Below, in pieces: positions 1-64,000 of a DNA stretch of 64,000 nt. The stretch is from Sandaracinus amylolyticus (GTDB lineage: Bacteria; Myxococcota_A; Polyangia; Polyangiales; Sandaracinaceae): positions 7,998,001 to 8,062,000 of the forward strand of contig NZ_CP011125.1 of the NCBI RefSeq assembly GCF_000737325.1, given 5' to 3'. Each line of letters opens with the position of its first letter. Positions within the stretch are counted from its first letter, which is position 1. The notes below the pieces were generated by a model. That model was not told the origin of the DNA. It saw only the letters and a list, made by a program, of their open reading frames with translations, and did no database searches. A program made the position numbers and the translations under genes.

Positions 1-68
1 GGCGTGCGTCCTCCCACCACCAGGCATGTAATTTCGTCGTAACCTGACGGTTGGAGCGTCACATCGCG

Positions 69-1028
69 ATGGAATGGCTGAACTACCATCATCTTCTCTA
101 CTTCTGGACCGTCGCCCACGAGGGCGGTCTGCTGCCCGCCGCGCGCAAGCTGCGCGTCACGCACTCGACCGTCGGCGCGCAGGTACACGCGCTCGAGGAG
201 TCGCTCGGCGAGAAGCTCCTGGTCCGCGAGGGGCGGCGGCTCGTGCCGACCGACGTCGGCCGGCTCGTGCTGCGCTACGCCGACGAGATCTTCGGGCTCG
301 GGCGCGAGCTCGTCGACACGGTGCGAGGCCGTCCGACCGGACAGGCGCTGCGCCTCGACGTCGGCGTGGTCGACGTCATCCCCAAGCTGGTCGCGCGGCG
401 GCTCTTGCGCCCGGCGCACGAGCTCGACCAGCCGGTGCGCATCGTCTGCCGCGAGGATCACCTCGAGCGCTTGATCGGGGAGCTCGCGCTGCACTCGCTC
501 GACGCGATCATCAGCGACTCGCCCCCGCCGCCGAGCGCGAACGTGAAGGTCTTCGGACATCCGCTCGGCGAGTGCGGCGTCACGCTCTTCGCCGCGCCCG
601 CGCTCGCGAAGAAGCTGGCGCGCGGCTTCCCGCGCTCGCTCGACGGTGCGCCGATGGTCGTGCCCACCGAAGGCACCGTGCTGCGCCGCTCGCTCGACCG
701 CTGGCTCGCCGCGATCTCGGTGCGCCCGACGATCGTCGCGGAGATCGAGGACTCGGCGCTGCTCAAGGCGTTCGGGCAGGACGGCGCGGGCGTGTTCCCT
801 GCGCCCTCGGTGGTCCGCGACGAGGTGGTGCGCCAGTACGGCGTGCGCGCGCTGGGCGAAGCGCCCGGCGTGGTCGAGCGCTTCTACGTGATCACCGCAG
901 AGCGCCGGTTCCAGCATCCCGCGCTGGTCGCGATCACCGCGCGCGCACGCGCCGAGCTCGACGCCTCTCCCAAGACCGCTCGTCGCCGGCCCGGCGCGAG
1001 CGCACGCGACCACACCGGCTCGCGCTGA
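69..1028 (+). CDS. nhaR: LysR-family regulator, NhaR-like
   Basis: This 319-aa protein opens with WLNYHHLLYFWTVAHEGG, the winged-helix start typical of NhaR (LysR family), the sodium/pH-responsive activator of Na+/H+ antiporter genes in enterobacteria. The HTH covers about residues 1-62. The effector domain keeps NhaR-like segments such as DAIISD, LGECGVTLF, DSALLKAFGQDGAGVF and ERRFQHPAL. An in-frame TTG lies 18 bases upstream, but the ATG at 69 matches the family start. The C-terminus is an Arg/Ala-rich tail. No antiporter gene is adjacent, so the target is unknown. Family assignment is firm; orthology to NhaR is likely; the regulatory role is inference. Confidence 0.85.
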   Translation: MEWLNYHHLLYFWTVAHEGGLLPAARKLRVTHSTVGAQVHALEESLGEKLLVREGRRLVPTDVGRLVLRYADEIFGLGRELVDTVRGRPTGQALRLDVGVVDVIPKLVARRLLRPAHELDQPVRIVCREDHLERLIGELALHSLDAIISDSPPPPSANVKVFGHPLGECGVTLFAAPALAKKLARGFPRSLDGAPMVVPTEGTVLRRSLDRWLAAISVRPTIVAEIEDSALLKAFGQDGAGVFPAPSVVRDEVVRQYGVRALGEAPGVVERFYVITAERRFQHPALVAITARARAELDASPKTARRRPGASARDHTGSR

Positions 1029-1040
1029 GCGCGACCGCGA

Positions 1041-1745
1041 TCAGGCGCGTGCGCGCTTCTTCGCGCTCTTGCCGTCGCGCGCCGCGCGATACGCGTCGGC
1101 GTCGACGCGCTCGCCCTCGGCCCAGCGCTGCAGCGTCGGCACCACGACACCCGCCCAGCGCGCGCTGAGGCGCAGCGCGAGGAACTCGCGATAGAGCGCC
1201 GCGAGCACTTCCTCGATCTCGCGCGTCATCTTCATGCGCTCGTAGAACGGCGTGTCGTCGGCTTCGTCCTCGTCGGCGCCCTTCTTCTTCTTCGGCGTGC
1301 CGCGCGTGCGCCCCGCCATCTCGTCGACGAGATCACCGGTCACCGCCTCGCCCTCCCCGCCGAGCTCGGTCTGCAGCTTCAGCCCGCGCACCGCGAAGCT
1401 CTCGCCGGTGAGCACGAGGCTCGTGTCGTCGTCGCCGCGCGAGATGCGGATCCCCGCGCTCTCGGGGAGCTGACCGCGCAGCAGCGCTTCCTTCGCCTCG
1501 CGCCCGAGGCCCGGCAGCGCCGCGGTGATGCGCGTGCTCTCCGCGTCGGCCGAGAGCACGAGCTTCTTCTCGATCCACAGCCCGAACGAGCCGTGCTCGC
1601 GCGTGCTCAGCGTGCCGTCGAAGAGCTCGCTCTCCATCCACAGCCAGAGCAAGAGCTCGCGGCCCACGAAGCGCCGCTTCTCGATCAGATCCGCGAGCTG
1701 CACACGACCTCCGGAAGGGCGCGCATCATAGCGGGTTTCGATCAC
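1041..1745 (-). CDS. RdgC-like protein, C-terminal half
   Basis: This 234-aa protein starts at a GTG whose last bases overlap the TGA of the kelch gene upstream (GTGA overlap), which implies translational coupling. Segments FVGRELLLWLWMESELFDG near the N-terminus and REIEEVLAALYREFLALRLS near the C-terminus resemble the C-terminal half of the long RdgC-type recombination-associated proteins of delta-proteobacteria, as remembered from the family. A Lys/Asp-rich linker lies around residues 150-175 and the tail is Lys/Arg-rich. The N-terminal half of that family is encoded by the separate gene at 3078-3701, with the kelch gene between them. RdgC binds DNA and limits RecA; whether these two products assemble is inference. 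Confidence 0.6.
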   Translation of the reverse strand: MIETRYDARPSGGRVQLADLIEKRRFVGRELLLWLWMESELFDGTLSTREHGSFGLWIEKKLVLSADAESTRITAALPGLGREAKEALLRGQLPESAGIRISRGDDDTSLVLTGESFAVRGLKLQTELGGEGEAVTGDLVDEMAGRTRGTPKKKKGADEDEADDTPFYERMKMTREIEEVLAALYREFLALRLSARWAGVVVPTLQRWAEGERVDADAYRAARDGKSAKKRARA

Positions 1746-2965
1746 TCGGCCCGGACGAGCAGCGCGACGTCGGTCATGCCGACCGACGTGTAGCCGCCCG
1801 CGACGAGCACGTCGCCCGACGCGAGCACCGTCGCGGTGTGACCGCTGCGTCCGAGCGGGATGGAGCCGACGACCTCGAAGCGCTCGCCCTCCGGATCGAG
1901 CGCGAGCACGTCTTCGATCGACTGCCCGCCCGTCGACGGCGAGAAGAAGAAGCCGCCGATCGCGAGCACCGCCGCGCTCGTCTCGACCAGCGCGATCGAG
2001 TTGCGCGGCGACGGCAGCTCGGGCAGCGCACGGAACGCCTCGTCGCTCGAGCCGAGCGCCTCGACCACGTCGAGGAACACCGGAGGCGCGAGCCCGCCGA
2101 CCACCAGGACGTCGTCGTCGCGCGTGCGCAGCGTCGCGTGGAAGAAACGACCCGGTCCCGCGAGGCGTCCACCCGGCGACACCGCGCCCGTCGTCGTGTC
2201 GATGCGCTCGATCTCGTGCGGCGCGCCGGTCGGTGCGAAGCCGCCGATCACGAGGACCGCGCCGTCGTGCTCGACGAGCGAGAGCATCGCGCGCGGCGCG
2301 GCCAACGCGCCGCCCTCGGACCACGTGCCCTCCTCGGGATCGAAGATCTCGATGGACGCGACGGGCGCGAACCCGCCGCCGCTCGCCGGCGTCGCCGCGC
2401 CGCCAGCGACGAGCACGCGACCGTCGCTCAGCAGGATCGCGCCGTGGTGCCCGCGCGCGTGCGCCATCGCCGCGGCGTCGATCACGTCGTGCGTGCTCGG
2501 GTCGTAGATCACGACGCTCTCGGTCACCGCGGTGCCCGCGGGCACGCCGTTCGACGCGCTCGCGCCGCCGCCCGCGACGAGCACGCGACCATCGGCGAGC
2601 AGCGTGGCCGTGTGGTTCACGCGCGCGGCGGGCAGCATCGCGACCTCTTCGAACGCGCCCGTCTCGGGGTCGTACTCCTCGATCGACGCGGTGGGCACGC
2701 GGCCGAGATCTTCCCCGCCGACGAAGAGCACGCGCCCGCTCGGCAAGCGCGTCGCGGTGTGACCGAGCCGCGCGACGTGGATCGACCCCGTCGGCTCGAT
2801 CGCCAGCGCGACGCGCGGTCCCGCGTCGACGTCACCCGCGCCCGCGTCGAACGCGGACGCGTCGGGCAGCGCGGCATCGGGGAGCACGATCGGTGGATCG
2901 TCGCTCGATCCACCACACGCCGAGAGCACGAACGAGAGCACGAGAAAAGGAGCGAGCGTCCGCAT
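1742..2965 (-). CDS. Kelch-repeat lipoprotein
   Basis: This 407-aa secreted protein starts MRTLAPFLVLSFVLSACGGS, a signal peptide with lipobox LSAC. An Asp/Ala-rich linker follows, then about seven kelch blades with the pattern HTATxLxxGRVLVAGG (for example NHTATLLADGRVLVAGG), predicted to close into a beta-propeller. The ATG at 2965 was chosen because an upstream in-frame extension would bury the signal peptide. It lies between the two RdgC-like halves and its stop overlaps the start of the C-terminal half. Such propeller lipoproteins are common in myxobacteria, and the ligand is unknown. Its position inside a recombination gene pair is unexpected. Confidence 0.9.
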   Translation of the reverse strand: MRTLAPFLVLSFVLSACGGSSDDPPIVLPDAALPDASAFDAGAGDVDAGPRVALAIEPTGSIHVARLGHTATRLPSGRVLFVGGEDLGRVPTASIEEYDPETGAFEEVAMLPAARVNHTATLLADGRVLVAGGGASASNGVPAGTAVTESVVIYDPSTHDVIDAAAMAHARGHHGAILLSDGRVLVAGGAATPASGGGFAPVASIEIFDPEEGTWSEGGALAAPRAMLSLVEHDGAVLVIGGFAPTGAPHEIERIDTTTGAVSPGGRLAGPGRFFHATLRTRDDDVLVVGGLAPPVFLDVVEALGSSDEAFRALPELPSPRNSIALVETSAAVLAIGGFFFSPSTGGQSIEDVLALDPEGERFEVVGSIPLGRSGHTATVLASGDVLVAGGYTSVGMTDVALLVRAE

Positions 2966-3077
2966 GCGGCAGCGCCCGAGCACGCACCGGGCCGCGCGGC
3001 GGCCCCACGATTCGCGCGGTGCGCGTCCTCGCTCCGTCACGACCGCGACGCGCCACCGTCGCGGCGCGCACGCGTCG

Positions 3078-3701
3078 TCATCGGCCGCGAGGCGCGAGCA
3101 CCGTCATCTCGAGCTCGGCCCACGCCTGCGTCTCGTCCTCGCCGAGCTCGAGCCGCTGCGCGAGCGTGTACGGCGACTCGGCGACGAGCTCGATGCCGAA
3201 CGTCTTCTGGAAGAGCTCGAGCATCGCGAGCGCGTTGCGCTCGGTGTGGCTGAAGAAGCGCACGACGCCTTCCTCGAGCGACCACGTCAGATCGATCACG
3301 CGCGTCGTGGGCACGAGGCGCTTGCGCAGCTCGCGCGTCACGACCTCCTTGATCTCCGCGCGCTCGCGCCGGGAGAGCTTGTCGCGCCCGCTCTTCTCGC
3401 GGTACTTCGTCTCGGCCTCGCGCACCCGCGTCTTCAGGAGCGGCCCGGGGATCGCCCATCGATCGGTGCGGAACCCGAGGTTCAGGAACCCGTCGAGGTA
3501 GATGCGCTCGCTCGGCAGATCCACGTCGAGCGCATCGCCCATCACGCACCACCCCGAGCGCTCCGCGTCCGGCTCCTCCGGGCGCAGCGGCCGCATCGCG
3601 TGGTGCAGGATCTTCTCGTGCGACTTGTCGAGGAATCCGCGAGGGAGCGAGCGAGGCGCGAAGAACCGCGCATAGCTGAGAGAGCCCGAGAGCGCCGACA
3701 T
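3078..3701 (-). CDS. RdgC-like protein, N-terminal half
   Basis: This 207-aa protein starts MSALSGSLSYARFF. It contains FLDKSHEKILHHAMRPL, GWCVMGDALDVD, LLKTRVREAETKYREKSG and LSRRERAEIKEVVTRELRKR, which together resemble the N-terminal domain of the delta-proteobacterial RdgC family. Full-length relatives are expected to be about twice as long; the missing half resembles the product of 1041-1745. The ORF ends cleanly with TVLAPRGR and a stop. A tandem near-palindromic 21-bp repeat at 3745-3787 lies just upstream of the start. Family assignment rests on remembered motifs; DNA binding is family knowledge. Confidence 0.65.
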   Translation of the reverse strand: MSALSGSLSYARFFAPRSLPRGFLDKSHEKILHHAMRPLRPEEPDAERSGWCVMGDALDVDLPSERIYLDGFLNLGFRTDRWAIPGPLLKTRVREAETKYREKSGRDKLSRRERAEIKEVVTRELRKRLVPTTRVIDLTWSLEEGVVRFFSHTERNALAMLELFQKTFGIELVAESPYTLAQRLELGEDETQAWAELEMTVLAPRGR

Positions 3702-3744
3702 CGCGCGCGGGTGTAGCACCTCATCGGTCGATCGATCGACGCGC

Positions 3745-3787
3745 CGACTCGCACCGGTGTGAGCCCCGACTCGCACCGGTGTGAGCC
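3745..3787. repeat. Tandem near-palindromic 21-bp repeat
   Basis: Two 21-bp copies (3745-3765 and 3767-3787) are identical and separated by one base. Each contains a near-palindrome centred on ACCGGT, with CTCGC on the left and GTGAG on the right. They sit in the 99-bp gap between the hydrolase gene and the start of the RdgC N-half gene. Two helical turns between palindrome centres would suit a pair of operator sites for a dimeric regulator. That role is inference. Confidence 0.7.
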
Positions 3788-3800
3788 GAAGCGCTCGCGA

Positions 3801-6434
3801 CTACTCCTCGATCTCGCCCGACAGGAAGGCCCCCATGTCACGCAGCATCGCGTCGCCCAGCGCCGGGATGATCAGATCGGCGTGGAGCGGCGTCGGATAG
3901 CTGCGCAGCGGGCGACCGCTGACGCGCTGCAGGACCTCGGTCGTGCGGTTCGGGATGATGATGTCGCCGCGCGACATCTGGATCAGCACCTGCCGATCCT
4001 CCTGCGCGTACAGATGCGCGACGCTGTGCGGGTCGACGCTGTCGATCAGCCAGCGCGCCACGTCGAGCAGTCGCTCCTCCTCGAAGCTCGGCCGCGGCAC
4101 GTCGATCGACGTGAAGTACTCGTCGATCTGCGGCGAGAAGTACGTCGACTCCACGAACAGATCGACCATGTCCGAGCCCGGCACGTTGAGCACCGCGCGG
4201 TCGATCTCCGGCGTGACCGAGACCCATACCGATCCGATGATCGCGCCGAGCGACTGACCGACGTAGTGGATGCGCTCGGGATCGAGCCGCACCCCCGTCG
4301 CGCCCTCCCAGTCCGCCGTCTGGATCGACCGCAAGAGCGACGAGAGATCGACCAGCGCCTGCCGGAAGTGATCGTTGATGTACGGCAGATCGTGGGTGTC
4401 GAGGAACGCCGCGCCGCTCGCCATCTGCACCGCGACGAGCGGGAACTGATTGAACTCGTCGGGCTCGCCGCTCGACGTCAGACAACGCCCGTCGGTGCTG
4501 CACGTCGCATCGGAGCCCGACGCGCACGGCGGGAAGCGGAGGATGTCGTCGTCGAGCCCGGTGAGGTTTCGGAACACCTCGGGGAAGAAGTTCGGGATCG
4601 CGACCAGGCTCGCGTCGATGCACGCGATGCGCTCGCCGTGGAACGGGAAGTCGATCCCGATCGCGACGAACCCGCGCTGCGCGAGCTCGCCCGCGATGCC
4701 CATCAAGAAGCGCGCGTCGGTCACGATCGCGTGCCCGAAGATCACGACCGGCGCCGGCTCGTCCTCCGGCAGATCGTTCGGCACCGCCATGTAGAACCGC
4801 ACCGGCTGCATCGGGTGCTGTCCGTCCTCGCGCCACCGCCGCGAGATCGGATCGAGGAAGTACGGCGAGGGGATCGTCCCGATCACGTACTCGCGCACGC
4901 CGATGCTGCGCGTCAGATAGACCGCGCGGATCGCCGCGCCCTCGACACCCGGCGAGAGCGCCTCGAGCGCCTGCGCGGGCGTCAGCCGCTCGCGCACCGT
5001 CGGCTCCGCGTCGAGCTCGAGATCGATCGACGCACGCGCCGACTCGCGGATGCCGGGCACCGCATCCATCGTCGTGAAGGGCCACGCGGTCACGATGTTC
5101 TCGCGCCCGTAGCCATCGAGGAATTCGTCGATGCGCGCGCGCGTGACCTCGACGCGGCTCGCGAGCTCGTCGGTGAGCGATCCGATCTGGCTCGCGCCGC
5201 GCACCGCGATCGGATGCTCGCTGCGCATGAACCACCCGAGCGGCATCGGCTCGACCGCCTCGCCCTCGGCGCTGCGCACGCCGCGATCGACGACGATCGC
5301 GTACGTGGTGTGGCCCTGCAGCGGCAGCGCGGAGTCGTCGACCACCACGACGAGGTGGATGCAGTCCGCGGGCGTCGGCGTCTGACGGCACGCCTCTTCC
5401 CCGTCGTCGCCCATCACCTTCACGCTGACGGGCAGCTCGCGCGGCGTGTCGTCGAGCTCGAAGACGTGCACGTTGCCCGCGACCGTCGTGGGGTCGACCG
5501 CCTCGGTCATCTCGAAGAGCAGGTTCGGCGAGACGCCGAACCCATCGAGCTCGTTCGCCTGGCGCTTCGCGTTCGCCTCGAGCTCGCTGTCCCACTCGGC
5601 CTCTTCGAGCGAGACGAGCCCGGTCTCGGGATCGACCAGCAGATCGAACGGCAGCGGCACGCGCTGCGAGTCGCGGTCCATCGCGAGCTCGGGATCCTGC
5701 GTCACCGTGAACGACCACAACGCAGCGACCTCGTCGCGCGGGATCTCGCTCTGCGTGGGCCGCGCCGGGTCCTCGAAGAACTCGAAGAACGGCGCGAGCT
5801 CGAGGCGCAGGTCCTCGAGGCGCGAGCCCGCGTCGAGCCGCTCGGCGCGCGTCGCGCCGGGGAACGCGCGGTTGTGCCCGATCGTGTTCAGCACCTGGTC
5901 GCGGCGCAGGAAATAGAAGATCGCGTCGGGCTCCACCCCGAAGCCCTGCGTGTCGCGCACGCCGAGCTCGCCGCCGCGCACGACGATCACGTAGCGATGC
6001 CCGGGCTCCCACCCGGTGCGCGGCGGGAGGATCGTGAGGCGCCGATCACCCTCCTCGAGCCGCACCTCGAGGTCGCTCACGCGCTGCGGCGTCGGCAACC
6101 AGTCCCACACCTGCACCGTGTCGGGGTCGATCGAGCGATCGTCCACGACGGCGCTGAAGCGCACCGTCGCCGCCATGGTCGTCGACCAGCCGTCGCGCGT
6201 GTTCATCCACGCGCGGAACGCGCGCTCGGTCTCGCTGAGCTCGGGATCGTCGTCGTCGATCGGGAGATCGAGATGCCCCTCCTCGTCGTCGCGCAGCGCG
6301 TCGTTGGGCATCGGGATCTCGCCCGTCCCTGGATCGAAGATCGGGAAGGTCGGGACCCGTTGATCGGTGTCCAGTGGAAGGCCACAGCCCGCGACGAGCG
6401 CGAGCAGAACGTGAAGCAAGCGTCGCGTACGCAT
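3801..6434 (-). CDS. Large lipoprotein with alpha/beta-hydrolase domain
   Basis: This 877-aa protein begins MRTRRLLHVLLALVAGCGLP, a signal peptide with lipobox LVAGC. The N-terminal half (about 30-480) is rich in beta-strand and carries bacterial Ig-like segments, as in bacterial lipase N-terminal regions. The C-terminal third is an alpha/beta-hydrolase: PAPVVIFGHAIVTDARF forms the oxyanion region, GIDFPFHGERI follows, and HYVGQSLGAIIG supplies the nucleophile elbow with Ser in GQSLG. A candidate Asp (RGDIIIP) and His (PLHADLI) near the end complete a triad. The substrate is unknown; lipase or esterase activity on the outer surface is inferred. Confidence 0.85.
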   Translation of the reverse strand: MRTRRLLHVLLALVAGCGLPLDTDQRVPTFPIFDPGTGEIPMPNDALRDDEEGHLDLPIDDDDPELSETERAFRAWMNTRDGWSTTMAATVRFSAVVDDRSIDPDTVQVWDWLPTPQRVSDLEVRLEEGDRRLTILPPRTGWEPGHRYVIVVRGGELGVRDTQGFGVEPDAIFYFLRRDQVLNTIGHNRAFPGATRAERLDAGSRLEDLRLELAPFFEFFEDPARPTQSEIPRDEVAALWSFTVTQDPELAMDRDSQRVPLPFDLLVDPETGLVSLEEAEWDSELEANAKRQANELDGFGVSPNLLFEMTEAVDPTTVAGNVHVFELDDTPRELPVSVKVMGDDGEEACRQTPTPADCIHLVVVVDDSALPLQGHTTYAIVVDRGVRSAEGEAVEPMPLGWFMRSEHPIAVRGASQIGSLTDELASRVEVTRARIDEFLDGYGRENIVTAWPFTTMDAVPGIRESARASIDLELDAEPTVRERLTPAQALEALSPGVEGAAIRAVYLTRSIGVREYVIGTIPSPYFLDPISRRWREDGQHPMQPVRFYMAVPNDLPEDEPAPVVIFGHAIVTDARFLMGIAGELAQRGFVAIGIDFPFHGERIACIDASLVAIPNFFPEVFRNLTGLDDDILRFPPCASGSDATCSTDGRCLTSSGEPDEFNQFPLVAVQMASGAAFLDTHDLPYINDHFRQALVDLSSLLRSIQTADWEGATGVRLDPERIHYVGQSLGAIIGSVWVSVTPEIDRAVLNVPGSDMVDLFVESTYFSPQIDEYFTSIDVPRPSFEEERLLDVARWLIDSVDPHSVAHLYAQEDRQVLIQMSRGDIIIPNRTTEVLQRVSGRPLRSYPTPLHADLIIPALGDAMLRDMGAFLSGEIEE

Positions 6435-6565
6435 CGGCGTTGTTGAACAGGGTCCAACCGATGACGCGCGTGCGTCAAGACCGCGAACGGAAGTTTCTCC
6501 CGCGGTCTCCGCATGGTTTCTGGCCCTGCACGCCGCGCTGCGTCACGGCTTCGAGCCGCACTGCG

Positions 6566-8209
6566 TCACGGCGCGAGCGGCGGCGCTCCGTCGGGCGGCG
6601 ACGTCGGCTCGACCTCCACGAGACGGCTCGTCCCGCTCGCGGCCTCCCACGCCGTCACCTCGAGCTCGCTCGTGTCGTACGGCGCCTCCACGTCGGCGAT
6701 CTGCACGAACGTCGCGTGTACGCGCGCCGGCGAGAGATCGAGCACGAAGTACCCGCGGTGCGAGATGTCCGCGTACTTGATGTGCGGCGCGCGCGCCGCG
6801 AGCGAGCGCATCAGCGCGCGCTCGATCGGCCCGCCCGGAGGGCTGATCGGCGGCGAGCTGATCCCCGGCGCGACGAACTCCACCGCGCTCGCCGGAGGGA
6901 GCGGCGAAGCGCTCGGATCTTCCACCACCTCGCACGCCCACGCGGTGTGGATATCGCCGGTGAGCACGACGACGTCGCGCACCGGATCGCGCTCTCCGTC
7001 GCCGCGGATCGCATCCAGCACGCGCGTGCGCGACGCCGGATATCCGTCCCACTGATCGTCGTTCGCGAGCAGCGGCAGCGGCGAGAACATCACCTGTTGC
7101 CCGATCACCTTCCACTGCGCGTCGCTCGTGGTCAGGCGCTCGATCAAGAACGCCTCCTGCTCGCTCGAGATCAGCGGGCGCGCGCCGGGCTCACCCGCGC
7201 CCTGCTCGCTGCGTCCGTCGATGCGCGTGTCGAGCATCACGAGCTCGGCGAGCGCGCCGTAGCGCAGCGCGCGCCAGATGCGCGAAGGCCCTTCGCTCGC
7301 GGTGCGGATCGGGAGCCACTCGTCGAACGCCTGCTGCGCGGCGGCCTTGCGATCCGCCCACGCGCCCTCGGCCTCGTCGTGGTTGTTCGCGCCGTCGCGC
7401 CACGCATTGTCGGCGCTCTCGTGATCGTCCCAGACGTTCACGAACGGATGCTGCCGATGCGCCTCCTGCAGATCGGGATCGGTGCGGTACTGGCGATATC
7501 GACGGCGGTAGTCGTCGAGCGTCACGATCTCGCCCGGCGGATCGCAGTCGCGGAACGTGCCGTACTCGCCGGTGCCGTACTCGTAGATGTAGTCGCCGAG
7601 GTGCAGCACCGCGTCGAGATCGGCGCGCTGCGCGATGTTGCGATAGCCGTGGAAGTAGCCGAACGCGTAGTTCGAGCACGAGCACACCGCGAAGCGCAGC
7701 CGCGCGATCTCCGCGTCGCTCGCGGGCGCGGTGCGGGTGCGGCCGACGGGCGAGGTCTCGCCTCCGTCGACGACGCGGAAGCGATAGTAGTAGGTCGTCG
7801 CCGGCATCAGGCCGGTCGCGTCGACCTTCGCGGTGAAGTCGCGCGCAGGATCCGCCGAAGCCTCGCCGCTCGCGTCGATCGTCGCGAACGACGCGTCGCG
7901 CGACATCTCCCACGCCAGCGCGATCGCCGACGTGCTCTCGGTGGTCACGCGCGTCCAGAGGATCACCGCGTCGGCGAGCGGATCGCCGCTCGCGACGCCG
8001 TGCTGGAACGCGCCCATCGGCGCCGGGCCCGCATCGCGACCGCGTGGGCCCGTGTCGGGCATCGCCGCGTCGCCGCCCATCTGCATCGACGCGTCGACCA
8101 GCGGAACGTCGGTCGACTCGCACCCGATCATCGTCGCCGCGCCGAGCACGCCCGCGCTCTTCAGCGCGCGACGACGCGAGAACCCCGGCCCCTTCGAACT
8201 GCTGTCCAT
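6566..8209 (-). CDS. phoD: PhoD-like alkaline phosphatase, Tat-exported
   Basis: This 547-aa metallophosphoesterase carries a twin-arginine signal (SRRRALKSAGVLGAATMIGC) that ends in a possible lipobox. PhoD hallmarks follow in order: an N-terminal Fn3-like domain (TGLMPATTYYYRFRVVDGG), the metal site VLHLGDYIYEYG, NVWDDHESADN, and near the C-terminus VVVLTGDIHTAWACEV. PhoD enzymes hydrolyse phosphate mono- and diesters using Fe/Ca. The ATG at 8209 is preceded by GGAGGTGG, a strong ribosome site. An Asp/Gly/Arg-rich linker follows the signal. No other phosphate-starvation genes are adjacent. Confidence 0.92.
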   Translation of the reverse strand: MDSSSKGPGFSRRRALKSAGVLGAATMIGCESTDVPLVDASMQMGGDAAMPDTGPRGRDAGPAPMGAFQHGVASGDPLADAVILWTRVTTESTSAIALAWEMSRDASFATIDASGEASADPARDFTAKVDATGLMPATTYYYRFRVVDGGETSPVGRTRTAPASDAEIARLRFAVCSCSNYAFGYFHGYRNIAQRADLDAVLHLGDYIYEYGTGEYGTFRDCDPPGEIVTLDDYRRRYRQYRTDPDLQEAHRQHPFVNVWDDHESADNAWRDGANNHDEAEGAWADRKAAAQQAFDEWLPIRTASEGPSRIWRALRYGALAELVMLDTRIDGRSEQGAGEPGARPLISSEQEAFLIERLTTSDAQWKVIGQQVMFSPLPLLANDDQWDGYPASRTRVLDAIRGDGERDPVRDVVVLTGDIHTAWACEVVEDPSASPLPPASAVEFVAPGISSPPISPPGGPIERALMRSLAARAPHIKYADISHRGYFVLDLSPARVHATFVQIADVEAPYDTSELEVTAWEAASGTSRLVEVEPTSPPDGAPPLAP

Positions 8210-8279
8210 CGCACCACCTCCACGCGAAGCGGCGCGCACTCTAGTCGAACGAGCGCGACGGACGCGCGACGGACGCGCG

Positions 8280-8534
8280 TCAGCGCCGTGAGCGACGTCG
8301 CACCATCACCACGAGCCCCGCGAGCACGACGAGCGACGGCGCGATCGCCTCGTCGTGCGAGGTCACCGCGCCCGGCACGCTGCACAGCCACGCGGGGCCG
8401 AACCGACACTCGCTCTCGTGCGGCCGCCCTTCACGATGCTCGAAGGGACCGCACGCGGGGACCGCGTCGGCGCGCGCGACGCTCGCGACGAGTGAAGCGA
8501 CGAGTGCGATCGCGAGCCCCAGCTTCGTGCGCAT
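8280..8534 (-). CDS. Small exported protein with C-terminal membrane anchor
   Basis: This 84-aa protein has an N-terminal signal peptide (MRTKLGLAIALVASLVASV), a short Cys-containing middle (four Cys) and a C-terminal hydrophobic stretch SLVVLAGLVVMV followed by RRRSRR. The tripartite layout resembles MYXO-CTERM sorting tails, but the expected Cys-Gly-Cys before the hydrophobic part is not evident, so sorting is uncertain. It lies 70 bp upstream of the phoD-like gene on the same strand, so co-transcription is possible. Function unknown. Confidence 0.65.
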   Translation of the reverse strand: MRTKLGLAIALVASLVASVARADAVPACGPFEHREGRPHESECRFGPAWLCSVPGAVTSHDEAIAPSLVVLAGLVVMVRRRSRR

Positions 8535-8622
8535 CGTGTCGCATCCTATCGCACGCATCGCCCTCGCCGTGCGCGTAGTCCTAGCAGCGTTCGCCGTCGA
8601 CTCGTGGCATCCTCGCGTTCGC

Positions 8623-9528
8623 ATGGGGAGCGGGACGACGACGGGACGGGCGCAGAAGAGCACCGGCAAGCGCCGCGCGGCGAACGGCGCGAAGAGCGCG
8701 AACGGCCACGCGGTGCACGCCGACGGCGAAGGCGCGAAGACGAACGGTGCGCGCCACAAGCGCAGCGCACGTGACGTCGACGTGGAGACGGCGTCGAGCG
8801 AGGCACCGGTCGAGCGAGCGCGCGAGAGCGAGCGTCTCGTGCCGGTGAAGGCGCGACCGAGCCGATCGGAGCGCGAGTTCGCCGAGCAGCGGGCCCAGGA
8901 GATCGACGACGTGTGCGCCGCGTGGGCGGCCATCGTCGCCGAGCGCATGGCGGCGGATCAGCAGTTCGCCGAGAGCTACGAGCAGTTCCAGAAGAGGCCG
9001 CGCGATCTGCGCGGCCTTTTCCTTTGGGACCAGCTCCACGCCGCGGAGTCACACGTCGCGATGGTGAACGCGGTGATCGCGAAGCACCTCGAGGGACGGC
9101 GCGCCGATCCCTTCGCGATCCTCACCGACCTCCGCGCCGCGCAGCGCAAGCTCGCGGTCGTGTACGCGGTGAACGCGTTCCTCGCGGTGCTCAACCAGAT
9201 GAGCCCGAGCAAGCCCAAGTGGCTCACCGTCGAGGCGCTCGATCCGCGCATGGCGGTGCTCGCGCTCGCGCACCAGACGCTCGAGTACGCGCTCGAGGCC
9301 GCGCGCATCGAGGCGCCCTCCGATCTCACCGAGCAGATCCTCGCCGCCGCGCAGGACGAGTCGGTGTGGACGGGCGCGCGCGACGCGTCGGACCGCACGC
9401 TCGCGGCGTGCGCCGCGACGGCCGCGTTCTTCCGTACGCTCGGCGCGCAGGACCTCGCGACGATCGACGAGATCGTGACGCTGTACGAGACGCACGCGCG
9501 CGGGCGCGACGTCCGCGCCGCGTTCTGA
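8623..9528 (+). CDS. Conserved-looking helical hypothetical protein
   Basis: This 301-aa protein has a low-complexity basic N-terminus (about 80 residues rich in Lys, Ala, Gly and Asn) followed by an all-alpha region from about 85 to 300. The helical part includes FLWDQLHAAESHVAMVNAVI and LAVVYAVNAFLAVLNQM. There is no signal peptide. The ATG at 8623 was preferred over an upstream in-frame ATG at 8527 that would overlap the divergent small gene. A GC-rich hairpin at 9561-9589 follows. I do not recognise the family. Confidence 0.7.
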   Translation: MGSGTTTGRAQKSTGKRRAANGAKSANGHAVHADGEGAKTNGARHKRSARDVDVETASSEAPVERARESERLVPVKARPSRSEREFAEQRAQEIDDVCAAWAAIVAERMAADQQFAESYEQFQKRPRDLRGLFLWDQLHAAESHVAMVNAVIAKHLEGRRADPFAILTDLRAAQRKLAVVYAVNAFLAVLNQMSPSKPKWLTVEALDPRMAVLALAHQTLEYALEAARIEAPSDLTEQILAAAQDESVWTGARDASDRTLAACAATAAFFRTLGAQDLATIDEIVTLYETHARGRDVRAAF

Positions 9529-9560
9529 TCGGCCCGACACCGCGCTCCAGACCGCCACGA

Positions 9561-9589
9561 CGCGCGCGATCCCGACGGGGTCGCGCGCG
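9561..9589 (+). terminator. GC-rich hairpin terminator
   Basis: A 13-bp stem (9561-9573 pairing with 9577-9589, one mismatch) closes a GAC loop and is followed by TTCGTCGTTCC. It starts 33 bp after the stop of the 8623-9528 gene and would serve as its rho-independent terminator, although there is no clean U-tract. Confidence 0.5.
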
Positions 9590-9712
9590 TTCGTCGTTCC
9601 GGGCCGGAGCACGACACGCGCGCACACGCTCCTCCCGTTCTTCTGCGCGAGCGTGTCGACGCACCACGTGGGGCTTGGTTTCCCGCGGCCGGCGAGCCTA
9701 TGTTTCTGGCTC

Positions 9713-10222
9713 GTGTCCAACCTCGTTCCACGATGTTTCGGCTGGACGCTGGTCGCCCTCGTCGCGTCGACCTCGGGGGGCTGCTTCACGCACAGCCCGA
9801 TCGACGACTCGGGGCGACAGCGAGCGCGCGCGACCGAGCGCGCCGCCATCGCGTGCGACGGCCTCGCGCCCGAGCTCGTCGAGCGCACGCTGGCCGACGC
9901 GCCGCATCTCGTGCTGCACGCCGAGGCGATCACCGCGTTCGGCGGGCGCCCGCGCCGGCTGCAGACCCTCGGCGTTCGCATCCGCGTCGACAACGATCTC
10001 GGCCTCGACGCGCGGCTCGCGGAGCGCGTGCTCTCGTGCCAGTCCGCGCGCTACGCGGCGCGCGGAGAGTCGCTCACCGCGCGCGATCCGCTGGCCGTCG
10101 CCGGGCTCGTCATGCGCGTCGAGAAGGCCGACGATCACATCGAGCTGGTGCTGCGCGCTCGCGACCCCCGCGACGCCGAAGAGGCCGTGCGGAGGGCGAG
10201 CGCGCTGCTCGCGGATCGCTGA
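9713..10222 (+). CDS. Lipoprotein of unknown function
   Basis: This 169-aa protein reads from a GTG at 9713 with a signal peptide ending LVASTSGGC, the Cys being the lipidation site. An upstream GTG at 9653 is possible but adds 20 residues ahead of the signal. The mature part is a compact alpha/beta domain with LVLHAEAITAFGG and DDHIELVLRARDPRDAEEAV. No family is recognised. Its 3' flank (10226-10333) holds a direct repeat and a GAA-loop hairpin related to the dispersed element described elsewhere in the window. Confidence 0.65.
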   Translation: MSNLVPRCFGWTLVALVASTSGGCFTHSPIDDSGRQRARATERAAIACDGLAPELVERTLADAPHLVLHAEAITAFGGRPRRLQTLGVRIRVDNDLGLDARLAERVLSCQSARYAARGESLTARDPLAVAGLVMRVEKADDHIELVLRARDPRDAEEAVRRASALLADR

Positions 10223-10225
10223 TCC

Positions 10226-10333
10226 CTACGGGAGTGCTCGTCCCGCGGGTCCCGCACGGGAGCGCGCGAAGCGCGCGGACGGAAGGGACCAGCGGGCGAG
10301 CCGATGTCACTACGGGAGTGCTCGTCCCGCGGG
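10226..10333 (+). repeat. 24-bp direct repeats around a GAA-loop hairpin
   Basis: Two identical 24-bp copies (10226-10249 and 10310-10333) each contain a CGGGA...TCCCG hairpin. Between them lies a GCGCGC-GAA-GCGCGC hairpin and a segment ending GAGCCGATG, which matches the distal end of the dispersed structured element seen at 21858-22199. It sits directly after the stop of the lipoprotein gene and before the end of the convergent porin gene. It may be a partial, rearranged copy of that element. Confidence 0.6.
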
Positions 10334-10343
10334 GGGTCGACGA

Positions 10344-11696
10344 TCAGTCGGAGTGGGCGACCACGCCCAGGATGCTCGAGAACACGAGCTCGCTGGGCTG
10401 CCCGCTGTTGTCGACGAACTGGTCGTAGCTCGAGACGTCGAGACGGTTGTCGAGGCGGAACACGAGGTGCGGATCGGGCGCGACCTCGATGGTGAACGTG
10501 CCCGTCGTGAGCGACTCGTCGGTGTCCTCGAAGTAGAGGACCTCACCGCGCAGCGCGAGCGCGAACTCGGGGATGAAGCGGTACTGCGCGCCGATCATGC
10601 CGCCCGCGATCGTCGTGTAGCCCGCGGGACCGAAGTCCTCGATCGTCACGTCGCCGTTCGCCACGAGCGCGAGGTCGCCGACGCTGTAGCGCAGGATGAG
10701 GTCGACGAGGTGGCGGAAGCGCCCGTCGTGATCGCCGAGATCCTCGTCGGTGACGCAGCCCGCGATCGGCGGGTCGTCGGGCCCGGGGATCGCGTTGCAG
10801 TCGGACTGCTCGGGGCCGGTGAGATAGCCGAGCGCCACCGAGAAGTCGCCGACCGTCAGCGCGCCCTGGATACCGACGCTCTTGCCGTCGTTGTTGTCCG
10901 AGACGTTGTTCCAGCCGTTGACCGCGATCGCGGTGAGCGTGAGCTCGGGGATCACCGCGTACGAGGCGCGGAAGCCCATGTGATAGAAGGGCTGCACGAC
11001 GTTGTAGAGCGAGCCGCGCGAGTAGTTCGGGTTGAGCCAGCTCTCCGAGACCTCGGCGCCGTAGATCGTGTCGAACTGACCGAAGTCGATCTGGAAGTTC
11101 TCGATCGGCCGCCACGACACGTAGGCCTGCTTCAGGAACTGCAGGCCCTCGGGCAGACCGCTGAACGCGCCGAGCAGGCGCGGCACCGCGGTGCCGAAGC
11201 GCAGATCGATCGCGGCGCCGAGCGGGTCGGGCGCGTAGCGCAGATCGAGACCGGCCCACGCGAGCGAGGGACCGCCGTAGATGTCGTACGCGCGGTGGCC
11301 GATGATCGCGGACTGGTTGCCCTCGAAGCCGTTCGGCAGCGTCCAGTGCGCGGCGACGTACGCGTCGGCGAACACACGGAACGAGAGGTTGTCCGTCCAC
11401 GACGACGCCTCGGCCTCGGGCTCCGTGGCGGCGACCTCTTCCTCCTCGGCCACGACCTCGGGCATCGCGACGGGCTCGGCCGTGACGACCGGCTCTTCCG
11501 CGGGTGCGACCGCCGCCTCTGCAGGCGCTTCGGTGGTCGCTGGCGTCTCCACGACCGCACCGGGCGCCGGCTCGGCGCTGGGCTCGCTCGTGGCCGTGTC
11601 CTGCGCGTTCGCGCGAGGCACGAGGGTCAACGACACCAGGATCGCCAGCGCCGCCCCCGCGGCTCGCTTGCTGGTCCTCGAGACGAGCTCGTTCAT
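10344..11696 (-). CDS. Outer-membrane porin (OmpL/BBP2-like)
   Basis: This 450-aa protein has a signal peptide cleaved after LTLVPRANA. A Pro/Ala/Glu-rich linker of about 70 residues follows (possible periplasmic or peptidoglycan-facing region), then a beta-barrel from about 95. Barrel strands alternate hydrophobic residues (NLSFRVFADAYVAAHWTL, LALRGEVLYFEDT). Motifs such as FLKQAYVSWRP, FQIDFGQFDTIYGAEV and NGWNNVSDNNDGKSVG resemble the beta-barrel porin-2 family. The ATG at 11696 follows GGGAGGATCC. The substrate is unknown. A 7-bp inverted repeat at 11840-11856 lies in its long upstream region. Confidence 0.85.
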   Translation of the reverse strand: MNELVSRTSKRAAGAALAILVSLTLVPRANAQDTATSEPSAEPAPGAVVETPATTEAPAEAAVAPAEEPVVTAEPVAMPEVVAEEEEVAATEPEAEASSWTDNLSFRVFADAYVAAHWTLPNGFEGNQSAIIGHRAYDIYGGPSLAWAGLDLRYAPDPLGAAIDLRFGTAVPRLLGAFSGLPEGLQFLKQAYVSWRPIENFQIDFGQFDTIYGAEVSESWLNPNYSRGSLYNVVQPFYHMGFRASYAVIPELTLTAIAVNGWNNVSDNNDGKSVGIQGALTVGDFSVALGYLTGPEQSDCNAIPGPDDPPIAGCVTDEDLGDHDGRFRHLVDLILRYSVGDLALVANGDVTIEDFGPAGYTTIAGGMIGAQYRFIPEFALALRGEVLYFEDTDESLTTGTFTIEVAPDPHLVFRLDNRLDVSSYDQFVDNSGQPSELVFSSILGVVAHSD

Positions 11697-11839
11697 CCGG
11701 ATCCTCCCGACTGCCGTCGAGCGGACGGACGTCTCCCCCGCAGCTCTCCCCGCCCCGGGGCACCGCGCGAAACCCGCCGCTCTCGACGCTCCGGGATGTA
11801 CCGGCCAGTTGTTTCGGCGACTTTTCGCGGCGGAAAGAA

Positions 11840-11856
11840 GTGACGCCACGCGTCAC
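11840..11856. promoter_or_regulatory. Inverted repeat upstream of porin
   Basis: A perfect 7-bp inverted repeat, GTGACGC-CAC-GCGTCAC, lies about 145 bp upstream of the porin start in the 313-bp gap between the porin gene and the end of the small lipoprotein gene. It has the size of an operator for a dimeric regulator. The rest of the gap (11697-12009) shows GC-rich hairpins but no gene. Confidence 0.35.
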
Positions 11857-12009
11857 CGAACGGTCTTGCGCGCGGAATGAACGTGACGCGCGCGCGTCGC
11901 GCGGCCGGAGACGGAACGACCGCGGGCGCATCGGCTCTCGCCCATGCGCCCGCGTCGTTCGAACCGAGCCGTCACGCGCGCGGTGATCGCGCGCGCGGAG
12001 ACGAGCGGA

Positions 12010-12204
12010 TCACCCGCCCGTGCTGCGGCAGTAGCCGTCGCGCCACTGACCGTTCTCGTCCTGCGCCGGCGGCACCCACTCGCGACCCGGATGGCAGGTC
12101 CCGGTCGTGGGCGGCTGTTGCCGACCACCACATCCGACGAGCGCCGTGCAAGCCATCACAACGGCCACGATGCCCGCCGCGATCCGTCCTTTCGAATTCG
12201 TCAT
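12010..12204 (-). CDS. Small lipoprotein
   Basis: This 64-aa protein has a signal peptide and lipobox (VVMACTALVGCGG) and a 35-residue mature part with two Cys and the motif GREWVPPAQDENGQWRDGYC. Short lipoproteins with a similar WVPP...W.DGYC tail are seen in myxobacteria; function unknown. It is the gene upstream of the porin on the same strand but is separated from it by more than 300 bp. Confidence 0.75.
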   Translation of the reverse strand: MTNSKGRIAAGIVAVVMACTALVGCGGRQQPPTTGTCHPGREWVPPAQDENGQWRDGYCRSTGG

Positions 12205-12433
12205 CCGATCCAGCTCCTGGGTTGGAACGCGCGAACCCTACTTCTCAGGTCCCGCACGGGTCAAACCGGAGCCGCCACGATGACGCCCTCGAGCGCGGAG
12301 CACTGCGCGACGAACGCCCGGAAACAGGGCGAATCTCGACGTGGGTCGTTGTGGTGGGACCTGCGGCGCGAGCATCGAACGCACCTGGAGACGACAGCCT
12401 GGCGACTCACGCGACGCCCGATTTGATCGGAGA

Positions 12434-12655
12434 ATGAGCGTGCCCATGGACGACCCCTCCACCGAAGCCACGATCTGGTTGGCGGCCCTCGCGGCCGCGG
12501 TGCGCCGCGCGCAGAGCGCGAGCACGCAGCACGAGCGCCTCGCGGCGCTCGAGGCTCTCGACGAGACGAAGATGCGCCTCGAAGACGCGCTCGCGCGCGT
12601 TCGCGAGGAGCTCGCGCTCGGCGTCGAGCCCCCGAGCGACGCACTGCTCAGCTGA
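12434..12655 (+). CDS. Small helical hypothetical protein
   Basis: This 73-aa acidic protein (MSVPMDDPSTEATIWLAAL...) is predicted to be one long helix or helical hairpin. The ATG at 12434 follows CGGAGA. There is no signal peptide. A strong bidirectional hairpin follows at 12666-12704. No family is recognised. The 229 bp upstream (12205-12433) contain no gene that I can support. Confidence 0.55.
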   Translation: MSVPMDDPSTEATIWLAALAAAVRRAQSASTQHERLAALEALDETKMRLEDALARVREELALGVEPPSDALLS

Positions 12656-12665
12656 CGCTGGAGCA

Positions 12666-12704
12666 CGCGGGCCGCGCGCGAATCCCCCCCGCGCGCGGCC
12701 CGCG
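12666..12704. terminator. Bidirectional hairpin terminator
   Basis: A perfect 14-bp stem (12666-12679 with 12691-12704) encloses an 11-nt C-rich loop between two convergent genes, ending at 12655 (+) and 12722 (-). It can terminate transcription from both sides. Confidence 0.75.
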
Positions 12705-12721
12705 CGCTCGCGTCGATCCTC

Positions 12722-13486
12722 TCAGCGCGCTTCGCGCCACGCGATCTCGAGCGCGACGATCTCGCGGAGCTCGAGCTGGGCCATCGCGCGGAGCACCCGA
12801 TCGGCCGCCTCCTCGTCGCTGCGGTGCACGTCGACGATCTCGCGCCGCGACGCGACCACGATCGTCAGCACCTCGCGATCGTCGCCGACGCTCCCGCTCC
12901 GCGCTCCGGTGGCGAGCCGGCGGAACACGCCGTCGGCGATCGGCGACGACATCGGGCGGTGATCCTCGACGCGCACCGCGCGCCACGCCGCGCGATGCGC
13001 GCGCAGCGCGTCGACCATCGCGCGCAGCCGCCGGACGCGACGCGGCTCGCGGCGGTGGGTCTTCCGCCGCGCGATCGCGCGCTCGATCTCGACGCGCGTC
13101 GCGCGATCGACCGTGACCTCGACGACGCCGAGATCGACGTTCTTCCACTCGGGCGACTGCGCGTCCGGCGCGGCGTCGCGGCGCACCGTGCGCGGTCGCG
13201 CGCTCACCACGAGCGCGCCGACGATCAGGAACAGCCCGAGCCACAGCGGGCCGTCACCGCCCGCGACGCGCGAGCCGGTGCTCGAGTACGCGTCGTAGTA
13301 GTACGCGGTCTGGCCGTGGCGACCGGCGTAGAAGTACCGGCCGCGGCCGTGGCTTCCGCTGCTCGAGCGCGCGCCGCCGCCGGAGCGACCTCCCCCGGAG
13401 CTGCCGCCGGCCCGTTGGGCCGATGCGACCGCGCACGACGAGGCGATCGCGACCAGCGCGATCACCGCCAAGAGCTTCCCCCGCAT
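12722..13486 (-). CDS. DUF1517-family membrane protein (copy B)
   Basis: This 254-aa protein has a signal peptide, a Ser/Gly/Arg-rich stretch (about 24-50), one transmembrane helix (GPLWLGLFLIVGALVVSA, about 79-96) and a cytosolic domain carrying VDLGVVEVTVDRATR, RAAWRAVRVEDHRPM and ADGVFRRLATG. This is the DUF1517 layout shared with bacterial and chloroplast relatives. It is a diverged duplicate of the gene directly upstream (13526-14320), with the same motif order. Function unknown for the family. Confidence 0.8.
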   Translation of the reverse strand: MRGKLLAVIALVAIASSCAVASAQRAGGSSGGGRSGGGARSSSGSHGRGRYFYAGRHGQTAYYYDAYSSTGSRVAGGDGPLWLGLFLIVGALVVSARPRTVRRDAAPDAQSPEWKNVDLGVVEVTVDRATRVEIERAIARRKTHRREPRRVRRLRAMVDALRAHRAAWRAVRVEDHRPMSSPIADGVFRRLATGARSGSVGDDREVLTIVVASRREIVDVHRSDEEAADRVLRAMAQLELREIVALEIAWREAR

Positions 13487-13525
13487 GCGAGCCGGGAAAC
13501 TCTCGCACGTCGGGCGCGATTCCGC

Positions 13526-14320
13526 TCACGCCGGGGCGGCCCAGCGCACGTCGAGCGCGACGATCTCGTCGGGGTCGAGCTGCGCGAGCGCGCGCATCAC
13601 GCGCTCCGCCGCGTCGGCGTCGTCGCGCTGCACGTCGACGATCTCGCGGTGCGACGCGACGGCGATCGTGACGACCTCGAGCTCGCCGTCGTGCTCGGCG
13701 AGCGGCGCGCCGTGCTGCGCGTCCTCCTGCACGCGACGGAACGAGCCCGCCGCCATCGGCGGCGACATCGGGCGGTAGTCGTCGACCCGCACCGCGAGCC
13801 ACGCGTCGCGGCGCGCGCGCAGCTCGTGGATCACCTCTCGCAGCCACGTCGCGCCGTGCTCGCGCACCCGCAGCGGGACGCGCCGCGCGGCGAGCGTCTC
13901 CTCGATCGCGCGGCGCGTCTCCGCGTCCACGCCGATCTGCACCACACCGAGATCGACGTTGTCCCACGCGCGCGACTGCGGGCCCGGCACGCGCAGCGTC
14001 GCGCGCCGCGCGCCGCGAGCGAGGAGCATCACCACGCCGCCGATCACCACGAGCGTGACGAGCCCCCCCGCGCCGATGCCGCCCGGCGCGAAGAACACGA
14101 ACGGCGCAGGCCCGTAGTACCCGCCGCCGCCGTAGCGCGTGCCGCGATAGCTGCTTCCGATCGGCGCGCGACCGCGGCCGCCGCCGCTCCAGCGACGTCC
14201 ACCGAAGCTGCCGCCGGTGCGCTGCGCCTCGGCGATCGCGGCCTCGGCGAACGCGCCGACGAGCAGCAACGAGAGCGAGAGGAGGGCCCCGAAGATCACG
14301 CGTCGCACGAGACGTGACAT
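13526..14320 (-). CDS. DUF1517-family membrane protein (copy A)
   Basis: This 264-aa protein has an N-terminal hydrophobic signal, a Gly/Arg/Tyr-rich region (TGGSFGGRRWSGGG, then GYYGP), a transmembrane segment (GGLVTLVVIGGVVMLLA, about 85-101) and the conserved C-terminal domain: NVDLGVVQIGVDAETR, DAWLAVRVDDYRPMSPP and HREIVDVQRDDADAAERV. It matches DUF1517 and its downstream neighbour, 39 bp away. The TGGSFGG glycine-rich motif is the best-known family signature. Likely one operon of two paralogues. Confidence 0.82.
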   Translation of the reverse strand: MSRLVRRVIFGALLSLSLLLVGAFAEAAIAEAQRTGGSFGGRRWSGGGRGRAPIGSSYRGTRYGGGGYYGPAPFVFFAPGGIGAGGLVTLVVIGGVVMLLARGARRATLRVPGPQSRAWDNVDLGVVQIGVDAETRRAIEETLAARRVPLRVREHGATWLREVIHELRARRDAWLAVRVDDYRPMSPPMAAGSFRRVQEDAQHGAPLAEHDGELEVVTIAVASHREIVDVQRDDADAAERVMRALAQLDPDEIVALDVRWAAPA

Positions 14321-14387
14321 GGGCCCGGCGGCGCCGGCTCGCGACCCTCGACAGATCGCCCCGCTTGGTCGATCGTCGCAGCATCGC

Positions 14388-15479
14388 GTGACCACCACCC
14401 GCGCCCTCGTGATCGTCTCGCTCGTCGCCGCCGGCTGCGGCGGCGCGGCGAGCGCACCGACGCACGACCGCGGCGAGCTCGCGTGCGCGCCCGCCCGCGC
14501 GTGCGACGAGACCGCCGACGCGTGGCCGAGCACCGACGCGTACCGAGGGTGGGCGCCGTTCGACGAGCGCGAGGTGCCCGCGTCGATCGTCGAGCCCGTC
14601 CCGCCGCTCCCGGTGTGCGCCGTCGAGAGCGGGTCCCAGGTGCTCCGCTGGACGCGCGATGCGCGCGGCCTGCCCGCGTCGTACGAGCAGGTCGAGCACG
14701 GCGAGGTCCAGCTGCGCGTGCGGTGGGAGCACGACGCGTCGGGCATGCTCGTGCGCGAGACCGTCGAGCGCGAGCTCGTCCCGGTGCACGTCCAGGGCGA
14801 CGGCGATCGGGGCCCGACGTTCGTCGACGGCCGGCCCGAGCGCGTCACGACGTGGCAGCGCGACGGTGCCACGCTGCGCGAGGCGATCGACGAGGACGGC
14901 GACGGCACGATCGATCGCGAGATCGTCCGCACGCTCGACGCGCGCGGCGCGACCCGCAGCGAGACGCGCGTGCGATGCGGCGGCTCGACCCGCGCCGGCA
15001 GCGAGCTCCGCACGTGGGAGCGCGACGCGCAGGGGCGCGTGATCGCCGAGCGCTGCGACGCCGAGGGCGCGCGCTGGTCGAAGCGCACGATCCACGGCGA
15101 GCACGGCCCCTCGCGCATGGCGTACGAGCGGCGCGACGAATTCGGCGCGCGCGCGCTCGAGCACCAGTGGACGTACGACGGCGCGGGGCGCCTCGTGCGC
15201 GAGGGCTTCGACGCCGACGGCGACGGAGCGCTCGACGTGTGGCGCGAGCACGAGATCACGCTCGACGAGCACGGGCGCGTCGCCGCGCTGCGCACCGTGC
15301 CCCACGGCGACGGGCGACGAGCCGTCGAGCACCGGTGGGCGTACGACGCGGAGGGTCGCCGCGTCGATCACGTGATCGTCGAGGGCGCGTCCACGTCGAG
15401 CGTCCCACGCGGCTACGACGCGCGCGGCCGGCTCGCGACCACGCTCGCCGCGACGACGCTCCGCTACGAGTGCGAGTGA
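14388..15479 (+). CDS. Lipoprotein with YD/RHS-like repeats
   Basis: This 363-aa protein starts at GTG (VTTTRALVIVSLVAAGCGG), giving a lipoprotein signal. The mature part holds YD-type repeats such as RWTRDARGLPASYEQV, RTWERDAQGRVIAE, WTYDGAGRLVREGFD and WAYDAEGRRVDHVI, which form beta-hairpin strings in RHS and teneurin shells. DGDGTIDRE and DADGDGALDVW look like calcium-binding loops. At this length it is not a full RHS toxin cage. It is divergent from the DUF1517 pair. Function unknown. Confidence 0.75.
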   Translation: MTTTRALVIVSLVAAGCGGAASAPTHDRGELACAPARACDETADAWPSTDAYRGWAPFDEREVPASIVEPVPPLPVCAVESGSQVLRWTRDARGLPASYEQVEHGEVQLRVRWEHDASGMLVRETVERELVPVHVQGDGDRGPTFVDGRPERVTTWQRDGATLREAIDEDGDGTIDREIVRTLDARGATRSETRVRCGGSTRAGSELRTWERDAQGRVIAERCDAEGARWSKRTIHGEHGPSRMAYERRDEFGARALEHQWTYDGAGRLVREGFDADGDGALDVWREHEITLDEHGRVAALRTVPHGDGRRAVEHRWAYDAEGRRVDHVIVEGASTSSVPRGYDARGRLATTLAATTLRYECE

Positions 15480-15495
15480 GCGCCCGGCGGAGCCG

Positions 15496-16722
15496 TCAGC
15501 GCAGCCGGAGCAGCGGATACGCCGCGTAGCCGGGCACCGTCAGCCGCTCGGTGAGCGTGCCGTCGACGCTGATCTCGCGGATCGTCGTCGACGAGAAGTC
15601 GGCCTCGACGCTGTGCACGAAGAGCCTCCCCTCGAGGCGCGAGAAGAAGATGTTCGACGAGCCGAGCGGCCACGCTTCGATCGGCTCCGCGCTCCACGCC
15701 TCGAGATCCACGAGCCAGAGGCCCCAGTTCGCCGCGTACCAGTCGTCGAGGAACGTCGGCGAGCTCGGGTCCGCGTTCTCGACGTGATAGACGGTCAGGA
15801 TCCCGATCCCGTCCGCGAGGTAGTGGAAGACGCCCGCCGGCCGTCCCTCCGTGAGCTCCTCGAAGCGGCGCGGCCAGCCCTCGGCGATCGCGTGCTCGCC
15901 CGCGTCGATGCGCGCCACGCAGCGCTCGAGCGTGCTCGCCTCCTCGACGAGGTCGTACGCGATCGTGTCGACCATGCCGGAGAAGTAGAGGTTTCCCTGC
16001 TCGTCCTCGGTCGCGATCTGCAGCGCGGGGCACGGCACGTCGAGCAGCGCGTCGAGCGATCCGTCTCGCGCGTAGATCGCGATCTGCGACTGCTGGTGGA
16101 ACGCGTACCAGTCCGCGTCGTGCCAGAAGTACGGCTGGAACACGCCGTCCTCGCGGACCACGCGCCCCTGGAAGTTCGCGGCGGTCACCGCCATGCCGTC
16201 GCGCTCGGGCGCGACCTCCGGCGTGTCCACCGAGCCGACGATCTCCATCGCGGTCGGGTCCCAGAGCACCCGCGACGTCTGCTCGAGCGCCATGTGCGCC
16301 ATCGTCGCGTCGACGATCGTGTTGAACGAGAGCGACGCCGAGCTCAGCCCGTGCGCCGCGAAGCTCACGGTCTGCTCCGCGTCGCCGAGCGTTCCGTCGG
16401 CGCCGAGCGCGTAGCGCTCGACCTCGGGCCGCTCGCCGTGGCCCACGAAGAGCACGGCGTCGTGCGCGGCGACCGACGACCAGCCCGCGAACTCGCGCGC
16501 GGTGGAGAGATCGACCTGCTGCGCGTCGAGCGAGCCGAGCACCGTCACGTACGTCGCGGCGGTGGTCTCGTCGAACACGGTCGTCGTGACCGCGTACGCC
16601 GGGGCCGCGCCGCCTCCGTCGGGCGGAGAGCCGGCGTCGGGTGTGTCGTCGCGCGGTGTCTCCGAGCCACACGCGGTCAGGCTCGCGATCGCGAGCGCGG
16701 TCAGAACGATCCGGATCTCCAT
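15496..16722 (-). CDS. MxcI/DUF4374-like iron-associated lipoprotein
   Basis: This 408-aa protein has the lipobox signal MEIRIVLTALAIASLTACGS, then an Asp/Gly/Pro linker and a predicted beta-propeller. Segments such as TYVTVLGSLDAQQVDLSTA, EFAGWSSVAAHDAVLFVGHG and SFNTIVDATMAHM resemble the MxcI-type protein of myxochelin loci and DUF4374 proteins found beside siderophore receptors. This is from memory of the families. It ends an apparent operon (PepSY protein, 54-aa membrane protein, this gene) that begins behind a Fur-box-like palindrome, which supports a role in iron or siderophore handling. Start ATG at 16722 follows GGAGGAG. Confidence 0.65.
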   Translation of the reverse strand: MEIRIVLTALAIASLTACGSETPRDDTPDAGSPPDGGGAAPAYAVTTTVFDETTAATYVTVLGSLDAQQVDLSTAREFAGWSSVAAHDAVLFVGHGERPEVERYALGADGTLGDAEQTVSFAAHGLSSASLSFNTIVDATMAHMALEQTSRVLWDPTAMEIVGSVDTPEVAPERDGMAVTAANFQGRVVREDGVFQPYFWHDADWYAFHQQSQIAIYARDGSLDALLDVPCPALQIATEDEQGNLYFSGMVDTIAYDLVEEASTLERCVARIDAGEHAIAEGWPRRFEELTEGRPAGVFHYLADGIGILTVYHVENADPSSPTFLDDWYAANWGLWLVDLEAWSAEPIEAWPLGSSNIFFSRLEGRLFVHSVEADFSSTTIREISVDGTLTERLTVPGYAAYPLLRLR

Positions 16723-16739
16723 GCCCACTCCTCCACGGC

Positions 16740-16904
16740 TCACGCGCGCGCCCACGGCGCGAGCGCGACGATCGAGATCGCCAGGAACGCGAGCGCGATG
16801 GCGGACACCGGGATCGTCCCGTCGCCCTGCAGCGTGTCGATCGTCCCGAACGCCGCTTGCCCGATCGCGACCCCTGCGATCACCAGTCCTGCTCTCGCGC
16901 TCAC
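16740..16904 (-). CDS. Small two-helix membrane protein
   Basis: This 54-aa protein starts at a GTG that overlaps the TGA of the PepSY gene (GTGA), so translation is probably coupled. It contains two hydrophobic segments (AGLVIAGVAIGQAAFGTI and IPVSAIALAFLAISIVALAP) joined by a Gly/Asp loop. It lies between the PepSY and MxcI-like genes. Small membrane proteins of this size do occur in PepSY iron operons. Function unknown. Confidence 0.7.
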   Translation of the reverse strand: MSARAGLVIAGVAIGQAAFGTIDTLQGDGTIPVSAIALAFLAISIVALAPWARA

Positions 16905-18076
16905 GCTGCACCTCCCTGCGCCTCGATCGACGAGCGCGCGCTGCGCCGCGCGCGGATCCACGCGCCGCTCAGCGCGAGCAGCGCCGTGCCGATCGCCATC
17001 GCGCTCCAGAGCGCGCGCGTCGGGAGCCCGCCGAACGAGCCGAAGTGCAGCGCGTCGACGGTGTGCACCCAGCGCTCGATCGGCGGCATCGCGTCGGCGC
17101 GCCACACGCCGAGCACGACGCGCGCGCCGGGATCGAGGAACACCTGGTTCGCTTGATCGCGCGCGAGGAGCGCGTCGGTCTCGCCGAGCAGCGAGAGCAC
17201 GGGGCGCCGCTCGGTGGGCATCGCGATCGCGCGCACCTCGAGCTCGGGCATCGCGGCGCGACCGAGCGCGACGAGGGTGTCGAGATCCGCGATCGGCTCG
17301 CTCGTCGCGCGGGCGCGACCTGCCTCGTCGATGCTCGGCGCGGCGGGCGTGAGCTCGACGTCGGCCCACGCGGCGACGCGCTCGACGCCGTACCAGGTGC
17401 CGGTGATGCCCGCGAGCAGCGCGAACGCGACGAGCGCGAGCCCGCCGACGCGATGCAGGTCCTTCGACGCGCGCTCCTTCGCGACGCGCAGCAGCCGCCG
17501 CGAGCGACTGCGCCACACCACGAGCACGCCGCTCGCGGTCGAGCCGAGGAGCGCGAGCCCGAACAGCGCGACGACGAAGACGCCGACGTTCTCGCCGAGG
17601 AAGAGCGAGCGGTGCAGGTCGCGCGCGAAGCGCTGCACCGTGAGGTACGGGCCCTCGCCGCGCACGCGCGCGTCGCGCGGGTCGAGCCAGATGCGCGCGA
17701 GCGTGTCGTCGGGCCGCGCGACGATCGCCTCGGCGGCGAACCCCGGCTCGAGCGGCGCGGCGAGCACGATGACGCGCGCGTCGGGCGCGTGGGCGCGCGC
17801 GCTCGCGTGGAGGGCGCCCCAGCTCGCGCGTGGAGCGCCGTCGGCGAGCGCGGGCGCGCGCAGCGCCGGATGGACGAGCCAGTCGACGTCGCTGCTGACC
17901 GCGGCGAGCGCGCCCGACGCGCAGATCACGAAGAGCGCGGCCCCGAACGTCATGCCGAGCGCGCCGTGCACCCGGAACGCGCGCTTCACGCCGCCGCGCG
18001 GACGCGCGCGCGCCGGCAGCGCGCGTCGCTCGACGCCGTGCCGGTTCGCCATCCGCGCGCGAGAGGAGGGGCCCAT
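16901..18076 (-). CDS. PepSY-associated membrane protein (iron-type)
   Basis: This 391-aa protein has the PepSY-TM layout: an N-terminal helix (VHGALGMTFGAALFVICASGALA), a periplasmic PepSY-like domain, a pair of central helices (VFVVALFGLALLGSTASGVLVVWRS, split by a short loop from GGLALVAFALLAGITG), a second periplasmic region and a last helix near the C-terminus. Motifs FARDLHRSLFLGENVG and HTVDALHFGSFGG match the family's His-containing signatures. Such proteins accompany TonB receptors and are often ferric-siderophore reductases. The ATG at 18076 was chosen; an upstream TTG is possible. First gene of the Fur-box operon. Confidence 0.85.
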   Translation of the reverse strand: MGPSSRARMANRHGVERRALPARARPRGGVKRAFRVHGALGMTFGAALFVICASGALAAVSSDVDWLVHPALRAPALADGAPRASWGALHASARAHAPDARVIVLAAPLEPGFAAEAIVARPDDTLARIWLDPRDARVRGEGPYLTVQRFARDLHRSLFLGENVGVFVVALFGLALLGSTASGVLVVWRSRSRRLLRVAKERASKDLHRVGGLALVAFALLAGITGTWYGVERVAAWADVELTPAAPSIDEAGRARATSEPIADLDTLVALGRAAMPELEVRAIAMPTERRPVLSLLGETDALLARDQANQVFLDPGARVVLGVWRADAMPPIERWVHTVDALHFGSFGGLPTRALWSAMAIGTALLALSGAWIRARRSARSSIEAQGGAA

Positions 18077-18100
18077 CGAGGGACCCAACCTGGTCTAGAT

Positions 18101-18119
18101 GAGAATGACTGTCAATCTC
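18101..18119. promoter_or_regulatory. Fur-box-like palindrome
   Basis: A 19-bp 9-1-9 inverted repeat (GAGAATGAC-T-GTCAATCTC, one mismatch between arms) matches the classical Fur consensus at 13 of 19 positions by eye. It lies 24 bp upstream of the PepSY gene start, where repressor binding would block transcription. Together with the PepSY and MxcI-like genes it suggests iron-repressed expression. It is markedly AT-rich for this genome. Confidence 0.7.
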
Positions 18120-18336
18120 CGGCCGCCACGTGTGCTGCAGCGCGGGCGCGCAGGCGCTCGCTCATCGCAGCGCGCGCTCGGCGGGCAGCTCGTCATGCGA
18201 CCCGGAGCAGCCGAGCGCGCTCCACGCCGCGAGCACCCTGGGGTCCGCGCCATCGCGCGGTGATAGCCGCGTTCGTGGAGCATTGACGGACAGCGATCGC
18301 GACGCTGGGATTGCCCCTTCTCGAGGAGGACATCGC

Positions 18337-19110
18337 ATGACGATCCCGATCACCGTCGAAGACCTCATCGCCATCGGCGAGCGCTTTCCATCGGAGGCGA
18401 TCATCGCCGAGATCGATCGGTTGCTCCCGATCGCGTCGGCCGACCTCGCCATGCTCGAGGCGGGCGGATACTCGGCCGACCTGCTCGACGCGCTCCGCGG
18501 CTACCGCGCCACGCTCACCGAGGAGACCGCGGGCCGTCGCGCCCAGCGCGCCGCGAAGAAGAGCGCGCGCAGCGTCGAGGCCGAGGCGATCGCCGAGGCC
18601 AAGCGCGTCCTGCGGGCCGCCGTCGTCATGGCGGAGGCGGCGATCACGTATCGCGTGCCGCCGACGGGCGAGGCGCCCGAGACGACCCAGCGCATCACGC
18701 GCGACCTCGCCGCTGCGCTCGAGTCGGCGCGTGGCGTGGTCGGACACGACTCCGCCAAGCTCCGCACCCGCCTCACCGCGGTCGCCGCGGTGCTGGGCAG
18801 CGCGTCGATCGCACCCGCCGAGTCGGGCCGCGCGGCCCGCACCGCGATGATCGCGCGCGTCACCGCGGCGATCGCCGCGCTCCCGGCCCTCGCCGAGGAG
18901 AAGAAGGCCGCCCAGCACGAGGCCCGCTCCAACACCGACGCGCTCGACGAGATCGACGGCCGCGCATATCTCAACTTGCGGACACTCGCCAAGGTCGGCC
19001 GCGCCCAGTGGCGCCTCGCCGGGGACAAGACCCGCGCCGACGCCTACCAGCTGACGCTCGACGACCGCCGCCCCAAGCGCTCCGGCGAGCCCACTCCGAC
19101 TCCGGCCTGA
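18337..19110 (+). CDS. Ala-rich helical hypothetical protein followed by minisatellite
   Basis: This 257-aa protein (MTIPITVEDLIAIGERFPSE...) is almost entirely helical, Ala-rich and soluble, without a signal peptide. The ATG at 18337 follows GAGGAGGA, a strong ribosome site. The C-terminus has NLRTLAKVGRAQWRLAGDKTR. Its stop at 19110 is followed 39 bp later by a 13-unit 21-bp tandem repeat. A second Ala-rich helical hypothetical (60042-60860) is also followed by a minisatellite. The 217 bp upstream (18120-18336) hold no recognised gene. Function unknown. Confidence 0.7.
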   Translation: MTIPITVEDLIAIGERFPSEAIIAEIDRLLPIASADLAMLEAGGYSADLLDALRGYRATLTEETAGRRAQRAAKKSARSVEAEAIAEAKRVLRAAVVMAEAAITYRVPPTGEAPETTQRITRDLAAALESARGVVGHDSAKLRTRLTAVAAVLGSASIAPAESGRAARTAMIARVTAAIAALPALAEEKKAAQHEARSNTDALDEIDGRAYLNLRTLAKVGRAQWRLAGDKTRADAYQLTLDDRRPKRSGEPTPTPA

Positions 19111-19149
19111 TACCAGCGCGTAAGTGCCCGGAACGACGACACGATCGAG

Positions 19150-19422
19150 TCGCCCCGTGCACTGACGAAGTCACTCCGTGTGCTCACGAAGAAGGTCCAC
19201 GGAGTGACGCCGTCGGTCCGCGTGGTGACACGGCAGGTCCGCGTCGTGACGAAGCAGCTCCGACGGCTGACGAAGCAGGTCCGGGTGCTGCCGAAGAAGC
19301 TCCGGGCGCCGCCGAAGAAGGTCCGCGTCGTGACGAGCTCGGTGCGCGTGGTGGCGAAGTCGCTCCGGGCCCTGTCGAAGTCGCCCCAGGTCACAGCAGG
19401 GAAGCTCCGTGTGGTCAGGCTC
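19150..19422. repeat. 21-bp minisatellite, 13 units
   Basis: Thirteen consecutive 21-bp units run without indels from 19150 to 19422, with the approximate unit pattern NNGNTCCGNGTNNTGACGAAG. Because 21 is a multiple of 3, forward and reverse frames stay open: one reads a basic heptad like VTKQVRV, another an acidic GPRRDEA-like heptad, and the reverse strand FVTTRTC-like. Units differ at several positions, so it is old or recombining. No ribosome site clearly marks one frame as coding. Confidence 0.9.
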
Positions 19423-19956
19423 CGAGCGGATCGGCGTAGAGCTCGTCGACCCGCAGCGTGACCCCGAGCGACGCGAGCTCGATCGTCTCTCCGCCGCCCG
19501 CCTCGATCAGCTCGCGATCACGCTCGTTGCGCCGGTAGACCTCGATGCGCCGCTCGGTCTGCGCGACCAGCGCGTACTCCCGCAGCGTCGTGAGGTGCCG
19601 GTAGTGGGCGAGCTTGGCGCCCCGATCGTGCGCCTCGGTCGATTCCGAGAGCACCTCCACCAGCACCACCGGATTGGTCACCGCGTGACGGTCGTCGGGC
19701 GAGGTCTCGGGCGCGCCGCACACCACCGCGACGTCGGGATACGTCGCGAGATCGGTCTCGCGCACGCGCACCCGGAGATCCGACGAGTAGACCCGACACG
19801 GCTTGCCGCGGAGCGCGACGAGAGCGCGGGGATCACCGTCGCCGAGAGCGCGGCGTGCTCGGGCGTTCCGCCCGCCATCGCGAGCACCTCGCCGCGCACG
19901 AGCTCGTGCTTCACGTCGGTGCGCGACTCGAGCGCGAGATATTCGTCGTAGGTCAT
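19415..19956 (-). pseudogene. Uma2-family nuclease gene, frameshifted
   Basis: The N-terminal part (MTYDEYLALESRTDVKHELV, RGEVLAMAGGTPEHAALSAT) and the C-terminal part (RVRETDLATYPDVAVVCGAP, NPVVLVEVLSEST, LREYALVAQ) belong to one Uma2/DUF820 PD-(D/E)xK-type protein, but they are in different frames. Reading the other frame upstream of RVRETDLA gives ALVALRGKPCRVYSSDL, the expected bridging sequence. The break is near 19822-19831 and adding one base (for instance a G in the GC run) restores the ORF. It is a single-base deletion or a sequencing error. The putative catalytic region (VVLVEVLSES) is intact. It lies beside the nucleotidyltransferase/DUF262 cassette. Confidence 0.8.
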
Positions 19957-20041
19957 CACGGCAATCACTCGGGAGTCGGCTGTCTGCGCGCAGACCGAGG
20001 CATAGGCTGCAGTTTACCCGCGGATGCCTCCACTCGCGCGT

Positions 20042-21091
20042 CTAGGTAGATGCCGACCGGATGACCTCGGCGAGAATCTCACCACGCGTGATGCGGCTCT
20101 TCCGATGGTTGCTGCCCTGAGCCGCCGCGAGAGAATATCTCGACGCTCGCTCGCGCTCCGCTGAACTCATCTCGCCATCGTGCCCTTGGTAACGCTCGAG
20201 CAACTGCTCGAACCCGGTCAGCGCCGTACGCAGCGCCGCGGGATCGACCGCGCGAGAATCGACGCTCACCGCCCGATCCAACTCGACGATGAGCGAGAAA
20301 AGATCGGCCTTCTTCCACCATCGACTTGCGCCTGCGATATCAGCAGAGTCGAGAGCGGCGAACACGCTGTTCAAGCGCGCTTCCATTTCGGGCGCGCGGG
20401 GATACTCGTCGTTATACCTCTCGAGATACCTCTCATGCTCGTCGGTATCGTCGAAGTAGCCGGCCTCCATCGTAATCAGCAGACTGAGCTGGAAGCTAAC
20501 ATCACCCATCCGCCTGACATCCGACGCCTTGAAGACGCTTCGCCGCGAGTAGAAGTCATGTTCGGCGAGAGACGCAGCGGAACGTTTGATTGCGCCATCG
20601 TACCGTGCGTTAGCCAGTTCCATCGCATTCAGACCATATTTGGTCGAGTTGATTCGACTAAACACGTCCTTGACATAGTCCAACGGCACGCTTCCGAGGT
20701 CGCGAACGACGACCGTATACTCAAGAAAGCTACGCTTCTGCGCCTCGGTGAGCGCCGCATACGCCGGGATTCTCGGCGGCAAGCGGAGCGACTGTGCTCC
20801 GGAAAAGTACTCATAGATCGTCGAGACACGCTGCTGGCCGTCGACGAGCCACTCCGTCCCTTGCGCGGTTTCGGGGTCAACCTCACCGGCACACACGTAA
20901 ATTTCCGGAAACGGCAGCGCCCGGAGAATCGTGTCGACGAACTCAACCTTGTCGCGATTGGTCCACACCAGACGACGTTGAAAATCAGGTCGCGAGACCA
21001 GCGCTCTCTGGTTAATCGCGGTAATCAATTCGCGAATCCTTCGATTCGTCGCATTCGTCTTCAGCTCGTACCGCACGCCGGAGTCGATCAT
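20042..21091 (-). CDS. DUF262 (GmrSD-N/ParB-like) protein
   Basis: This 349-aa protein carries the DUF262 nucleotide-binding/nuclease domain of the ParB/Srx fold: SRPDFQRRLVWTNRDKVEFV at about 33-52, the hallmark WLVDGQQRVSTIYEYFSG with DGQQR at 84-88, and the helical signature DVFSRINSTKYGLNAMELAN. The GmrSD HNH (DUF1524) half is absent. Its ATG overlaps the TGA of the upstream nucleotidyltransferase gene (ATGA), so the two are translationally coupled. DUF262 proteins occur in type IV restriction (GmrSD, BrxU) and other anti-phage modules. Base use is visibly more AT-rich than the neighbours, suggesting transfer. The role as a defence effector is inference. Confidence 0.88.
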   Translation of the reverse strand: MIDSGVRYELKTNATNRRIRELITAINQRALVSRPDFQRRLVWTNRDKVEFVDTILRALPFPEIYVCAGEVDPETAQGTEWLVDGQQRVSTIYEYFSGAQSLRLPPRIPAYAALTEAQKRSFLEYTVVVRDLGSVPLDYVKDVFSRINSTKYGLNAMELANARYDGAIKRSAASLAEHDFYSRRSVFKASDVRRMGDVSFQLSLLITMEAGYFDDTDEHERYLERYNDEYPRAPEMEARLNSVFAALDSADIAGASRWWKKADLFSLIVELDRAVSVDSRAVDPAALRTALTGFEQLLERYQGHDGEMSSAERERASRYSLAAAQGSNHRKSRITRGEILAEVIRSAST

Positions 21092-21717
21092 CGCTTCACC
21101 GCCGAGGATTGAATGGACACTGGTGAGCTGGATAGCGGACCCGCCTCGCGACACATGCTGAGCGCTTTGAGCTGATACGACTCCAAGAAGTGCCAGTCTC
21201 GATACACCGCACCAGCCACCTTGACTCCTGCTCGACGGGAGAGCTCCGCGAACCTATCCCACCACATCCCGACTGTGTCTCCACGCACGTCGGGAAAGAA
21301 GTCGGGGCGTATCCAGCCGCGCATCAGATAGTCGGCGAAGTCATTCCGTTTCGGCCAAACAAGGCGTGCCTCGACGGCGACGTGGACCTCGCGCCAGAGG
21401 CGGTCGAACAGCTTCTCGTCGACGACCACAGCGTCGATATCTGACTTGTCGCCGAACGGTCGGTACCGCTTCGACGGAGCAATGCTGAACCCGAGCTTGG
21501 CCGATCCAACGACCAGAACGCTGGCGGGGTGGCACCCAACCGCTTCCGAAACAGCCTCACAGAACTCGTAGTAGCTATCATGGCTCGGATACACATATGC
21601 GCTTCCCGATATGATGCGTCTACGAAGGACGGTGCGAAGCTCAGCCCGCGCCACCTCATCTCTGAACTGCGAAACCAGCGCGCTTGAGTCGGCTAAAGCG
21701 CTCGTTTGAACTCTCAT
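21088..21717 (-). CDS. Nucleotidyltransferase-fold protein paired with DUF262
   Basis: This 209-aa protein has a polymerase-beta-type nucleotidyltransferase signature: VLVVGSAKLGFSIAP (GS at 71-72) followed by DKSDIDAVVVDEKLFDRLW with the metal-binding D-I-D at 93-95. A third acidic residue may be D174 (VYRDWHFLESYQ). The C-terminal half is helical with several Trp. It is the first gene of a two-gene coupled cassette with the DUF262 gene. It resembles nucleotidyltransferases of toxin-antitoxin and defence systems more than housekeeping enzymes. Lower GC than the flanks suggests acquisition. The substrate is unknown. Confidence 0.75.
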   Translation of the reverse strand: MRVQTSALADSSALVSQFRDEVARAELRTVLRRRIISGSAYVYPSHDSYYEFCEAVSEAVGCHPASVLVVGSAKLGFSIAPSKRYRPFGDKSDIDAVVVDEKLFDRLWREVHVAVEARLVWPKRNDFADYLMRGWIRPDFFPDVRGDTVGMWWDRFAELSRRAGVKVAGAVYRDWHFLESYQLKALSMCREAGPLSSSPVSIQSSAVKR

Positions 21718-21857
21718 CGCAACACCTCTGCACCGAGCGCGGAATACCAGCTATTCGGCTGGAAGCTCATCCCGAGGAACGTCGGCCCCGACGAGAAGCT
21801 CGTGATCGCCCACACTATCCCAGAGCTACGAGCACCGACAACGGTCATGGGCGCACA

Positions 21858-22199
21858 TCGGCTCCAGTCGCGCGAAGCGCGCTGCCGTCCCGAGGTTCTC
21901 GCGGGCGCGCAAGGCGCGTCCGCGAGAACCTCTCTCCCCCCACCAACAGCGGCGACTGCCTCCCTCCCCGCGCGGCCGAGACCTCACCAGCAGGGCGCGG
22001 GGGAGGGGTCCGAACGCTTCCGCAGCGGCCCACCAGTCTCCGTGTGGCCCTCGCAAGCGAGGCGGCCGCGAGCGCAGAGCGCACGTGGCCGCCGACACCA
22101 CGTCGTCAGTCGCCACCGCCGCCGCAGGTGGGCCCCGCGAGGCTTAGTGAGGCCCCCCTCCCCCGCGCCCCGACGAGCCCTCCCCCGCGCGGGGATCAG
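21858..22199 (-). repeat. Structured dispersed element, copy 1
   Basis: About 342 bp shared with 22945-24390 (interrupted by an IS) and 56269-56610. Read on the minus strand it starts TGATCCCCGCGCGGGG, 24 bp after the stop of the CPBP gene, contains the conserved block CCCTGCTGGTGAGG, then an 18-bp hairpin at 21893-21931 (one mismatched pair, loop of 3) and a CGCGC-GAA-GCGCG mini-hairpin at 21869-21881. Translated frames give Arg-rich strings that recur between copies only because the DNA is conserved. The rest of the 21718-22222 gap holds no gene. Confidence 0.85.
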
Positions 22200-22222
22200 C
22201 TCAGTCCGGGACTTCATGTCCG

Positions 22223-22897
22223 TCAGCTCTCGATCGCCGGTCGCAGCGTCGCGAGCGCGAGCGCATCTGCGATCGCATGGGCGACGATCGCCGGCCAGAG
22301 GCGGCGAGTGTGCCAGTGGTGGAGCCCGAGCACGACACCCATTGGAACGATCGCGGCGACCGCGAGCGGCCCCTGATAGGCGTGCAGGAGCAGTCGGACC
22401 ATCAGCGACGCGCCGATCGCGAATCCCGGCCCCGATGCGCGCAGGCGCTCCTGGAGGAACCCGAGGTGCAAGCACTCCTCGAACACCGGGTTCACCAGCA
22501 CCAGCAAGATCGCGATCACCGGGCTCGGCGCGCCGTGGAACGCGACCGACTGCCCGCGCGACGTGCCGGCGAGCAGCGCCATGCCGAGCCAAGACGCCAT
22601 CATCGCGACCGCCCAGAGCAATACGCCCTCGCCCGTCGCGAGCCACGACGCGTCCAACTGGGACACCGAGACGCGCTTGCCGCGCGCACGCAGAAAGAGC
22701 AGCAGCGCTCCTCCGACGACGAGCTCGTAGAGAACCAGCCCGAGCAGCGTCTCGTTCGAGAAGTGGATGCGCCGCTCGAGCCCCGACGACGTCAGCTCGA
22801 GGAGCTCGCTGGTGATCGGCCACGCCCAAGCGGCGAGGAGGACGACAACGAGCTCGATGCGATCGCCGCGCGAGCTGCGCTGAGGTGGCAGGGACAT
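22223..22897 (-). CDS. CPBP-family intramembrane metalloprotease
   Basis: This 224-aa membrane protein has about six hydrophobic segments and the CPBP/Abi motifs: EE in NPVFEECLHLGFLQERL (motif 1), His in LLLHAYQGPL (motif 2) and IVAHAIADAL (motif 3, H followed by D rather than N). These residues bind zinc in Rce1-like proteases. It is flanked on both sides by copies of the structured dispersed element. Bacterial relatives are linked to bacteriocin immunity or membrane-protein processing; its substrate is unknown. Confidence 0.85.
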   Translation of the reverse strand: MSLPPQRSSRGDRIELVVVLLAAWAWPITSELLELTSSGLERRIHFSNETLLGLVLYELVVGGALLLFLRARGKRVSVSQLDASWLATGEGVLLWAVAMMASWLGMALLAGTSRGQSVAFHGAPSPVIAILLVLVNPVFEECLHLGFLQERLRASGPGFAIGASLMVRLLLHAYQGPLAVAAIVPMGVVLGLHHWHTRRLWPAIVAHAIADALALATLRPAIES

Positions 22898-23235
22898 GCG
22901 ACGCAGAGAGTAGCCGCGCGCGTGCGCAAATCACCACGAGTCAGTCGGCTCCAGCCGCGCGAAGCGCGCTGCCGTCCCGAGGTTCTCGCGGACGCGCAGA
23001 GCGCGTCCGCGAGAACCTCTCTCCCCCCACCCCACCAGCCGCGACGCCCTCTCTTCCCCGCGCGGCCGAGACCTCACCAGCAGGGCGCGGGGGAGGGGGT
23101 CCGAACGCTTCCGCAGCGGCCCACCAGCCTCCGCGAGCCCCCCGAATGCCAGGCGGCCGCGAGCGCAGAGCGCACGCGGCCGCCGACACCACCTCATCAG
23201 TCACCGACACCGCAGCAGGAGGCCCCCGCGAGGCT

Positions 23236-24335
23236 TACTGACCTTTCATCCGGCGAACGGATCGGGAGGGGATCGACACGCCGATCAGCTCGTGATCTCC
23301 TCCCGGCGTGCGACCGACCGGAAGTAAGGCAGACCTCGAACGCCGTCGTCGCCTCGGCGTGGCGCTCCATCGCAGTGGCCACTCGATCCGCGAAGTGGCG
23401 AAGCAGCTCGGCTGCGCGCCCGGCTCTGTCGCGCGATGGACGAAGATGTTCGAGCAAGGCGGCGATGACGCGCTCGATCCAATCCCGAACGCCGGCGGCA
23501 AGAGTCGCCTGAGCGACAGCGACCGGGCGAAGCTCGTGGTCCTTCTTCGGCTCGGCGCACGCACGAGCGGGTTCGCAACGGAGCTTTGGACGCTTCGCCG
23601 CGTGCGTGACGTGATCGAGCGCGAGTTCGGAGTTCACTACTCGATCTCGAACGTGCACGCCGTGCTGCACAGTCTCGGATTCAGCCCGCAGAAGGCGGTG
23701 CGCCGCGCGCGCGAGCAGGACGCGGAAGCGGTCGAGCGGTTCCGACAGGAGGAATGGCCGCGCATCAAAAAAAAGCGGAAGACGACGGCCGCGTCCTCGC
23801 GCTGAGCGACGAGAGCGGCTTCATGCTGCAGCCGTCGTCGCCTCGCACCTGGGCGCCGCGCGGCGAGACACCAGAGCTCATCTGCGGCGCACGTCACGAC
23901 CGAGTCTCGGCCATCAGCGCGATCACGATCTCGCCGCAAGCGCAGCGCACCGGGCTTTACTTCCGGCTGCTGCGCGGCAACTTCAACGCCGACGAGATCG
24001 AGCGGTTCGTGCGCCAAGTGCAGCGGGCGGTCCGCCGTCCCGTCACGTTCGTGTGGGACCGGCTCTCCGCCCATCGCACGGTCGCGAAGCGCCTCGAAGG
24101 CGATCCGCGCTTCGAGTTCATCCTCCTGCCGGCGTACGCGCCAACGCTCAACCCCGACGAGTAGGTCTGGCGTTATGCAAAGCACCATCTTCTCGCGAAC
24201 TCCTGCCCGATGAACGGGCATGCGCTCGAGCGTGGCGTCCGCGCCGCGCTCGGCTGCATCGCGAAGCGCCAGGACCTCCTGCACGGTTTCATCCGCGGCG
24301 CGCGGCTGTCTCTTTAGCCGAGACAAAGGCCAGTA
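23236..24335 (+). mobile_element. IS630-family insertion sequence
   Basis: This 1100-bp element is bounded by imperfect terminal inverted repeats: left TACTGACCTTT (23236-23246) and right AAAGGCCAGTA (24325-24335), which match at 10 of 11 positions and further inside at CGGC. The boundaries, with TA at each end, are confirmed because the flanks join into the uninterrupted sequence of repeat copy 1. TA target duplication is the hallmark of IS630/Tc1-mariner elements. It carries one transposase gene in two frames, inactivated by a stop. Confidence 0.9.
23308..24317 (+). pseudogene. IS630 transposase, two frames, nonsense-mutated
   Basis: Frame 1 (GTG 23308 to 23805) encodes the HTH DNA-binding part (HSIREVAKQLGCAPGSVARW) and the linker. 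Frame 2 (from about 23754) encodes the DDE domain: LSDESG gives the first Asp, FVWDRLSAHR the second, LNPDE the third acidic residue. Eight adenines at 23767-23774 are the -1 slippage site used by many IS630 elements. A TAG at 24162-24164 directly after LNPDE cuts the protein; the following VWRYAKHHLLAN...GARLSL to 24317 is the expected C-terminus, so this is a point mutation (Tyr or similar to stop). The copy is probably inactive. Confidence 0.88.
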
Positions 24336-24386
24336 GTGAGGACCCCCTCCCCCGCGCCCCCGCCGAAGCCTCAGCGCGCGCGGCGA

Positions 24387-25568
24387 TCAGTCCATTCGAT
24401 ACATCGTCACGACACAAGCCCCACCGAGCCCGAGATTGTGCTGCAAAGCCACTCGAGCCCCCGGGACCTGTCGAGCGTCGCCCTGACCACGAAGCTGCCA
24501 GACCAGCTCCGTGCACTGCGCCAGTCCGGTCGCGCCGAGCGGATGTCCCTTGCTCAGCAGTCCGCCCGACGGGTTCGTGACGAACTTGCCGCCGTACGTG
24601 TTGTCCTCGTCCCAGATGAACTTCTCGGCCTCGCCTTCCTTGCACAGGCCGAGCGCTTCGTACGTCAGCAGCTCATTCGCGGTGAAGCAGTCGTGCAGCT
24701 CGACGACCTGCACGTCCGAGGGTCCGAGGCCCGCCTTCTCGTACACCTTCGCCGCGGCGTTCTTGGTCATGTCGTAGCCGACCATCTTGATCATCGACTC
24801 TTCGCCGAAGCTCGACGGATAGTCGGTCGTCATCGCCTGCGCGGCGATGTAGACGCTCTTTCCGATCCCCTTCTTCTTGGCGAACTCGTCACTGCAGAGG
24901 ATCGCCGCTGCCGCGCCGCAGGTCGGAGGGCAGCACTGATATCGCGTCAGCGGGTCGAACACCTCGGGCGACGCGAGGATCTCTTCCACCGAGTACGTCT
25001 CCTGGAAGAGCGCGAACGGGTTCTTGCTCGCGTGCTTGCGCGCCTTCTCCGCGATCTTCGCGAAGGTCTCGCGCTTCGTGCCGTGCTTCCAGCGGTACTC
25101 GCGCCCCGCGCCGCCGAACATCTGCGCTGCGCCGGGCGCCGACGTGAACCCCTGCACGTCGTTCATGAGCCCAGCGTGCTTGTCGAGCGGGTTGGTGCGG
25201 TCGTTCCACTTCGCCTGCAGCGCGCCCTTCTCCATCTGCTCGAACCCGACCGCGAGCACGCACTCCGCGATGCCGCCCTCGATCGCCTGCTTGGCGAGCA
25301 TCAGCGCGGTCGAGCCCGTCGAGCAGTTGTTGTTGACGTTGAACACCGGAATCCCGGTGAGCCCGACCTCGTACACGGCGCGCTGTCCACACGTCGAGTC
25401 GCCGTACACGTATCCCGCGTACGCCTGCTCGAGGTCGCGGAACTCCACGCCCGAGTCCTTCATCGCAGCGCGGATCGCGCCCGCCGCCATCACGTTGTAC
25501 TCGTCGCTCGCGCCGGGCTTCTGGAACTTCACCATGCCCACGCCGATCACGTTCACCTTGCGAGTCAT
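24387..25568 (-). CDS. SCP-x-type thiolase / acetyl-CoA acetyltransferase
   Basis: This 393-aa thiolase is closest in motif to sterol-carrier-protein-x thiolases: [16 protein letters not shown] with nucleophile Cys82, [14 protein letters not shown], and [11 protein letters not shown] with the catalytic His. It would cleave 3-oxoacyl-CoA, probably branched-chain or sterol side-chain substrates. It lacks the SCP2 domain that follows the thiolase in eukaryotic SCP-x, but the gene 20 bp upstream encodes three SCP2 domains. Start ATG 25568 follows GGAG. Its stop codon lies within the end of repeat element copy 2. Confidence 0.92.
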
Positions 25569-25588
25569 CGTCGTACTCCTTCTCTGGC

Positions 25589-28500
25589 TCACGCGAGCTT
25601 CGTCATGAATCCGAGGCGCTGCGCGACGTGCGCGTCTCCGTCGATCCGGAGCGCGCCGCGCTGGTAGAGCTTCTGGGGCGTCGTCGCGCCGCTGGCGAGC
25701 GTCGCGAGGTCCGCGTCGCTGATCGTGACGATCGTGTCGGCGCCCTTTCCGCCGCCGCTCACGACACTGCCGCTGCCGTTCTTGAGATCGATCGTCCAGA
25801 CGTTCTCCGGGTCCTTCACCCGGAGCTCGACGACGTATCCGACCTCACGAACGAGCCCCGCGTTGCTCGCGATGCGCTTGCTCAGCGCGTCGACGATCGC
25901 GGGCGCCTGCGCGCTCTTCGGCTGAGCGCTCGGCGCGGCGGCGACTGCGGCGCTCTTCTCGCCGCCACCCGCGCCGGTGCGCGCCTTCATCGCGGCCTCG
26001 ACGTCCTTCGGGTCGACCTTGCGGAGGAAGTCGAGCTTCTGCGACGCCATCACGTTGCCGCTGATCTTCAGCTTGCCGGTCGTGAACAGCTTCATCGCGT
26101 CCGACTTGCCGGTGCACATGTCCATGAAGTCGGCGTCGCTGATCTCCAGCGTGCACTCCGCCGGGATCGGCTCGCCCTTCAGGACCGCGCCGTTGCCGTT
26201 CTTGAGATCGATCGTCCAGACGCTGTCGGGATTCTTCAGCTTGAACGCGTAGACGATCTTGATCTTCGCCGCGAGGTCGGTGTTCTTCGCGACGTAGCGC
26301 GTGATGCCGCCGAAGATGTCCTCGCTCGTCGGGGTGACCTCGACGCTGCCCGCCTGGTGCGGCTCGGGCGCCGATGCACCTCCACCGCTGCGCTTCTTCG
26401 CGGCGGCCATCACGTCGTTGGGATCGACGTTCTTGAGGATCGGCCCGAGCTTCTGCGACGCCATCACGTTGCCGCTGATCTTCAGCTTGCCCGTGGTGAA
26501 GAGCTTCATGGCGTCGGCCTTGCCGCTGACCATGTCCATGAAGTCCGCGTCGGTGATCTCGAACGTGCACTCGGCGGGCACGCTCTCACCCTGCGCGACG
26601 GAGCCAGTCCCGTTCTTCAGATCGAGAGTCCAGACCGAGTCCGGACTCTTGAGCTTGAACGCGAAGATCGTCTTCGCCTGACTGACCGCGTCGGCGCCCT
26701 TCTTCGCGACGAACGCCGCGATCCCGGCGAAGACGTCGCTCGAATTCGGGATCGGAGTGCCACCACCGCCCGCGCTCGCGGCCGCGGGCTTCTTCTTCTC
26801 CTTGGCCTTCGGCAGCTCCGGGAAGAGCTCGATCGCGGCGTTGGAGATCACGACCTTGTCGCGCTCCTTCACCTTCACGCGGAAGAGGATGCGAGTCTCG
26901 CTCTCCTTCCACATCTCGGTGATCACCGTCTCGCCCGGGAGCACCGGATCGGCGAAGCGCACCTTGATGCTCTTGAAGTAGCGAGGATCCCCGTCCTTCG
27001 CGAACGACTGGATCACGTGCCGCGCGGCATATCCGAACGTGCACAGGCCGTGGAGGATCGGGCGCTCGAAGCCGAACGCCTTTGCGAAGCCCGGGTCGGC
27101 GTGCAGCGGGTTCCAGTCGCCGGAGAGGCGGTAGAGCAGCGCCTGGTTCGAGTCGATCGTCTGCTCGACGCGCGCGTCGGGCGCGCGATCCGGCGCGACG
27201 TTCACCTCCGCGGCAGGACCGCGATCACCGCCCCATCCGCCGGCGCCGCGGACGAACGTGCTGACCTCGTTCTTGATCAGCAGATCGCCGTCCTCGTCGA
27301 AGCTCTCGATCGCGGTGATCACGACGGCGCCGCCCTTCTTGCCGCCGTCGCTGCCCTTGTCCCAGATGTCCTTGATCTTCGCCTTGTGGACGAGCTTCTG
27401 CTTGGGCGGCAGCGGGCGCACGAGCTCGAGGTACTGCTCGCCGTGCAGCACGCGATCGAGACCGTACTTCATGCCCGGCGCGGTCTTGCCCTCCTTGCCC
27501 ATCGTGAGGATGCAGTTGATCGCCGGGATGACTCCGTACGTCGGCAGCGGCTTGAACCCACTGCCGTGCATCTCGTAGACGAGCTGCAGATCGCGATCGT
27601 CGTTGGGGTCGCGCGCCGCGCCGACGCCGAGCGCATAGAGCGCGAGATCGCGCTCGTCATAGGCGCTCTTCATCTCCGGGAACTCGTATCCGAGCGCCTG
27701 ATCGACGTCGATGTACTGATTGCCACCCTTGCTCGGGCCGGCCTCGACGTTGTCCATGATCGGCTGGAGCGATCCCGCGATGTGCGGCGGGTGCGTCGCG
27801 CTCTCGTCGAACTTCGAGATCTCGCCCCACGCCTCGTGCACGTCCTCGGCCTTCACCGGACGTCCGAGGCGGAACAGCTTGCCCTTCGTGCGCTCCCACC
27901 GGAGCTTGCCGTAGTAGCCGCCGCCGACCTCGTAGAGGCCGCCGGTGTCCTCGTGCGACTCGTGGCAGAGCTCGACCACGAGCGCCGTCACGTACTCCGG
28001 CTTCAGCGCGTCGAGCAGGTTCTGCGGCATGACCGTCTCGGTCATGCGCGAGCCCGCGACCGGCGCGATCGTGTTGACGATGACGTTGTTCTTGCGCCCT
28101 TCGATCGCGAGCGTGTTCGCGAACCCGGCCAGGCCGAGCTTCGCCATCGCGTAATTCGCCTGACCGAAGTTGCCGTAGATGCCGGCGGCGCTCGCCGTCA
28201 TGATGATCCGGCCGAACTTCTGATCGCGCATGTGGGGCCACGCCGCGTGGGTGCACTTGAACGCACCTTTGACGTGCACGCGATAGACGAGGTCCCAGTC
28301 CTGCTCGGTCATCTTCGCGAACGAGACGTCGCGCAGGATGCCCGCGTTGTTGATCAGCACGTCGATGCGGCCGAACGTGTCGATCGCGGTCTCGACGATG
28401 TTCTCGCCGTTCTCGACCGAGTCGTAGTTGGCGACCGCTTCGCCTCCCGCGGCCTTGATCTCGTCGACGACCTTCTGCGCCGCGGTCTGGCTCGCTCCTT

Positions 28501-28642
28501 CACCGGTGTGCGAGCCACCGAGGTCGTTCACGACGACCTTCGCGCCACGCCGCGCGAACTCCAGCGCGTGCGAACGCCCGAGCCCGTTGCCCGCGCCCGT
28601 GACGACGACGACCTTCCCGTCGAACCGGAGCTCCTTCGACAT
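25589..28642 (-). CDS. MFE-2/HSD17B4-like multifunctional protein with three SCP2 domains
   Basis: This 1017-aa protein has the domain order of eukaryotic peroxisomal multifunctional enzyme 2. Residues 1-300 form a short-chain dehydrogenase (TGAGNGLG 15-22, NNAG 98-101, Ser151, YAMAK 164-168). Residues about 310-610 form a hotdog enoyl-CoA hydratase 2 ([17 protein letters not shown] 504-520, with D509, N511 and H514). Three SCP2 sterol-carrier domains follow (about 634-745, 772-885, 915-1017), the first two nearly identical over FMDM...[16 protein letters not shown]. Eukaryotic MFE-2 has a single SCP2-like domain. It would hydrate and oxidise long or branched enoyl-CoAs before the thiolase 20 bp downstream. 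The intracellular location in this bacterium is unknown. Confidence 0.93.
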
Positions 28643-28827
28643 CGAACGTTCCTTCCTCGCCCGGTCGCGGCCTCCTCCACCAAGTCCCGAGGTCCGCGCT
28701 CAGATCGCGTGTTTCGCCCTGTGTTTCGAGCGACGATATTTCGTGCGCGAAAGAATCGTGGGCCCTCGAACCAAAGTCAACAACGTCCCCTGAGCCGTCG
28801 CCCGACGCTCGCGGTACCGACCCACCG

Positions 28828-30093
28828 ATGACCGGAACCAGCGCGCGCGCGATGGCGGTGAGCGTCGCCTCGATCCTCACCTGGACCCTGATCGTGCTCG
28901 CGTGCGACGGCGAGCTCGGAGGCAGCGCGCCCCAGCTCGACCCGCGCCGCGACGCGCAGGTCGCGGACGGCGAGGACGCGGGCTCGACGAACGTCGACGA
29001 GGATGGTGGCGGCGCGCCTCTCCCCGCCGACGGCGGCACGACGTCACGCGACGACGCGGGCGCGACGCCGGTCGCCGACGCGGGCTCGACGCCGGTGGTC
29101 GACGCGGGCACGGGCGGCGGCGATCAGGTCGCGATCTTCGTCGCGCAGGGCTACGTCGGGCGCACGACGATCTCGTGCGACGACGGCCGCACGTGGATCG
29201 AGAACCGCTCGATGGACGACTCGCTGCGCTGCTTCGAGGGCGTCGACTGCGATCATCATCCGGGGCGCGCGAAGGGCATCGTCTACACGCGCGACGGCAC
29301 GTTCGTCGCGACGTACGGCTGGGGCCCCGCGGGCGGTGTGGATCGCAGCCGCGACGGCGTGACGTGGGAGCGCACGCTCGAGGGCACGACGTTCGGCGGC
29401 ATCGCGAGCGAGGGCGATCACGTGCTGCTCGGCGCGCACGACGTGCGCGTCTCGGAGGACGACGGCGCGACGTGGAGCTCGCCGATCACGTCGGCGCTCG
29501 AGGGGTGGAACGTGCGGCGCGCGGGCGCGTCGAGCGCGGGCGGTGGTCGCTTGCTGCTGGTGGGCGACGGCGGCGACGTGACGCTGAGCTCCGACGATGG
29601 CCGCACGTGGTGGAGGCCGAGATCGATCCCCGGGTCGTGCGGCGCGGCGATCCAGAACGACGGCGGGATCGGGACGATCGGCGAGACGATGGTGATCGTC
29701 GGCGGCAACGGCGACGTGTGTCACTCGCGCGATGGCGGCACGACGTGGACCGCGGGGTCGCTCGGCACGTCGGTGTCGTCGGCGGACGTGGTGTCGACCG
29801 GCAGCGAGCTGATGGTGTGGGGCGGCGGTCGCGTGTTCCGCTCGCGCGACGGCGCGACGTGGACGTCGACGCCGCTCTCGCCGGGCGGCGTCGCGATCGG
29901 CGCGGTCACGCGCGGCGCGAGCGGCACGTTCGTCGCGGTGAACGGCGGCTGGGACCAGTGGTACGAGCGGCAGCGCTTCTATCGCAGCACCGACGGCGTG
30001 AACTGGACCGAGCTGCCGCAGACCGCGTACGTGCGCAGCCATCCGATCCTGCAGATCCGCGAGGGACGCGTGCCGCGCTCGACGTGCGAGTGA
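28828..30093 (+). CDS. BNR/sialidase-type propeller lipoprotein
   Basis: This 421-aa protein has a signal peptide with lipobox (LIVLAC) and an Asp/Gly/Ala-rich linker to about residue 98. A propeller follows with repeated BNR/Asp-box motifs: SCDDGRTWIE, SRDGVTWERT, SEDDGATWSS, SSDDGRTWWR, SRDGGTTWTA, SRDGATWTST and STDGVNWTEL. Such folds bind glycans or act as scaffolds; no sialidase catalytic residues were seen. It is divergent from the MFE-2 gene (185-bp gap with no other gene) and upstream of the PHP lipoprotein. Confidence 0.85.
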   Translation: MTGTSARAMAVSVASILTWTLIVLACDGELGGSAPQLDPRRDAQVADGEDAGSTNVDEDGGGAPLPADGGTTSRDDAGATPVADAGSTPVVDAGTGGGDQVAIFVAQGYVGRTTISCDDGRTWIENRSMDDSLRCFEGVDCDHHPGRAKGIVYTRDGTFVATYGWGPAGGVDRSRDGVTWERTLEGTTFGGIASEGDHVLLGAHDVRVSEDDGATWSSPITSALEGWNVRRAGASSAGGGRLLLVGDGGDVTLSSDDGRTWWRPRSIPGSCGAAIQNDGGIGTIGETMVIVGGNGDVCHSRDGGTTWTAGSLGTSVSSADVVSTGSELMVWGGGRVFRSRDGATWTSTPLSPGGVAIGAVTRGASGTFVAVNGGWDQWYERQRFYRSTDGVNWTELPQTAYVRSHPILQIREGRVPRSTCE

Positions 30094-30200
30094 GGTCGTA
30101 GACAGTCGGCGCGAGCGCGATCTCGAGGACGATCGGCCCGCTCCAGGATCGCGAGCTCGCCCGTTAGTTGTTTCGACAAAGTCTCTGTTACCGTCGCGCC

Positions 30201-32846
30201 ATGCGCGCGTCGCTTCTTCGTTGCTTCACGATCTCCGCTCTCTCGATGGTGCTCGCGTGCGGCGAGCCCGAGGACGATGCCGTCGACGGCGGCGAGGACG
30301 CGGGGCCGCAGCCCACGTGCGAGAGCCCACCGGAGCTCGAGCTCGGCGATCCGGATGGCCATGCCGAGCCGCTCGGCGCAGGGCCGGGAGAAGCGCGCGC
30401 GGGGCGCATCGCGGGCGACGCGCTGCCGCCGTTCCCCAGCGGCCTCGGGATGTGGGACGAGGGCGGGTTCCTGCTCGCGAACGATCGCGTCGCGATGGTG
30501 ATCGAGGACGTCGGGCCCTCGCACCTCTACGACCCGTGGGGCGGACGGCCGCTCGGCATCGCGCGCGTGGAGGACGGCGCGCTCGTCGACGTGGGCGACT
30601 TCGGCGAGATCCTGATCCTGACCGGTCGCTACACCGTGATGACGACGAGCGTGACCGTGCTCGCCGACGGCAGCGACGGAGGCGCCGCGATCGTGCGCGC
30701 GTCGGGTCCGCTCCGCGCATTGCCGTTCTTCGAGGCGATCACCGCGCGTCGTCTGTCGACCGAGTTCGAAGGGGTCGACGCCGCGATCGACTACGTGCTC
30801 GAGCCGGGCTCGAGCCACGTCGACGTGCGCATCACCTACGCGTCGTCGCTCGCGTTCCCGACGGGATCGATCACGACGATGCACGGCTTCATGTACACGC
30901 CGCGCATGCCGGCGTTCGCGCCGGGGCCGGGCTTCTCGCCGCAGAGCGTGAGCGTCGACGCGATCTCGTACACCGACGAGCGCGGCGTCGGGTTCGTGTA
31001 CGAGGTTCCGGGCGACGATCTCTCCGTCGGCATCAACGCATCCGGGTTCGAGTCGCGCTTCACCGCGCGGCGGCCGATCGCGGACTGCGGTCTCACGACG
31101 GTCGAGCACGCGCGGCTCACGATTGGCGGGCCCGGGGTCGACGCGCTGCAGCGCGCGCACGCCGAGGAGAACGACGTCGCGATGCGAACGATCGAGGGCG
31201 TGGTGCGCGATGCGAGCGGCGCGCCCGCGGCGGGCGTGCGCGTGCACGTGCGCGCGAGCGAGGAGCGCTATCTGACGCGCTCGCTGCCCACCGGCGACGA
31301 TGGCCGCTACGTGGTGCACGTGCCGGCGAGCGAAGGGGCGCTCGAGCTCTTCGCGTATCGACAGGGCGATGCGCTCGTCGGGCCGGTGGCGATCGACGCG
31401 GCGAGCACGACGCGCGATCTCGCGCTCGGTGCGGGCGGATGGGTGCGGGTGACGGTGGCCGACGAGAGCGGGGCCGCGCTGCCTTCGCGCATCCAGGTGC
31501 TCCCGCTCGACGGCGCGAGCGTGCCCTCGGTGCCGAGCGCGTTCGGAGAGGCGCTGCCGACGTCGGGGCGCGTGCAGGTCGCGCTGAGCGAGGACGGGAC
31601 CGAGACGCTGCGTGTGCCCGCGGGGCGCTGGCGCGTGGTGATGTCGCGCGGCTACGAGTACGAGCTCGAGAGCCGCGACGTCGAGATCACGAGCGACGGC
31701 CAGACGATCGACGTGAGCGGGCAGCTCGCGCGCGTGATCGAGACGCCGGACGTGCAGTGCGCGGACTTCCACATCCACACCCGCCGCTCGAACGACTCGG
31801 CGGACGACGTGACCTACAAGCTGCGCGGCGCGATCGCCGACGGGCTCGAGATCCCGGTGCGCAGCGATCACGAGTTCGCGGCGGACTTCACGGCGGAGGT
31901 CGGCGCGCTCGGCGTGGAGGCGTGGGCGTACGGCGGCATCGGGTCGGTCGAGATGAGCAGCATGGAGCTCTGGGGCCACATGGGCGTGGTGCCGCTCACG
32001 CCGGATCCGACGCAGATCAACCACGGGACGCCGCTCTGGCAGGAGTGGCCGACGCCGGAGCAGCCCGATCTCCCGCTGCGCACGATGTCGCCCGTCGAGG
32101 TGTTCGACGCGGCGCGCGCGCGGCCCGAGCGACCGACGGTGATCATCAATCATCCGCTCGGCGACACGAACTACTTCGGGTACGTCGGCTACGACCCGGT
32201 CACCGGCACGGTCGAGCGCGAGGACGACTGGGACGACGAGTTCACCGCGGTCGAGATCTTCAACGACGCGGACTGGCGGCGCGAGCGCGAGCGGCTCGTC
32301 GTGCACTGGCTCTCGTTCCTCGATCGCGGCCGGCGCGTGTTCGCGGTCGGATCGAGCGACTCGCACGGGCTCGACGGCTCGCCCGTCGGCTATCCGCGCA
32401 CGTGCATGGCGCTCGGCACCGACGACCCGCGCGAGCTCACGCCCCCCGGCGTGCGCGACGCGGTCGCGCAGGGACGGTCGACGATCAGCGGCGGGATCTA
32501 CGTCGACGCGACGATCGGGGAGGCGGGGCCCGGCGCGGACGTGGTCGCGGGCGGCGCGCGCGCGACCGTGCACGTGCGTGTGCAGGCGGCGAGCTGGGTC
32601 GACGTCGACGCGATCGAGATCGTCGTCGATGGCCGCACGCTCGACACGATCGAGATCCTGCCCGGAGACGCGCCCGATCCCGTCGCGCGCCCCCACGTGC
32701 GCTTCGAGCGCGACGTGGAATTCGACGTCGCGGAGGGGCGCGGCAGCTACGTGATCGTCGCGGCGTACGGCGATGCGACGCTCGAGCCGGTGCACCGCGG
32801 GCGCGTGCCCTTCGGCGTGACGAACCCGATCTTCGTCACGCGCTGA
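30201..32846 (+). CDS. CehA/McbA-type PHP metallohydrolase lipoprotein
   Basis: This 881-aa protein starts at ATG 30201 with signal and lipobox (ISALSMVLACGE). The N-terminal part is beta-rich, a carboxypeptidase-regulatory-like domain lies about 330-400 (EGVVRDASGAPAAGVRVHV), and a PHP domain at about 515-790 carries metal ligands in CADFHIHTRRS, VRSDHEF, INHPLG and SSDSHG. The CehA/McbA branch hydrolyses esters and carbamates; exported lipoprotein versions are frequent in myxobacteria. Substrate unknown. Its 3' end overlaps the convergent flavoprotein gene by 11 bp. Confidence 0.85.
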   Translation: MRASLLRCFTISALSMVLACGEPEDDAVDGGEDAGPQPTCESPPELELGDPDGHAEPLGAGPGEARAGRIAGDALPPFPSGLGMWDEGGFLLANDRVAMVIEDVGPSHLYDPWGGRPLGIARVEDGALVDVGDFGEILILTGRYTVMTTSVTVLADGSDGGAAIVRASGPLRALPFFEAITARRLSTEFEGVDAAIDYVLEPGSSHVDVRITYASSLAFPTGSITTMHGFMYTPRMPAFAPGPGFSPQSVSVDAISYTDERGVGFVYEVPGDDLSVGINASGFESRFTARRPIADCGLTTVEHARLTIGGPGVDALQRAHAEENDVAMRTIEGVVRDASGAPAAGVRVHVRASEERYLTRSLPTGDDGRYVVHVPASEGALELFAYRQGDALVGPVAIDAASTTRDLALGAGGWVRVTVADESGAALPSRIQVLPLDGASVPSVPSAFGEALPTSGRVQVALSEDGTETLRVPAGRWRVVMSRGYEYELESRDVEITSDGQTIDVSGQLARVIETPDVQCADFHIHTRRSNDSADDVTYKLRGAIADGLEIPVRSDHEFAADFTAEVGALGVEAWAYGGIGSVEMSSMELWGHMGVVPLTPDPTQINHGTPLWQEWPTPEQPDLPLRTMSPVEVFDAARARPERPTVIINHPLGDTNYFGYVGYDPVTGTVEREDDWDDEFTAVEIFNDADWRRERERLVVHWLSFLDRGRRVFAVGSSDSHGLDGSPVGYPRTCMALGTDDPRELTPPGVRDAVAQGRSTISGGIYVDATIGEAGPGADVVAGGARATVHVRVQAASWVDVDAIEIVVDGRTLDTIEILPGDAPDPVARPHVRFERDVEFDVAEGRGSYVIVAAYGDATLEPVHRGRVPFGVTNPIFVTR

Positions 32847-33819
32847 GCTCGAGGACCGACTCGACCGCGCGGCGCGGCGTCGGCGCGGACGCGCGCACGG
32901 GGAACCCGAGGCGCATCACGAGCTGCGGGAACGTCGTGCGACCGATCGCCGCGCCGAGCTCCGGGCGCAGCGACGCGACCTGGATCGGCTGATTGAAGAA
33001 CGAAGCCTGCGCGCCGGTGAGCGCGGCGCGCAGGAGCACGCGCGCGAGCGCTTGTCCCGCGGCGATCCACGAGGGCACGTCGTCGCGATCGGTGCCGAGC
33101 ACCGCGAGCGTCGGCGCGCTCGTCGCGACGTGGTGATCGGCGCGCGCGACGTGCGCACCGAGATCGACGCGCGCGATCACGATCCGCGCGATCGGGAGCA
33201 CGGGCGCCGGGACGAACGTGAGCCCGTCGCCGGCACGCCGCGAGCGCAGCCACACCGCGAGCTCGCGCCGCCACTCGCGATCCGCGAAGAGACGACGATC
33301 TCCCTCGGCCGCGAGCGAGGCGATCGCATCCCGCTCGCGCGGCGCGCGCACGACGTGGAGCCACGCGCCTTCGCGCACGGCGGCCGACTCGAGCTCGCGC
33401 AGCAGCGCGTCGGGCACCGGACGCTCGTGCATGCGACCACGCTCGGTGCGCCGCGTGTCGATCGCGCGCGCGAGCGTGCGGTCCACCGGGTCGACCACGC
33501 CCTCGGCGAGGCTCACGCGCGCGAGCAGATCGCGATCCTCGATCGACGGCAGGATCGACACGCTCGTGGTGAGCCCGACCGCCGCGGCCGCGACGCGCAG
33601 GTGCAGGAGCGCTGCGCCACACGAGATCGTGAGCTCGCGATCCTCGGGATCGTTGATCGAGAGCACGCGCGTGCGATCGGCGCGCAGGGCAACGACGCGA
33701 TCACTCTCTTCGCGGAAGCGCCACGGCTGCGTGTTGTGGCTCGAGGGCGCGCGGGTCGCGCGCTCGACCAGCGCGCGTGTGGACACGATGCGAGGCGCGA
33801 CCGCGCTCGTGATCTGCAT
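32836..33819 (-). CDS. Acg-family nitroreductase-like flavoprotein
   Basis: This 327-aa protein has the Acg/Rv3131 layout of a duplicated, degenerate nitroreductase fold. It includes RATRAPSSHNTQPWRFRE near the N-terminus, CGAALLHLRVAAAAVG, RRTERGRMHERPV and, in the C-terminal half, LGTDRDDVPSWIAAGQALAR. These proteins bind FMN in mycobacteria and are thought to store it rather than reduce nitro groups. The family is usually linked to redox or dormancy regulation; nothing nearby indicates that here. Confidence 0.85.
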   Translation of the reverse strand: MQITSAVAPRIVSTRALVERATRAPSSHNTQPWRFREESDRVVALRADRTRVLSINDPEDRELTISCGAALLHLRVAAAAVGLTTSVSILPSIEDRDLLARVSLAEGVVDPVDRTLARAIDTRRTERGRMHERPVPDALLRELESAAVREGAWLHVVRAPRERDAIASLAAEGDRRLFADREWRRELAVWLRSRRAGDGLTFVPAPVLPIARIVIARVDLGAHVARADHHVATSAPTLAVLGTDRDDVPSWIAAGQALARVLLRAALTGAQASFFNQPIQVASLRPELGAAIGRTTFPQLVMRLGFPVRASAPTPRRAVESVLELSA

Positions 33820-33919
33820 CCGAAGGAAGTACCCGCGACGAGCGCCGAGACAAGGCGCCGATTGACACGTCGTCTATCGTTGCGCTCGCAAACGACTCGC
33901 TCGTTCTCGGACCACGACC

Positions 33920-35014
33920 ATGCGATCCACTGCCCTCTTCCTCGTCGCGCTCTCGATGTCGATCCTCGGCTGCAGCGCATCGCACGGTCGCGGCAGCGGC
34001 GGTGACGGAGGCCCATCGAGCAGCGGAGACGGGGGCGCGCTCTGCGATCCCGGAGACGAGCGCGTCGCCGCCGTCTACTACGGTACGCGCGAGCCGACGA
34101 CGCTGCCGCTGACGCCCGGCGAGATCCTCGCGATCGCGCGCGTCGAGCTCGGCGGGCTGTGCAGCGGCGTCGTGATCGCGCCGCGATGGGTGCTCACGGC
34201 CGCGCACTGTCTCGGTCGGCGCGGCGGCGACATCACGGTCGGCGCGAACCCCGATCGCGTCGATCGCAGCATCTCGGTCGTGCGGCAGCTCGCGCACCCG
34301 AGCCTCGACATCGCGCTGCTCGAGCTCGCGCAGGACGCGACGGTCGCGGTGCCCGGGCTCGTGCCGATCCGCATCGCGACGTTCGCGCTCGGCGGTCTCG
34401 TCGGCACGACCGCGGAGGCCGCGGGCTACGGCGAGCGCGAGGACGGCAACGCGGGCGCGCGGCGCTTCACGTCGGAGCCGATCGTCCAGGTGCGCGGCGA
34501 GTTCACGACGATCGACGGGATGGGCGAGCGAGGCGTGTGCTTCGGCGACTCCGGTGGCCCGCTGATGGTCGTCGCGGAGGACTCGAGCGTGCGCGTGATC
34601 GGCGCGCTGAGCTACGGCGATCCCGACTGCGTCGGTCGCGACAACTACACGCGCGTCGACCTCGCGCGTGCGTGGATCGAGGAGAACGTCGGCGAGACGC
34701 CGGCGCCGATCGACGGCTGCGACGGGGTGACGGAGGCCGGCACGTGCCGCGGCGCGACCGCGGTGTGGTGCGACGACGACGCGCTCCAGACCGACACGTG
34801 CAGCGACGACGAGCTGTGCATGCCGGGCGCGGATGGTCGCGTCACGTGCGTGCCGCGCAGCGACGATCCCTGCGGCGGGATCGACGCGACCGGGCGCTGC
34901 GAGGGCGCCGTCGCGACGTGGTGCGAGGGTGGGCGGGTGCGGCGCGCGGACTGCGGGCGCTGCGGGCTCGCGTGCACGCTCGACGCGGCGCGCGGCGGCG
35001 CCGTGTGCGAGTGA
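33920..35014 (+). CDS. Trypsin-like serine protease lipoprotein
   Basis: This 364-aa protein has a lipoprotein signal (VALSMSILGCSA) and a Gly/Ser linker. A trypsin-like domain follows with the triad His96 (VLTAAHC), Asp130 (SLDIALLEL) and Ser211 (CFGDSGGPL). The C-terminal 110 residues contain about 16 Cys in two repeats (CDGVTEAGTCRGATAVWCDD and GGIDATGRCEGAVATWC...), probably disulfide-bonded substrate- or surface-binding modules. A secreted, surface-tethered endopeptidase is the likely role. Confidence 0.92.
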   Translation: MRSTALFLVALSMSILGCSASHGRGSGGDGGPSSSGDGGALCDPGDERVAAVYYGTREPTTLPLTPGEILAIARVELGGLCSGVVIAPRWVLTAAHCLGRRGGDITVGANPDRVDRSISVVRQLAHPSLDIALLELAQDATVAVPGLVPIRIATFALGGLVGTTAEAAGYGEREDGNAGARRFTSEPIVQVRGEFTTIDGMGERGVCFGDSGGPLMVVAEDSSVRVIGALSYGDPDCVGRDNYTRVDLARAWIEENVGETPAPIDGCDGVTEAGTCRGATAVWCDDDALQTDTCSDDELCMPGADGRVTCVPRSDDPCGGIDATGRCEGAVATWCEGGRVRRADCGRCGLACTLDAARGGAVCE

Positions 35015-35114
35015 CGTGACGGCAGAAACCTGAGCCGGTCCTCGTCTCGATCCGCGACTTCACGGCGCGCCGAACGGACGGCCAGAGAGCCCGTTCGTGT
35101 GCGCCAGGAGCCGC

Positions 35115-37511
35115 ATGGATTCCATCCGTCTGGCGGTCGCAGTGTGCGCCGCGCTCGTCCTCGGCGCGTGCACGTGCACGAGCTCGCCGCTGCTCTCCGA
35201 TCGTGACGCCGCCGTGCGGCCCGTCGACGCGCAGGTCGTGGCCGACGGCTTCGTGATCACCGACTTCGACGCCGGCCCGCCCGACGGCGGCCCGTCGTGC
35301 GCGACGCGCGATCCGATGGCGCCCCCGCGCGCGACCGAGGGCGAGTGGGTGCAGCGCTTCGCGAGCCCCGGCGTGGGCGGTGATCTCCCGAGCGTCGACG
35401 CGATCGCGATCGACGCGCGCGGCGTCGTGTACGTCGGCGGTACGTTCACGACCGCCGGATACGCGCCGGCGTCGAACGTCGCGGCGTGGGACGGCGCCAC
35501 CGGCTGGCGCGCGCTGGGCGAAGGTGTCGCGGGACCGGTGAGCTCGCTCGTGCTCGGCCCCGACGGCAGCCTCTACGCGGCGTACGCGCTCGACGCGGAG
35601 TCGGAGCCCTCGCGCGTCGCGCGCTGGGACGGCACCGCGTGGACGCTGATCGGCGAGGCGGTCGGCGCGGTGGAGGAGCTCGCGTTCCTCGGCGCGACGC
35701 TCTTCGCGGTCGGCAGCTTCGACTCGATCGGCGGCGTCGACGTGCGCTCCATCGCGCGCTGGGATGGATCGCAGTGGAGCGGATACGCGGGCCTGCACGC
35801 GCGCATCGAGTGCGAGCTCTGCGGCGATCCCGCGCCGGGCACGATCCACGCGTTCCTCGCGCGCGGCGAGAGCGCATTCTGCGTCGCCGGCGCGTTCAGC
35901 ACGCTCGGCGTGATCGAGGCGCACAGCGCCGCGTGCTTCGACGGGACGACCTGGACCGCGATCGGCATGCCGCTCGACGTGCAGGCGTACGGCGTGCTCG
36001 GCGTGGCGAGCATCTACGATCTCGCGATCGATCCGAGCGACTCGACGCTCGTCGCGAGCGGCGACTTCATGCTCGACGACACGAACGAGAACGGCGGCAG
36101 CATCGCGCGCTGGACCGGCGATCGCTGGGCGCTGATCGGGCGCGGCGTGATGCAGTCCGAGGGTCCGGGCACGACGCAGGCGGTGCGCTCCGTCGTGTTC
36201 GCGCCGAGCGGGATGTACGTCGCGGGCGCGATCGATCTCGTGAACGCCGACGCGCCGATCCCGGTGAGCGGCGTCGCGCGCTGGGACGGCACGCGTTATC
36301 ACGACGTGGGCGGGCTCTTCCCCGAGATCGGGTTCGGAACCGGGCAGGACAACGTGCGCGTGGCCGCGGTCGCGCCCGACGGCAGCGTGTACTTCGGAGG
36401 CCTCTTCACGCGCGCGGGGAGCCAGCGCGTGGGCCACGTGGTGCGGTGGGACGGCACCTACTGGACCGGGCTCCGCACGCCGGGCGAGCCCTACGACAGC
36501 GTCTCGGGGCAGGTGCACGCGCTCGCGCGCCATCGCGCGTGCGAGATCTACGTCGGCGGTCTGTTCGAGTACGCGGGTCAGGTTCGCGTCGACAACGTCG
36601 CGCGGTATCGACCGGGTGTGGGCTTCGCCGCGATGGGGCGCGGCGTGCGCGGCGAGGTGAACGACATCGACGTGATGAGCGACGGGCGCGTGGTGATCGG
36701 CGGATCGTTCATCGATCCCGCCGAGGCGCCGCGCTTCCGCAACGTCGCGATGTGGAGCGACGGCGCGTGGGAGCCGCTCGGCGAGAGCCTCGACGGGCGC
36801 GTGTGGACGGTCGCGGTGCACGACCTGGAATCGCCCGACGAACCCGATCTCGTCTATGCGGGCGGCGCCTTCACGGGACAGCTCGCGATGTGGAACGGCG
36901 AGACCTGGCGCGCGATCGGTGGCGGCCTGCTCGGCTATCCGAACGACGGCGAGCCGGGCGAGCCCCTCGCGATCGCGCAGGATCTGCTGGTCGATCCCGA
37001 GAGCGGCGATCTGATCGTCGCCGGTCGTTTCCAGCGGGTCGGCGAGGACGAGCTCGTCGTGAACAACATCGCGCGATGGGACGGCGAGGCGTGGCACGCG
37101 TACGGGGAAGGCCTCGGCGGCCTCGGCGACGGAGCGCTCGCGCTCGCGTGGTGGAACGGTCGGCTCGTCGTCGCGGGATCGTTCTCGCGCAGCGGCGACA
37201 CCGAGGTCGGTCAGGTCGCGATGTGGAACGGCACCGCGTGGGAGCCGGTCGGTGGCATCGTGGGGAACGCGGTCGAGGCGCTCCACGCGGTCGGCGACGT
37301 GCTCTTCGCAGGCGGTGTGTTCGACGTGCCCGGGGGCGAGTCGTCGTTCGTCGCGGCCTTCGACGGCACGTCGTGGATCGGGCTCGGGCGCGGCACGAGC
37401 GACGGCGTCGAGGCGATCGTGTCGCTCGACGACGGCGTGTACGTCGGCGGGAGCTTCGATCGCGCGGGCACGTCGGCGTCGATCGGGCTGGCGCAGTGGC
37501 GCTGGGAGTGA
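35115..37511 (+). CDS. Large beta-propeller lipoprotein ('WDG' repeats)
   Basis: This 798-aa protein has signal and lipobox ALVLGACTC, an Asp-rich linker, then about 14 repeats of 40-60 residues. Each repeat has a core such as VARWDGTAW, IARWDGSQW, VAMWNGTAW or NVARYRPGV, followed by VYVGGxFTxAG. This is the Delta-60/DUF5122-like propeller pattern. Start ATG 35115 follows CAGGAG. The stop TGA abuts the stop of the convergent LuxR gene (TGATCA). Probably a surface scaffold; partner unknown. Confidence 0.85.
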   Translation: MDSIRLAVAVCAALVLGACTCTSSPLLSDRDAAVRPVDAQVVADGFVITDFDAGPPDGGPSCATRDPMAPPRATEGEWVQRFASPGVGGDLPSVDAIAIDARGVVYVGGTFTTAGYAPASNVAAWDGATGWRALGEGVAGPVSSLVLGPDGSLYAAYALDAESEPSRVARWDGTAWTLIGEAVGAVEELAFLGATLFAVGSFDSIGGVDVRSIARWDGSQWSGYAGLHARIECELCGDPAPGTIHAFLARGESAFCVAGAFSTLGVIEAHSAACFDGTTWTAIGMPLDVQAYGVLGVASIYDLAIDPSDSTLVASGDFMLDDTNENGGSIARWTGDRWALIGRGVMQSEGPGTTQAVRSVVFAPSGMYVAGAIDLVNADAPIPVSGVARWDGTRYHDVGGLFPEIGFGTGQDNVRVAAVAPDGSVYFGGLFTRAGSQRVGHVVRWDGTYWTGLRTPGEPYDSVSGQVHALARHRACEIYVGGLFEYAGQVRVDNVARYRPGVGFAAMGRGVRGEVNDIDVMSDGRVVIGGSFIDPAEAPRFRNVAMWSDGAWEPLGESLDGRVWTVAVHDLESPDEPDLVYAGGAFTGQLAMWNGETWRAIGGGLLGYPNDGEPGEPLAIAQDLLVDPESGDLIVAGRFQRVGEDELVVNNIARWDGEAWHAYGEGLGGLGDGALALAWWNGRLVVAGSFSRSGDTEVGQVAMWNGTAWEPVGGIVGNAVEALHAVGDVLFAGGVFDVPGGESSFVAAFDGTSWIGLGRGTSDGVEAIVSLDDGVYVGGSFDRAGTSASIGLAQWRWE

Positions 37512-38378
37512 TCACTCCGAGCGATCGAGCGGCAGCCCGCGCAGCAGCGCGACGAGCGCGACCTGGCGGTTCGTCTCCGTCTTCGAGAAGAGCTGCTTCA
37601 GGTGGGTGCGCGCGGTCTCCTGCGAGATCCCGAGATCCCGCGCGACGTCCTTGAGGCGCATCCCCGTCGCGAGCCGCCGCGCGACGCGCGCCTCCATGCG
37701 CGTGAGCCCCCACGCGCGCTGCAGCGTGAGCACGTCGGGGACCACGCCGATCGACGGTCGCGGCGGCTCGACGATCGCATCGAGGAGGTGCTCGACCAGC
37801 AGACTCAGCTCGCGTGCGTCGACCGCGCGTCGTGCGCGCGCGACGAGTGTGCCCGAGCTCGGCACGTGCACCCGGAACTGTCCGCCGCGCTCGCCGAGAT
37901 CGTGCTCCACCTCGGCGTCGGGCAGCCCCATCGAGCGCGGCAGCGCGCGGAAGACGCCGACCGACGCGCGAAGCCAGATGGGGCACGGCAGGTACGGCGG
38001 AGGCACCTCGACGTCGAGCGTCACTTCGCGATCGCCGACCCACGCGTGCTCGAAGCGTGCGTGCGGCCACGTGACGTGGAGCGTGCCGAGCGTGACGCGG
38101 AAGAGGCGCTCGGGCGACATCGCGAGCTGCGCGAGAGCGCGGAATTCACTGACGAATTCGGTGTAGCGCTCGCCGAGCAGCTCCTGCTCGACGGGGCTCA
38201 GCCGCGCGCCGACGCGGTTCAGCATCGCCGCGTACTCGTCCCACGGCACGCGCTCGTGCTCGCCCCGCATCGCGCGCTCGATCGCTGGAAGCCCCGCGCG
38301 CGCGCCCGCCGCGTCGAGGTCGGCGTCCTCGATCACCGCGACGAAGGCACGCACGAGCGAGGGCAGGACTTCGGACAT
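37512..38378 (-). CDS. LuxR-type HTH transcriptional regulator
   Basis: This 288-aa protein has an N-terminal helical domain (1-220) of unknown sensing function and a C-terminal GerE/LuxR HTH (about 225-285): RAWGLTRMEARVARRLATG, then MRLKDVARDLGISQETARTH and LKQLFSKTETNRQ. There is no receiver Asp pattern, so it is not a standard response regulator. Its stop abuts the stop of the propeller gene. Target unknown. Confidence 0.85.
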   Translation of the reverse strand: MSEVLPSLVRAFVAVIEDADLDAAGARAGLPAIERAMRGEHERVPWDEYAAMLNRVGARLSPVEQELLGERYTEFVSEFRALAQLAMSPERLFRVTLGTLHVTWPHARFEHAWVGDREVTLDVEVPPPYLPCPIWLRASVGVFRALPRSMGLPDAEVEHDLGERGGQFRVHVPSSGTLVARARRAVDARELSLLVEHLLDAIVEPPRPSIGVVPDVLTLQRAWGLTRMEARVARRLATGMRLKDVARDLGISQETARTHLKQLFSKTETNRQVALVALLRGLPLDRSE

Positions 38379-38491
38379 GCGGCCCTCGGGGCATCTAGAG
38401 GTGGGCTCCGCGACGAGCAATCACACGCAAGTGTGATGCTCGCATGTTCAGCCCCTCATTCGTAGCTGCGCGCGCGCACGTTCTTCGAGCG

Positions 38492-40219
38492 TCATCCGCG
38501 TCGGAAGAAGCGGAGCAGCGGAGTCACGCGCAGGTTGATCCCGCGTCCCAGCCAGTGCCACCACCACGTCACGAACCAGCCTGCGACCGCGGCCGTGAAC
38601 GCGACGAAGAAGAGCGTGATCTTCGCGTAGTCGAAGAAGTGCTCGGCGCGGTCGGGCACCATGATCGCCGCGCAGATCGACATCGACGCGCTGAAGACCG
38701 CGACTGCCACTCTCGTCGCGCTGTCGTGCAGTCGATCGGGCAGCGCATCGAGCTTCGGCATGATGGGCCGCACCTGCACGTTGCCGGTCTCCATGTCGTG
38801 CAGGATCTGATCGACGTGCGTCGGCACGGTGCGCAGCAGCGACGCCATCCCGGTCGCGCCGCCGAGCGCTTGTTGCACGACTTTGTCGGGCGCCCAGCGC
38901 TCTCCGAAGATCTTCTCGACGTACGGACGGATGATCGGGATCACGTCGACGTCGGGATCGAGCCTCCGCACGAGCCCTTCGATCGTGCCCGCGCTCTTCG
39001 CGAGCACCGAGTACTCGGTCGCGAGCTTCACGCGGTACTTGCCCGCGGCGTTCGCGAACTCCTCGATGAAGCCGCGCGTGTCGAGGTCCTTCACCGAGCG
39101 GACCATCACGTACTGCGCGCGGACGCGCGTGATCTCGCTCTTGAGCTCGCCGATGTCGATGCGCTGGGTCGGCGTGCCGATCTTCAGGAGCACACGCGCG
39201 ACGGTGCTCGCGTCGTCCATGATCGTCCCGAGCACGAGCGTGACGAGATCGTCGCGCTGCTCCGCGCTGAGCGTCCCGACGAGCCCGAGGTCGAGGAAGC
39301 AGAGCGTGCCCTCGTCGTTCACGAGGATGTTCCCGGCGTGCGGATCGCCGTGGAAGAAGCCGTCGACGAACACGCCCTTGCACATCGCGTGGAGGATCTG
39401 CTCGACCGCGTGCTTCGCCTCGGGGCTCTTCGGCGTCAGCGCGCGCACCGGGCGGCCCTCGAAGTACTCCATCGTCAGCACGGTGCGGCAGCTGAGCTCG
39501 GGCAGCGGCGCGGGCGCGATCACCGGGCGATCGGGATCGAGCAGCGCGCGCATGCGCACCAGGCTCGCGAGCTCCGCGCTGAAGTTGAGCTCGCGCAGGA
39601 GGCTCTTCTCGAACTCCGCGACGATCGCGCTCGGCGTGACGAGCCGCATCTCGTCGATGCTCGCCTCGAGCGCCTTCGCCGCGATGAACAGCAGATCGAG
39701 ATCGCCGCGCATCGTCGAGCCGATCCCGGGGCGCTGCACCTTCACGACGACGCGCATGCCGTCGCGCGTGCGCGCGAGGTGCGCCTGACCGATCGACGCC
39801 GTCGCGATCGGCTCCTTCTCGATGTCCGCGAAGATCTCCTCGGCGGGCCGGCCGAGCCCCTCCGCGATCACCTGCTGCACCTCGGCGTAGGGGATCGGCG
39901 GCGCCTTGTCCTGCAGTCGGCTGAGCGCCTGGATGTACTCCGCGGGGAGCAGATCCGAGCGCATCGAGAGCACCTGACCGAGCTTGATGTACGTCGGGCC
40001 GAGCGCCGCGAGCAGGCGCGCGAAGCGCTCGGCCGGTGTGCCCTCGGCCTCCTTGCCACGCCGCGACGGAGTCGCGCCGAGCAGCTGCGCGGCGAAGGGG
40101 ATGCGCGTGAGCACCTCGCCGAAGCCGTGCTGCGCGACGACCCCGACGACCTTGCGCAGGCGAGCGACGTCGCGGATCGCGACGCCGAGGAGAGATCCGT
40201 CGTGCGTCTGCTCGGCCAT
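38492..40219 (-). CDS. ABC1/UbiB-family atypical kinase
   Basis: This 575-aa protein carries UbiB signatures: ALGPTYIKLGQVLSMRSDLL (the KxGQ motif), ATASIGQAHLA (Ala-rich loop replacing the Gly-rich loop), VVVKVQRPGI, FFHGDPHAGNILV and CFLDLGLVG. The C-terminus has one or two transmembrane helices (ITLFFVAFTAAVAGWFVTWW). UbiB proteins are ATPases that support ubiquinone or isoprenoid-lipid metabolism at the membrane. Start ATG 40219. It lies downstream of the Ser/Thr kinase gene on the same strand, 43 bp apart. Confidence 0.93.
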   Translation of the reverse strand: MAEQTHDGSLLGVAIRDVARLRKVVGVVAQHGFGEVLTRIPFAAQLLGATPSRRGKEAEGTPAERFARLLAALGPTYIKLGQVLSMRSDLLPAEYIQALSRLQDKAPPIPYAEVQQVIAEGLGRPAEEIFADIEKEPIATASIGQAHLARTRDGMRVVVKVQRPGIGSTMRGDLDLLFIAAKALEASIDEMRLVTPSAIVAEFEKSLLRELNFSAELASLVRMRALLDPDRPVIAPAPLPELSCRTVLTMEYFEGRPVRALTPKSPEAKHAVEQILHAMCKGVFVDGFFHGDPHAGNILVNDEGTLCFLDLGLVGTLSAEQRDDLVTLVLGTIMDDASTVARVLLKIGTPTQRIDIGELKSEITRVRAQYVMVRSVKDLDTRGFIEEFANAAGKYRVKLATEYSVLAKSAGTIEGLVRRLDPDVDVIPIIRPYVEKIFGERWAPDKVVQQALGGATGMASLLRTVPTHVDQILHDMETGNVQVRPIMPKLDALPDRLHDSATRVAVAVFSASMSICAAIMVPDRAEHFFDYAKITLFFVAFTAAVAGWFVTWWWHWLGRGINLRVTPLLRFFRRG

Positions 40220-40262
40220 CTCGGACGAACGAACCCTACTCCACTCGTGTGTCGCCGGTCCG

Positions 40263-41948
40263 CTAATCGAAGCGGAAGAAGTCGCCGCCCTGCTGCGACT
40301 GCGCGGGCTGCTGCGACCCGCTCGGTCGCGCCGCGCCGCCTCGGCGAGCACCGCCGCGCGCACGCGCGCGATCGGGCTCGGCGCGCTGCAGCGTGAGCCT
40401 GACGCGCTGATCGACGTCGGGCACGATCGACTCGACCTGATCGCGATGCCCGTCGAGGTGGATCGCGATCTCGGTCGGCGCGTCGCTCCGCTCGAGCTCG
40501 ATCGCGAGCGGCGTCGTGCCGCGCGGCTCTCCCGCGACGCTCACCGTCGCGCCGGGCGGCACCGTCTCGACCTGCACGCGCACGCTGCGCGGGACCTCGA
40601 CGCTCGGCGTGGTGGTCACGCTCGGCGCGCTGGCGCCGATCTCGGCGGTCGGCGTCGCGGTGATCGGCGTGCTCGCGTGCTGCGTCGTCGCGGGCGGGTC
40701 GCGATCCCAGCCGAGCCCGAGCACGGCGCCGATCGCCACCGCGACGAGCAGCATCGACGCGAACGCGATGCTCCGCCACGAGGGCGCGCCGTGCCCGCGC
40801 GTGACGCCGGTCTCGACCGGCGCGTTCGCGCTCGGATCGGTGTCGATCGTCGGCAGGATCCTCGACGCGACCGCGCCCGGCGCGTTCACCTCGGCGTCGG
40901 TGTCGTCGACGTCGACGACCACGTCGATGTCGACCTCGGCGCTCGGCACGCTGGTGATCACGTCACCCGCGCGGACGCGCCGCAGCATCTCGTCCTTCTG
41001 GTGGATGCGGTCGGGGAACACGTCGCGCATCAGCGCGGCGAGCTGCTCCCGACCGCGCTGCTCGGGATCGATCGTGCGCGCGAACGCGAGCAGATCACGG
41101 CGCAGCGCCTCCGCGCTCGCGTAGCGCGCGCTCTTGTCGCGCGAGAGCGCCTTCGCGACGATGCGCTCGAGCGCGGGCGCGAGCGGCGGTGCCCCGAGCT
41201 CCTCGAGGCGCGCCGACGCGCTCGGCACCGCGTCCTCGACGATCGCCTTCCACACGAGCAGCTCGTTGGGCCGCTGGAACAGCCGCGATCCCGTGAGCAG
41301 CTCCCAGAGCAAGATGCCGAGCGAGAACACGTCGCTGCGCGCGTCGAGCTTCTCGGCGCAGCACTGCTCGGGAGACATGTACGCGAACTTCCCTTTGACC
41401 TGCCCGGTGTGCGTCTCGACCGAGCGGTCCATGAACTTCGCGATGCCGAAGTCGAGCACCTTCACCGCGCCGTCGTACGTGAGGAACACGTTCTGCGGCG
41501 AGACGTCGCGATGCACGACGCCGAGCGGCATGCCGTCCTCGGAGCGCAGCTCGTGCGCGGCGTGCAGGCCCGCCGCGGCCTCGGCGATCACGTACGCGGC
41601 GAGGGCGGGATCGAGCCGCGAGTCACGCCCCGCGACGCGACGCATGAGCCCGCCGACGCTCTCGCCCGCGAGGTACTCCATCACCATGAAGAGCTCGCGC
41701 CCTTCCTGGCCGAGCTCGCTCACGTCGACGACGTTCGGATGACGGATGCGCGCGACGATGCGCGCCTCGTCGAGGAACATGTCGCGGAACTCGCTCTGTC
41801 GCGCGAGGTGCGGAAGCACCCGCTTGACCACCACCGCGCGCTCGAACCCACCCGGCCCGATGAGCTTCGCCAGGAGGATCTCCGCCATTCCTCCGCTCGC
41901 GAGGAACCCGAGGATCCGGTAGCGTCCGATCCGTTCGGGAAGGCTCAA
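40263..41948 (-). CDS. Ser/Thr protein kinase with C-terminal PEGA-like domain
   Basis: This 561-aa kinase reads from a TTG at 41948 placed after GAGGAG. Hanks motifs are in order: Gly-rich LASGGMAEILLAK, VVVKRVL (Lys), GVVHRDVSPQNVFLT (catalytic loop), VKVLDFGIAKF (DFG) and FAYMSPEQ (APE equivalent). A transmembrane helix (SIAFASMLLVAVAIGAVLGLG) follows the roughly 375-residue cytosolic part. The exterior domain has a PEGA-like motif VETVPPGATVSVAGEPRGTT. The protein is divergent from a TPR membrane protein (42057), a pairing frequent in myxobacteria. Confidence 0.93.
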   Translation of the reverse strand: MSLPERIGRYRILGFLASGGMAEILLAKLIGPGGFERAVVVKRVLPHLARQSEFRDMFLDEARIVARIRHPNVVDVSELGQEGRELFMVMEYLAGESVGGLMRRVAGRDSRLDPALAAYVIAEAAAGLHAAHELRSEDGMPLGVVHRDVSPQNVFLTYDGAVKVLDFGIAKFMDRSVETHTGQVKGKFAYMSPEQCCAEKLDARSDVFSLGILLWELLTGSRLFQRPNELLVWKAIVEDAVPSASARLEELGAPPLAPALERIVAKALSRDKSARYASAEALRRDLLAFARTIDPEQRGREQLAALMRDVFPDRIHQKDEMLRRVRAGDVITSVPSAEVDIDVVVDVDDTDAEVNAPGAVASRILPTIDTDPSANAPVETGVTRGHGAPSWRSIAFASMLLVAVAIGAVLGLGWDRDPPATTQHASTPITATPTAEIGASAPSVTTTPSVEVPRSVRVQVETVPPGATVSVAGEPRGTTPLAIELERSDAPTEIAIHLDGHRDQVESIVPDVDQRVRLTLQRAEPDRARARGGARRGGAARPSGSQQPAQSQQGGDFFRFD

Positions 41949-42056
41949 CGAATGCGCTCCTCGAGAACTCCGCGTCCGGGCCGGGCAGTGGGTGAGAACG
42001 AGATCGACGGCGATGTGCCGTGCACGGGGGTCGCGGACCGAGGAGTCTCGCACATC

Positions 42057-42824
42057 GTGACCTGGGTCGCGACGATGGTGCTGGCGCTGATCATCACACT
42101 CTGTGCGCTTCCAGCGGGCGCACAGCAGGGCGATGCGGCGGCGCGGGCGCGCGCGCTCGAGCTCTTCCGCGAGAGCGCGGAGCTGTATCGACAGGGGCGC
42201 TTCGCGGACGCGGCGGCGCGCCTCCGCGAAGCGCGCGAGCTCCACTCCGAGCCGCTGCTCTCCTACAACCTGGCGCGCGCGCTCGAGGGCTCGGGCGATC
42301 TCGAGGGCGCGGTCGAGGCGTATCGCGACTACCTCGAGGAAGCGCCGAGCGCCGACGACGCGCCCGCGGTGCGCGCTCGGCTCGAGTCGCTCGAGCGGCA
42401 CGTCGCGGAGGTGCGCGCGCTCGAAGAAGAGCGCGAGCGACTGCGCCGCGAGGGCCGCCAGACGCCCGATCCGACGCCGCCCGCGACGACGCGCGCGCGC
42501 GGGCCCGACGTCGTGCCGTGGGCGATCGCGGGCAGCGGCGGGGCGGTGCTGATCGCGGGCGCGGTCGTCGGCGGGCTCGCGCTCGCCCGCAACAACGACG
42601 CGATGCGCGCGCCCACGCACGCCGCCGCGGTCGAAGCGAGCGCGGACGCCGACTCGCTCGCGATCGCGGCGAACGTCCTGCTCATCACCGGCGGGCTGGC
42701 CGCGCTGGTCGGGACGGTCTGGGGCTCGATCGATCTCGTCTCGAACGCGGGCGACGAAGAAGAGCGCGCGACGGTGAGCCTGCGCGTCGGGCCGGGATCG
42801 TTGTCGATCGACGGCGTCTTCTGA
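42057..42824 (+). CDS. TPR-containing membrane protein
   Basis: This 255-aa protein starts at GTG 42057 after GAGGAG and has a signal peptide (MVLALIITLCALPAGA). Tetratricopeptide-like helices occupy about 30-125 (ARALELFRESAELYRQGRF, LLSYNLARALEGSGDLEGA), and two transmembrane segments follow (GSGGAVLIAGAVVGGLALA, IAANVLLITGGLAALVGTVWG). It is divergent from the Ser/Thr kinase gene. Its stop abuts the convergent LamG-like gene's stop (TGATCA). Confidence 0.8.
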   Translation: MTWVATMVLALIITLCALPAGAQQGDAAARARALELFRESAELYRQGRFADAAARLREARELHSEPLLSYNLARALEGSGDLEGAVEAYRDYLEEAPSADDAPAVRARLESLERHVAEVRALEEERERLRREGRQTPDPTPPATTRARGPDVVPWAIAGSGGAVLIAGAVVGGLALARNNDAMRAPTHAAAVEASADADSLAIAANVLLITGGLAALVGTVWGSIDLVSNAGDEEERATVSLRVGPGSLSIDGVF

Positions 42825-43844
42825 TCAGTCGCAGGGCACGCGCGTGCGCGAGAGCACGACCTCGTCGACGTACAGCGTCGCGGGTCCCTGCGTCGCGGGA
42901 TCCGAGTACTCGATGCCCGCGGTGATCACCGCGAAGCCGCCGTTGGGCAGCGTGTCGAGCCCGGTGCGCGGACCGAGGCCGACGTCGTTGACGAAGAGCT
43001 CGACCGTGCCGCCGGTGTCGGCGACCGTCGCGTGGACCTGCAGGCACACCCAGCGGTCGCGCGGGATGTTGATCCCCGTCGCGTCGTAGTACTCGGCCGA
43101 CCCGACCCACGTCGCCGCGCGCGCCGAGCCGGTCACGCCGTAGGTCTGGATCGCGAGGCCCGACGAGCCGTCGGCGGCGCCGATGTAGAGCAGGCTGATC
43201 GCGTCGACGGCGAGGGCGCTCGGCAGGTACACGAGCCCGCGCAGCCAGAGGTCGCCGCTGGTGATCGCGGCGAAGCTTCCGCCGATCCCGGCGCGCCCGC
43301 CGGTCATGGTCGTGGTCGCGCGCAGCGCGCGATCGCCGAAGAACGGCGCGGGCGACGTCACGGTCGTGACGTTGCCGTCCTGCAGGAGATCGAACGACCA
43401 GTGGACGCGCCCCGCGGGGTACGGCCACTCGAACCCGTCGCAGAAGATCGCGCCCGCGTGGACGTCGTCGCAACGCGTGAGGTCGCGACCGGCGTCGGGC
43501 GGGCCGGCGTCGGGCGGGCCGGCGTCGGGCGATCCGCCGTCCCGCGATCCCGCGTCGAGCTCGCCCGCATCGGGCCCTCCGTCGAGCGCCCCGGCGTCGG
43601 GCTCGAGACCGCCGTCGGCTCGCCCGGCGTCAGCGCTCGCTGCGTCCATCGCGGCATCGCGCAGCCCGCCCGCGTCACCCGGCGGCAGCTCGTCGCGCTG
43701 GCAGATGCCCGCGACGCACACCCAGCCATCGCCGCATGGACACGCACGACCTTCGAGGTCGACCGGCGCGAGCACGCAGCCCGCCATCGCCAGCGCCGTC
43801 CACGCGATCCACGTCATCGCCAGCGCGCGCACCGAGCACAGCAT
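42825..43844 (-). CDS. LamG-like lipoprotein with Asp-Ala-Gly linker
   Basis: This 339-aa protein has a signal and lipobox (TALAMAGCVLAP), a small Cys cluster, and a 60-residue linker dominated by DAG repeats (DAGPPDAGPPDAG). A jelly-roll domain of LamG/concanavalin type covers about 125-339 (FCDGFEWPYPAGRVHWSFD, DRWVCLQVHATVADTGGTVE, GPATLYVDEVVLSR). Carbohydrate binding at the surface is likely. The stop abuts that of 42057-42824. Confidence 0.8.
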   Translation of the reverse strand: MLCSVRALAMTWIAWTALAMAGCVLAPVDLEGRACPCGDGWVCVAGICQRDELPPGDAGGLRDAAMDAASADAGRADGGLEPDAGALDGGPDAGELDAGSRDGGSPDAGPPDAGPPDAGRDLTRCDDVHAGAIFCDGFEWPYPAGRVHWSFDLLQDGNVTTVTSPAPFFGDRALRATTTMTGGRAGIGGSFAAITSGDLWLRGLVYLPSALAVDAISLLYIGAADGSSGLAIQTYGVTGSARAATWVGSAEYYDATGINIPRDRWVCLQVHATVADTGGTVELFVNDVGLGPRTGLDTLPNGGFAVITAGIEYSDPATQGPATLYVDEVVLSRTRVPCD

Positions 43845-43897
43845 AGCCGATCGCCGCTTTCTTGGTGCCGCCGGCGCGCACCGATAGCGTCGGCGGG

Positions 43898-44446
43898 ATG
43901 AAGCGCCTCGCCCTGCTGCTCCCGATCGCTGCGCTCTCGGGCTGCATGATGATCGACTCGATCTCACCCGAGGTGCGGCTGGGCGATCAGGTGCACGCGC
44001 TCAACGACGAGGTGCGCTGGGGGCGCGTCGATCTCGCGGCGCAGCGCGTCGCGCCGAGCCATCGCGCGGCGTTCGTCGCGAGCCATCGCGCGTGGGGATC
44101 CGAGGTGCACGTCGCGGACGCCGACGTGACGAACATGGACCTCGGGCTCGACGGCGGGCGCGCGGCTTCGTACGTGAATTACTCGTGGATCGACGAGCAA
44201 ACGATGGAGCTGCGCGCGACCACGGTGCGCCAGATCTGGCGCGGCGAGAGCGAAGGCTTCGTGCTGGTCTCGGAGGAGATCGTGAGCGGCGACGAGGCGC
44301 TCCTGCCCGGCGTTCCGCGCGTCGACGCGGCCGAGGGCGCGGTCAGCGACGAGGGCGCGATCACGTCGGGCGACGAGGAAGAAGCGAGCGAGCCCGTCGC
44401 GCAGGCGTCGCCGACGCGTGCGGTCGACGCGCAGGGCATGCGCTGA
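43898..44446 (+). CDS. Lipoprotein of unknown function
   Basis: This 182-aa protein has signal and lipobox ALSGCMM. The folded part (about 25-130) has SPEVRLGDQVHALNDEVRWG, AAQRVAPSHRAAFVASH and QIWRGESEGFVLVSEEI; the tail is acidic and Ala-rich. Similar short lipoproteins are common in myxobacteria, but I cannot name the family. Divergent from the LamG-like gene (53 bp); stop abuts that of 44447-44812. Confidence 0.75.
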   Translation: MKRLALLLPIAALSGCMMIDSISPEVRLGDQVHALNDEVRWGRVDLAAQRVAPSHRAAFVASHRAWGSEVHVADADVTNMDLGLDGGRAASYVNYSWIDEQTMELRATTVRQIWRGESEGFVLVSEEIVSGDEALLPGVPRVDAAEGAVSDEGAITSGDEEEASEPVAQASPTRAVDAQGMR

Positions 44447-44812
44447 TCACGGCTCGGGCGGCGGCGGAGGGCCGTCGGGATCCTTCGGCTCCTTGGTGAG
44501 CTCGAGCAGCGCGATCTTCCCGACCGCGACGAGGCTCACCGCGACCGACGCGGCCCACACGAAGTCGCGCGACCCCGAGAACGTCGCGACTCCGAGCAGC
44601 AGCACGACCGCGGCCTCGATCGTCACGAAGGGCAGCGCGTCGAGCATCCCACCGCGTGTGCCCACGCCGAACACGGCGATGATGCACACGAACGGGATCG
44701 AGAGATCGGGATCCGCCCCCCAGCCCGTGGCGCTCGCGAGGCACACGAGCGCGATGACGGCCAACATCGCGACGCGGATGACGCGGTTCCAGGGGAGCGG
44801 GCGCGCCGACAT
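44447..44812 (-). CDS. Integral membrane hypothetical protein
   Basis: This 121-aa protein has about four transmembrane helices (VAMLAVIALVCLASATG, FVCIIAVFGVG, TIEAAVVLLLGVATFSG, VAVSLVAVGKIALLEL) and a Pro-rich C-terminus (DPDGPPPPPEP). No family recognised. It is 32 bp downstream of trpS on the same strand, so the two may be co-transcribed. Confidence 0.7.
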   Translation of the reverse strand: MSARPLPWNRVIRVAMLAVIALVCLASATGWGADPDLSIPFVCIIAVFGVGTRGGMLDALPFVTIEAAVVLLLGVATFSGSRDFVWAASVAVSLVAVGKIALLELTKEPKDPDGPPPPPEP

Positions 44813-44844
44813 TCGCGCGCCAGCCTATCACCACTCGCGCGGGA

Positions 44845-45831
44845 TCACGCCGGACGATCGATGCCCACCGCGGCGCGCACGCGCGCGACGGTGCGACGCG
44901 CGATCGCGCGCGCGCGCTCCGCGCCTTCCTCGAGCGTGCGGTCGAGCGCGGCCTCGTCGGCGCGCAGCGCGTCGAAGCGCTCGCGGAAGGGCCCGAGCTC
45001 GCGCTCGAGCGCCTCGTAGAGATCCTGCTTCGCGTGGCCCCAGCCGTAGCCGCCCGCGCGCAGCTTCGACGCGAGCGTCTCGATCTCTTCGTTCGTCGCG
45101 ACGAGCTTGTAGAGCTGGAACACGGTCGCGCCCTCGGGATCCTTCGGCTCCTCGAGCGACTCGCTGCCCGTGACGAACTTCATCACGCCCTTGCGCAGCT
45201 CCTTCGCCGGCGCGAACACCGTGATGCCGTTGCCGCGGCTCTTGCTCATCTTGTGGCCGTCGAAGCCGGGCACGAGCGGCGCCTCGGTGATCAGCGCCTC
45301 GGGCACCACGACCGTGCCCTCGCCGTAGTGGTGGTTGAGCCGCTGCGCCATGTCGCGAGCGAGCTCGAGGTGCTGCTTCTGGTCCTGTCCGATCGGGACG
45401 ACCTGCGCGCCGTAGAGCAGGATGTCGGCGGCCATCAGCACCGGGTAATAGAAGACGCCGGCGTTGGGCACGTCGCCCTTCGCGACCGCGTCCTTGTAGG
45501 CGTGGCCGCGCTCGAGCTGGCCCGTCGCGACGACGCACGAGAGCACCCACGCGAGCTCGAACACCTCGGGCACCGACGACTGGCGGTAGACGATCGTGCT
45601 CTTCGGATCGAGCCCGCACGCGAGCCACGTCGCGGTGACGTCGTACACCGCCTGCTGCAGCGCCTTCGGATCACGCACCGTCGTGAGCGCGTGATAGTCG
45701 GCGATGAAGTACATGCCGTCGTACGACTCGGTCAGACGCAGCGCGGGGCGGATCGCGCCGAAGTAGTTGCCGATGTGCGGGACGTGCGTCGGCTTGATGC
45801 CGGTGAGCGAGATCTTGCGCTTCGAGTCCAT
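44845..45831 (-). CDS. trpS: Tryptophanyl-tRNA synthetase
   Basis: This 328-aa class I synthetase has the HIGH-type motif [10 protein letters not shown] (HIGN at 19-22) and the KMSKS motif [18 protein letters not shown]-type signatures are also present: [26 protein letters not shown] and [15 protein letters not shown]. Length matches bacterial TrpS. It charges tRNA-Trp. Start ATG 45831 is divergent from the VOC gene (68 bp). Confidence 0.97.
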
Positions 45832-45899
45832 CGCGATTGGCGCGCACGATGGCGCGCGAGTTGGAGCGCGGCAACAGCCCCGCGTATACCTTCGCGGCC

Positions 45900-46388
<489 letters not shown>

Positions 46389-46439
46389 TTGCGTCCGCGG
46401 TCGGGCTCCATCGAGATCGCTTCCAGAACCGGAGAGAGC

Positions 46440-47576
46440 GTGAAACCAGGTTCTCGCCTCGCGTCCCTCGCGCTGTTCACGGTGACGCTCCTCGCGTGGT
46501 CGTCCGTCGCGCGCGCCGATCGCGTCGTGCTCTATCCAGTCGGGGGTCGCGCCGACGAGGATCGCCTCGAGGAGATCGAGGACCGGATGGGCGACGTGAT
46601 CCGCGCCCTCGGTCACGAGGTGATCACACCGCCCGGTGGGCTGCGCGACGGAACGCGCCCCTCGACCGCGGCGGAGCTCGGTGGGATCGCGACGGCGTCG
46701 GGCGCCACCTACGTGCTGGTCGCCGAGGTCGAGCCCCTGCGGGGACAGTACCGGCTGCATCTCGTCGTCGGGTACCAGCCCACGCAGCGCGTCGAAGAGC
46801 TCGTCGTGACCGTGCTCGCGAGCGAAGAAGAGGCGCGGCTGCGCGACGTGCTCGGCGCGATGCTGCGGCCCGAAGGGCTCGGCGAGGACGCGGTGCGCCT
46901 GACCGGCGGCATCGTGGACCCCGAGGCGGAAGCCGCGGAGCGACGTCGTCGCGAAGAAGAGGCGCGCGCCGCCGCGGAGGCCGAGGACGCCGAGCGACGC
47001 GCGCGCGAGGAAGAAGAAGCGCGGCGCGCCGAGGAGGAGCGGCAGCGCGCGGCGGACGAAGCGGCGCGCGCGGAAGAAGAGCGCGCAGCGCGCGAGCGCG
47101 AGGCGTGGGACGCGCGGCTCTACTACGGGCGCGACGGCGAGTGGCTCGTGATGGTCGGCGGTGGCGGCGGGTACCTCGCGGCGTTCGGCGGTGAGCGCGG
47201 CGGCGGCGGGGTCGGGACCATCCAGGCGCGACTCGGGCGCTTCTTCGCGGGCACCGACGGGCTCGAGCTGCGCGGCGGGCTCGACGCGGTGCTCGGCTCG
47301 GTCGGCGCGCTGAACATCGTGCTCGGCGCGAGCTGGCAATTCTCGCCGTTCGTCGAGCCGATCCGCATCGGTCCGCTGCTCGAGATCGGCGCGAGCTTCA
47401 CGTTCACGGGCGCGCAGGACGCGGGCTTCCTCGCGCGCGTGGGCGCGGTCGCGAGCTGGGCTCCGATGCGTCAGCTGCAGATCGAGGTGACGCTCCCCGA
47501 GCTGGGCGTGATCACGAACGGCCCGGGCGCGTTCGTGGTGGGCGCGTCGCTGCGCGTCGGGTACCGGTTCGACTGA
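46440..47576 (+). CDS. Exported coiled-coil protein with C-terminal beta region
   Basis: This 378-aa protein starts at GTG 46440 (GGAGAGAGC before it) with a signal peptide cleaved near SSVARA. Residues 25-150 form a globular domain; 155-240 are a charged coiled coil rich in EER/AAE repeats; 245-378 are Gly-rich beta strands ending RVGYRFD, typical of an outer-membrane barrel terminus. The layout suggests an envelope-spanning protein. Family unknown; the first domain resembles a TolB-like/PEGA sensor only loosely. Confidence 0.75.
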   Translation: MKPGSRLASLALFTVTLLAWSSVARADRVVLYPVGGRADEDRLEEIEDRMGDVIRALGHEVITPPGGLRDGTRPSTAAELGGIATASGATYVLVAEVEPLRGQYRLHLVVGYQPTQRVEELVVTVLASEEEARLRDVLGAMLRPEGLGEDAVRLTGGIVDPEAEAAERRRREEEARAAAEAEDAERRAREEEEARRAEEERQRAADEAARAEEERAAREREAWDARLYYGRDGEWLVMVGGGGGYLAAFGGERGGGGVGTIQARLGRFFAGTDGLELRGGLDAVLGSVGALNIVLGASWQFSPFVEPIRIGPLLEIGASFTFTGAQDAGFLARVGAVASWAPMRQLQIEVTLPELGVITNGPGAFVVGASLRVGYRFD

Positions 47577-47658
47577 CGCTCACAGCGAGCGCACGAACGC
47601 GATCAGCTCCGCGCGCGCGGGTTTGACATCCGCGCGCCGGCCGAGTCGACTGCCGGCG

Positions 47659-48087
47659 ATGACGTCGCGCACGCGCTGGCAGGCGATCCGGCGGAGAACG
47701 ATCGCGATCGCGGTGGTGACCGGCTTCGTGCTCTGCGTCGGGACGTGCCTCGATGCGCTCGAGTCGACGCCGGTCTCGGTGACGAACGCGGGCGCGGGTC
47801 CGCTCTGCGACGTCCGCCTGAGCATCCATGGCGGCGGGCTCGGAGCGTTCGAGCGCATCGCGCCCGGCGAGCGAGTCGAGGTCGACCTCACGACGAACGC
47901 CGGTGAGGGCGGCGTCGTCGAGGTCCACGCGCGCGACGGCGCGCAGCCGATCCCGAGCGTGCGCGCGTGTGTCGGCGTCTACTGGACCGACGAGCCGTCG
48001 GTCGATCTCGAGATCTCGGGCGAGCGCGTGGTGCAGCGCAGCCGCTTCGGTGACGTCGAGCTCCGACCGTGCGCGCCGGGCCAGTGA
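47659..48087 (+). CDS. Membrane-anchored small protein
   Basis: This 142-aa protein has a basic N-terminus, one transmembrane helix or uncleaved signal (IAIAVVTGFVLCVGTCL) and a beta-rich exported domain with STPVSVTNAGAGPLCDVRLS and GVYWTDEPSVDLEIS. Function unknown. Stop codon one base from that of the convergent TfoX-like gene. Confidence 0.65.
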   Translation: MTSRTRWQAIRRRTIAIAVVTGFVLCVGTCLDALESTPVSVTNAGAGPLCDVRLSIHGGGLGAFERIAPGERVEVDLTTNAGEGGVVEVHARDGAQPIPSVRACVGVYWTDEPSVDLEISGERVVQRSRFGDVELRPCAPGQ

Positions 48088-48088
48088 G

Positions 48089-48622
48089 CTAGCCCTTCTT
48101 CGCCGTCTTCTTCTTCGTCTTCGCGCGCACCGGCGCGGCCGCCGTCTTCGTGCCCGGCTTCTCGATGCGGTGCGCGCGCGTCGCGCCCTCGTGCAGCGTC
48201 GCGATCGCCGACTCGTCCTTCTTCTTCGTCTTCGTCGCGCGCAGCTTCGCGGGCGCGCGCTCGCCCATCGACGGCACCTCGTCGTCCGCGTGCAGCCGCA
48301 GCACCTGCTCGTAGGCGCGGCGCACCCACGGGCGCAGCTTCGTCATGTCGTCGTGCCACGCCTCGGGCACCAGCACCCAGCCGCGCATCGGGCTCTTGTG
48401 CGGCGCCCACGGCGCCGCCCCTTCGGTGCCCATCAGCGACGCGAACGACACCTCGTCGGGCAGCTTCACGCCGATGCGCAGCTCGCGCTTCCACGCGAGC
48501 GCGAAGATCGAGTCGCCCACGAAGAGCCCGAACGACCCGAACGCCTTGCGCACCGACACGTCCGCGAGCTCGCGCGTCGCATCCTCGAGCGTTGCCTTGA
48601 GATCCTCGAGCGTCGCTGCCAT
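48089..48622 (-). CDS. TfoX N-terminal-domain protein
   Basis: This 177-aa protein carries the TfoX/Sxy N-terminal domain: VRKAFGSFGLFVGDSIFALA, LRIGVKLPDEVSF, MRGWVLVPEAWHDDM and WVRRAYEQVL. The C-terminal 70 residues are Lys/Ala-rich (KTKKKTAKKG), a disordered nucleic-acid-binding-like tail. TfoX-N proteins are not necessarily competence regulators; the gene has no competence neighbours. The function is uncertain. Confidence 0.8.
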   Translation of the reverse strand: MAATLEDLKATLEDATRELADVSVRKAFGSFGLFVGDSIFALAWKRELRIGVKLPDEVSFASLMGTEGAAPWAPHKSPMRGWVLVPEAWHDDMTKLRPWVRRAYEQVLRLHADDEVPSMGERAPAKLRATKTKKKDESAIATLHEGATRAHRIEKPGTKTAAAPVRAKTKKKTAKKG

Positions 48623-48659
48623 GCGAGCGAGCCTATCGAGGCCACGCGCTGCATGCGAG

Positions 48660-50849
48660 TTACCGGGCGCGGCTCTCGCCCTCCATCGCGCGCTCGCTCG
48701 TCCCGAGGCTCGCGAGGAGCTCCTGCGCCATCGCGTACTCGAAGTAGCCGACCATCCCGGTCTCCATCGCCGCCCGGAACTGCTCGCGCGCCCCCGCGGT
48801 GTCGCCCTGCGCGAGCTTGCGCGTGCCCGCGTAGAAGTGCGCCTCGCAGCGCTGCCCGGGGTTCTGCGCCGCCTGCAGCAGCTGGTCGTACTCGATCGTG
48901 CCCGCCGCGAACGCCGCGAGCCGACCGTGCCACCCCGGCTCCTCCGACTCGCCGCTCAGCGTGCGCACCACGTCGTCCGAGAGCGGCTGCGACGCGCGCC
49001 CCGCGACCGCCTGCACCCAGAGCGCGTAGTACACGCGCCACTCGTGCTCGAGCGCGAGCCCAGTCGTCGCGCGACGGAAGACTTCCTCCGCGAGCTCCGG
49101 CGCCGGCTCGGTCACGACGAGGTGCGCGAGGATCTCGGTGTACGGCTCGCGCCAGCTCGGCGCCGTCTCGAGCGCCGCGCGGAACTCGTCGCTCGCGCGC
49201 TCGCCCTGCCCCACGCGCCGCTGCAGCACGCCGAGCCGCACGCGCGTGAGCGCCTGACGCTCCTCGTCGCCCTGCCCCGCGAGCGGCGTCATCAGCTCGA
49301 GCGCCTGCGCGTACGCGCGCTGCGCCTCGTCCGCGCGCCCGCTCGCGCGCAGCGCGTCGCCGAGGTGCTCGAGCAACATCGCGCGCTGCAGCATCGCCTC
49401 CGGGCCCTGCTGCGCGAGACGATCGAGCGCTTCCTGATAGAGCGCCACCGCGCCCGCGGGATCGCCGGTGCGCGCGCGCAGCGTCGCGAGCTCGAGCAGC
49501 GCCTCGCGCGTGCGCTGCGCCTCGAGGCTCCGCTCGAAGTGCCGCGCCGCCTCGTTCACCTGACCGGCCTGCAGCTCCGCGCGACCGAGGTGGTAGTGCA
49601 GCGCCGCGCGCGACACCGTCGCCTCCTCGGTCGGCCACCGCGTCTCGCGCTGCGCGAGGATCTCCTCGGCGTGCCGCCCGATCGCGCGGATGCGGCCGAT
49701 GTCGCTCTCGTCCGCCGAGAAGAGCCCGCCCTCGATCATCTGCGCGAGACGGCCGAGCGCCTCGTCGTAGACCTCGCGCTCCGTCGGCGCGAGACGGATC
49801 GCGTCCGCGTACCACGCCGTCGCGTCCGAGGGCTGACCGAGCTCCACGTGCAGCCGCGCGAGGCAGAGCGGGAACCGCGCGTCCTGCGGGTGCAGTCGAT
49901 GCCCCACGCGGCACAGCGCCAGCGACACGTCCGGCCGCGCGCGCTCGAACCCGCCCGCGAGCTCGCCGAGCGCCTCCGCTCCGTCCTCGTTCGCCTGGCC
50001 CGCCTCTTCGATCAGCCGCCGCAGCCGCCACTCGATCCCGCCGCGATCACCGAGCTCACCGACGCGGCGCGCCGCGCCCTCGAGATCGCCGACGCGCAGG
50101 TACACCGCCGCGACGTCGAGCGGGATCCGCTCCGCGAGCATCTGCGCCATGCGCAGCTCGGGCATCGTGATGCGCTCGCCCGGCTCGAAGCCCTCCTGCA
50201 GCGACTGACCGAGCACCACGTCGCGCATCTGCACGTAGAGATCGGCGAGCCGCGCGAGCACGTCGGGCGAAGGCGAGAGGCGCGCGTGCTCCTCCCACAC
50301 CGCGATGAGCTCGGGCGCGAGATCGAAGAAGTCCGGGCTCGGACGCGGCTCGCGCCCCCAGCGCGCCTCGCGCCCCCACTCCGCCACGCGCGCGTACTCC
50401 TGCGCGTGCGACGCGTCCGCGGGCTCGATGCGCGCGAGGATCAGCAGCGCCGCGAGCACGCGCGGCTCGTCACCGCGACGCGATCCGTGCTCCACGATCC
50501 AGCGCGCGACCGGCGCGATCAGCTCCGAGACCCGCTGGCCCTCCGCGAGATCGCGCGGCGCGAGCAGCGACGTCATCTCCGCGAAGTGCGAGACCATCGG
50601 GTCGTACTCGCCCTCGGTCACCAGCCCGTCGGTGCGCGTCGCGAGGTACTCGAGCAGCCGGAGCCGCGTCTCCTCGCGCCGCTCGTCGTCGTCCGCGAGC
50701 ACGAGATAGAGCCGACGCGCGTCCGCGTAGGTCTCGTCATCCACGCGTACGTCGAGCGCGGTCCGCGAGCCGGGCCCCGAGGGGCCACCACACGCGTGGA
50801 GGAGCGCGGTCACCGCGAGCGCGCATGCGATCGTGACTGTCTGCTTCAT
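48660..50849 (-). CDS. Large TPR lipoprotein
   Basis: This 729-aa protein has signal and lipobox (VTALLHACGG). It is almost entirely helical repeats: TPR-like units include LHYHLGRAELQAGQVNEAAR, LATLRARTGDPAGAVALYQE and LLEHLGDALRASGRADEAQR. TPR solenoids mediate protein assembly; the partner is unknown. Start ATG 50849. Its promoter region (50850-50936) is shared with the divergent CPBP gene. Confidence 0.85.
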   Translation of the reverse strand: MKQTVTIACALAVTALLHACGGPSGPGSRTALDVRVDDETYADARRLYLVLADDDERREETRLRLLEYLATRTDGLVTEGEYDPMVSHFAEMTSLLAPRDLAEGQRVSELIAPVARWIVEHGSRRGDEPRVLAALLILARIEPADASHAQEYARVAEWGREARWGREPRPSPDFFDLAPELIAVWEEHARLSPSPDVLARLADLYVQMRDVVLGQSLQEGFEPGERITMPELRMAQMLAERIPLDVAAVYLRVGDLEGAARRVGELGDRGGIEWRLRRLIEEAGQANEDGAEALGELAGGFERARPDVSLALCRVGHRLHPQDARFPLCLARLHVELGQPSDATAWYADAIRLAPTEREVYDEALGRLAQMIEGGLFSADESDIGRIRAIGRHAEEILAQRETRWPTEEATVSRAALHYHLGRAELQAGQVNEAARHFERSLEAQRTREALLELATLRARTGDPAGAVALYQEALDRLAQQGPEAMLQRAMLLEHLGDALRASGRADEAQRAYAQALELMTPLAGQGDEERQALTRVRLGVLQRRVGQGERASDEFRAALETAPSWREPYTEILAHLVVTEPAPELAEEVFRRATTGLALEHEWRVYYALWVQAVAGRASQPLSDDVVRTLSGESEEPGWHGRLAAFAAGTIEYDQLLQAAQNPGQRCEAHFYAGTRKLAQGDTAGAREQFRAAMETGMVGYFEYAMAQELLASLGTSERAMEGESRAR

Positions 50850-50936
50850 GCGGATCGCGGGCAGTCTATCCCGCGCGTCCGAGCAGGGCACTTCGATGCG
50901 CGGAGCGAGGTCGCGTGTCATGGAGTGGCTCTCGTC

Positions 50937-51806
50937 ATGCGGGCACCGCGCGGGCAGCTCTCGATCGCGCAGACCGTCGCGCTCCTGTTGCTCGGCATCG
51001 GGCTCCTCTACGGAGGCGTCGTGGTCGGGGCAGCGATCCGCGCCGCGGTGCACGGCGTCTCGCTCGACGAGGGCGTCGCGCAGGTCACGAGCGAGCCCTT
51101 CGGTCCCGGGCTCGCGCAGCTGATCGCGCTCGGCACCGTGATCCTGATCGGCGTGCGCGTCGCGTACGGCGATCGATCGCTGCGCGAGGCGCTGCGCATC
51201 GTGCCGGTGCGCGCGCCCGTCGCGCTGCTCGCGATGATCGCGGGTCTCTCGCTGCACTTCCCTCTCGTGGAGCTGATGACGGTCCTCTCGGACATGGTCC
51301 CGGGGCTGGCGCTCGACGAGGAGGCGGTGCGGCGCGTCGAGGAGATGACGCGGATCGACGGCCCGCTGCGCGCGATCACCGTGCCGTTCACCGTGATCGT
51401 GGTCGCCGCGGGCACCGAGGAGCTGCTCTTCCGCGGGCTGCTGCTGCCCGCGCTCACGCCGCGGCTCGGGCGCATCGGCGCGCTCGTGCTCACGTCGGTG
51501 CTGTTCGGCGTGTTCCACGTCGAGCCGTTCGCCGCGACGTACGCGATGATCGCGGGCCTCGTGCTCGGCGCGATCGCGCTGCGCACCGGATCGGTGCTCC
51601 CCTGCATCGCGTTCCACGGTGCGTTCAACGCGCTCCCGATCCTCCTGCCCGAGGAGGTGCTCGCGGTGCCCGGCTTCAACGTCGCGGAGAGCGAGGCGCA
51701 CCTGCCGCCGGCGCTCCTCGTCGCGACGACCCTCGCTGGCGTGATCGCGCTCGTGCTGCTCTGGCGCATCACGAGCGCAGACGAGCCCACACCGCCCCCG
51801 GGCTGA
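50937..51806 (+). CDS. CPBP-family intramembrane metalloprotease
   Basis: This 289-aa membrane protein has about eight helices and complete CPBP motifs: AAGTEELLFRGLLLPAL (EExxxR), LFGVFHVEPFA (FxxxH) and IAFHGAFNALPIL (HxxxN). This copy keeps all motif residues, unlike 22223-22897. It is a Rce1-like, zinc-dependent intramembrane protease by family. An imperfect GTCCCC/GGGGAC pair follows the stop. Confidence 0.9.
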   Translation: MRAPRGQLSIAQTVALLLLGIGLLYGGVVVGAAIRAAVHGVSLDEGVAQVTSEPFGPGLAQLIALGTVILIGVRVAYGDRSLREALRIVPVRAPVALLAMIAGLSLHFPLVELMTVLSDMVPGLALDEEAVRRVEEMTRIDGPLRAITVPFTVIVVAAGTEELLFRGLLLPALTPRLGRIGALVLTSVLFGVFHVEPFAATYAMIAGLVLGAIALRTGSVLPCIAFHGAFNALPILLPEEVLAVPGFNVAESEAHLPPALLVATTLAGVIALVLLWRITSADEPTPPPG

Positions 51807-51968
51807 ACCGTCCCCAGCGCCGCGCGAGTGCGCCCACCACGGGGACTCACGACCTCAGCGCGGATGTGCGACACGCACGGATGCGCCCGCGCGACGTCGA
51901 CCGCGGAGATCGCGACTTCTCTGCGGCCGTTCGGGTGAATCCCTCGCGCTTTCGCTGACGTGCGAGCG

Positions 51969-53024
51969 ATGGCGCGTCGATTGCTGAATTGTTTCAGGCC
52001 GATGCGCTGCCCTGCCGTTCCGCTCGCCGCCGCCCTGATGCTCGCCGCCTGTGAGAACGGCGATCCGAGCGAGCAGCCCGACGCAGGACGCACGCGCGCC
52101 GACGCCGCCGCGCCCGACGTGTGCGAGGCGCGCTACGCGGTCACGCGGAGGCAGCCCGAGATCGTGCTGGTGCTCGACCGCGGCTGCGCGATGCGCGCGC
52201 GCTTCGACGGGAGCGAGGCGAGCGGACCGAGCGATCCCGAGGGCCGCTGGGGCGCGACCATCGCGCAGATCGAAGCGCGCCTCGCGCGTGGCGGCGCGTC
52301 GTGGGGCCTCGTGCTCGCGCCCGACGATCCGACCTCGTGCGACGCGCCGGTGCTGCGGGTCGCGCCGGGCCCGGGCGCGCGCGACATGATCGCGAGCGAG
52401 CTCGATCGCGACGGCACCGTCGATCCCTTCGCGGTGTGCACCAGCGGCGCCGCGGAGCTGCCGCTCGAGGGCGCGCTCGCGACGCTGGTCGACGCCGACC
52501 CGTTCACGACCGAGCGCCCGCTCGTGCTGGTGATCGCGGCGGGCGCGCCGAGCTGCGGCGCGACCGGCGAGACGCTCGCGGCCCAGGTCGGGTCGCTCAC
52601 CGAGCTCGGCATCGAGGTCGCGGTGATCGCGCTCTCGTCCGATCCGACGCTCCAGGCGATCAGCACGCAGTACGTCGAGGCCACGAGCGCGAGCGCGCTC
52701 GAGGACGCGTTCGCCGAGATCGTCGACGCGCGCGGCGACTGCGTGCTCGAGCTGATCGGCGAGGGCGCGCCCGACCCCGAGCGGCTGCGCGTGTGGATCG
52801 ACGACGAGGAGCTCGCCGCCGATCCCGACGAGGGCTTCTCGTACGACGCGGGCAGCGGCGCGATCGCGCTCAACGGCGCGGCCTGCGAGCAGCTTCGCGC
52901 AGGAGAGATCACCCGGGTGCGCGCGGCCGTCGGCTGCGACGCGCCTTCCTGCGTCGCGCGCGACGAAGCGTGCGACGGCCTCGACGACGACTGTGACGAC
53001 ACCGTCGACGAGAATTGCCTCTGA
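51969..53024 (+). CDS. vWA-like lipoprotein with MopE-type C-terminal motif
   Basis: This 351-aa protein has a lipoprotein signal (AALMLAACEN). A vWA-like fold follows with IVLVLDRGCAM in place of the DxSxS metal site, so the MIDAS is degenerate, then LVLVIAAGAPSCGATGE and GIEVAVIALSSD. The C-terminus carries EACDGLDDDCDDTVDENC, the Asp-rich metal-binding repeat of MopE-like myxobacterial proteins. Alternative ATG 52002 is also possible. It is first in an operon with 53035-53943 and the M23 peptidase. Confidence 0.8.
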   Translation: MARRLLNCFRPMRCPAVPLAAALMLAACENGDPSEQPDAGRTRADAAAPDVCEARYAVTRRQPEIVLVLDRGCAMRARFDGSEASGPSDPEGRWGATIAQIEARLARGGASWGLVLAPDDPTSCDAPVLRVAPGPGARDMIASELDRDGTVDPFAVCTSGAAELPLEGALATLVDADPFTTERPLVLVIAAGAPSCGATGETLAAQVGSLTELGIEVAVIALSSDPTLQAISTQYVEATSASALEDAFAEIVDARGDCVLELIGEGAPDPERLRVWIDDEELAADPDEGFSYDAGSGAIALNGAACEQLRAGEITRVRAAVGCDAPSCVARDEACDGLDDDCDDTVDENCL

Positions 53025-53034
53025 GGGACGACAG

Positions 53035-53943
53035 ATGAGGATCCGACGTTCATGGATGCTCCCGCTCGCGCTCGTCGCGAGCGCTTGCGGCGGCGATGGC
53101 GACGGCGGCACGCCGGCGCCCACACCCTCCGCCGATGCCGAGCTCGACGCGTACTGCGCGGTCGCCCAACGCGGCGATCTCGCGACGTGGGTCGGCGACG
53201 TGCTCACGCTCTGCGCGAGCAGCGGCGAGGACGAGGTCGCGTGCAGCAGCGGCCTCTCCGCGGCGACCGGCGCGGTCACTCAGATCGACCTCGAGCTGGC
53301 GCCGCTGCGCGTGCTCCCGGCGAGCGGCGGGCGCCTGGTCGCGCTGCTCGCGGACGAGCGCCTCGTCGTGCTCGGCCCCGATCGCGCGATCGAGCGCGAG
53401 CTCGCGGCGTGGGCGTCGGACCCGTGGGTCAGCGACGACGGCGATCACGTGATGTGGGTCGGCCTGCCCGACGGCGTCGACGCGTGGGACTTCGGCGTGC
53501 CCACCGTCCTCGCGACACAGTCGCTCGACGCGAGCGCGCGCACCGTGCTCGTCGACGACGAGACCGCGTCCACGCCGCGCCCGATCCCGGGCTCGCGCGA
53601 CGTGCTCTTCGTCTCGACCTCGACCGGCCTCGCGAGCTTCTGGCGCGTCACGCCGGGCTCGCAGCCGGTGCAGCTCACGAACGTCGGGCGCGACGAGGTC
53701 GGGCCCGGCTTCGTCCCGGTCGCCGATCGCCAGCTCGCGTGGAGCGAGGGCGCGCTCTTCTACGGCGTCGACGAGGAGGACGGCAGCACGCGCATCTGGC
53801 GCTTCGACCCCGCGACGCGCGATGCGACCGAGGTCGGCCCCGGCGCATGGCCGCGCACCGCGAGCGACGGCTCCGTGCTCGCGCTCCAGCCGAGCGGCGG
53901 CGCTGCCTGCGCCGCTCGTTACCCGGCGGGAGGTACGCCGTGA
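53035..53943 (+). CDS. TolB/WD40-like propeller lipoprotein
   Basis: This 302-aa protein has signal and lipobox (LALVASACGG). The propeller repeats are short: GGRLVALLADERLVVLG, VSDDGDHVMWVGLP, GSRDVLFVSTSTGLASFW and WSEGALFYGVDEEDG. It follows the vWA-like gene by 10 bp, and its TGA overlaps the GTG start of the M23 peptidase (GTGA), so the three genes form an operon. Ligand unknown. Confidence 0.8.
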   Translation: MRIRRSWMLPLALVASACGGDGDGGTPAPTPSADAELDAYCAVAQRGDLATWVGDVLTLCASSGEDEVACSSGLSAATGAVTQIDLELAPLRVLPASGGRLVALLADERLVVLGPDRAIERELAAWASDPWVSDDGDHVMWVGLPDGVDAWDFGVPTVLATQSLDASARTVLVDDETASTPRPIPGSRDVLFVSTSTGLASFWRVTPGSQPVQLTNVGRDEVGPGFVPVADRQLAWSEGALFYGVDEEDGSTRIWRFDPATRDATEVGPGAWPRTASDGSVLALQPSGGAACAARYPAGGTP

Positions 53944-56267
53944 CGCGCCGCATCGCATTCGTCCTCGCGTGTGTCGCGATCGCGTCGTGCGCTCCAGCCG
54001 AAGACGTCGCGGTCCTCGAGTCGAACGTGAGCGCGGCCGTGCGCCGCGAGCGCGCGACGCTGATCCGCGACACCGCTCGCGCCGCGGGCATCACCAACGG
54101 CCTGCTCGTCGCGATGCTCGCCGAAGAGGAGACGTACCTCTCGCACTGCGCGAGCGAGTTCCCCGCGTGCCCCGGGCCGGGCACCGCGGACTGCGGTGGT
54201 CGCGCCGTGATCTCGGGCGGCGGTGACGGACCGTGCTCGGTCAATCAGGGCGGCCTCGGCATGTTCCAGATCGACGACGGCACCGAGGCGCAGACCGTCG
54301 CGGCGCACGGCGATCGCGTGCTCACGCTCCAGGGCAACACCCAGGTCGCGATCGAGCGGATCATCCAGAAGACGATCGCCTCGCGGTACCTCGACGGCAT
54401 CACCACGCGCCAGCAGGCGATCGACGCGATCAACGCGATCCGCATCGACGACGCGCGCTGGGATCCGTGGATCCGCACCCTCGTGCGCTACTGGAACGGC
54501 TGCCCCGAGAGCGGTCGCTGCTGGGGCAATCGCTACCCGAAGTACGACACCGCCGCGCGCACGCTCTACCGCGAGTTCGGCCACGACTTCTGGTACGGCG
54601 AGGAGCCGATGATGCCGCCGCCCGCCGGCGGTGGATGGCTCGCGTCGCCGATCGAAGGGCCGCGCGTCACGTCGTACGTCAGCAACCGCCGCGGCACCGG
54701 CTGGGCGCGCTACGACTGCACCGCGCTCACCCGCGCGAACCACCGCGGCACCGACTTCGGCGTCGCGGTCGGCACGCCGGTCCACGCGGCCGCGGCGGGC
54801 ACGGTCATCCGCTCGACCACCGGCTGCCCCGCGAACGGCTCGATGTCGAGCACCTGCGGCGGCGGCTTCGGCAACCACGTGATCATCCTGCACGACGGCG
54901 GCTTCGCGACGCTCTACGCGCACTTCAGCCCGGGCGGCGGCCAGGTGCGCAACGGCGCGCGCGTCGAGTGCGGCGACGTGATCGGCAACAGCGGCAACAG
55001 CGGTCGCTCGAGCGGCCCGCACCTGCACTTCGAGGTGCGCGCGAACGTGCGCGACGTGTCGACCTACTTCGCGTCGAGCGCGACCACGCTCGACCCCTGG
55101 GGCGGCATGTGCTCGAGCCAGACCGAGACGCTCTGGATCGGCGGCCAGCCGATGCGCTCGTGCACCGCGAGCGAGCGCGACGACGCCGTCGTCACGCGCG
55201 CGACGCACTCGGGCGAGGTCCGCGGCAGCGCGGGCGCGCGCATCACCCAGACGTTCACGTGGCGCAACACCGGCACCACGACCTGGACGTCCGAGGGCTA
55301 CGTGATGCGCCACGCCGGCGGTGCGTTCGGCACGCCGCGCGAGGTGATGCTGCCCGCGGGCACGATGGTGGAGCCCGGTCGCACCATCGAGCTCCGCGTC
55401 GACGTCACGGTGCCCGAGGCCGAGGGCCTGCACACCGGACGCTGGCGCATGGCGCGGGTGGGCGGCTCGCACTTCGGTCGCGAGGGCACGCTCGCCGTGC
55501 GCGTCTCGGGCGCGCCGCGCGCGTGCAACTCGTCGACGCTGCGCCGCACCGTGCCCGACGGCGAGTGCGTGCAGGTCTCGTATCCCGGCTGCGGCGCGTC
55601 GTCGTGCGCGTGGTACCGGTGCTCCGACGGCAGCTGGCTCTGCACCGAGGAGACCGACTGCATGGGCGAGATGCACGAGAACGCGTCGTGCGGAGAGATG
55701 CCGAGCAACGACGGCGGCGTCTCGATGGGCGATGCCGGCATGTGCACCGGCGGCGGCCAGCCCCTCAACTCGATGTGCGAGACGACGGACGACTGCTGCG
55801 AGGGCCTCGAGTGCGGCACGTCGGGCGACGGAACGCGCGAGTGCTGTCATCCGCGCGAGGATCGCTGTGCGCGTCACTCGGACTGCTGTGGATCGATGTT
55901 GTGCGTCGCGGGCCACTGCGCGTGCGCGCCGGTCAACCAGCTCTGTCTGAACGACTCGGAGTGCTGCGACGGACTGGCGTGCATCGCGGGCGCGTGCCGT
56001 GACGTCTCGAGCTGCACGCGAGAGGCGGAGTCGTGCGGGAGCCGCAGCGAGTGCTGCTATCCGCTGCAGTGCGGCGCGGAGAGCGTCGGGGGCGGCAACA
56101 CGTGCTGCATCTCGGGCGGCAATCGCTGCGAGCTCGACGACGACTGCTGCGGTGAGATGCAGTGCGTCTCGGGGCGCTGTGCGTATCGCCGTGAAGGAGA
56201 GAGCTGCGCGAATCCGCTGGACTGTTATGGGGCGCTGATCTGCCGGGATGGGACCTGTCAGTTCTAG
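53940..56267 (+). CDS. Multidomain M23 peptidase lipoprotein
   Basis: This 775-aa protein starts at GTG 53940 and has lipobox Cys17. Residues 30-220 resemble a lysozyme/transglycosylase domain (MLAEEETYLSHC, GLGMFQIDDG, YWNGCP). Residues about 240-390 are an M23 LAS domain: NHRGTDFG (H268, D272) and GPHLHFEV (H361, H363), where HxH plus H/D binds zinc. About 415-515 is an NBR1-type Ig domain (FTWRNTGTTTWTSEGY). After a Cys-containing segment the C-terminus (about 585-775) holds at least five CCxxLxC-type Cys modules. It would cut peptidoglycan at the surface, perhaps for predation or remodelling. Last gene of the operon. Confidence 0.9.
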   Translation: MTRRIAFVLACVAIASCAPAEDVAVLESNVSAAVRRERATLIRDTARAAGITNGLLVAMLAEEETYLSHCASEFPACPGPGTADCGGRAVISGGGDGPCSVNQGGLGMFQIDDGTEAQTVAAHGDRVLTLQGNTQVAIERIIQKTIASRYLDGITTRQQAIDAINAIRIDDARWDPWIRTLVRYWNGCPESGRCWGNRYPKYDTAARTLYREFGHDFWYGEEPMMPPPAGGGWLASPIEGPRVTSYVSNRRGTGWARYDCTALTRANHRGTDFGVAVGTPVHAAAAGTVIRSTTGCPANGSMSSTCGGGFGNHVIILHDGGFATLYAHFSPGGGQVRNGARVECGDVIGNSGNSGRSSGPHLHFEVRANVRDVSTYFASSATTLDPWGGMCSSQTETLWIGGQPMRSCTASERDDAVVTRATHSGEVRGSAGARITQTFTWRNTGTTTWTSEGYVMRHAGGAFGTPREVMLPAGTMVEPGRTIELRVDVTVPEAEGLHTGRWRMARVGGSHFGREGTLAVRVSGAPRACNSSTLRRTVPDGECVQVSYPGCGASSCAWYRCSDGSWLCTEETDCMGEMHENASCGEMPSNDGGVSMGDAGMCTGGGQPLNSMCETTDDCCEGLECGTSGDGTRECCHPREDRCARHSDCCGSMLCVAGHCACAPVNQLCLNDSECCDGLACIAGACRDVSSCTREAESCGSRSECCYPLQCGAESVGGGNTCCISGGNRCELDDDCCGEMQCVSGRCAYRREGESCANPLDCYGALICRDGTCQF

Positions 56268-56268
56268 T

Positions 56269-56610
56269 GAGGCGGATCTCCGCGCGGGGTGAGGCTTCGG
56301 TGAGGGCGGGTGGCAGGGGGCCCTCGCTAAGCCTCGCGACCGTCGAGCAGAGACGCTGAGCCGCGGGAGGCGGAGTCGTTCGAGGCGGGGCGCGTTCGCG
56401 CTCCGCCTCGAACCGCTTGGAGAGGTGGCTGCCGTCGGGAGGGTCGCTGCGGAAGCGCTCGGGCCCCCTGCCACCCGCCCTGCTGGTGAGGCTTCGGCCG
56501 CACGCGAAGGGAGAACGGCGCTCGCTGTGGTGGGGGCGAGAGCGTGACGCGCGAGGGCGCTTCGCGACCTCGCTCGTCACGCGGACCGGCTCGCCCTTCG
56601 GGCATCGCGG
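56269..56610 (+). repeat. Structured dispersed element, copy 3
   Basis: This copy follows the M23 stop (56267) directly and runs in the gene's direction. Conserved blocks are GAGGCTTCGG, CGCTAAGCCTCGCG, GCTGCGGAAGCG, CCCTGCTGGTGAGG and CGGCCGC. The long hairpin (56542-56560 with 56564-56582, 17 of 19 pairs) has a different sequence from copies 1-2 yet the same position, as does GCCC-TTC-GGGC at 56593-56603. The region to 56796 holds no other gene; a terminal Arg-rich ORF is a by-product of the repeat. Confidence 0.8.
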
Positions 56611-56796
56611 ACGAATGGGACGGGCTCGCGCTCCGCGCCTCGCCCCGATGTGGTGCGTGCGAGGCGTGAGCGCTGGGTCGCGCAGGGGCGTCGAGGCGCG
56701 ACCGCCGTCGACGCGCGCCGAGCATCGCGACTCCGTCGATCTCCTCTGCGGGTCAGCCCGCGCCGGATTCTCTCGGGTTGATCAGGAGGATCGTTG

Positions 56797-58047
56797 TTGG
56801 GAAAGCACGGTTCGATGGACGAGCTGCTACGCGCGATCGTCGACGATCCCGACGCGGACGCGCCGCGCGCCGCGTACGCCGCTCGCCTGATCGAGGCCGG
56901 CGATCCGCACGGCGAGCTCATCCGGCTGCAGCTCCGGCTCGCGCGCCTGCGCCTCGGCGACGACGGCTTCGGCGCGCTCCTCGCCACGCAGGACCGGCTC
57001 GTCGCCGCGCACCCCGAGCGCTGGCTCGCGCCGCGCGAACGGCGCGTCGCGTGGCTGCGGCGCGGCTTCTACTGGCGGGCGACGATCGACGAGGTGGCGC
57101 TCGCCGATGCCGAGCTCGCGCGCCACCCGATCGTCGCGATCGACGCGTACGACGCGCGCGTCCCCGACGCGCTCCTCGGGAGCCCGCTCCTGCTTCGCGC
57201 GCGCGCGATCGACTTCTTCTACGAGGACGTGGACCACGAGGCGCTGCCCGCGCTGTTCGCGCACGCGCCGCGCCTCACGAGCTTTCACTTCTCGAGCGAC
57301 GACCCGCTCGCCGTCCTGCCGCTCGTGCCGCCGGCCGTCGAGGAGCTCGGCCTCAACGTCTCGGGCGACGTCGAGGCGATCTGCGCGCACCTGACCGCGC
57401 GACGGCGGCTGTCGCTGCGCATCCCCCGGCCCGACGAGGCGGGGCTCGCGGCGTGCGCGCGGCTCACCCAGCTCCGCGAGCTCGCGATCGTCCACCCGCC
57501 GGCCGCGCTGCCCTCGTTCGCGCCGCTCGAGTCGTTGCGCCTCGTGTACTGCGACCGGCTCCCGCCCCTCATGCCGGTGCGCCGCCTCGAGATCGTGTCG
57601 AGCGCCGACGCCGACGGCGTCGTGCGCGCGCTGGCGGCCGATCCGGCGCTCGCCGCCGTCGAGGAGCTGACCCTCGGGCTGTGGATCTCGCCGGACAGCG
57701 TGGCGACGCTGGCGCGCTCGCCGTTCGCCGGCCGGCTGCGACGGCTCGAGCTGCGCGGGTTTCGCCTCGAGGACGCCGAGCTCCTGGCGCCGCTGGTGCC
57801 GCAGCTGACGACGCTCGCGGTGGGCGCGCTCGGCGCGACGCTCGACCTCGAGCGCGTGCTCGGGCCGCGCCTCGCGATGCTGACGTTCATCGAGGCCGAC
57901 GAGCCGGTCGCACGCCGCCTCGCGGACGGGTGCTTCCCGGCGCTGGGGCGGGTCTCGACCGTCGAGAGCAAGGCCGGCGCTTCGATCATCGCCGAGCGCT
58001 GGCCGCAGGTCTGGGCCCAGCTCGGGGATCCCGAGCGGGGCGCATGA
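56797..58047 (+). CDS. TIGR02996-like repeat-companion protein
   Basis: This 416-aa protein opens near ELLRAIVDDPDADAPRAAYA and ARLIEAGDPHGELIRLQLRL, the TIGR02996-type domain that typically precedes leucine-rich regions in myxobacteria and planctomycetes. The remainder has Leu-rich units such as LTQLRELAIVHPPAA and FAGRLRRLELRGFRLEDAEL. A TTG at 56797 lies 7 bp after AGGAGG; ATG 56815 lacks a site but fits the family start better. Either is possible. No signal peptide. Function unknown. Confidence 0.75.
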   Translation: MGKHGSMDELLRAIVDDPDADAPRAAYAARLIEAGDPHGELIRLQLRLARLRLGDDGFGALLATQDRLVAAHPERWLAPRERRVAWLRRGFYWRATIDEVALADAELARHPIVAIDAYDARVPDALLGSPLLLRARAIDFFYEDVDHEALPALFAHAPRLTSFHFSSDDPLAVLPLVPPAVEELGLNVSGDVEAICAHLTARRRLSLRIPRPDEAGLAACARLTQLRELAIVHPPAALPSFAPLESLRLVYCDRLPPLMPVRRLEIVSSADADGVVRALAADPALAAVEELTLGLWISPDSVATLARSPFAGRLRRLELRGFRLEDAELLAPLVPQLTTLAVGALGATLDLERVLGPRLAMLTFIEADEPVARRLADGCFPALGRVSTVESKAGASIIAERWPQVWAQLGDPERGA

Positions 58048-58135
58048 GGACGCGCAACCACGGCCGATGGATCGCTTCTCGTGCCAGATGAGCGATTCTG
58101 CTGCGGCCGAGTGGACTCTCTGGGGGGTATTCGTC

Positions 58136-58738
58136 ATGCGCATCGCGACCGTGTCTCTCGTGCTCGCTTGCGTCCTCGCGGCTCCCTCGCCCGCCGCAGC
58201 GCAGCGTCCGACGGCGACCGAGGTCCTGCTGTCCCACCGAGCCGCCGTGGTCCAGATGCTGACGGAGGCCGCTGGACGTCCCGACGACGAGCGCCACAGC
58301 GCGCGAGACGCGGCGCACGACATGGCCGAGCTGATGGATTTCGATGCGGTGGCCCGCAGGGCCCTCGGGCAGCACTGGGACGCGCGGACACCCGAGGAGC
58401 GGCGCCGCGTCGCGACGCTGTTGCGCGCTCGATTCGAGCGCAACTACGCACGATGGTGCATTCGCAGCGTCGACTACGAGATCGTGTCGAGCACCGAAGC
58501 GCCGACTGCAGACGGCGTCGACGTGACGCTGGTCTGGCGAGACCCCCGCGCACGCGGCCAGCCCGGACGTCGAGTCGTGTACGGATTTCACGCGGTCGAT
58601 GGTCGCTGGCAGCTCGTGGACACGGTCGTCGAGGGCTCGTCTCTCGTGGGACGATTGGCGCTCCGCGTCGCGGAGATCACCGAGCGCGACGGCTGGGACG
58701 GACTCCTCACGTGGCTCGAGGGACCGTCGGCGCAGTAG
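58136..58738 (+). CDS. mlaC: MlaC/Ttg2D-type phospholipid-binding protein
   Basis: This 200-aa periplasmic protein has a signal peptide cleaved after APSPAAAQ. The mature part shows the MlaC pattern MDFDAVARRALGQHWDARTP followed by EERRRVATLLRARFERNYAR, and GRRVVYGFHAVDGRWQLVD near the end. MlaC carries phospholipids between membranes for the Mla ABC transporter, but no mlaABDEF genes are adjacent. It may serve another Mla-like locus. Start ATG 58136. Confidence 0.8.
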   Translation: MRIATVSLVLACVLAAPSPAAAQRPTATEVLLSHRAAVVQMLTEAAGRPDDERHSARDAAHDMAELMDFDAVARRALGQHWDARTPEERRRVATLLRARFERNYARWCIRSVDYEIVSSTEAPTADGVDVTLVWRDPRARGQPGRRVVYGFHAVDGRWQLVDTVVEGSSLVGRLALRVAEITERDGWDGLLTWLEGPSAQ

Positions 58739-58755
58739 CTCGATGCGCTCGCGAT

Positions 58756-58788
58756 GCGGACTGTCATGGGGCGCTCATTTGCGGAGGC
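58756..58788 (+). other. Possible remnant of Cys-module 3' end
   Basis: Read in frame, this stretch gives A-D-C-H-G-A-L-I-C-G-G, close to L-D-C-Y-G-A-L-I-C-R-D at the C-terminus of the M23 peptidase; the DNA matches at 22 of 25 positions with 56219-56243. No ORF of useful length surrounds it. It may be a fragment left by a duplication. The remaining bases between 58739 and 58835 hold nothing recognised. Confidence 0.45.
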
Positions 58789-58835
58789 GAGCGCGAGCTC
58801 TCTCCTGGGACGTAGAGCGTGCGCGACTCTACACG

Positions 58836-59618
58836 TCAGCCGGACAGCGATACCTCCGTGACCGCCAACGAGCGATCGAGACGAACCTCGATCGCTTGGT
58901 CGTCGAACAGGTCTGCGCAGTCCAGATAGACGGTGATTCGCTCCTCGTCGACATCCAAGGACTCGACTCGGACTCGCTGCGTGAAGCGCTCGCGACTCAC
59001 CGGACTACCACTCGCCCAGGTGCTCTCATAGACCGGGTACATCTTCGCCACTGCGGTGCCCAAGACGTCCGACCATCTCGCGTTCAGCTGAACGACGCGA
59101 CGCGAGACGTCATCGAGCAGCGCCCGATCGCGGTCGATGTCATCGAGATGATGGCCTCGCGGAACGAACAACTCGGCGCGGCGGCGCCCGACGCGAACCT
59201 CTCCGCGGAACCCGTTCGCGATTCGATCGAGGTCGAGCGTTCCGAGCGCAGGAACGTCCACCTCGTAGGGAGCGGCCAGCACACGCATGCCAGCTTCGAG
59301 CTCGGCGTCACTCGTCTCGACGTGCTCGAGAGCACCCTCTTGCGTCGCGACCTGGTCGCCGAGAACGAGCTCCTCCGATAGCGTCACACGCACTCTGACG
59401 AGCGTCCCCGACCTCACCGCTGACGCGCGGCGGCCGACCTCTTCCCTCGCGGCACCGGGAAGCGGGTGTTGGACTCGGAGCCCATTCATGTGGAGCTCCC
59501 CGTCGCCAGCTCTCCACGGCCTCAGCGTATATCGGACGTAGAATGTGCCGCTCGCGAATTGGCCCCGCATACCTGCGCTGAAGACGGCGCCGACGACGAG
59601 GTCAGTGGTCGTGGACAT
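58836..59618 (-). CDS. Hypothetical protein, unclassified
   Basis: This 260-aa protein (MSTTTDLVVGAVFSAGMRG...) is beta-rich at both ends with a charged middle. It includes FYVRYTLRPWRAGDGELHM, VRVRVTLSEELVLGDQVATQ and a C-terminal VYLDCADLFDD. There is no signal peptide. Codon use is somewhat less GC-biased than the neighbours, so recent acquisition is possible. Start ATG 59618; an upstream alternative start at 59648 adds ten residues. I do not recognise the family. Confidence 0.6.
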   Translation of the reverse strand: MSTTTDLVVGAVFSAGMRGQFASGTFYVRYTLRPWRAGDGELHMNGLRVQHPLPGAAREEVGRRASAVRSGTLVRVRVTLSEELVLGDQVATQEGALEHVETSDAELEAGMRVLAAPYEVDVPALGTLDLDRIANGFRGEVRVGRRRAELFVPRGHHLDDIDRDRALLDDVSRRVVQLNARWSDVLGTAVAKMYPVYESTWASGSPVSRERFTQRVRVESLDVDEERITVYLDCADLFDDQAIEVRLDRSLAVTEVSLSG

Positions 59619-59707
59619 TCCAGATGACGCTATCACGCGGCGGCACACACGCCGCGGGACGACGGTGCGCCCATCGCCGAGCCCTCTAACCCTCCTCGCG
59701 CGCTCGT

Positions 59708-59957
59708 GCGCGGATCTCGGAGCCTTCGAGCTCTCTCGAGGTCGCCGCGGCGATCTTCGAGCCCTCGAGCCCTCTCCACGTCGCGGTGCGGCGATCTCGC
59801 GAGCCCGCGAGCCCTCTCCACATCGCGGCGCGGCGATCTCCGAGCCCTCGAGCCCTCTCCACGTCGCGGTGCGCCGATCTTCGAGCCCTCGAGCCCTCTC
59901 GACGTCGCGGCGCGGCGATTTGCGAGCCCTCGAGCCCTCCCCCCTTCGCGCCGTGAA
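59708..59957. repeat. 41/42-bp minisatellite, about six units
   Basis: Unit starts near 59708, 59750, 59791, 59833, 59874 and 59915 (steps of 41 or 42 bases). The unit core is GCGATCTTCGAGCCCTCGAG followed by CCCTCTCCACGTCGCGGTGCG. Because 41 is not a multiple of 3, it is not a conserved coding repeat. It lies in the 423-bp gap between the end of the 60042-60860 gene and the start of 58836-59618. The rest of this gap holds nothing recognised. Confidence 0.85.
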
Positions 59958-60041
59958 GACACGACGAGCCCTCCGGGGCTCCGATCGCGCCGCGGCGCGA
60001 GTCGATGGACCTCGGAGGGCTCGTTCGTGCGGGCGCGCGCG

Positions 60042-60860
60042 TCAGCCGTTGCCGACCAGACTGCCGCCCTCCTCGCGCTGCGCGTCGGTCTCGTCGGGCT
60101 TGCGCGGGCGTGAGCGCTGGTTGAGGTAGAGCGGCGGCGCGTAGCTCGCCGCGTCGCCCTCGTGGCGGCGCACGTACTCGACCGCCCAGCGGATCTCGTC
60201 GTAGTCGTTCATCAGCAGGCGGAACGCGCGATTGCGGCGGTCGCTCCAGCTCGCGCCGCCGGTCGCCGGTCCCGTGCCGAGCTCCTTCGCGCCGAGCGCC
60301 GCGACGAGCGTGGTGCCGAGCACCGTCGCGCGATCGAGCTGCGCGTCCGTCACCTGGGTGTGGCCCTCGAGCTCGCTCCACACGCCGCGGAACAGCGCGG
60401 CGAGCGCGATGAGATCGTTGGCGCGATCGAGGTGACCCTGACCCTCGCGCACCGCGGCGATCGCGTCCGCGTCGAGCTGGCCGTGCGCGACGTGCGCGTC
60501 GGCCGACGCGAGCAAGCGCTCGCGCTGCACGCGCGCCTCCTCGAGGTCGGCCTCGCTCACCGTGATCTTCGGCGCGTGGTGCAGGTGCGCGTAGAGCGCG
60601 GCGAGCGCGCGATCGTGGAGGCGCGCGATCTCCGCGAGCGGCGGGTGCTTCAGCGCCGCCTGCAGCTCGCCGCGCAGCGACTCGAGCGCGGGCAGCGCGC
60701 CGAGCGCCAGCGAGACCGCGGTCGGCACGTCGGCGTTGACGCGCCCCACCCGCTCCTTCGGGAGCGCTTCGATGTCCTTCTCGGTGCGCTGATACGCCGC
60801 CGCGACCTCGTCCGGCGCGGCCGCTGGGCGCGCGATCCTCGGGCTCTTCTTCTTCGCCAT
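60042..60860 (-). CDS. Ala-rich helical hypothetical protein with downstream minisatellite
   Basis: This 272-aa protein (MAKKKSPRIARPAAAPDEVA...) has a basic start, then Ala-rich helices (TAVSLALGALPALESLRGEL, LAEIARLHDRALAALYAHLH) and a C-terminal NDYDEIRWAVEYVRRHEGDA. There is no signal peptide. The minisatellite at 59708-59957 begins 85 bp past its stop, as at 18337-19110. The two proteins share only weak motif resemblance near the C-terminus (R...A..V......GD). Function unknown. Confidence 0.7.
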   Translation of the reverse strand: MAKKKSPRIARPAAAPDEVAAAYQRTEKDIEALPKERVGRVNADVPTAVSLALGALPALESLRGELQAALKHPPLAEIARLHDRALAALYAHLHHAPKITVSEADLEEARVQRERLLASADAHVAHGQLDADAIAAVREGQGHLDRANDLIALAALFRGVWSELEGHTQVTDAQLDRATVLGTTLVAALGAKELGTGPATGGASWSDRRNRAFRLLMNDYDEIRWAVEYVRRHEGDAASYAPPLYLNQRSRPRKPDETDAQREEGGSLVGNG

Positions 60861-60985
60861 TCGATCCCCCTTTCGAACGCGGCGACGTTCGTCGCCCCCG
60901 CGTCGACTGTCAACTCCGGCCAACTCACGCGCGCGCTCACACGACCCCTCTCGTCGCGCGCAGTCGCGTCGATAGCATCGATCGC

Positions 60986-62863
60986 ATGCGCCTCGCTCTC
61001 TGCCTCGCCGCGACGTGTCTGCTCGCGCTGCTGCTCCCGTCGTGCACCGACGACGGGCCCGGACGTCCATCGCGCGACGCGGGACCGCTGGCCGACGGGC
61101 AGGTCGCGCCCGGGGTCGACGGCGGGCTGCGCTGCACGCCGGGACGTCTCGCGTGCGCGGGCAACACGTCGTTCGTCTGCGGCGACGACGGGATGTCGCG
61201 CACGAACGAGGTCGCGTGCGACGTGTGCGCGCCCGGGCTCGGGTGCGTGCTCTGCGTGCCGGGATCGCGGCGCTGCGAGGGCACCGTGTCGATGGTCTGC
61301 GCGACCGACGGACGCGCGTGGCTCACCGGGCGCGACTGCAGCGAGTGGGGCTCGAGCTGCGGCGGCAACGGCTACTGCGGCGACGCGTGCGGCGAGGCCG
61401 AGCAGACGCGCAGCAACGTGGGATGCGAGTACTGGCCCGCGCCGCTCGCGAACCCGGCGCTCGACGGCAGCAGGTTCGACTTCCGCGTCGTGGTCGCGAA
61501 CCCGAACGACACCGCGGCGAACGTGCGCATCACGCGCAACGGCGTCGACGCGTACACCGGGACCGTCGCGGCGAACGGGCTCGCCGAGATCCCGCTGCCG
61601 TGGATCCCGGGGCAGAGCCTCGACGGGATCCAGCCCGACGACTGGCGCTCGATCACGGTCGCGGGCGGCGCGTACCGCATGACGAGCGACGTGCCGGTGA
61701 TCGCGATGCAGTTCAACCCGTTCGAGTACTCGAGCGGCGGCGCGAATTCGTTCACCAACGACGCGACGTTGCTCTATCCGACGCACGTGCTCACCGGCGA
61801 CTACGTCGGGCTCGCGTACTACCCGCTGAGCCGCACCGTCGACGGCAACGCGCTGCGCTACCCGGGCTACATCGCGGTGGTGGGCGTGTCGCCGGAGCCG
61901 ACGCGCGTGCAGGTGTCGGCGCGCGGCGCGGTCGCGGCCGATGCGGCGGGGCGCTTCCCCGCGACGCCGACCGGCGGCTCGTTCGTGGTCACGCTGCAGC
62001 AGGGCGAGGTCGTGCACATCGCGGCGGCGATCCCGCCGGAGTGCGCGCCGGGCCGCCCCGGGTACGTCGAGAACCGCGAGTGCGAGAGCACGCCGATCGG
62101 CGAGATCTGCGACGTGATGGAGACCTGCCGCGAGCAGGACTACGACCTCACGGGCACGCGCATCACCGCGGATCGACCGGTCGCGGTGTTCGGCGGTCAC
62201 GCGTGCGCGTACGTGCCGACGAGCGCGGAGGCGTGTGATCACCTCGAGGAGCAGCTGCCGCCGATCCAGAGCTGGGGTCGCGCGTTCGTCGGCGCGCCGA
62301 TGGGCGACGGGAGCATCGGCGGCACGAACGTGCTGCGGGTGATCGCGTACGAGGACACGACGGTCACGGTGAGCCCGCCGCAGGGCGGCGTGGGCGGTGG
62401 CGCGCTGCGGGGCGGCGAGTTCCTCGAGCTCGACGTGACGAGCCCGTTCGAGGTGACCGGGACGAGCGCGATCATGGTCGCGCAGTACCTGCGCGGTCAG
62501 TACGCGACGGAGCCCGCAGCGCAGCGGGGTGATCCCGACGTGACGGTGCTGGTGCCCTCGGAGCAGTACCGCGAGGACTACACGTTCGTGCTGCCGAGCT
62601 CGTACAACGCGGGCACGAACGGGCAGAACCACCTGCTCGTGGTGCGGCAGCCGGGCGTGGCGCTGACGCTCGACGGCGCGGCGGTGAGCGCGACGTTCGT
62701 GACGGTGGGCGGGCGCGAGATCGCGGTGATCCCGCTCGCGGGCGGCACGCACGCGATTTCGAGCACGGAGCCGTTCGGGCTGATCGCGTACGGCCTCGGG
62801 AGCTTCACGAGCTACTCGTCGCCCGCGGGGCTGAACCTCGATCCGATCACGGTGCTGTATTGA
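60986..62863 (+). CDS. IgGFc-binding-type lipoprotein
   Basis: This 625-aa protein has a lipoprotein signal (ALLLPSCTDD), a short Asp-rich linker and a Cys-rich N-terminal segment (about 48-140). A large domain with IgGFc-binding motifs follows: DYDLTGTRITADRPVAVFGG, HACAYVPTSAEACDHLEEQL and SWGRAFVGAP. The family name comes from the mammalian FCGBP N-terminal domain; in bacteria the fold is probably a surface adhesin or scaffold. It lies divergent from 60042-60860 and convergent with the kinase. Confidence 0.85.
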   Translation: MRLALCLAATCLLALLLPSCTDDGPGRPSRDAGPLADGQVAPGVDGGLRCTPGRLACAGNTSFVCGDDGMSRTNEVACDVCAPGLGCVLCVPGSRRCEGTVSMVCATDGRAWLTGRDCSEWGSSCGGNGYCGDACGEAEQTRSNVGCEYWPAPLANPALDGSRFDFRVVVANPNDTAANVRITRNGVDAYTGTVAANGLAEIPLPWIPGQSLDGIQPDDWRSITVAGGAYRMTSDVPVIAMQFNPFEYSSGGANSFTNDATLLYPTHVLTGDYVGLAYYPLSRTVDGNALRYPGYIAVVGVSPEPTRVQVSARGAVAADAAGRFPATPTGGSFVVTLQQGEVVHIAAAIPPECAPGRPGYVENRECESTPIGEICDVMETCREQDYDLTGTRITADRPVAVFGGHACAYVPTSAEACDHLEEQLPPIQSWGRAFVGAPMGDGSIGGTNVLRVIAYEDTTVTVSPPQGGVGGGALRGGEFLELDVTSPFEVTGTSAIMVAQYLRGQYATEPAAQRGDPDVTVLVPSEQYREDYTFVLPSSYNAGTNGQNHLLVVRQPGVALTLDGAAVSATFVTVGGREIAVIPLAGGTHAISSTEPFGLIAYGLGSFTSYSSPAGLNLDPITVLY

Positions 62864-62866
62864 CGA

Positions 62867-64000
62867 TCAGCGCGAGACGCCGACGCCGACCTTGAACGAA
62901 TAGCCGCCTTCGCTCGGCAGCAGCTCGGTGCCCACGAGCGCGCGCTCCATGCACTGCACGACCGGCGGATCGATCGGGCAGAACACGAACGGCTCGACGC
63001 GCTGCACGCGTCCGTCGGCGCCGACGCTGAGCGTGTACCACTGCCCCTGGAGGAGCGCGTGGCCGCGATGACACGCGCTCATCGCGGCGGCGCGCGCGTT
63101 CACGAGATCGCGCAGCTGCGTGATGGTGCCGGGGGGCACGTTCTCGATCGCGGCGGCGCTCGAGGCCCACACCCGCTCGCGCCGCCCGACGATCACGAGC
63201 TGCACCTCCGAGCCTCCACACGTCGCGGTGATCTCGTGCGGCGCGGCAGGAGCACGCGGCGCGACGGCCGCGGTCTCGGGCGCGGCAGCTTCGGTCGCGG
63301 TCGCGGCAGCTTCGGTCGCGGACTCGGACTCGGTCGCGGACTCGGACTCGGACTCGGTCGCGGACTCGGACTCGGTCGCGGTCTCGGCCGCCGTCGGCGC
63401 GATCGGCATCATCGGCGCAGCGACTTCCGCCTCCGCGCCGCTCGTCGTCGTCGTCGTCGTCGTCGTAGCGACGTCGTCTCCACGCCCCGCGAGCGCCCAC
63501 GCACCGGCGCCGATCATCCCCGCGATCACCGCCAGCGCGATCCACGCCGCCGTCCCCCGTCGCGGCGCCGCGTCCCGCCCCTGCCCCGCTCCCTTCCCCG
63601 GAGCCGTCCCGGACCCGGACCCCGACCCCGTCGAGGCCATCGTCGCGGCGAACGCGCCGTCCGACACGTCCCGCGGTCCCCGCCCGGCTCGCGCGCCCGG
63701 ATCCGACCCGGCCCCCGTCGACACGCGCGTGACCGGCATCCCCGCGACGTCCTCGCGCAGCCCGGTGACCGCCGCGAGCGCGTCGGCCATCTCGCGCGCG
63801 CTCGCGAAGCGCGCCTCGGGTGTCTTGTGCATCGCGCGCTCGACGATGCTCGCGAGCGCGAGCGACGTCGCGGGATCGAGCTCGCGCAGCGAGGCCGGTG
63901 TCTCCTCGACCACCGCGAACATGAGCTCGTGGTAGTTGTCTTTCTCGAACGGCCGGCGCCCCGCGAGCATCTGGTACATCACCGCGCCGATCGACCACAC
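62867..64000 (-). CDS. Ser/Thr protein kinase, C-terminal part (cut by window)
   Basis: The visible 377 residues begin within the kinase domain (MWSIGAVMYQMLAGRRPFEKD is subdomain IX) and continue beyond the window's right edge, so catalytic motifs are not in view. After a flexible linker there is one transmembrane helix (WIALAVIAGMIGAGAWALAG), a Thr run, an ATESES repeat (encoded near 63283-63388) and an exported domain with CHRGHALLQGQWYTLSVGAD. The convergent lipoprotein's stop is 4 bp away. Confidence 0.9.
   Translation of the reverse strand: MWSIGAVMYQMLAGRRPFEKDNYHELMFAVVEETPASLRELDPATSLALASIVERAMHKTPEARFASAREMADALAAVTGLREDVAGMPVTRVSTGAGSDPGARAGRGPRDVSDGAFAATMASTGSGSGSGTAPGKGAGQGRDAAPRRGTAAWIALAVIAGMIGAGAWALAGRGDDVATTTTTTTTSGAEAEVAAPMMPIAPTAAETATESESATESESESATESESATEAAATATEAAAPETAAVAPRAPAAPHEITATCGGSEVQLVIVGRRERVWASSAAAIENVPPGTITQLRDLVNARAAAMSACHRGHALLQGQWYTLSVGADGRVQRVEPFVFCPIDPPVVQCMERALVGTELLPSEGGYSFKVGVGVSR
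63283..63388 (-). repeat. Imperfect hexamer tract coding ATES repeats
   Basis: GGACTC and GGTCGC hexamers repeat across about 100 bp, giving ATESES, ATESESES and ATEAAA on the minus strand in the kinase exterior region. A (CGT)n run at 63443-63466 encodes the Thr run. Both are slip-prone coding microsatellites. Confidence 0.8.

Follow-up and report, generated by a model that had tools for sequence, protein, structure and literature searches.

A family of ornately folded repeats at gene ends in Sandaracinus amylolyticus and a sister genome

Three copies of a structured element of about 340 nt lie in the 64,000-nucleotide stretch of DNA that we analyzed (the window, positions 7998001-8062000 of the single-contig genome G000 of Sandaracinus amylolyticus, 10,327,335 bases), and they are members of a larger family with at least 43 cores (22 of them in the window genome and 21 in a sister genome, G002) at 31 loci, orthologs being counted once; the copy number is a lower bound because only part of the search candidates was scored. 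The element is not an ordinary terminator but a bacterial repeat of a new and unusually ornate kind. We lean towards the reading that it is a non-autonomous, BOX/ERIC-like repeat restricted to the genus and placed in 3'-UTRs, the sense strand of which folds into an elaborate RNA. Dispersal, the existence of subfamilies, presence/absence differences between genomes, unrelated host genes and a conserved fold all fit such a repeat.

Results

Copies in the window and their adjoining genes

A covariance model, R1, was built from a folded alignment (A2) of fifteen cores, with copies 1 and 3 of the window in the training set, and a scan of the window with R1 gave no comparable match beyond copies 1-3 (Table 1). 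The initial annotation had described three copies, each immediately downstream of a stop codon and with the orientation of the gene that ends there, and we found them at these places, with the identities of the genes confirmed by domain matches (CPBP/Rce1-like PF02517, thiolase PF22691/PF00108 and peptidase M23 PF01551). The described interruption of copy 2 by an IS was likewise borne out by HTH and DDE_3 ORFs, and the interrupted copy gave an R1 match of 65.9 bits at 23055-23285(-). The limits of the IS (about 23238-24333) were set by reading the sequence against copy 1; TA was seen at either side, and the IS is possibly frameshifted.

Table 1. Location of the element copies in the window and of their parts (window coordinates)
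Feature	Position	Strand	Basis or remark
Copy 1, full-length element	21858..22199	-	Directly 3' of CPBP/Rce1-like gene 22223-22897 (-)
Copy 1 core, P1-P5 and variable hairpin P6	21965..22193	-	R1 151.5 bits; member of the R1 training set
Copy 1 3' variable hairpin H, GAGGTTCTCGCGG...CCGCGAGAACCTC, one mismatch	21892..21932	-	Sequence, inverted repeat
Copy 1 mini-hairpin CGCGC-GAA-GCGCG (plus strand)	21869..21881	-	Sequence
Copy 2, 3' portion, IS to CPBP gene start	22945..23237	-	Sequence, DNA search, R1
IS with HTH and DDE_3 ORFs inside copy 2, not part of the element	23238..24333	+	HTH_33/HTH_32, DDE_3
Copy 2, 5' portion, directly 3' of thiolase stop (24387)	24334..24390	-	DNA search
Copy 3, full-length element	56266..56611	+	12 nt 3' of M23 peptidase gene 53940-56267 (+)
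Copy 3 core, subfamily A	56279..56508	+	R1 168.5 bits
Copy 3 3' variable hairpin H, GCGTGACG...CGTCACGC, two mismatches	56542..56583	+	Sequence
Copy 3 mini-hairpin GCCC-TTC-GGGC	56593..56603	+	Sequence

The 3' stem that had been given as 18 bp in copies 1 and 2 is present, but it has 19 bp, perfect in copy 2 and with one mismatch in copy 1; the stem of different sequence in copy 3 is present too, but with two mismatches rather than as a clean 19 bp, and both mini-hairpins were found in the sequence as described. The larger part of the element had been overlooked, namely a long-range helix of about 20 bp and a junction upstream of the 3' stem, the helix being GGGCGGGTGGCAGGGGGCCC / GGGCCCCCTGCCACCCGCCC in copy 3 and GGGCGCGGGGGAGGGGG / CCCCTCCCCCGCGCCC in copy 1.

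The CPBP gene sits cassette-like between the related copies 1 and 2, and in the sister genome a single element was seen at the thiolase end, and gene calling on the sequence fetched there gave no CPBP gene.

Fold and subfamilies

The core (about 230 nt) consists of the nested helices P1-P5 and the variable hairpin P6, and is followed in order by a linker (CTCGGTGTGGTGG-like), a second variable hairpin H, which is missing in L003, and a mini-hairpin of the GCCC-TTC-GGGC type, often repeated. P1 (CCGCGCGG/CCGCGCGG), whose arms are inverted repeats, is replaced or missing in some members; P2 (GAGGCTTCGG with GAGGYYTCGG) has many G.U pairs and arms that double as direct repeats; P3 comprises about 20 nearly unbroken pairs, inside which lie a short junction, P5 (CCTCGCGAC/GTCGCTGCGG) and P6 before the return strand. 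Subfamily A is marked by CTCGCTARGYCTCGCG and subfamily B by GTGCTCGGACAGTCCTCGCG and CTGCGGAACTGCGCGCGG, and copies 1 and 2 form a third group with L063. Inversion of the core was rejected as the origin of subfamilies A and B because both run in the same direction by reading.

Some members carry additional sequences. Two B-type elements at non-orthologous loci (L090:2929-3249 in G000 and L143:3389-3705 in G002) have at the same place an insert of 82 nt that is almost identical in the two, with one mismatch seen; it is absent from L062, the G002 ortholog of L090, and its tail can form a GCTCGACCCGC hairpin. Tandem mini-hairpin units of the CTCGCCCTTCGGGCATCG type were seen downstream of the element at L089, and also at L019 and at G000:C1:1090618-1090778; related units follow some elements and also occur elsewhere in the genome. 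At L083, a 27-bp direct repeat (GGAGTGGGCGGAYTGTGAGGCTTCGGC), holding the gene's last codons and the element's first bases, lies 5' of the core, before the full element.

Family size and distribution

Copies were found by three DNA queries and by R1 on fetched loci, with two informative genomes in all, the window genome and G002 (same genus, 10.75 Mb). A DNA search with copy 1 gave more dispersed copies across the genome, R1 recognized 39 cores among the fetched loci of the two genomes and four were added later, and by these searches the three copies first noted grew to the family counted above. The cores have 70-81% GC and lack the AT-richness relative to the genome of MITE-type elements.

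Outside the two genomes, a third congener (a 6-Mb draft of 820 contigs) gave no match to the element, the DNA matches in other Sandaracinaceae and in Polyangiales were weak and unsupported by R1 where checked, and a genome-wide pattern scan returned five chance matches, in unrelated taxa. Plasmid and phage records held no DNA similar to the element, and neither of two core motifs was found in viral contigs. Rfam 15, searched at gathering and at permissive thresholds (E<=2-5), returned no family and only chance matches of miRNA models. Restriction of the family to the genus is the best reading.

Placement at gene ends

At 26 of the 31 loci the core begins between -14 and +36 nt relative to the stop codon of a sense gene, a position for which random intergenic placement in the window gives an expectation of 6.7% (P about 3e-26), and at the other five (L092, L085/L061, L088/L067, L065, L091/L072) an antisense gene has its start codon directly next to the 5' end (sense versus antisense 26:5, two-sided p = 2e-4). 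Genes were called with a codon-usage script, and those that it missed, at L076, L057, L090/L062 and L065, were assigned by reading the sequence. The stop codon falls inside the first bases of the element at about six loci, including L075 and L078. Both the distance and the strand of the downstream neighbor gene are unfixed. None of the 43 cores at 31 loci lies within a gene, and the element has no gene of its own. The location at gene ends proposed in the initial annotation thus extends to the family, and the contrary pattern, copies inside genes and in random orientation, is absent.

Sense orientation and adjacency to the stop codon would suit a 3'-UTR RNA selected by the host, which would benefit host genes by protecting transcript ends or through Rho-type termination or regulator binding. 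We regard this as rather unlikely; the genes that precede the elements are unrelated to each other, antisense gene starts take the place of the stop codon at 5 loci, and at copy 3, the only copy scanned for an intrinsic terminator, there is no T-run and no terminator-like site.

Covariation of the helices

In alignment A3, 94.9% of cells were paired, compared with 87.3 +/- 0.3% in shuffled alignments, and there were 110 double-change cells (20.8 +/- 3.8 in shuffles) and 23 pairs with double changes (9.5 in shuffles), values reached by 0 of 500 shuffles, although the pair counts are biased upward because A3 was fitted to the model and has 15 loci in the training set. Slid-structure controls on A3 gave 41-51% paired. 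Alignments A4 (subfamily B) and A5 (subfamily A) were made without structure, and in them P3, P5 and P6 were recovered with many double changes, so that the fold of each subfamily covaries; one P3 pair in A5, for example, occurred as G-C (7), U-A (6) and C-G (4). Covariation, the check proposed at the outset, is therefore strong, and selection on a folded structure, which the initial annotation had left between RNA and DNA, is upheld by it.

Among eight ortholog pairs, the share of differing positions was 4.1% in stems and 17.3% in the rest of the core, and this low stem divergence also speaks for a host-selected RNA. In the P3 helices of orthologs double WC-to-WC changes outnumbered single changes (6 to 3), as they would if DNA palindromes were kept paired by mutation, with template switching or cruciform repair copying arm onto arm and no role for RNA. 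The tips of hairpin H are inverted between the orthologs L074/L054 and L082/L056 (GAGCGCGCGAAGCGCTCTC vs GAGAGCGCTTCGCGCGCTC), which points to cruciform or template-switch events, and palindrome-correcting mutation could therefore make some of the paired changes. As an account of the whole fold, however, such correction is unlikely: single differences between orthologs in P1-P3 were 9 to G.U and 1 to A.C, and therefore the sense strand, hence RNA, is favored. When all copies are compared, G.U cells outnumber A.C cells in all helices except P1, reaching 163 to 1 in P2, whose arms are also direct repeats, and resting on few columns outside P2. The conserved junction motifs, unpaired motifs and P5 and the fixed orientation to genes also count against such correction. 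Selection at the level of RNA rather than DNA is thus favored on the pattern of substitutions.

Turnover between the sister species

Both species have the element at twelve loci, and the retention of these loci is a further point for a host-selected RNA; shared-locus fixation together with strong conservation of the fold could equally mean host function. At 3 of the 11 tabulated pairs (L077/L066, L084/L057 and L082/L056) the interior belongs to the other subfamily, as at L077, the window copy 3, which is of subfamily A and has a subfamily B interior at its orthologous sister locus. The swapped pairs are 0.74-0.97 identical in the 5' flanks and 0.81-0.93 in the 3' flanks, compared with 0.65-0.66 in the interiors; flanks, arms and hairpin H are orthologous, whereas the nearest relative of the interior is a paralog. 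The exchanged block runs from a P2 or P3 strand to the matching place on the opposite strand, and pairing is therefore kept. Interiors of paralogs reach 85-91% identity, near the level of orthologs.

Where the sister site of an unshared locus was read (15 loci), eight held remnants, with both arms in six and the 5' arm alone in two, five were without trace of the element and two were ambiguous. The remnants differ in their junctions, which fall in short repeats (GGCTTCGG, CGCGGGG, GGC, TGC), a pattern that slippage over a palindrome would produce; deletions of this kind, typical of palindromes, count in favor of the correction of DNA palindromes discussed above. We also considered pre-existing 'empty hairpin' target sites and rejected them; the two genomes hold just one instance of the pattern, and it coincides exactly with the ortholog of an occupied site. 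Because this is the single empty pattern and other remnants keep bits of P3, the remnants are taken as deletions and not as insertion targets. The sole candidate target-site duplication (8 bp) is at L092, with GTCATGAG on both sides versus one CTCATGGG in G002 (L095), and the other clean absences showed no clear duplication.

The deletion of the interior at 8 loci and the absence of the element at 5, with the gene remaining, argue against a host-selected RNA, and since host genes are still there where the interior is gone, a non-autonomous repeat is a better fit than a host regulator. The suggestion of a terminator RNA was not sustained either, because of the missing T-run at copy 3 and because the two sister species have freely lost or exchanged the interior.

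Mobilizing enzymes and known RNA systems

Eight reverse transcriptase (RT) genes of group-II-intron appearance are present in the window genome and not in the sister genome, and three retron-like RT genes are common to both (types judged from sequence). These genes, together with an ornate RNA that is dispersed and lies near TGA/TAG, speak for an origin of the elements from one of the known mobile systems with an RNA component (HEARO/omega RNA of IscB, group II intron, or retron msr-msd), the protein having been lost. Such an origin is highly improbable, since no Rfam match was obtained even at permissive thresholds, either to HEARO (RF02033) or to a group II intron (domain V), R1 gave no convincing match beside the four RT genes scanned, and Y1 transposase (PF01797) is absent from both genomes, the control genomes being positive. 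The REP/RAYT route is also unlikely because there is no Y1 transposase in the genome. These searches brought to light no enzyme that would mobilize the element. A search for RRXRR (PF14239) gave no match, and the control genomes gave none either. By reading, the attC core boxes RYYYAAC / GTTRRRY are absent from the conserved columns of A2-A5.

The RVT_1 matches on G000:C1 (at 172012, 1463274, 2237593 and 6480714, and further at 8587925, 9086747, 9737454 and 10316101) are all eight near-equal; the one that was read looks like a group II intron RT, and none of that score was seen in the congener.

Discussion

Previous studies described the BOX elements of Streptococcus pneumoniae as modular interspersed repeats with extensive predicted RNA structure, some of them shown to be transcribed; in 36 cases the repeat is found at the very 3' end of a gene, which takes its stop codon from the repeat without clear truncation (PMC3049150). 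The element described here is similarly modular, with extensive predicted structure and a stop codon within it at two of the loci named above (L075 and L078). This likeness is one of features, with no relation in sequence claimed, and there are clear differences, as our element keeps to a single orientation relative to genes and has its 5' end anchored at the stop codon, its covarying fold is far more ornate, its GC content is high, and whole interiors are swapped while the address stays the same. ERIC, BIME/REP and Correia elements are short intergenic hairpin repeats, taken as non-autonomous mobile DNA and able to affect transcripts (PMC3049150, PMC2229807). Like these MITE-like repeats, the present family consists of dispersed, highly base-paired intergenic hairpin repeats, but it is larger, has a nested long-range helix and conserved junctions, and occurs with no Y1 transposase in the genome and no consistent target duplication. 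With HEARO, the omega RNA of IscB, it shares being an ornate RNA-bearing element dispersed in genomes (PMC9755519). It differs in having no RF02033 match, and no linked nuclease was seen. The attC sites of integrons are structured sites 3' of gene stops in which sequence is variable and pairing is kept. Stop-adjacent structure and kept pairing are common to both, and the arrangement of the CPBP gene between copies 2 and 1 is cassette-like; however, our elements are dispersed singly over the chromosome, are about 340 nt long and have no attC core boxes.

If the element is a non-autonomous repeat, as we are inclined to believe, copies would reach gene ends through a mobilizing activity and would be co-transcribed as 3'-UTR by read-through from the host gene. 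Conservation of the fold may then reflect a role of the RNA, or of its processing, for either the element or the transcript. Whole hairpin interiors would be exchanged between copies already placed, for which gene conversion with the conserved arms as anchors is the simplest account, and the long palindrome would at times be lost through slippage between short repeats. We also considered a selfish structured 3'-UTR RNA at stop codons, the interior of which is renewed by RNA- or cDNA-templated replacement at fixed addresses, and hold it to be very doubtful; were it true, an 'address' (the arms) and a 'cargo' (the folded interior) would evolve separately.

The family adds to the bacterial interspersed repeats an ornate, strongly covarying element outside Rfam 15, and its placement rule, the 5' end at the stop codon and in sense, is seldom so tight among such repeats. 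The paired sister genomes show turnover directly, with exchanged interiors at the same address, deletion remnants and clean absences. This system therefore lets RNA-level constraint on bacterial repeats be tested, together with the exchange of modules without broken pairing.
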